A DNA stretch of 11,226 nucleotides from an uncultured Pseudomonadota bacterium (GTDB taxonomy: Bacteria > Pseudomonadota > Gammaproteobacteria > Burkholderiales > Burkholderiaceae_C): positions 1 through 11,226 of the forward strand of contig ONTY01000025.1 of assembly GCA_900320815.1 (NCBI GenBank). The letters are read 5' to 3'. Below are positions 1 through 11,226 of the stretch, piece by piece. Each line of letters starts with the position of its first letter. Within the stretch, counting starts at the first letter, position 1. Below the pieces are notes generated by a model, which saw nothing but the letters and a program-made list of their open reading frames with translations, made no database searches and was not told the origin of the DNA. Both the position numbers and the translations under genes were made by a program.

Positions 1-197
1 TGGTGTGGCTTGGTGTGATTTCGTACGGTGTGTATTTGTGGCACTTTGTCGCAATGAATTTGGCAAAGTGGGCGCAGGCGCCTACCTTGGTTGTACAAAT
101 GAGCACGACTGTTGGAGGGGTGGCGTTGGCAGCGCTGTCGTTTTATGTGGTGGAGCGCCCCTTCCTGCGCCTGAAAAAGCGTTTTGAGGTGCGCTGA
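1..197 (+). CDS. Membrane acyltransferase (acyltransferase family 3, OafA/YrhL type), C-terminal fragment
   Basis: This is the 3' end of a gene that begins before the window; reading frame 3 is open from the edge to a TGA at 195-197, leaving about 64 residues. The fragment contains SYGVYLWHF, typical of the late transmembrane helices of family 3 acyltransferases, then a hydrophobic helix (VGGVALAALSFYVVERPFL) and a short basic tail (LRLKKRFEVR). The helix-ERPF-basic-tail ending is usual for this family, which transfers acetyl or other acyl groups onto lipopolysaccharide, capsule or other surface glycans from the inner membrane. The substrate cannot be told, because the catalytic N-terminal part is outside the window. 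The gene converges with the LysE-type gene, with only 3 bp between the two stop codons, so no separate terminator fits between them. Confidence 0.85.
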   Translation, partial: VWLGVISYGVYLWHFVAMNLAKWAQAPTLVVQMSTTVGGVALAALSFYVVERPFLRLKKRFEVR

Positions 198-200
198 TGT

Positions 201-830
201 TCAATCAGTCAGCAGCAAACTTGTCGCCAGCGCCACAAACACCAGGGCGGCGGCGCGGTTGAGGGCGCGTTGCACGCGCGCGGAGCCTGCGAGCCGCTCG
301 TGCAGCGCGGCGGCGGCACACGCCACGGCGGAAAACACGATGCCCGCTGCCAGCGCGAACTCCAGTCCGAGGAACACGATTTGCGCCGCCACTGGCCCGC
401 GCCCGGGGCGCACAAACTGCGGCAGCAGGGCGAGGAAGAACAGCACCACTTTCGGGTTGGTGAGGTTCATCAGCAGCCCGCGCAGCATCAGCCGCGGCCA
501 CGGGGCGGCTTTGGGGGCGTTGCTGTCACCAGTTTCCAGCAGCGCGCCCGCGCGCCACGCGCCCCACGCCAGATAGAGCAGGTAGGCGGCGCCTGCCGCA
601 CGAAGAATGGTAAAGGCCGTGGGCGAGGTGGCAAACACGGCAGCCAGCCCCAGCGCCACGGCCAGCGTGTGCACCAGCACTCCTGCCAGCAGCCCGGCCG
701 TCACAGCCAGCCCGCTGCGCCGCCCCTCGGCGGCTGAAATCGTGAGCACAAAAATGATGTCTGGCCCCGGCGCCAGCGCCAGCAGCAGCGCGGCGGTAAA
801 AAAGTTCAGTGCAGTTGCGGTATCGGGCAT
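201..830 (-). CDS. LysE/RhtB family amino-acid (or small metabolite) exporter
   Basis: A 209-residue protein, the usual length of the LysE/RhtB family of inner-membrane exporters. It has the family layout: a first helix leading into APGPD (residues 20-24), a polar ISAAEGRRSG loop, GLLAGVLVH in the second helix, a mid-protein amphipathic break around residues 98-113, NLTNPKVVLFF (122-132), and two C-terminal helices. The substrate is not readable from sequence; lysine, homoserine/threonine or other amino acids are all possible. The frame extends upstream to position 923, but the added residues would be encoded across a transcription terminator and do not look like family sequence, so the ATG at 830 is chosen. 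No good Shine-Dalgarno sequence precedes it. The ATG lies only about 37 nt beyond the terminator-like hairpin at 868-902, so the promoter position is puzzling (see findings). Confidence 0.85.
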   Translation of the reverse strand: MPDTATALNFFTAALLLALAPGPDIIFVLTISAAEGRRSGLAVTAGLLAGVLVHTLAVALGLAAVFATSPTAFTILRAAGAAYLLYLAWGAWRAGALLETGDSNAPKAAPWPRLMLRGLLMNLTNPKVVLFFLALLPQFVRPGRGPVAAQIVFLGLEFALAAGIVFSAVACAAAALHERLAGSARVQRALNRAAALVFVALATSLLLTD

Positions 831-867
831 AGGGCGGGAGAAAAAGCTGGCGAGGATAGTGCGACAA

Positions 868-902
868 GAAAAAAAACAGCACCCGCGCGGGTTGCTGTTT
901 TT
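868..902 (-). terminator. Intrinsic terminator downstream of glmU (also in the lysE leader)
   Basis: Inverted repeat CAGCACCCGCG / CGCGGGTTGCTG with one bulged base, flanked by an A-run at 869-876 that becomes an eight-U run on the minus strand. The right flank has five T, so it could act weakly on the plus strand too. It lies 117 nt past the glmU stop codon and fits the end of the glmU transcript. It is also only 37 nt before the exporter start. Confidence 0.75.
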
Positions 903-919
903 CATGGGTATCAATGCTG

Positions 920-942
920 TCACCGGCGAATCATGCCGGTGA
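920..942 (+). repeat. Small hairpin repeat, copy A (7-nt loop, GATGA flank)
   Basis: Perfect 8-bp arms TCACCGGC (920-927) and GCCGGTGA (935-942) around the loop GAATCAT, continuing into TGA to give the GATGA flank seen in copies B and C. Compared with copies B and C, the first C-G-facing position is A-T here, a paired change that keeps the stem. It lies between the glmU stop codon and the glmU terminator. There is no U-run, so it is not itself a terminator. Confidence 0.6.
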
Positions 943-1018
943 TGAGGTGTGAATCATTGGTGTATTTGGAGAGTTCCCATCATCCTGCCCCTGCTGGCGC
1001 GGGGAAGAATGCCTTGCG

Positions 1019-2389
1019 TCAGCCTTTGCCTGGGCGCTGCCAGTCTTTGCGCAGCCGCTGCGGCGCACGGCGCACGGCGAGCACTGCGGGCGGCACCTCG
1101 CGCGTAATGACGCTGCCCGCGCCCACCGTGGCGCCCGCGCCCACGCGCACGGGGGCGACAAGGGTGCTGTTGCTGCCGATGTGCACATCGGCCTCAATCT
1201 CGGTGCGGTGCTTGTTGGCGCCGTCGTAGTTGGCGGTGATGCAGCCGGCACCGTAGTTCACGCGCGCGCCCACGCTGGCGTCGCCGAGATACGCGAGGTG
1301 GTTGGCCTTGGCGCCGGCGGCAAGCTGGCTGTTTTTTACTTCCACAAAGTTGCCCACGTGCACTTCGCGCCCGAGCTGCGCGCCGGGGCGCAGGCGCGCA
1401 AACGGCCCGACTTGCGCGCCCTCGCCCACGTCAATCGTCACGCCCGCCGCGCCGCCATCAATGTGCGTGAAGGGTGCGATGCGCGCGCCGGCGGCGATGC
1501 GCGCGTTGGCAATGCAGCAGTGCGCGCCGATGCGCACCTCGTCGCCAAGGTGCACCTCGCCCTCAAACACGCAGCCCACGTCAATTTCCACGTCCTGTCC
1601 GCAGCGCAGCGTGCCACGCACGTCCAGCCGCGCGGGGTCTGGCGTGTTCACACCGGCGGCTTGCGCGGCATCGGCAATGCACAGCGCCTGCACGCTGGCG
1701 CCAAGTGTGTGCGCGTGGTGCACCACGTCGGTCAGATACAGCTCGTGCTGCGCGTTGTTGTCGTCCAACATGCCGAGGCAGCGCCGCAGCAGCGCCACAG
1801 GCGCGGCGAGGCAGCCGCTGTACCACTCGGTTACAGCGAGTTCCTCCGGCGCGGCGTCGCGCGCTTCGCGGATGGCGCGCACTGCACCGTCTGCTTCGCG
1901 CAACACGCGCCCGTACGCGCCGGCATCGGCGCCTGTGTCCACCGTGAGCAGCGCCATGGTGCCGCTGCCAGCGCGCGCCAGCAGGCGGCGCAGCGTGTCT
2001 GTGTGCAGCATGGGGCCGTCGCCATTGAGGATGAGTGCCACGCCATCGTTGCCGAGCAGCGGCGCGGCCTGCTGCACGGCGTGGCCGGTGCCGCGCTGCG
2101 GCTGCTGGATGACGACGCGCAGCGCGCTGCCCTGTTCTTTTTCATTCCACGCGGCGCAAAACGCCTGCACTTGGCTCGCCGCGTGGCCGGCCACTACGGT
2201 GATGGAGCGCGCGCCAAGCGGCTGCACCGCGCGCAGCACATGCGCCAGCAGGGGCTGGCCGGCAAGCGGCTGGAGCACCTTGGCGCGGCGGCTTTTCATG
2301 CGCGTGCCACGGCCTGCGGCCATGATGGCGATGTCAAGCGGGGGAGCGTCCACAGGCGTGCTGGATATGGACGTGTTTTCCTGATTCAA
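1019..2389 (-). CDS. glmU: Bifunctional GlmU: N-acetylglucosamine-1-phosphate uridyltransferase / glucosamine-1-phosphate acetyltransferase, with a shortened interdomain linker
   Basis: Cytoplasmic enzyme for the last two steps of UDP-GlcNAc synthesis, feeding peptidoglycan and lipopolysaccharide. The N-terminal uridyltransferase domain shows AAGRGTRM (residues 24-31), QQPQRGTGHAVQQAAP, NGDGP (D124) and GVN (N248). The C-terminal left-handed beta-helix acetyltransferase shows hexapeptide repeats, GPFARLRPGA, VGNFVEVKN, H364 in KANHLAYLGD (E. coli H363), and NYDGANKHRT. The start is a TTG at 2389 with AGGAG 8 nt upstream, giving 456 residues, about the E. coli length; an in-frame ATG at 2485 would translate the hairpin repeat and non-conserved sequence. 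Two oddities: after GVN the chain runs straight into PDPARLDVRGTL, so about 26 residues of the usual helical linker are absent, and the usual GDVP reads GDGP. The normal total length arises because an extended N-terminus and small insertions offset the gap. Family comparison is from memory. Confidence 0.93.
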   Translation of the reverse strand: MNQENTSISSTPVDAPPLDIAIMAAGRGTRMKSRRAKVLQPLAGQPLLAHVLRAVQPLGARSITVVAGHAASQVQAFCAAWNEKEQGSALRVVIQQPQRGTGHAVQQAAPLLGNDGVALILNGDGPMLHTDTLRRLLARAGSGTMALLTVDTGADAGAYGRVLREADGAVRAIREARDAAPEELAVTEWYSGCLAAPVALLRRCLGMLDDNNAQHELYLTDVVHHAHTLGASVQALCIADAAQAAGVNTPDPARLDVRGTLRCGQDVEIDVGCVFEGEVHLGDEVRIGAHCCIANARIAAGARIAPFTHIDGGAAGVTIDVGEGAQVGPFARLRPGAQLGREVHVGNFVEVKNSQLAAGAKANHLAYLGDASVGARVNYGAGCITANYDGANKHRTEIEADVHIGSNSTLVAPVRVGAGATVGAGSVITREVPPAVLAVRRAPQRLRKDWQRPGKG

Positions 2390-2397
2390 GATTGATA

Positions 2398-2402
2398 CTC
2401 CT
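2398..2402 (-). promoter_or_regulatory. Ribosome binding site of glmU (decides the TTG start)
   Basis: AGGAG on the minus strand, eight bases before a TTG codon at 2389. No ATG within 60 nt has a comparable site, and this start gives a 456-residue GlmU. An AT-rich TATATA-containing stretch (about 2407-2414) just upstream could hold a -10 element, but no convincing -35 box is visible. Confidence 0.7.
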
Positions 2403-2417
2403 GCTTTATATATTGAA

Positions 2418-2440
2418 TCGCCGGCTTGTTGTGCCGGCGA
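2418..2440 (+). repeat. Small hairpin repeat, copy B
   Basis: Perfect 8-bp arms TCGCCGGC (2418-2425) and GCCGGCGA (2433-2440) around the 7-nt loop TTGTTGT, followed by TGA (GATGA flank). It sits about 29 bp upstream of the glmU start codon, so it is either in the promoter or in the 5' untranslated region. A TATATA island lies immediately to its left. Confidence 0.65.
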
Positions 2441-2519
2441 TGAAACGATACCTGGGAAATTTGACGATGCGGCAGAGGCAGGCAAGGGGGGGTGCCCTAC
2501 GCACAGCGGCTGGGGCGCC

Positions 2520-3719
2520 TTAGAGCAGCACTTCGGGCGTTTCGCCGCGCTCGTAAATCATGTGCGCGCGCCCGACGATGAGCGGGTCGAGCTTGCCGAT
2601 TTGCTGCATGTCTTTGCCCGCGTAGGGGAGTTTGAGCAGCACGTAGCGCATGGCGTTGAGCCGCGCGCGCTTTTTGCAGTCGCTTTTCACCACGGTCCAG
2701 GGGCAGTCGGCGGTGTCGGTTTCAAAGAACATGGCTTCCTTGGCGCGCGTGTAGTCGTCCCACTTGTCCAGGCTGGCGCGGTCAATGGGGCTGAGCTTCC
2801 ACTGCTTGAGCGGGTGGTTTTCGCGCTCCCTGAAGCGGCGCCGCTGCTCGGCGCGGCTGACGCTGAACCAGAACTTGATGAGGTGGATGCCGCTGCTGAC
2901 CAGATGGCGCTCGAACTCGGGCGCCTGGTGCACAAAGTCCTGATATTCCTTTTCGCTGCAAAAACCCATCACGCGCTCCACACCGGCGCGGTTGTACCAA
3001 CTGCGGTCAAAGAGCACGATTTCGCCGCGTGCGGGCAGGTGCTGCACATAACGCTGGAAGTACCACTGCCCGGCTTCAATCTCCGTGGGTTTTTCCAGCG
3101 CCACCACACGCGCGCCACGCGGGTTCAGGTGCTCCATGAAGCGTTTGATGGTGCCGCCCTTGCCGGCGGCATCCCGCCCCTCAAAGAGGATGAGCAGGCG
3201 CTGCCCCGTCTCTTTCACCCAGCTTTGCAGCTTGAGCAGCTCCACTTGCAGCTTGAACTTTTCCCTCTCATACACCGAGCGGCGCATCAGGTTTTTGTAG
3301 GGGTAGCCGCCTTCGCGCCAGTCCTCTGAGAGCACCTCGTCGGGGTTGATGCGCTCGGTTTTCAGCCCGGCAGAGCGCAGCGCGCGGCGCAGCGCCTTGC
3401 GGTCGTCGGGGGACGCCCCTTCCAGCAGCGCGCGCAGCCCGCGTGCCCTCTCGGCCACGGAGCCGGCGCTTTCATCGTCGAGCAGGCGGCGCACGGCGGC
3501 CAGCTGCGTGTCCTGCGAGGCTACGGTGGCGCGGCGCGCGACGTAGGCTTCAATGTCGGCGGCGTTGAGTGCGGGCGGTGTGTCGCCGCTTTGCACCGGG
3601 CGCACGTCGTCGTTGATGTCCAGCATGGCGCGGCTTTCGGCGCGCTCGGCGCTGATGGCGCTCTGTTCCTTGGCACTGGCTTTGGCTTTTTTCTTGCTTG
3701 CTTTGCTTGGTTCTGGCAT
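2520..3719 (-). CDS. ppk2: Polyphosphate kinase 2 (PPK2 family)
   Basis: A 399-residue P-loop kinase that moves phosphate between inorganic polyphosphate and nucleotides, acting in the cytoplasm in phosphate storage and nucleotide supply. Visible motifs are Walker A GRDAAGKGG (residues 181-189), the Walker B region VLFDRSWYNRAGVE (235-248), and the basic lid RRRFRERENHPLKQW (293-307). Other PPK2-typical segments are NPRGARVVALEKPT, EAGQWYFQRYV and LDKWDDYTRAKEAMF. The kinase core takes up about residues 135-385. The first 130 residues are a poorly conserved, charged extension beginning with a Lys/Ala-rich stretch (KASKKKAKASAKEQ). Whether it prefers ADP/ATP or GDP/GTP, or makes or consumes polyphosphate, cannot be decided here. 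The ATG at 3719 has only a weak GGAAA-like site. It is the middle gene of the leftward series, 83 bp after the cyclo-ligase and 130 bp before glmU. Confidence 0.93.
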   Translation of the reverse strand: MPEPSKASKKKAKASAKEQSAISAERAESRAMLDINDDVRPVQSGDTPPALNAADIEAYVARRATVASQDTQLAAVRRLLDDESAGSVAERARGLRALLEGASPDDRKALRRALRSAGLKTERINPDEVLSEDWREGGYPYKNLMRRSVYEREKFKLQVELLKLQSWVKETGQRLLILFEGRDAAGKGGTIKRFMEHLNPRGARVVALEKPTEIEAGQWYFQRYVQHLPARGEIVLFDRSWYNRAGVERVMGFCSEKEYQDFVHQAPEFERHLVSSGIHLIKFWFSVSRAEQRRRFRERENHPLKQWKLSPIDRASLDKWDDYTRAKEAMFFETDTADCPWTVVKSDCKKRARLNAMRYVLLKLPYAGKDMQQIGKLDPLIVGRAHMIYERGETPEVLL

Positions 3720-3752
3720 GGGAGTTTCCGTCTTTCGTGTGGCGAGTTGGCT

Positions 3753-3783
3753 TGAAAAAGAAAGGGCGCAAGGCTAACGCGCC
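3753..3783 (-). terminator. Possible intrinsic terminator after the cyclo-ligase gene
   Basis: On the minus strand, GGCGC and GCGCC (3779-3783 and 3765-3769) form a 5-bp stem with a 9-nt loop, followed by the pyrimidine-rich tract CTTTCTTTTTC. It starts 19 nt past the cyclo-ligase stop codon. The stem is short and the T-run is interrupted, so efficiency is uncertain. It lies about 35-45 nt before the ppk2 start. Confidence 0.4.
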
Positions 3784-3802
3784 GCACTTGCTGCGCCTGC
3801 GC

Positions 3803-4375
3803 TCAGGCAAAGCCCTCATCGGTGAGGATGGCCTCCAGCGGCACGTCGTGTGCGTCGCGCACCAGTTGCGGCGCCGCGCTGGATGCAAACGCCAGCCCCA
3901 GCGCAAACGGGCGCGCGCCGCGTGCGGCCAGCGCCGCCAGCGTGCGGTCGTAAAAGCCGCCGCCCCAGCCCAGCCGCACGCCGTGCGGCGCAAAGCCCAC
4001 GCACGGCACCAGCAGCAGCGCGGGCAGCATTGCTTCGCCCGCTGCTGGAATGGGGATGCCATAGTCATCCGCCGCCATTGCCGCGCCCGGCTGCCAGCGG
4101 CGAAACGTCAAGGTGTGCGTGGCTTTGTGCGCCAGTGGCAGCGCCGCGCGCCGGCGTGCATCGCCCGCCAGCCACTGCCGCACGGCGGGCAGCGGGTCAA
4201 ACTCGCCGCGAATGGGCCAATACGCGGCAAGCTGCGTTTCCGTGCGCTGCGCCAGATGCGCCAGCAGCCGCGCCTGCAGCGCCGCGCTGCGGCGGCTGCG
4301 CTCCGGCGGCGGCATCGCCGCGCGCTGGCGCAGCAGGCGCTGGCGCAGTCGTTTTTTGTCGTCCGGGGTATTCAT
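3803..4375 (-). CDS. fau: 5-formyltetrahydrofolate cyclo-ligase (methenyl-THF synthetase)
   Basis: A 190-residue protein, the family's usual size, that converts 5-formyl-THF plus ATP to 5,10-methenyl-THF and so returns a dead-end folate to one-carbon metabolism in the cytoplasm. Evidence is the signature GVRLGWGGGFYDRTLA (residues 132-147, family form GxRLGxGGGxYDR), AYWPIRGEFD (51-60), DDYGIPIP (103-110), LLVPCVGF (121-128) and the C-terminal DVPLEAILTDEG (177-188). In E. coli the gene is called ygfA/fau. The start at 4375 gives the basic N-terminus MNTPDDKKRLRQRLLRQR, normal for the family. It diverges from the lytic transglycosylase gene with only 9 bp between the two start codons, so its promoter and any ribosome binding site lie within the first codons of the neighbour. 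No strong Shine-Dalgarno site is seen. Confidence 0.93.
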   Translation of the reverse strand: MNTPDDKKRLRQRLLRQRAAMPPPERSRRSAALQARLLAHLAQRTETQLAAYWPIRGEFDPLPAVRQWLAGDARRRAALPLAHKATHTLTFRRWQPGAAMAADDYGIPIPAAGEAMLPALLLVPCVGFAPHGVRLGWGGGFYDRTLAALAARGARPFALGLAFASSAAPQLVRDAHDVPLEAILTDEGFA

Positions 4376-4384
4376 AATGCTTTG

Positions 4385-6439
4385 ATGAATTTTTCACGCA
4401 TTCTCTCCCCCCTCTGCGCCCTGCTGCTGGCGCTGGCTGGCTGCCACGCCGCCGCCCAGGAAACTCCCTTTCAAGCAGCGCCCGCCGCCACTGCTGCCAT
4501 CACGCCCGAAGCGGCGCTGCTGGAGATGAAAAACGCCGCGCGTCGCAAAGACGCTGCCCGCATCCACGCTCTGCTGCCCCTGGTGCAAGGGCACGCGCTG
4601 GCCGTGTGGGGCGAGTACTGGGCGCTCAAAGCGCGGCTGGACGATGCGGCGCCCGCCGAGGTGCAGGCGTTTGTGCACCGCTGGGCTGGCACGTATCAGG
4701 AAGACCGGCTGCGCGCCGACTGGCTGCTGCTGGCGGGCAAGCGCGGCGACTGGGGCGAGTTCGCCATCCACTATCCGCACTTTCGCATGCGCGACGACGC
4801 CAACCTGCGCTGCTGGGACATTGCGCGCCTGCTGGACGGCGGCACCGCCCCCGCCGCCGCCGACATTGCCGCAGCACTCGCGGGCTGGAATGAGCAGCGC
4901 AAAGAAAGCCAGGCCTGCCAGGCAGCGGCCACGCAGCTGCACGCGCGCCGCCTGATTGCCGACGCCGCCTTGTGGGACAAGGCACGCGCTGCTGTGCAAG
5001 ACAACCGCCCGCGCCTTGCCACCGCTGCCGTTGCCATCGCCTCCCAGGCGGCTGCCAGCGAACTTGCCGCCGCGCTGAACAAGCCGGAAATCTGGCTTGC
5101 ACGGCACGCCGCCAGCGACGCCACCGGGCAGCACATCGCCAGCCTTGCCCTGCTGCGCCTGGCGATGCGCGAGCCGCAGCGCGCCGCCGCCCTCATGGCT
5201 GGCGGCTGGCAGCAGCGCCTGCCCGAGGCGCTGCGCCCGCTCACCTGGGCGCTCATCGGCAAATGGGCCGCCATTCGCCACAGCGCCCAGCCTGACATTG
5301 CCGCTGCCGCCTTCGCCAACGTGCCCGCCAGCCTCCCGCCCGGCGCTGCCCTGCCCGATGAGCTGCTCATCTGGCGTGCCCGCTCTGCCGTGCGCCGCAG
5401 CAACTGGACCGAGCTACTCGCCGCCGTGGACGCCATGCAGCACCCGGACGCCGGCGACGGCGCTTGGGTGTATTGGCGCGCCCGCGCCCGCCTCGCCCTG
5501 CGGCAAGACACTGACGCCGCGCAGCAGGAGCTGCGGCAACTCGCCACCCGCGACGCGGGCGACGGCTTCTACCCGCGCCTGGCGCAGGAAGAACTCGGCC
5601 TTGCTGCGCCGCTTGGCGCCGAACCCGCCCAGGCACAAGCCATGCAGCAAAGCAGCCAATGGCAAGCCGTCCAGAACCACAACGGTCTGCGCCGCGCGCT
5701 GCTGGCCATCATGAGCGGGCTGCCCGGCGAAGGAGTGCGCGAATGGAACTACTGGACGCGCCTGCACACCGCAGGCGGCATGAGCGACGTGCAGCTCTAC
5801 GCTGCCGCGCACCTGGCGTGCAGCCACCACGTCTGGGACCGCTGCATCGCTGCCAGCGAACGCACCCGCGCCTTTGCTAGCGCCACGCAACGCTGGCCTC
5901 TGCCCTTGTACGACGACATCCAGCGCGCGGCGCGCGGCAGCGGTCTTTCTCCCGCGCTGCTCTACGGCCTCATCCATCAGGAAAGCCGCTTCGTGCCCAC
6001 CGCCGGTTCTGGCGCCGGTGCGCGTGGCCTCATGCAGCTCATGCCCGCCACCGCCCGCACCGTCGCGCGGCAGCTTGGACTGGCGGGCTACAGCGGCGCG
6101 CACATCACCGACGTTGCCACCAACCTGGCACTGGGCAGCGAATACCTGCGCCAGCAACTCGCGCGCTTTGACAACTCCTTCCCAATGGCAGCTGCCGCCT
6201 ACAACGCCGGTCCTGGACGCCCGCGCGAGTGGCGCGGCTACACGGCGATAGAAGGCGCCGCCTGGGTCGAATCCATCCCCTTCAACGAAACCCGCACCTA
6301 CGTCAAGCGCGTGCTGCACGCCACCCAGCACTACGCCACGCGCCTGGGCGGCCCCACCCCCACGCTGCACGCGCTGCTGGGCACCATCACGCCCCCGCCG
6401 CCTGAGCCTCTGGAAACAGAGGTGGATACTCCACAGTAA
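4385..6439 (+). CDS. slt: Lytic murein transglycosylase (Slt70-type), predicted lipoprotein
   Basis: A 684-residue enzyme that cleaves the MurNAc-GlcNAc bond of peptidoglycan to leave 1,6-anhydro-MurNAc ends, for wall turnover and remodelling. The N-terminus has a hydrophobic signal ending in the lipobox LAGC with C20 as the probable lipidated residue, so it is probably anchored to a periplasmic membrane face. Residues about 40-500 are an alpha-helical Ala/Leu/Trp-rich region like the superhelical ring of Slt70. The catalytic SLT domain (about 510-640) contains GLIHQESRF with catalytic E533, GLMQLMPATA (548-557) and AAAYNAGPGR (603-612). A proline-rich tail ends the protein. The frame is open far upstream, but the ATG at 4385 is chosen because it creates the signal peptide and because sequence before it is antisense to the cyclo-ligase. 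No good ribosome binding site is visible. Confidence 0.92.
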   Translation: MNFSRILSPLCALLLALAGCHAAAQETPFQAAPAATAAITPEAALLEMKNAARRKDAARIHALLPLVQGHALAVWGEYWALKARLDDAAPAEVQAFVHRWAGTYQEDRLRADWLLLAGKRGDWGEFAIHYPHFRMRDDANLRCWDIARLLDGGTAPAAADIAAALAGWNEQRKESQACQAAATQLHARRLIADAALWDKARAAVQDNRPRLATAAVAIASQAAASELAAALNKPEIWLARHAASDATGQHIASLALLRLAMREPQRAAALMAGGWQQRLPEALRPLTWALIGKWAAIRHSAQPDIAAAAFANVPASLPPGAALPDELLIWRARSAVRRSNWTELLAAVDAMQHPDAGDGAWVYWRARARLALRQDTDAAQQELRQLATRDAGDGFYPRLAQEELGLAAPLGAEPAQAQAMQQSSQWQAVQNHNGLRRALLAIMSGLPGEGVREWNYWTRLHTAGGMSDVQLYAAAHLACSHHVWDRCIAASERTRAFASATQRWPLPLYDDIQRAARGSGLSPALLYGLIHQESRFVPTAGSGAGARGLMQLMPATARTVARQLGLAGYSGAHITDVATNLALGSEYLRQQLARFDNSFPMAAAAYNAGPGRPREWRGYTAIEGAAWVESIPFNETRTYVKRVLHATQHYATRLGGPTPTLHALLGTITPPPPEPLETEVDTPQ

Positions 6440-6440
6440 A

Positions 6441-6553
6441 GGAGGCGCCTCAAAACTGCGGGAAGCGAGGATGTCCTGCCTGCAAAACTCCGCCGCAGCC
6501 GAGGGCAAGATGCCCTCGCTTCGCAGACTTGCAACGGGTTTTGAAGCGGCTCC
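6441..6553. repeat. 113-bp nested inverted-repeat (MITE/REP-like) element
   Basis: The outer 16-bp arms at 6441-6456 and 6538-6553 (GGAGGCGCCTCAAAAC and the reverse complement of GGAGCCGCTTCAAAAC) match at 14 of 16 positions. Inside, AAGCGAGG at 6463-6470 is repeated inverted as CCTCGCTT at 6514-6521, with CTGCG/CGCAG flanks. The innermost part has GAGGGC-AAGAT-GCCCTC (6501-6517) and AGGA-TG-TCCT. The whole can fold as one long hairpin with sub-hairpins. It begins 1 bp after the slt stop codon. No transposase ORF is present and no second copy occurs in this window, so mobility is inferred from structure only. Its ends carry no obvious target-site duplication. Confidence 0.65.
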
Positions 6554-6630
6554 ATAACACAAAATGAATGCCCTGGGTATATGGAGAAACGTGTACCGTA
6601 TGCTTTAAAAAAACAAGGACGCACAACATC

Positions 6631-7170
6631 ATGGACATCATCGTTACCTTACTCATTTATGCGCTCTATTGCTACCTTGTCATGCACAAAAGCATATTGG
6701 CGCTGCTGGCAGCCCTGGCATCAAGCCTGCTGCTTGTGGTGCCGTCGCTGAACTCCGCCATCGTTGTTATCGTCATACTGTGGCTTGGCGTCACGTGGGC
6801 AGCATATCTTGCCAAACTCCAGAATATTCTGGTGCAGCTTCTGGGATTGGGAGGCGTCATGCTCGTGATATCCATAGTGGAGAACTTTGCCGTATTGCTG
6901 TGCCTTGCCGCCATTTGGGCTCCATATATTGTTCGACACATCACCAGCACTACTTGCCGCGGCGCCAGCGTCTCTACCTCAGCACAGCGTCTGATATATA
7001 CAGCCATCGTCATTCTTATTCCCACTACCGTGATTCTTGGTTTTACTGCGTATGCCGTCACCCAGGATATTGTTCTCGACGCCCTGCCAGGTTGGCTCAA
7101 ATGGCCAATTGTGGCCGTTGGCGGCGCATGGGCAGGCGTGAAGTGGCTCAGCCGCAGTGGGCACAGATAA
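6631..7170 (+). CDS. Unrecognised multi-pass membrane protein
   Basis: A 179-residue, very hydrophobic protein that I do not recognise. Probable membrane segments lie at about residues 2-18 (IIVTLLIYALYCYLVM), 22-40, 43-61 (AIVVIVILWLGVTWAAYLA), 65-105 (long enough for two helices around VISIVENFAVLLCLAAIW) and 118-143 (LIYTAIVILIPTTVILGF), with a short last hydrophobic stretch WPIVAVGGAWAGV near the C-terminus. The loops are short, with TSTTCRGASVSTSAQR the longest. The ATG at 6631 is preceded by AAGGA at 6615-6619 with 11-nt spacing; an upstream in-frame ATG at 6568 would add a non-hydrophobic cysteine-bearing stretch and is less likely. The gene is clearly less GC-rich and more ATA/ATT-using than its neighbours, which may point to horizontal gain or weak selection. 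It follows the MITE-like element. No function is proposed. Confidence 0.7.
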   Translation: MDIIVTLLIYALYCYLVMHKSILALLAALASSLLLVVPSLNSAIVVIVILWLGVTWAAYLAKLQNILVQLLGLGGVMLVISIVENFAVLLCLAAIWAPYIVRHITSTTCRGASVSTSAQRLIYTAIVILIPTTVILGFTAYAVTQDIVLDALPGWLKWPIVAVGGAWAGVKWLSRSGHR

Positions 7171-7193
7171 GGGCGCCATGCTCAAGAGCGCCC
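7171..7193. terminator. GC hairpin directly after the membrane protein gene
   Basis: Perfect 6-bp arms GGGCGC (7171-7176) and GCGCCC (7188-7193) with an 11-nt loop start at the first base past the stop codon. No U-run follows on either strand, so this is at best a transcript-end stabiliser or a poor intrinsic terminator. Confidence 0.35.
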
Positions 7194-7240
7194 AAGGTGT
7201 CCGAACAGCACCTGCTGCAATTGGGGTATATTATATTTTT

Positions 7241-7262
7241 CCCGCATATCTTGCAGGTATGA
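7241..7262 (+). repeat. Possible degenerate copy of the small hairpin repeat (copy F)
   Basis: CCCGC (7241-7245), a 7-nt loop ATATCTT, then GCAGG (7253-7257) and TATGA. The layout matches copies A-D (same loop length, same kind of flank, AT-rich island TATATTATATTTTT to its left), but one stem pair is mismatched on the plus strand. Weak on its own. Confidence 0.3.
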
Positions 7263-7273
7263 AGATGCAAATC

Positions 7274-7292
7274 TGTGGAGTATTACTCCACA
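7274..7292. repeat. 19-bp palindrome over the msrAB stop codon
   Basis: TGTGGAGTA and TACTCCACA (9-bp arms) meet around a single T. It contains the TAA stop codon of msrAB (7283-7285). It may form the stem of a weak msrAB terminator on the minus strand, or be a symmetric protein site. A related sequence sits at the slt stop codon (6422-6434). Confidence 0.45.
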
Positions 7293-8311
7293 TACACCTT
7301 GTAGTCGCCATAGCCGCGCGCGTCCATCTCCTCATACGGGATGAACTCCAGCGCCGCGCCGTTGATGCAGTAGCGCATGCCGCCCTTGCCCGGCGGCCCA
7401 TCAGGGAAGACGTGCCCGAGGTGGCTGCCGCCGAGCGCGCTGCTGACTTCCGTGCGGCTCATGCCGTGGCTGCTGTCTTCGGCGTAGCTGATGGCGTCCG
7501 TGGTAATGGGGTGCGTGAAGCTCGGCCAGCCGCTGCCGGAATCAAACTTGTCGCTGCTGGCAAACAGCGGCTTTTTCGTCACCACGTCCACGTAGATGCC
7601 TTTTTTGTAGTTTTTATCCAGCGGGCTGGAAAACGGGCGCTCGGTGGCTTTTTCCTGCGTCACGGCGTAGGCGGTTTTGTCCAGCTTCTCTTTCAATACG
7701 CTTTTATCGGGCACGGCAAAGCGGCTTTCCGCGTGCACCGGCTGCGTGGCGCCGGCAAGGTTGACGTGGCAATAGCCGCGCGGGTTCTTGTCCAGATATT
7801 TCTGGTGATAGTCTTCGGCGGGCACGAAGTTTTTCAGCGGCTCCAGGGTAACGGCAAACGGCTTGTCGTGCTTTTTCTGCTCTTGAGCCACAAATGCGCG
7901 CACCGCCGCGCCCACGGCGCTGCCGGCGGCGCCGTCCTCTTCCCAGAAAATGCCGGTGCGGTATTGCACGCCCCGGTCACCCCCCTGCTTGTTGACGGAA
8001 AACGGGTCAATGATGCTGAAATACCGCGCGAGGATTTCGCCCGTGTGCACCACATTTTCGTCATACACCAGCCGCAGCGTTTCGGCGTGGCCGGTGGCGT
8101 GGATGCGCTGGTAATCGGTGTCGGCGCCTGCGCCGTTGGCGTAGCCCACCAGCGTTTCCTTCACGCCCGGCACGCGGTCAAAATAGCCCTGCACGCCCCA
8201 GAAGCAGCCGCCTGCCAGATAGATGGTTTTCATGTTTTCGCTCGCGTTTCCCTGCGCCTGCGCCAGCCCCATGCCAAGCGCCAGCGCGATGCCAAACAGC
8301 CAGGTTTTCAT
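7283..8311 (-). CDS. msrAB: Bifunctional peptide methionine sulfoxide reductase MsrA-MsrB, exported
   Basis: A 342-residue fusion that reduces both S- and R-methionine sulfoxide, like the MsrA-MsrB part of neisserial PilB. Residues 1-20 look like a signal peptide (MKTWLFGIALALGMGLAQAQ), so repair probably occurs in the periplasm. The MsrA domain (about 28-185) has GGCFWG with catalytic C36, GYANG, TGHAE, NKQGGDRG(V)QYR and GYCHVNL with probable resolving C181. The MsrB domain (about 210-340) has GIYVDVV, SGSGWPSF, SHLGHVFPDGP and RYCINGAALEF with catalytic C315. The usual recycling Cys of neisserial MsrB (SGCGWPSF) is Ser260 here, and C315 is the only Cys in that domain, so regeneration must differ. 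The thioredoxin-like domain of PilB is absent. The start at 8311 has AGGA six bases upstream; a longer in-frame start at 8374 would hide the signal peptide. Confidence 0.95.
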   Translation of the reverse strand: MKTWLFGIALALGMGLAQAQGNASENMKTIYLAGGCFWGVQGYFDRVPGVKETLVGYANGAGADTDYQRIHATGHAETLRLVYDENVVHTGEILARYFSIIDPFSVNKQGGDRGVQYRTGIFWEEDGAAGSAVGAAVRAFVAQEQKKHDKPFAVTLEPLKNFVPAEDYHQKYLDKNPRGYCHVNLAGATQPVHAESRFAVPDKSVLKEKLDKTAYAVTQEKATERPFSSPLDKNYKKGIYVDVVTKKPLFASSDKFDSGSGWPSFTHPITTDAISYAEDSSHGMSRTEVSSALGGSHLGHVFPDGPPGKGGMRYCINGAALEFIPYEEMDARGYGDYKVYVE

Positions 8312-8317
8312 CACTTG

Positions 8318-8321
8318 TCCT
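8318..8321 (-). promoter_or_regulatory. Ribosome binding site of msrAB
   Basis: AGGA (within AAAGGAC on the minus strand) lies six bases before the ATG at 8311. It supports this start over the in-frame ATG at 8374 and agrees with the signal peptide at the N-terminus. Confidence 0.65.
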
Positions 8322-8385
8322 TTCCGTGCGCGCCGCCCGCAACGCTGCAGCGCAGCAACGCCATTGTGCGACACACCGAAAAAAT

Positions 8386-8401
8386 CACATACCCAAATGT
8401 G
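8386..8401. promoter_or_regulatory. Short dyad in the msrAB / radical SAM intergenic region
   Basis: CACAT and ATGTG (5-bp arms, 6-bp spacer ACCCAA) in the 181-bp divergent region. It could be a half-site pair for a dimeric regulator of either gene, but 5-bp dyads occur by chance. It is recorded because of its position in the divergent promoter region. Confidence 0.2.
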
Positions 8402-8413
8402 TTATATTTGCTT

Positions 8414-8437
8414 GCCGGCCACATAAGCCGGCGATGA
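8414..8437 (+). repeat. Small hairpin repeat, copy C
   Basis: GCCGGC (8414-8419), 7-nt loop CACATAA, GCCGGC (8427-8432), then GATGA and a TATATATA run (8438 onward). It lies in the divergent region between msrAB and the radical SAM gene, about 55 bp before the latter's ATG. The TATATATACT run beside it could supply a -10 element, with no clear -35 box. Confidence 0.65.
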
Positions 8438-8492
8438 TATATATACTCATCCATTCTACAAAAAAGCGCCGCCCCACCTATCATCGCCGCCC

Positions 8493-10049
8493 ATGAAAGT
8501 CGCCCTCGTCAACGCCGCCCACCCCGCCATCGGTTCCCGCATGGCGGGCGAGCACTTGCCGCCGCTTGGCCTGCTGGCGATTGGCGGGCCGCTGCTGGAC
8601 GCAGGGCACGAGGTGCGCCTGTTTGACGGCGACTTTGCGGGTACGCCGCCCGCGCAGCTCGCGCAGCAGGTGGCCGCCGCGCGCCCGGACGCGGTGCTGC
8701 TGGGGCACTCCGGCTCATCCTCGGCGCAGCCGGTGCTGGACGAGGTGGCGCAGCGCGTGCGCGCGCTGCTGCCCGGCGCGCACATCATTCTGGGCGGCGT
8801 GTTTCCCACGTATCACTGGGCGGACATCCTGCGCCGCCAGCCGTGCTACGACGCCATCGTGCGCGGCGAGGGCGAGGAAACGGCGCTGCAACTTGTCAAT
8901 GCACTGGAGCGCGGCACGCCGCTGGACACAGTGCGCGGCATCGCCTGGCGCTGCGCCGGTGTGCCCGTGTGCAACGCGCCTGCGCCCATCACCTGCGACC
9001 TGGACGCGCACCGCGTGGCGTGGGATCTGATGGGGCAGCGCCGCTACACCTACTGGGGCGGGCAGCGCGCGGTGCTGTATCAGTTTTCGCGCGGCTGCAC
9101 GCATGCCTGCACCTACTGCGGGCAGCGTTTTTTCTGGCGCAAGTGGCGCTGCCGCGACCCGCAAAAAGCGGCGGCTGAAATCGCCATGCTGCACCGCGAC
9201 TACGGCGTGCGCGTCGTCAACTTTGCCGACGAAAGCCCGGCGGAGAACCAGGCGGCGTGGCGCGCGTTTCTGGAGGCGCTCATCCGCGAGCATCTGGATG
9301 GGCTGGCGCTGGTTGGCTCGATTCGCGCCGACCACGTGGTGCGCGACGCAGACTTTTTGCACCTCTACCGGCAGGCAGGCTTTGAGCGCTTTCTGCTGGG
9401 GCTGGAAAGCTATGACGAGGCAGTGCTGGCGCGCCTGAAAAAAGGCAGCGACACGCGCGTGGACGCCCGCGCCATCCGGCTGCTGCGGCAGCACGGCATC
9501 CTCTCCATGGCTACGCTTGGCGTGGGCTTTGGCGACGAGCGCCTGTCTGACTTTTGGCGCACGCTGCGCTGCCTGCTGCGCTACGACCCGGACCAGATTC
9601 AGTTCATGTATGCCACCCCGCACCGCTGGACGCCGTACTACAAACAGGTGCAAGACCGCGCCATCTGCCAGAGTGACCAGCGCAAGTGGGACTACCGCCA
9701 CCAAGTGCTGGCGCCGCAGCACATGCCGCCTTGGGCGGTGACGCTGTGCGTGAAGGCGATGGAAGCCGTGATGCAGGCGCGCCCGCGCGCCATCTGGCGC
9801 ACGCTGGCGCAGCCCGACGCGCGCCGCCGTGCGGCCATGCGCTGGTACTCGCGCATCGGCACGCGCGTGTGGTTTGCCGAGTTGTGGCGCGCCCTCGTAA
9901 CCGACGGCCAGGCGTGCCAGCGCACCACTGTGGCGCAGTTTTGGGCCGCGCCGGACGAAGCGCCGCCGCCCGCTGCGGCCATCCAGTTCGTGCCGAACGC
10001 TCCGGCATCTTCATATACTCCAATAGGAAAGGCTTCGTTGCCGGCGTAG
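8493..10049 (+). CDS. Cobalamin-binding radical SAM protein, BchE-like (anaerobic Mg-protoporphyrin IX monomethyl ester cyclase family)
   Basis: A 518-residue class B radical SAM enzyme. Residues 1-150 form a B12-binding (Rossmann-like) domain: KVALVNAAHP, LPPLGLLAIGGPLLDAGHEV, LFDGDF, HIILGGVFPTYH and VRGEGEETAL. The radical SAM domain (about 190-420) has CTHACTYC with cluster ligands C202, C206 and C209. It is followed by GQRFFWRKWRCRDP, VNFADESP (D246, E247), VGSIRADHV, FLLGLESYDE and YATPHRWTPYY. The FWRKxRxRDP, DExP and TPxxxTP elements resemble BchE, which makes ring E of bacteriochlorophyll anaerobically. However, no other pigment gene is in the window, and BchE-like proteins also occur in non-phototrophs, so the substrate is unknown. 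The ATG at 8493 gives a typical N-terminus but has no clear ribosome binding site. The last codons and the TAG stop lie inside hairpin copy D. Confidence 0.85.
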   Translation: MKVALVNAAHPAIGSRMAGEHLPPLGLLAIGGPLLDAGHEVRLFDGDFAGTPPAQLAQQVAAARPDAVLLGHSGSSSAQPVLDEVAQRVRALLPGAHIILGGVFPTYHWADILRRQPCYDAIVRGEGEETALQLVNALERGTPLDTVRGIAWRCAGVPVCNAPAPITCDLDAHRVAWDLMGQRRYTYWGGQRAVLYQFSRGCTHACTYCGQRFFWRKWRCRDPQKAAAEIAMLHRDYGVRVVNFADESPAENQAAWRAFLEALIREHLDGLALVGSIRADHVVRDADFLHLYRQAGFERFLLGLESYDEAVLARLKKGSDTRVDARAIRLLRQHGILSMATLGVGFGDERLSDFWRTLRCLLRYDPDQIQFMYATPHRWTPYYKQVQDRAICQSDQRKWDYRHQVLAPQHMPPWAVTLCVKAMEAVMQARPRAIWRTLAQPDARRRAAMRWYSRIGTRVWFAELWRALVTDGQACQRTTVAQFWAAPDEAPPPAAAIQFVPNAPASSYTPIGKASLPA

Positions 10050-10063
10050 ATTGCTGGTATATG
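10040..10063 (+). repeat. Small hairpin repeat, copy D, overlapping the radical SAM stop codon
   Basis: GCCGGC (10040-10045), 7-nt loop GTAGATT, GCTGGT (10053-10058), then ATATGA. The stem pairs fully if two G-U pairs are allowed. The TAG stop codon (10047-10049) is in the loop. An extra dyad GGTAT / ATACC (10056-10060 / 10069-10073) overlaps its right arm. Confidence 0.5.
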
Positions 10064-10247
10064 AATTAATACCTAGTGTTTTGTGACTCTTCGATAGGGA
10101 ATCCATCTCTTGCCATCGCGATTGCAGAGGTGAAGTTTTTTTGTGGCAACGAGCGAACACGCTGAGCTTCATCCCTAGGGTATTTTTTGCTTGCCGGCAA
10201 AAAATGAGGGCAAAAGGATGTATTGAGCAGGAGTATTTGAAAGTTGG
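10050..10247. other. Non-coding AT-richer stretch between the radical SAM and DUF2726 genes
   Basis: No ORF here has the codon bias of the neighbouring genes, and no tRNA or known riboswitch is recognised. The stretch holds the right part of hairpin D, an 8-bp palindrome CCCTAGGG, and a 24-nt palindrome at 10182-10205 with perfect 9-bp arms ATTTTTTGC / GCAAAAAAT. The latter shares GCTTGCCGGC with hairpin copy C and may be a decayed relative or a weak terminator for the radical SAM gene. Confidence 0.5.
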
Positions 10248-10298
10248 AGAAAAAAGAAGCCTGCCAGGCACACCACGCCAAGCAGGCTTCTTTTTTCT
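10248..10298. terminator. Strong bidirectional intrinsic terminator
   Basis: Perfect 17-bp arms AGAAAAAAGAAGCCTGC (10248-10264) and its inverse complement (10282-10298) around a 17-nt loop. The GC-rich core (GAAGCCTGC) is followed by six T in both directions. It lies 23 bp past the DUF2726 stop codon, so it ends that leftward transcript and can also stop rightward transcription from the radical SAM gene. Confidence 0.85.
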
Positions 10299-10321
10299 GT
10301 GCAGTGCTCGCTGCGGCGCCG

Positions 10322-11050
10322 TCAGCCAGCGAGGTCGCGAGGAGAGCGGCGCACTGGCGGCTGTGGCGGTGTGCCTTCCTCAGGCGGCAACCCCATGATG
10401 GTGGTCAGCCCACCGCCGGCAAAAGCAGAGTCCGAGGGATCGGAGAGAGCAAACTGCGAGGTGCGCGGCAGTTGCGAAGGCGGCAGCTGCGAGGGCGACA
10501 TCTGCGACATTGGCGTGGCCGTGAGGATGGGGGCAATGACATCCTCGCCCAGCGCAATGCTGAGTTTGTGCGCGAACTCACCCACGGGCGGCAGCGAGGA
10601 GACAGAACGCTGAATGTTGAGCAGCTTGACGCCCACGGATTTGAGCACCTTGGCCTTGGCGCGCACGGTGTTGCGCAGCTTCGGATCGCTATTGGTGGCG
10701 CCGCGTTGGCGCACGTCAAAGGCATAGTGCGGGCGTCCATCGTCATCGCACACCACATAGTCCACGTGGATGCTATCGAGCAGCGCCTGCGAGCGGATGC
10801 GGTCGTTGGTGACGCGCAACTGCACCAGCTGCGAGAGGGCGGGGCGGAACAGCACGACGTGTCCGTTGAAGGCTTGCTCTAGATAAAACAAAAGCTGCCG
10901 GTGCGCGGGCGAGATGATTTCTTGCAGCGCGTAGGTGTTGTCGTTCAGGCTGCTGGTGTCATCCCTGCGCTTGGCCTGCATGACGAAGTAGACGGCAAAG
11001 GAGGCGGCAATAAGGAACAAGATGCCAACGCCCCAGATAACTGCATCCAT
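10322..11050 (-). CDS. Membrane-anchored DUF2726 domain protein
   Basis: A 242-residue protein with one N-terminal membrane helix (about residues 4-24, VIWGVGILFLIAASFAVYFVM) followed by a basic AKRR, so the rest is probably cytoplasmic. Residues about 44-150 resemble DUF2726: ISPAHRQLLFYLEQAF, VVLFRPALSQLVQLR, IHVDYVVCDDDGRPHYAFDVR, and a helix leading to GVKLLNIQ. DUF2726 is thought to have a PD-(D/E)xK nuclease-like fold, and the DYVVCD...AFDV strand pair fits that fold. The acidic segment usual after the second strand (roughly ELDD) is altered to FDVRQ here, so catalytic activity is doubtful. The C-terminal 65 residues are low-complexity and contain pentapeptide repeats (PSQLP type). The ATG at 11050 has AAAGG eight bases upstream; the frame stays open further upstream without conserved sequence. 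Function is unknown. Confidence 0.75.
   Translation of the reverse strand: MDAVIWGVGILFLIAASFAVYFVMQAKRRDDTSSLNDNTYALQEIISPAHRQLLFYLEQAFNGHVVLFRPALSQLVQLRVTNDRIRSQALLDSIHVDYVVCDDDGRPHYAFDVRQRGATNSDPKLRNTVRAKAKVLKSVGVKLLNIQRSVSSLPPVGEFAHKLSIALGEDVIAPILTATPMSQMSPSQLPPSQLPRTSQFALSDPSDSAFAGGGLTTIMGLPPEEGTPPQPPVRRSPRDLAG
10465..10509. repeat. Three 15-bp tandem repeats in the DUF2726 gene
   Basis: Units 10465-10479 (GCGGCAGTTGCGAAG), 10480-10494 (GCGGCAGCTGCGAGG) and 10495-10509 (GCGACATCTGCGACA), with a more diverged partial unit to their left. They encode the SQ-centred pentapeptides of the C-terminal tail (PSQLP twice, plus MSQMS-like flanks). The period is a multiple of three, so copy changes would keep the frame. 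Confidence 0.7.
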
Positions 11051-11088
11051 GAGGGAAACCTTTCTTCCAAGTGTTGCTTGCGGTAAGT

Positions 11089-11120
11089 GTGCAGCAAGAA
11101 ATTGTTGGTAACTGCTGCAC
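11089..11120. promoter_or_regulatory. 8-bp inverted repeat upstream of the DUF2726 gene
   Basis: GTGCAGCA (11089-11096) and TGCTGCAC (11113-11120) are perfect inverse complements with a 16-bp spacer, 39-70 bp upstream of the DUF2726 start. It could be an operator for a dimeric regulator or a leader hairpin. No convincing -35/-10 pair is visible nearby, and nothing else is recognised from 11051 to the window end. Confidence 0.35.
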
Positions 11121-11226
11121 GCCGGCAGGCGGCTCCCGCGCCTTGTGCCGCACGTGCTGCGAGAAGTTTGGCATAGGAGATCCCTATTGCGCCAGTAAGG
11201 TTTCTGCAATGCAGCACCTCCCAAGC

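Follow-up and report, generated by a model that had tools for sequence, protein, structure and literature searches.

Short hairpins of closely similar sequence recur between the genes of the 11,226 nt stretch analysed here (the window, contig ONTY01000025.1 of the MAG GCA_900320815.1, indicated below as G000), which raises the question of what kind of element they represent. In a preliminary description, made from these letters only, they were considered a family of tiny hairpins, with three clear copies, one containing G-U pairs and one decayed. All five positions were confirmed and the hairpins are real. Their extent had been underestimated, since the hairpin is one part of a larger element, bounded by two directly repeated ATAC boxes 53 or 54 bp apart, and a sixth copy, at 10178-10236, had been overlooked.

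The box-bounded unit

The full unit consists of ATACYC, 19 nt, a hairpin with a 7-nt loop, 9-10 nt and a second ATACYC, for a total of 59-60 bases. The distance between the boxes corresponds to about five helical turns, and the palindrome centre is located 34 bases past the position where the left box starts. The six copies found in the window, oriented by their boxes, are the following:

906..965, minus strand: copy A; boxes at 960-965 (left, ATACAC) and 906-911 (right, ATACCC), 54 bp apart; hairpin 920-942.
2395..2453, plus strand: copy B; boxes at 2395-2400 (left, ATACTC) and 2448-2453 (right, ATACCT), 53 bp apart; hairpin 2417-2441; fold as single-stranded DNA -11.9 kcal/mol, z -5.06.
7224..7283, minus strand: copy E, the former decayed candidate; boxes at 7278-7283 (left, ATACTC) and 7224-7229 (right, ATACCC), 54 bp apart; stem broken in region 7240-7258, both ATAC exact, matrix score 32.3.
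8389..8448, plus strand: copy C; boxes at 8389-8394 (left, ATACCC) and 8443-8448 (right, ATACTC), 54 bp apart; hairpin 8413-8433; single-stranded DNA fold z -2.61.
10015..10074, plus strand: copy D, with the G-U pairs; boxes at 10015-10020 (left, ATACTC) and 10069-10074 (right, ATACCT), 54 bp apart; stem region 10040-10058, full form absent from the minimum-energy DNA fold, z -0.78.
10178..10236, minus strand: copy F, new; boxes at 10231-10236 (left, ATACTC) and 10178-10183 (right, ATACCC), 53 bp apart; stem region 10193-10211 mismatched, both ATAC exact, matrix score 61.0.

Three copies thus lie on each strand, and the earlier assignment of all copies to the plus strand, based on a GATGA flank, does not hold; in a first alignment, the boxes favoured the direction opposite to GATGA in 6 of 22 copies. 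Within the window, the hairpin pattern is mildly enriched, when up to two mismatches are allowed (19 matches, versus 11.4 in shuffled sequences, sd 3.65, with 10 of 200 shuffles reaching 19). In the window's own genome, the strict form RCCGGC-N7-GCCGGY-GATGA has 23 matches and its reversed pattern none.

A set of 634 copies was collected from 1.55 Mb of two genomes, 237 from G000 and 397 from Ottowia sp. RGIG2912 (G027, 97% complete), with 0 copies in the reversed control. The ATAC boxes are the most conserved part of the repeat, the left one being exact in 612 of the 634. ATACY-to-ATACY distances of 53 and 54 were counted 293 and 21 times in G027, and 160 and 60 times in G000, against reversed-control means of 1.1 and 1.7 per distance. 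A whole-genome model search detected at least 127 matches in G000 (127 of 150 scored candidates) and at least 149 in G027 (149 of 150); two other model searches, run with stricter filters, scored 84 and 12 candidates per genome, the draw of 12 coming from genomes other than G027.

Stems are less constant than boxes in G000, where 59 of 237 left arms are at least two mismatches away from GCCGGC and only 67 of the 237 copies pair completely. Stem pair 34:46 is GC in 449, CG in 44 and AT in 10 of the 634 copies, and its pairing exceeds that of column shuffles within each genome (z 8.4 in G027, 7.1 in G000), in agreement with the compensatory stem changes noticed earlier. These values supersede a pooled z of 14.4, which the unlike stem types of the two genomes had inflated. 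Five other stem pairs covary in a single genome or not at all.

Genomic distribution and history of the copies

By gene calls obtained with our own codon-bias script, 594 of the 634 copies are located mainly outside predicted coding DNA and 40 mainly within it, as anticipated for a dispersed, mostly intergenic repeat. All G000 contigs and most early G027 ones had been picked for carrying copies, so that the occupancy of convergent gaps over all stretches (73 of 112 and 41 of 65) is biased upward. An unselected sample was provided by 444 kb of G027, i.e. the 60 contigs (L153-L212) numbered C1-C65 without C13, C26, C29, C32 and C36, fetched earlier for their copies. Here the density is about 690 copies per 2 Mb, or about one per 2.9 kb, and copies occupy 26 of the 45 convergent gaps, 61 of the 233 tandem ones and 7 of the 50 divergent ones.

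Within tandem gaps, copies lie nearer the stop codon upstream than the start codon downstream (median distances 24 vs 82 nt in G027, 63 vs 104 nt in G000). Their orientation is the same as that of the tandem genes in 148 cases and opposite in 138 over all stretches, and 50 versus 30 in the unselected sample; both directions are used, and inverted pairs of copies occur. A strand bias relative to replication, also considered in the preliminary description, is weak (Fisher P 0.038, uncorrected; Spearman P 0.14). The repeat unit contains no T-run and intrinsic terminators were rejected on this basis, as had been done before. One copy (L182) does have an ordinary terminator-like hairpin next to it.

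Matrix scores have their mode at 60-65 bits, with 75 of the 634 copies under 40 bits at the search threshold used. The median nearest-neighbour identity is 0.70, compared to 0.67 for column-shuffled copies, barely above it, so that most copies appear old, with boxes nonetheless kept. Certain similar copies lie within unrelated flanks, for example L120:9526 and L149:3710, one per species and 86% identical. In at least 10 among the 32 close pairs listed the flanks are also alike, and in these pairs it is therefore a gene or segment that was duplicated, not the element as such. The 65 gaps common to both genomes contain a copy in both in 5 cases, in G027 only in 4, in G000 only in 2 and in neither in 54. 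Six same-direction pairs from shared gaps are all identical at 12 key positions, which make up the left box and the stem core, their spacers being 28-66% identical, while random pairs share 93% of key positions and 35% of spacer positions; this comparison covers six pairs, and the conserved positions were partly used to find the copies. In G027, 386 of 397 left arms are within one mismatch of GCCGGC and none is of the AGCGC type, a sign that the lineage has turned over its copies by copying.

Relatives and known repeat systems

Other Ottowia genomes, and one genome of another genus, contain the same box pair around an AGCGC-type stem, at the same centre base. In G003, 109 box pairs were detected (control 1); in 50 of them, taken among the matches listed, AGCGC occurs in 42 and GCGC in 44 at symmetric places, and pairing peaks at the same centre. 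Similarly, 270 box pairs were found in G067 (control 2), with the highest pairing excess at the same centre in 89 taken among the matches listed. The AGCGC..GCGCT palindrome is present in G003, G008 and G067. The boxes, overlooked in the preliminary description, are thus common to relatives having different stems. The presence of the GCCGGC form beyond G000 and G027 is not supported by a contig scan, in which 41 of 42 stretches belong to RGIG2912; the single other one, from a Bifidobacteriaceae MAG (L083), does not match the model. One viral match (L112) is partial only (E 0.15), and seven others (L266-L272) fail to match the model.

The unnamed palindrome GCTGCT-AGCGCTT-N7-AAGCGCT-AGAGGC, known from Comamonadaceae, was found by search in one plasmid and 12 viral contigs. 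It resembles the stems of G003, G008 and G067 in its AGCGC..GCGCT, but in none of these 13 sequences is ATAC found at the box places, on either strand. The plasmid copy has TTACTCC near the place of the left box.

REP elements, as outlined in an excerpt of PMC3733652, form the GTAG and CGTC superfamilies, are 20-40 bp long and carry one tag. In the same excerpt they resemble the Ottowia repeat in being palindromic, present in high copy number and intergenic, between convergent or unidirectional genes and near 3' ends, with inverted pairs and compensatory stem subfamilies; they differ from it in size and in lacking two bounding ATAC boxes. Their tags are rare within 11 nt of the stem foot of our copies: GTAG was found in 4 of 397 in G027 and 6 of 237 in G000 (10 of 634 in total), CGTC in 34 and 9 (43 of 634). 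Dispersed palindromes are also a feature of REP-RAYT systems, where a tyrosine transposase is believed to move them (PMC2817692, in the part available). The recogniser of the Ottowia repeat was looked for as a Y1 transposase in G027, where Y1_Tnp has no match; in G000 there is one, covering positions 31-121 of 121. Four Y1-type loci (one in G003, two in G008, one in G023) have no box pair within stretches of 1.2-1.3 kb. For these reasons, namely no Y1 in G027, rare tags and Y1-type loci without box pair, membership in REP-RAYT was rejected. At the G003 locus one lone box is found, and in G008 (C211) a box-less AGCGC..GCGCT palindrome lies about 80 bp from a Y1-type open frame.

In its sequence layout of box, hairpin and box, the repeat appears similar to the ends of IS200/IS605 elements. 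For IS608, the available portion of PMC5934647 gives TTAC/C and a guide ending at +18, which by our own reading places the hairpin start near +19; the Ottowia counterpart is ATAC/Y, with the hairpin at +20. Both thus combine a tetranucleotide ending in AC, a pyrimidine and a hairpin at a comparable distance. Unlike IS608 as described there, a single hairpin serves both sides, and neither a gene nor a constant guide is present: tetranucleotides at the hairpin foot vary (CATC, CATT, GGTT and others), in contrast to ATAC, which hardly changes. BRE, the Beta-proteobacterial repeat element, is likewise short, usually intergenic and found in Betaproteobacteria including Comamonadaceae, but, by its description in an excerpt of PMC3110155, it differs from the Ottowia repeat in being about 90 bp long, 69% GC in Bordetella and often in tandem, with at most 29 copies detected per genome.

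No named family had been recognised in the preliminary description, and an Rfam search of the window gave 0 matches at the gathering score. Three 20-kb stretches searched at E<=1 gave two matches, both under their gathering scores; one, sraA (E 0.83), shares 19 bases with a copy and the other is near none. The literature was searched for a family name, and the box-hairpin family was not found among the results.

Possible nature of the repeat

The reading that we favour, with a confidence somewhat short of even, is that of a REP-like repeat, recognised through its hairpin, spread by copying and now mostly retained as DNA-level sites. It builds on features read from sequence: geometry, copy number, extragenic placement favouring convergent gaps, covariation of paired bases, and an unchanged geometry around another stem in relatives. 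The family would have spread by copying, which a putative protein would drive by recognising the folded hairpin and using the boxes as sequence-specific, possibly strand-cleavage, sites, much as HUH enzymes do for IS200/IS605 elements. Such copying would now be rare in the rumen lineage of Ottowia, and copies would persist between genes as putative protein sites, with boxes and stem kept while the rest drifts. A purely selfish miniature element, whose transposase was lost or missed, would need boxes and stem for itself and have no host role; the evidence for copying, the lineage-wide stem types and the lack of a Y1 match in G027 are consistent with it, but decayed copies are few at the search threshold and most copies look old with intact boxes, and we regard it as unlikely.

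A double-stranded site for a putative nucleoid or topology protein, with the boxes on one DNA face and mainly in convergent gaps, would suit the box spacing and the gap preference. It would also suit the distances in pairs of copies that face each other with their right ends, which follow a period of about 11.5 bp (P 0.0005 for this class, 0.0055 overall, in a stricter test replacing an earlier one, which the dependence between neighbouring distances had made too generous). In the remaining two pair classes phasing is not significant (P 0.22 and 0.46), however, and stem covariation and replacement are unexpected for a plain double-strand contact, which makes such a site distinctly improbable. 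An RNA element at 3' ends, acting in messenger stability or factor-dependent termination, seems more doubtful still, and the RNA role once proposed is weakly supported: the stem can fold, copies lie nearer the upstream stop, the unselected sample leans along the genes, and at pair 30:50 the depletion of C-A is stronger than that of T-G; but orientation over all stretches is nearly balanced despite a strongly asymmetric element, the T-run is absent, and at 31:49 and 36:44 G-T is tolerated no better than A-C. The density, the use of both directions and the inverted pairs would fit a DNA uptake signal, which we hold to be very improbable, given that so few copies fall in predicted coding DNA and that known uptake words are far shorter.

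Beside the REP-like reading, it is conceivable, if rather doubtful, that the repeat represents a new composite class, in which a putative protein reads the ATAC pair, about five turns apart, together with a folded hairpin of free sequence. If so, genomes could swap the stems of hundreds of copies, with spacing and centre remaining fixed across genera. The repeat is a main component of intergenic DNA here, occupying more than half of the convergent gaps in the unselected sample. Its fixed box geometry and exchangeable stem offer a handle on the recognition, spread and upkeep of small palindromic repeats, and the Ottowia family addresses the question of how tag-less repeats, for which no RAYT is found, are recognised and spread.

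Structure and abundance of the repeat unit

The hairpins of the preliminary description are present at their positions in the window, which is contig C182 of the MAG G000 (2.10 Mb, 339 contigs, 81% complete). Their enrichment proved mild in the window alone with a relaxed pattern (19 against 11.4 expected) and clear genome-wide in G000 with a strict pattern, where 23 matches were found and the reversed-pattern control gave 0. The genes of the window were identified by Pfam matches, unless otherwise indicated:

LysE translocator
GlmU-like nucleotidyl/acyl transferase
PPK2
5-FTHF cyclo-ligase
SLT transglycosylase
6631-7170, small hydrophobic protein, without Pfam match
MsrA-MsrB fusion
B12-binding radical SAM protein
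DUF2726 protein, Pfam score slightly below the cut-off

Alignment of 22 strict-pattern G000 matches with their flanks revealed that the hairpins lie within a longer unit, composed of ATACYC, 19 nt, stem, 7-nt loop, stem, 9-10 nt and ATACYC. The GATGA flank, previously used as a direction marker, is no direction indicator, because 6 of these 22 copies are better oriented against their own GATGA; the single shared orientation derived from it gives way to six copies in the window, three per strand. Two of the six have a broken stem and intact ATAC boxes. Adjoining copy A, a strong inverted repeat with a 5' A-run and a 3' T-run (window 869-902) is probably a bidirectional terminator.

A weight matrix detected 634 copies in 1.55 Mb, and 0 in reversed sequences: 237 in 592 kb of G000 and 397 in 962 kb of G027, taken to be Ottowia sp. 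RGIG2912 from goat omasum and the only other genome found with the GCCGGC-type repeat. An unselected 444 kb sample of G027 contains 153 copies, a density of about 690 per 2.0 Mb. Of the G027 copies, 385/397 have an exact left ATAC and 351 have both boxes exact; the G000 figures are 227/237 and 216. ATACY-to-ATACY distances, counted without a hairpin model, peak at 53 (293) and 54 (21) in G027, against a control mean of 1.1 per distance, and at 53 (160) and 54 (60) in G000, against 1.7. Further distances with at least 8 counts were 83 (16) and 84 (8) in G027, 83/84 being also the most frequent start-to-start distance between tandem copies, and 13 (8) and 46 (11) in G000.

Stem covariation was tested within each genome, so that a difference between genomes cannot produce the signal. 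At stem pair 34:46 of the aligned repeat, GC is found in 449 of the 634 copies, CG in 44 (43 in G000) and AT in 10; pairing exceeds that of column shuffles, which take no account of relatedness among copies, with z 8.4 in G027 and 7.1 in G000, in line with the compensating change noted originally. Signals at 31:49 and 32:48 (z 3.6 and 4.9) are restricted to G027, that at 30:50 (z 4.9) to G000, and the almost invariant pairs 33:47 and 35:45 gave no covariation signal. The 34:46 CG copies are not one recent burst, since their mean identity (0.49) is close to that of copies overall (0.50). In G000 stems are less well kept than boxes, 67/237 being fully paired.

Genomic placement and turnover

The intergenic location holds: with predicted coding fractions of 0.85 (G027) and 0.82 (G000), only 18/397 and 22/237 copies, respectively, fall mostly within predicted coding sequence; in the unselected sample the count is 9/153. 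In that sample copies occupy 26/45 convergent, 61/233 tandem and 7/50 divergent gaps, selected stretches yielding higher occupancies. Relative to tandem genes, 103 copies run in the same and 82 in the opposite direction in G027, 45 and 56 in G000; a weak direction bias may exist, since the unselected sample gives 50 same against 30 opposite. Among neighbours with facing left ends, 42 of the 63 pairs closer than 200 bp are spaced at 74/75 bp. Where right ends face each other, spacings recur with a period of about 11.5 bp (P 0.0005); this phasing gives P 0.0055 with all pair classes pooled and is not significant in the remaining two (P 0.22 and 0.46).

In some loci (L171, L129) the element makes up the entire gap between two genes. 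In L226 (10038-10324, 108-bp steps) and L118 (4755-5857) tandemly repeated copies sit inside predicted genes, with the result that the element there encodes part of a repeat protein; in L182 (3166-3261) the stop codon of a predicted gene falls in a copy's loop, so that the element would supply the protein's end. L226 also contains, at 14477-14553, a match to AsdA (antisense RNA of dnaA), weak and below the gathering score.

Median nearest-neighbour identity of the 634 copies is 0.70, against 0.67 after column shuffling, and 78 copies, against 0, have a neighbour above 0.77. Of 49 pairs above 0.78 identity, 32 were examined: at least 10 also share flanks, within duplicated ankyrin-type genes, tandem coding repeats or segments, and in other pairs the flanks are unrelated, for example in that of L120:9526 with L149:3710, one copy from each species. 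In L180, L187, L113 and L114, several genes of an ankyrin-type lipoprotein family are followed by a copy, which seems to have been duplicated together with the gene.

For the 65 gene pairs that are neighbours in G000 and G027 alike, the gap has copies in both genomes in 5 cases, in G027 only in 4, in G000 only in 2 and in neither in 54. The shared gaps include six copy pairs with the same direction; their 12 key positions (left box and stem core) match in all six, and their spacers agree at 28-66%, the values for random pairs being 93% and 35%, respectively. In one shared gap (L134, L181), G000 carries two inverted copies; the G027 version is a single hairpin flanked on both sides by right-type boxes, an arrangement suggestive of recombination between the stems of two copies.

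Relatives with a different stem

Among the limited number of candidates scored per genome, a covariance model matched 2/29 genus genomes, with no further match in 60 relatives or in 399 family genomes, a draw that did not include G027. A search by boxes only (ATACYC-N47/48-ATACYC) alters this distribution: box pairs number 109 in G003 (control 1), 28 in G008 (control 2), 8 in G023 (control 0) and 4 in G014 (control 0), all of the same genus, and 270 in G067 (control 2), of another genus; other family genomes drawn have 0-4 each, with controls of 0-7. Many interiors among the matches listed for relatives contain an AGCGC..GCGCT palindrome. For 50 of the G003 matches listed, the pairing maximum coincides with the centre of the window family (the mean Watson-Crick fraction is 0.66 there and no higher than 0.33 at the 12 other centres tried), and in 89 of those listed for G067 the top pairing excess falls there (0.31, the next of 16 centres tried reaching 0.20).

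A palindrome known from Comamonadaceae, GCTGCT-AGCGCTT-N7-AAGCGCT-AGAGGC, occurs on an Acidovorax plasmid (L253, 600-632), and its core pattern in 12 viral contigs (L254-L265); a search of open-licence papers found none on it.

Known repeats and proposed origin

No description of the box-flanked repeat was found in open-licence papers. Placement, pairs, copy number and subfamilies are REP-like (PMC3733652); the REP tag and RAYT tests, as far as applicable, came out negative. Compared by description, it is distinguished from BRE (PMC3110155) by its length and base composition, and also by copy number and tandem habit.

A likeness to the IS608 left end, as outlined in PMC5934647, is a lead only, because the IS608-type guide feature is absent from the repeat and G027 has no Y1 transposase match. 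Such matches are present in 21/29 genus genomes; no box pair lies beside any of the four Y1-type loci examined in G003, G008 and G023, and the AGCGC..GCGCT palindrome without boxes near the Y1-type locus of G008 C211 could be read the opposite way. In G000, stretch L024 carries a Y1 match in a 158-aa frame (positions 31-121 of 121), and its surroundings resemble an IS605-type element.

Any origin must explain why the box-to-box distance and the hairpin centre are fixed, why stems pair without constant letters, why most copies within a genome share one stem type, how copies came to be gained and lost at orthologous gaps, and why recent copies are few. Preferred, because it accounts for these features with the fewest assumptions, is spread by a putative protein, which would recognise the hairpin and use the ATAC boxes, the copies today being mostly retained.
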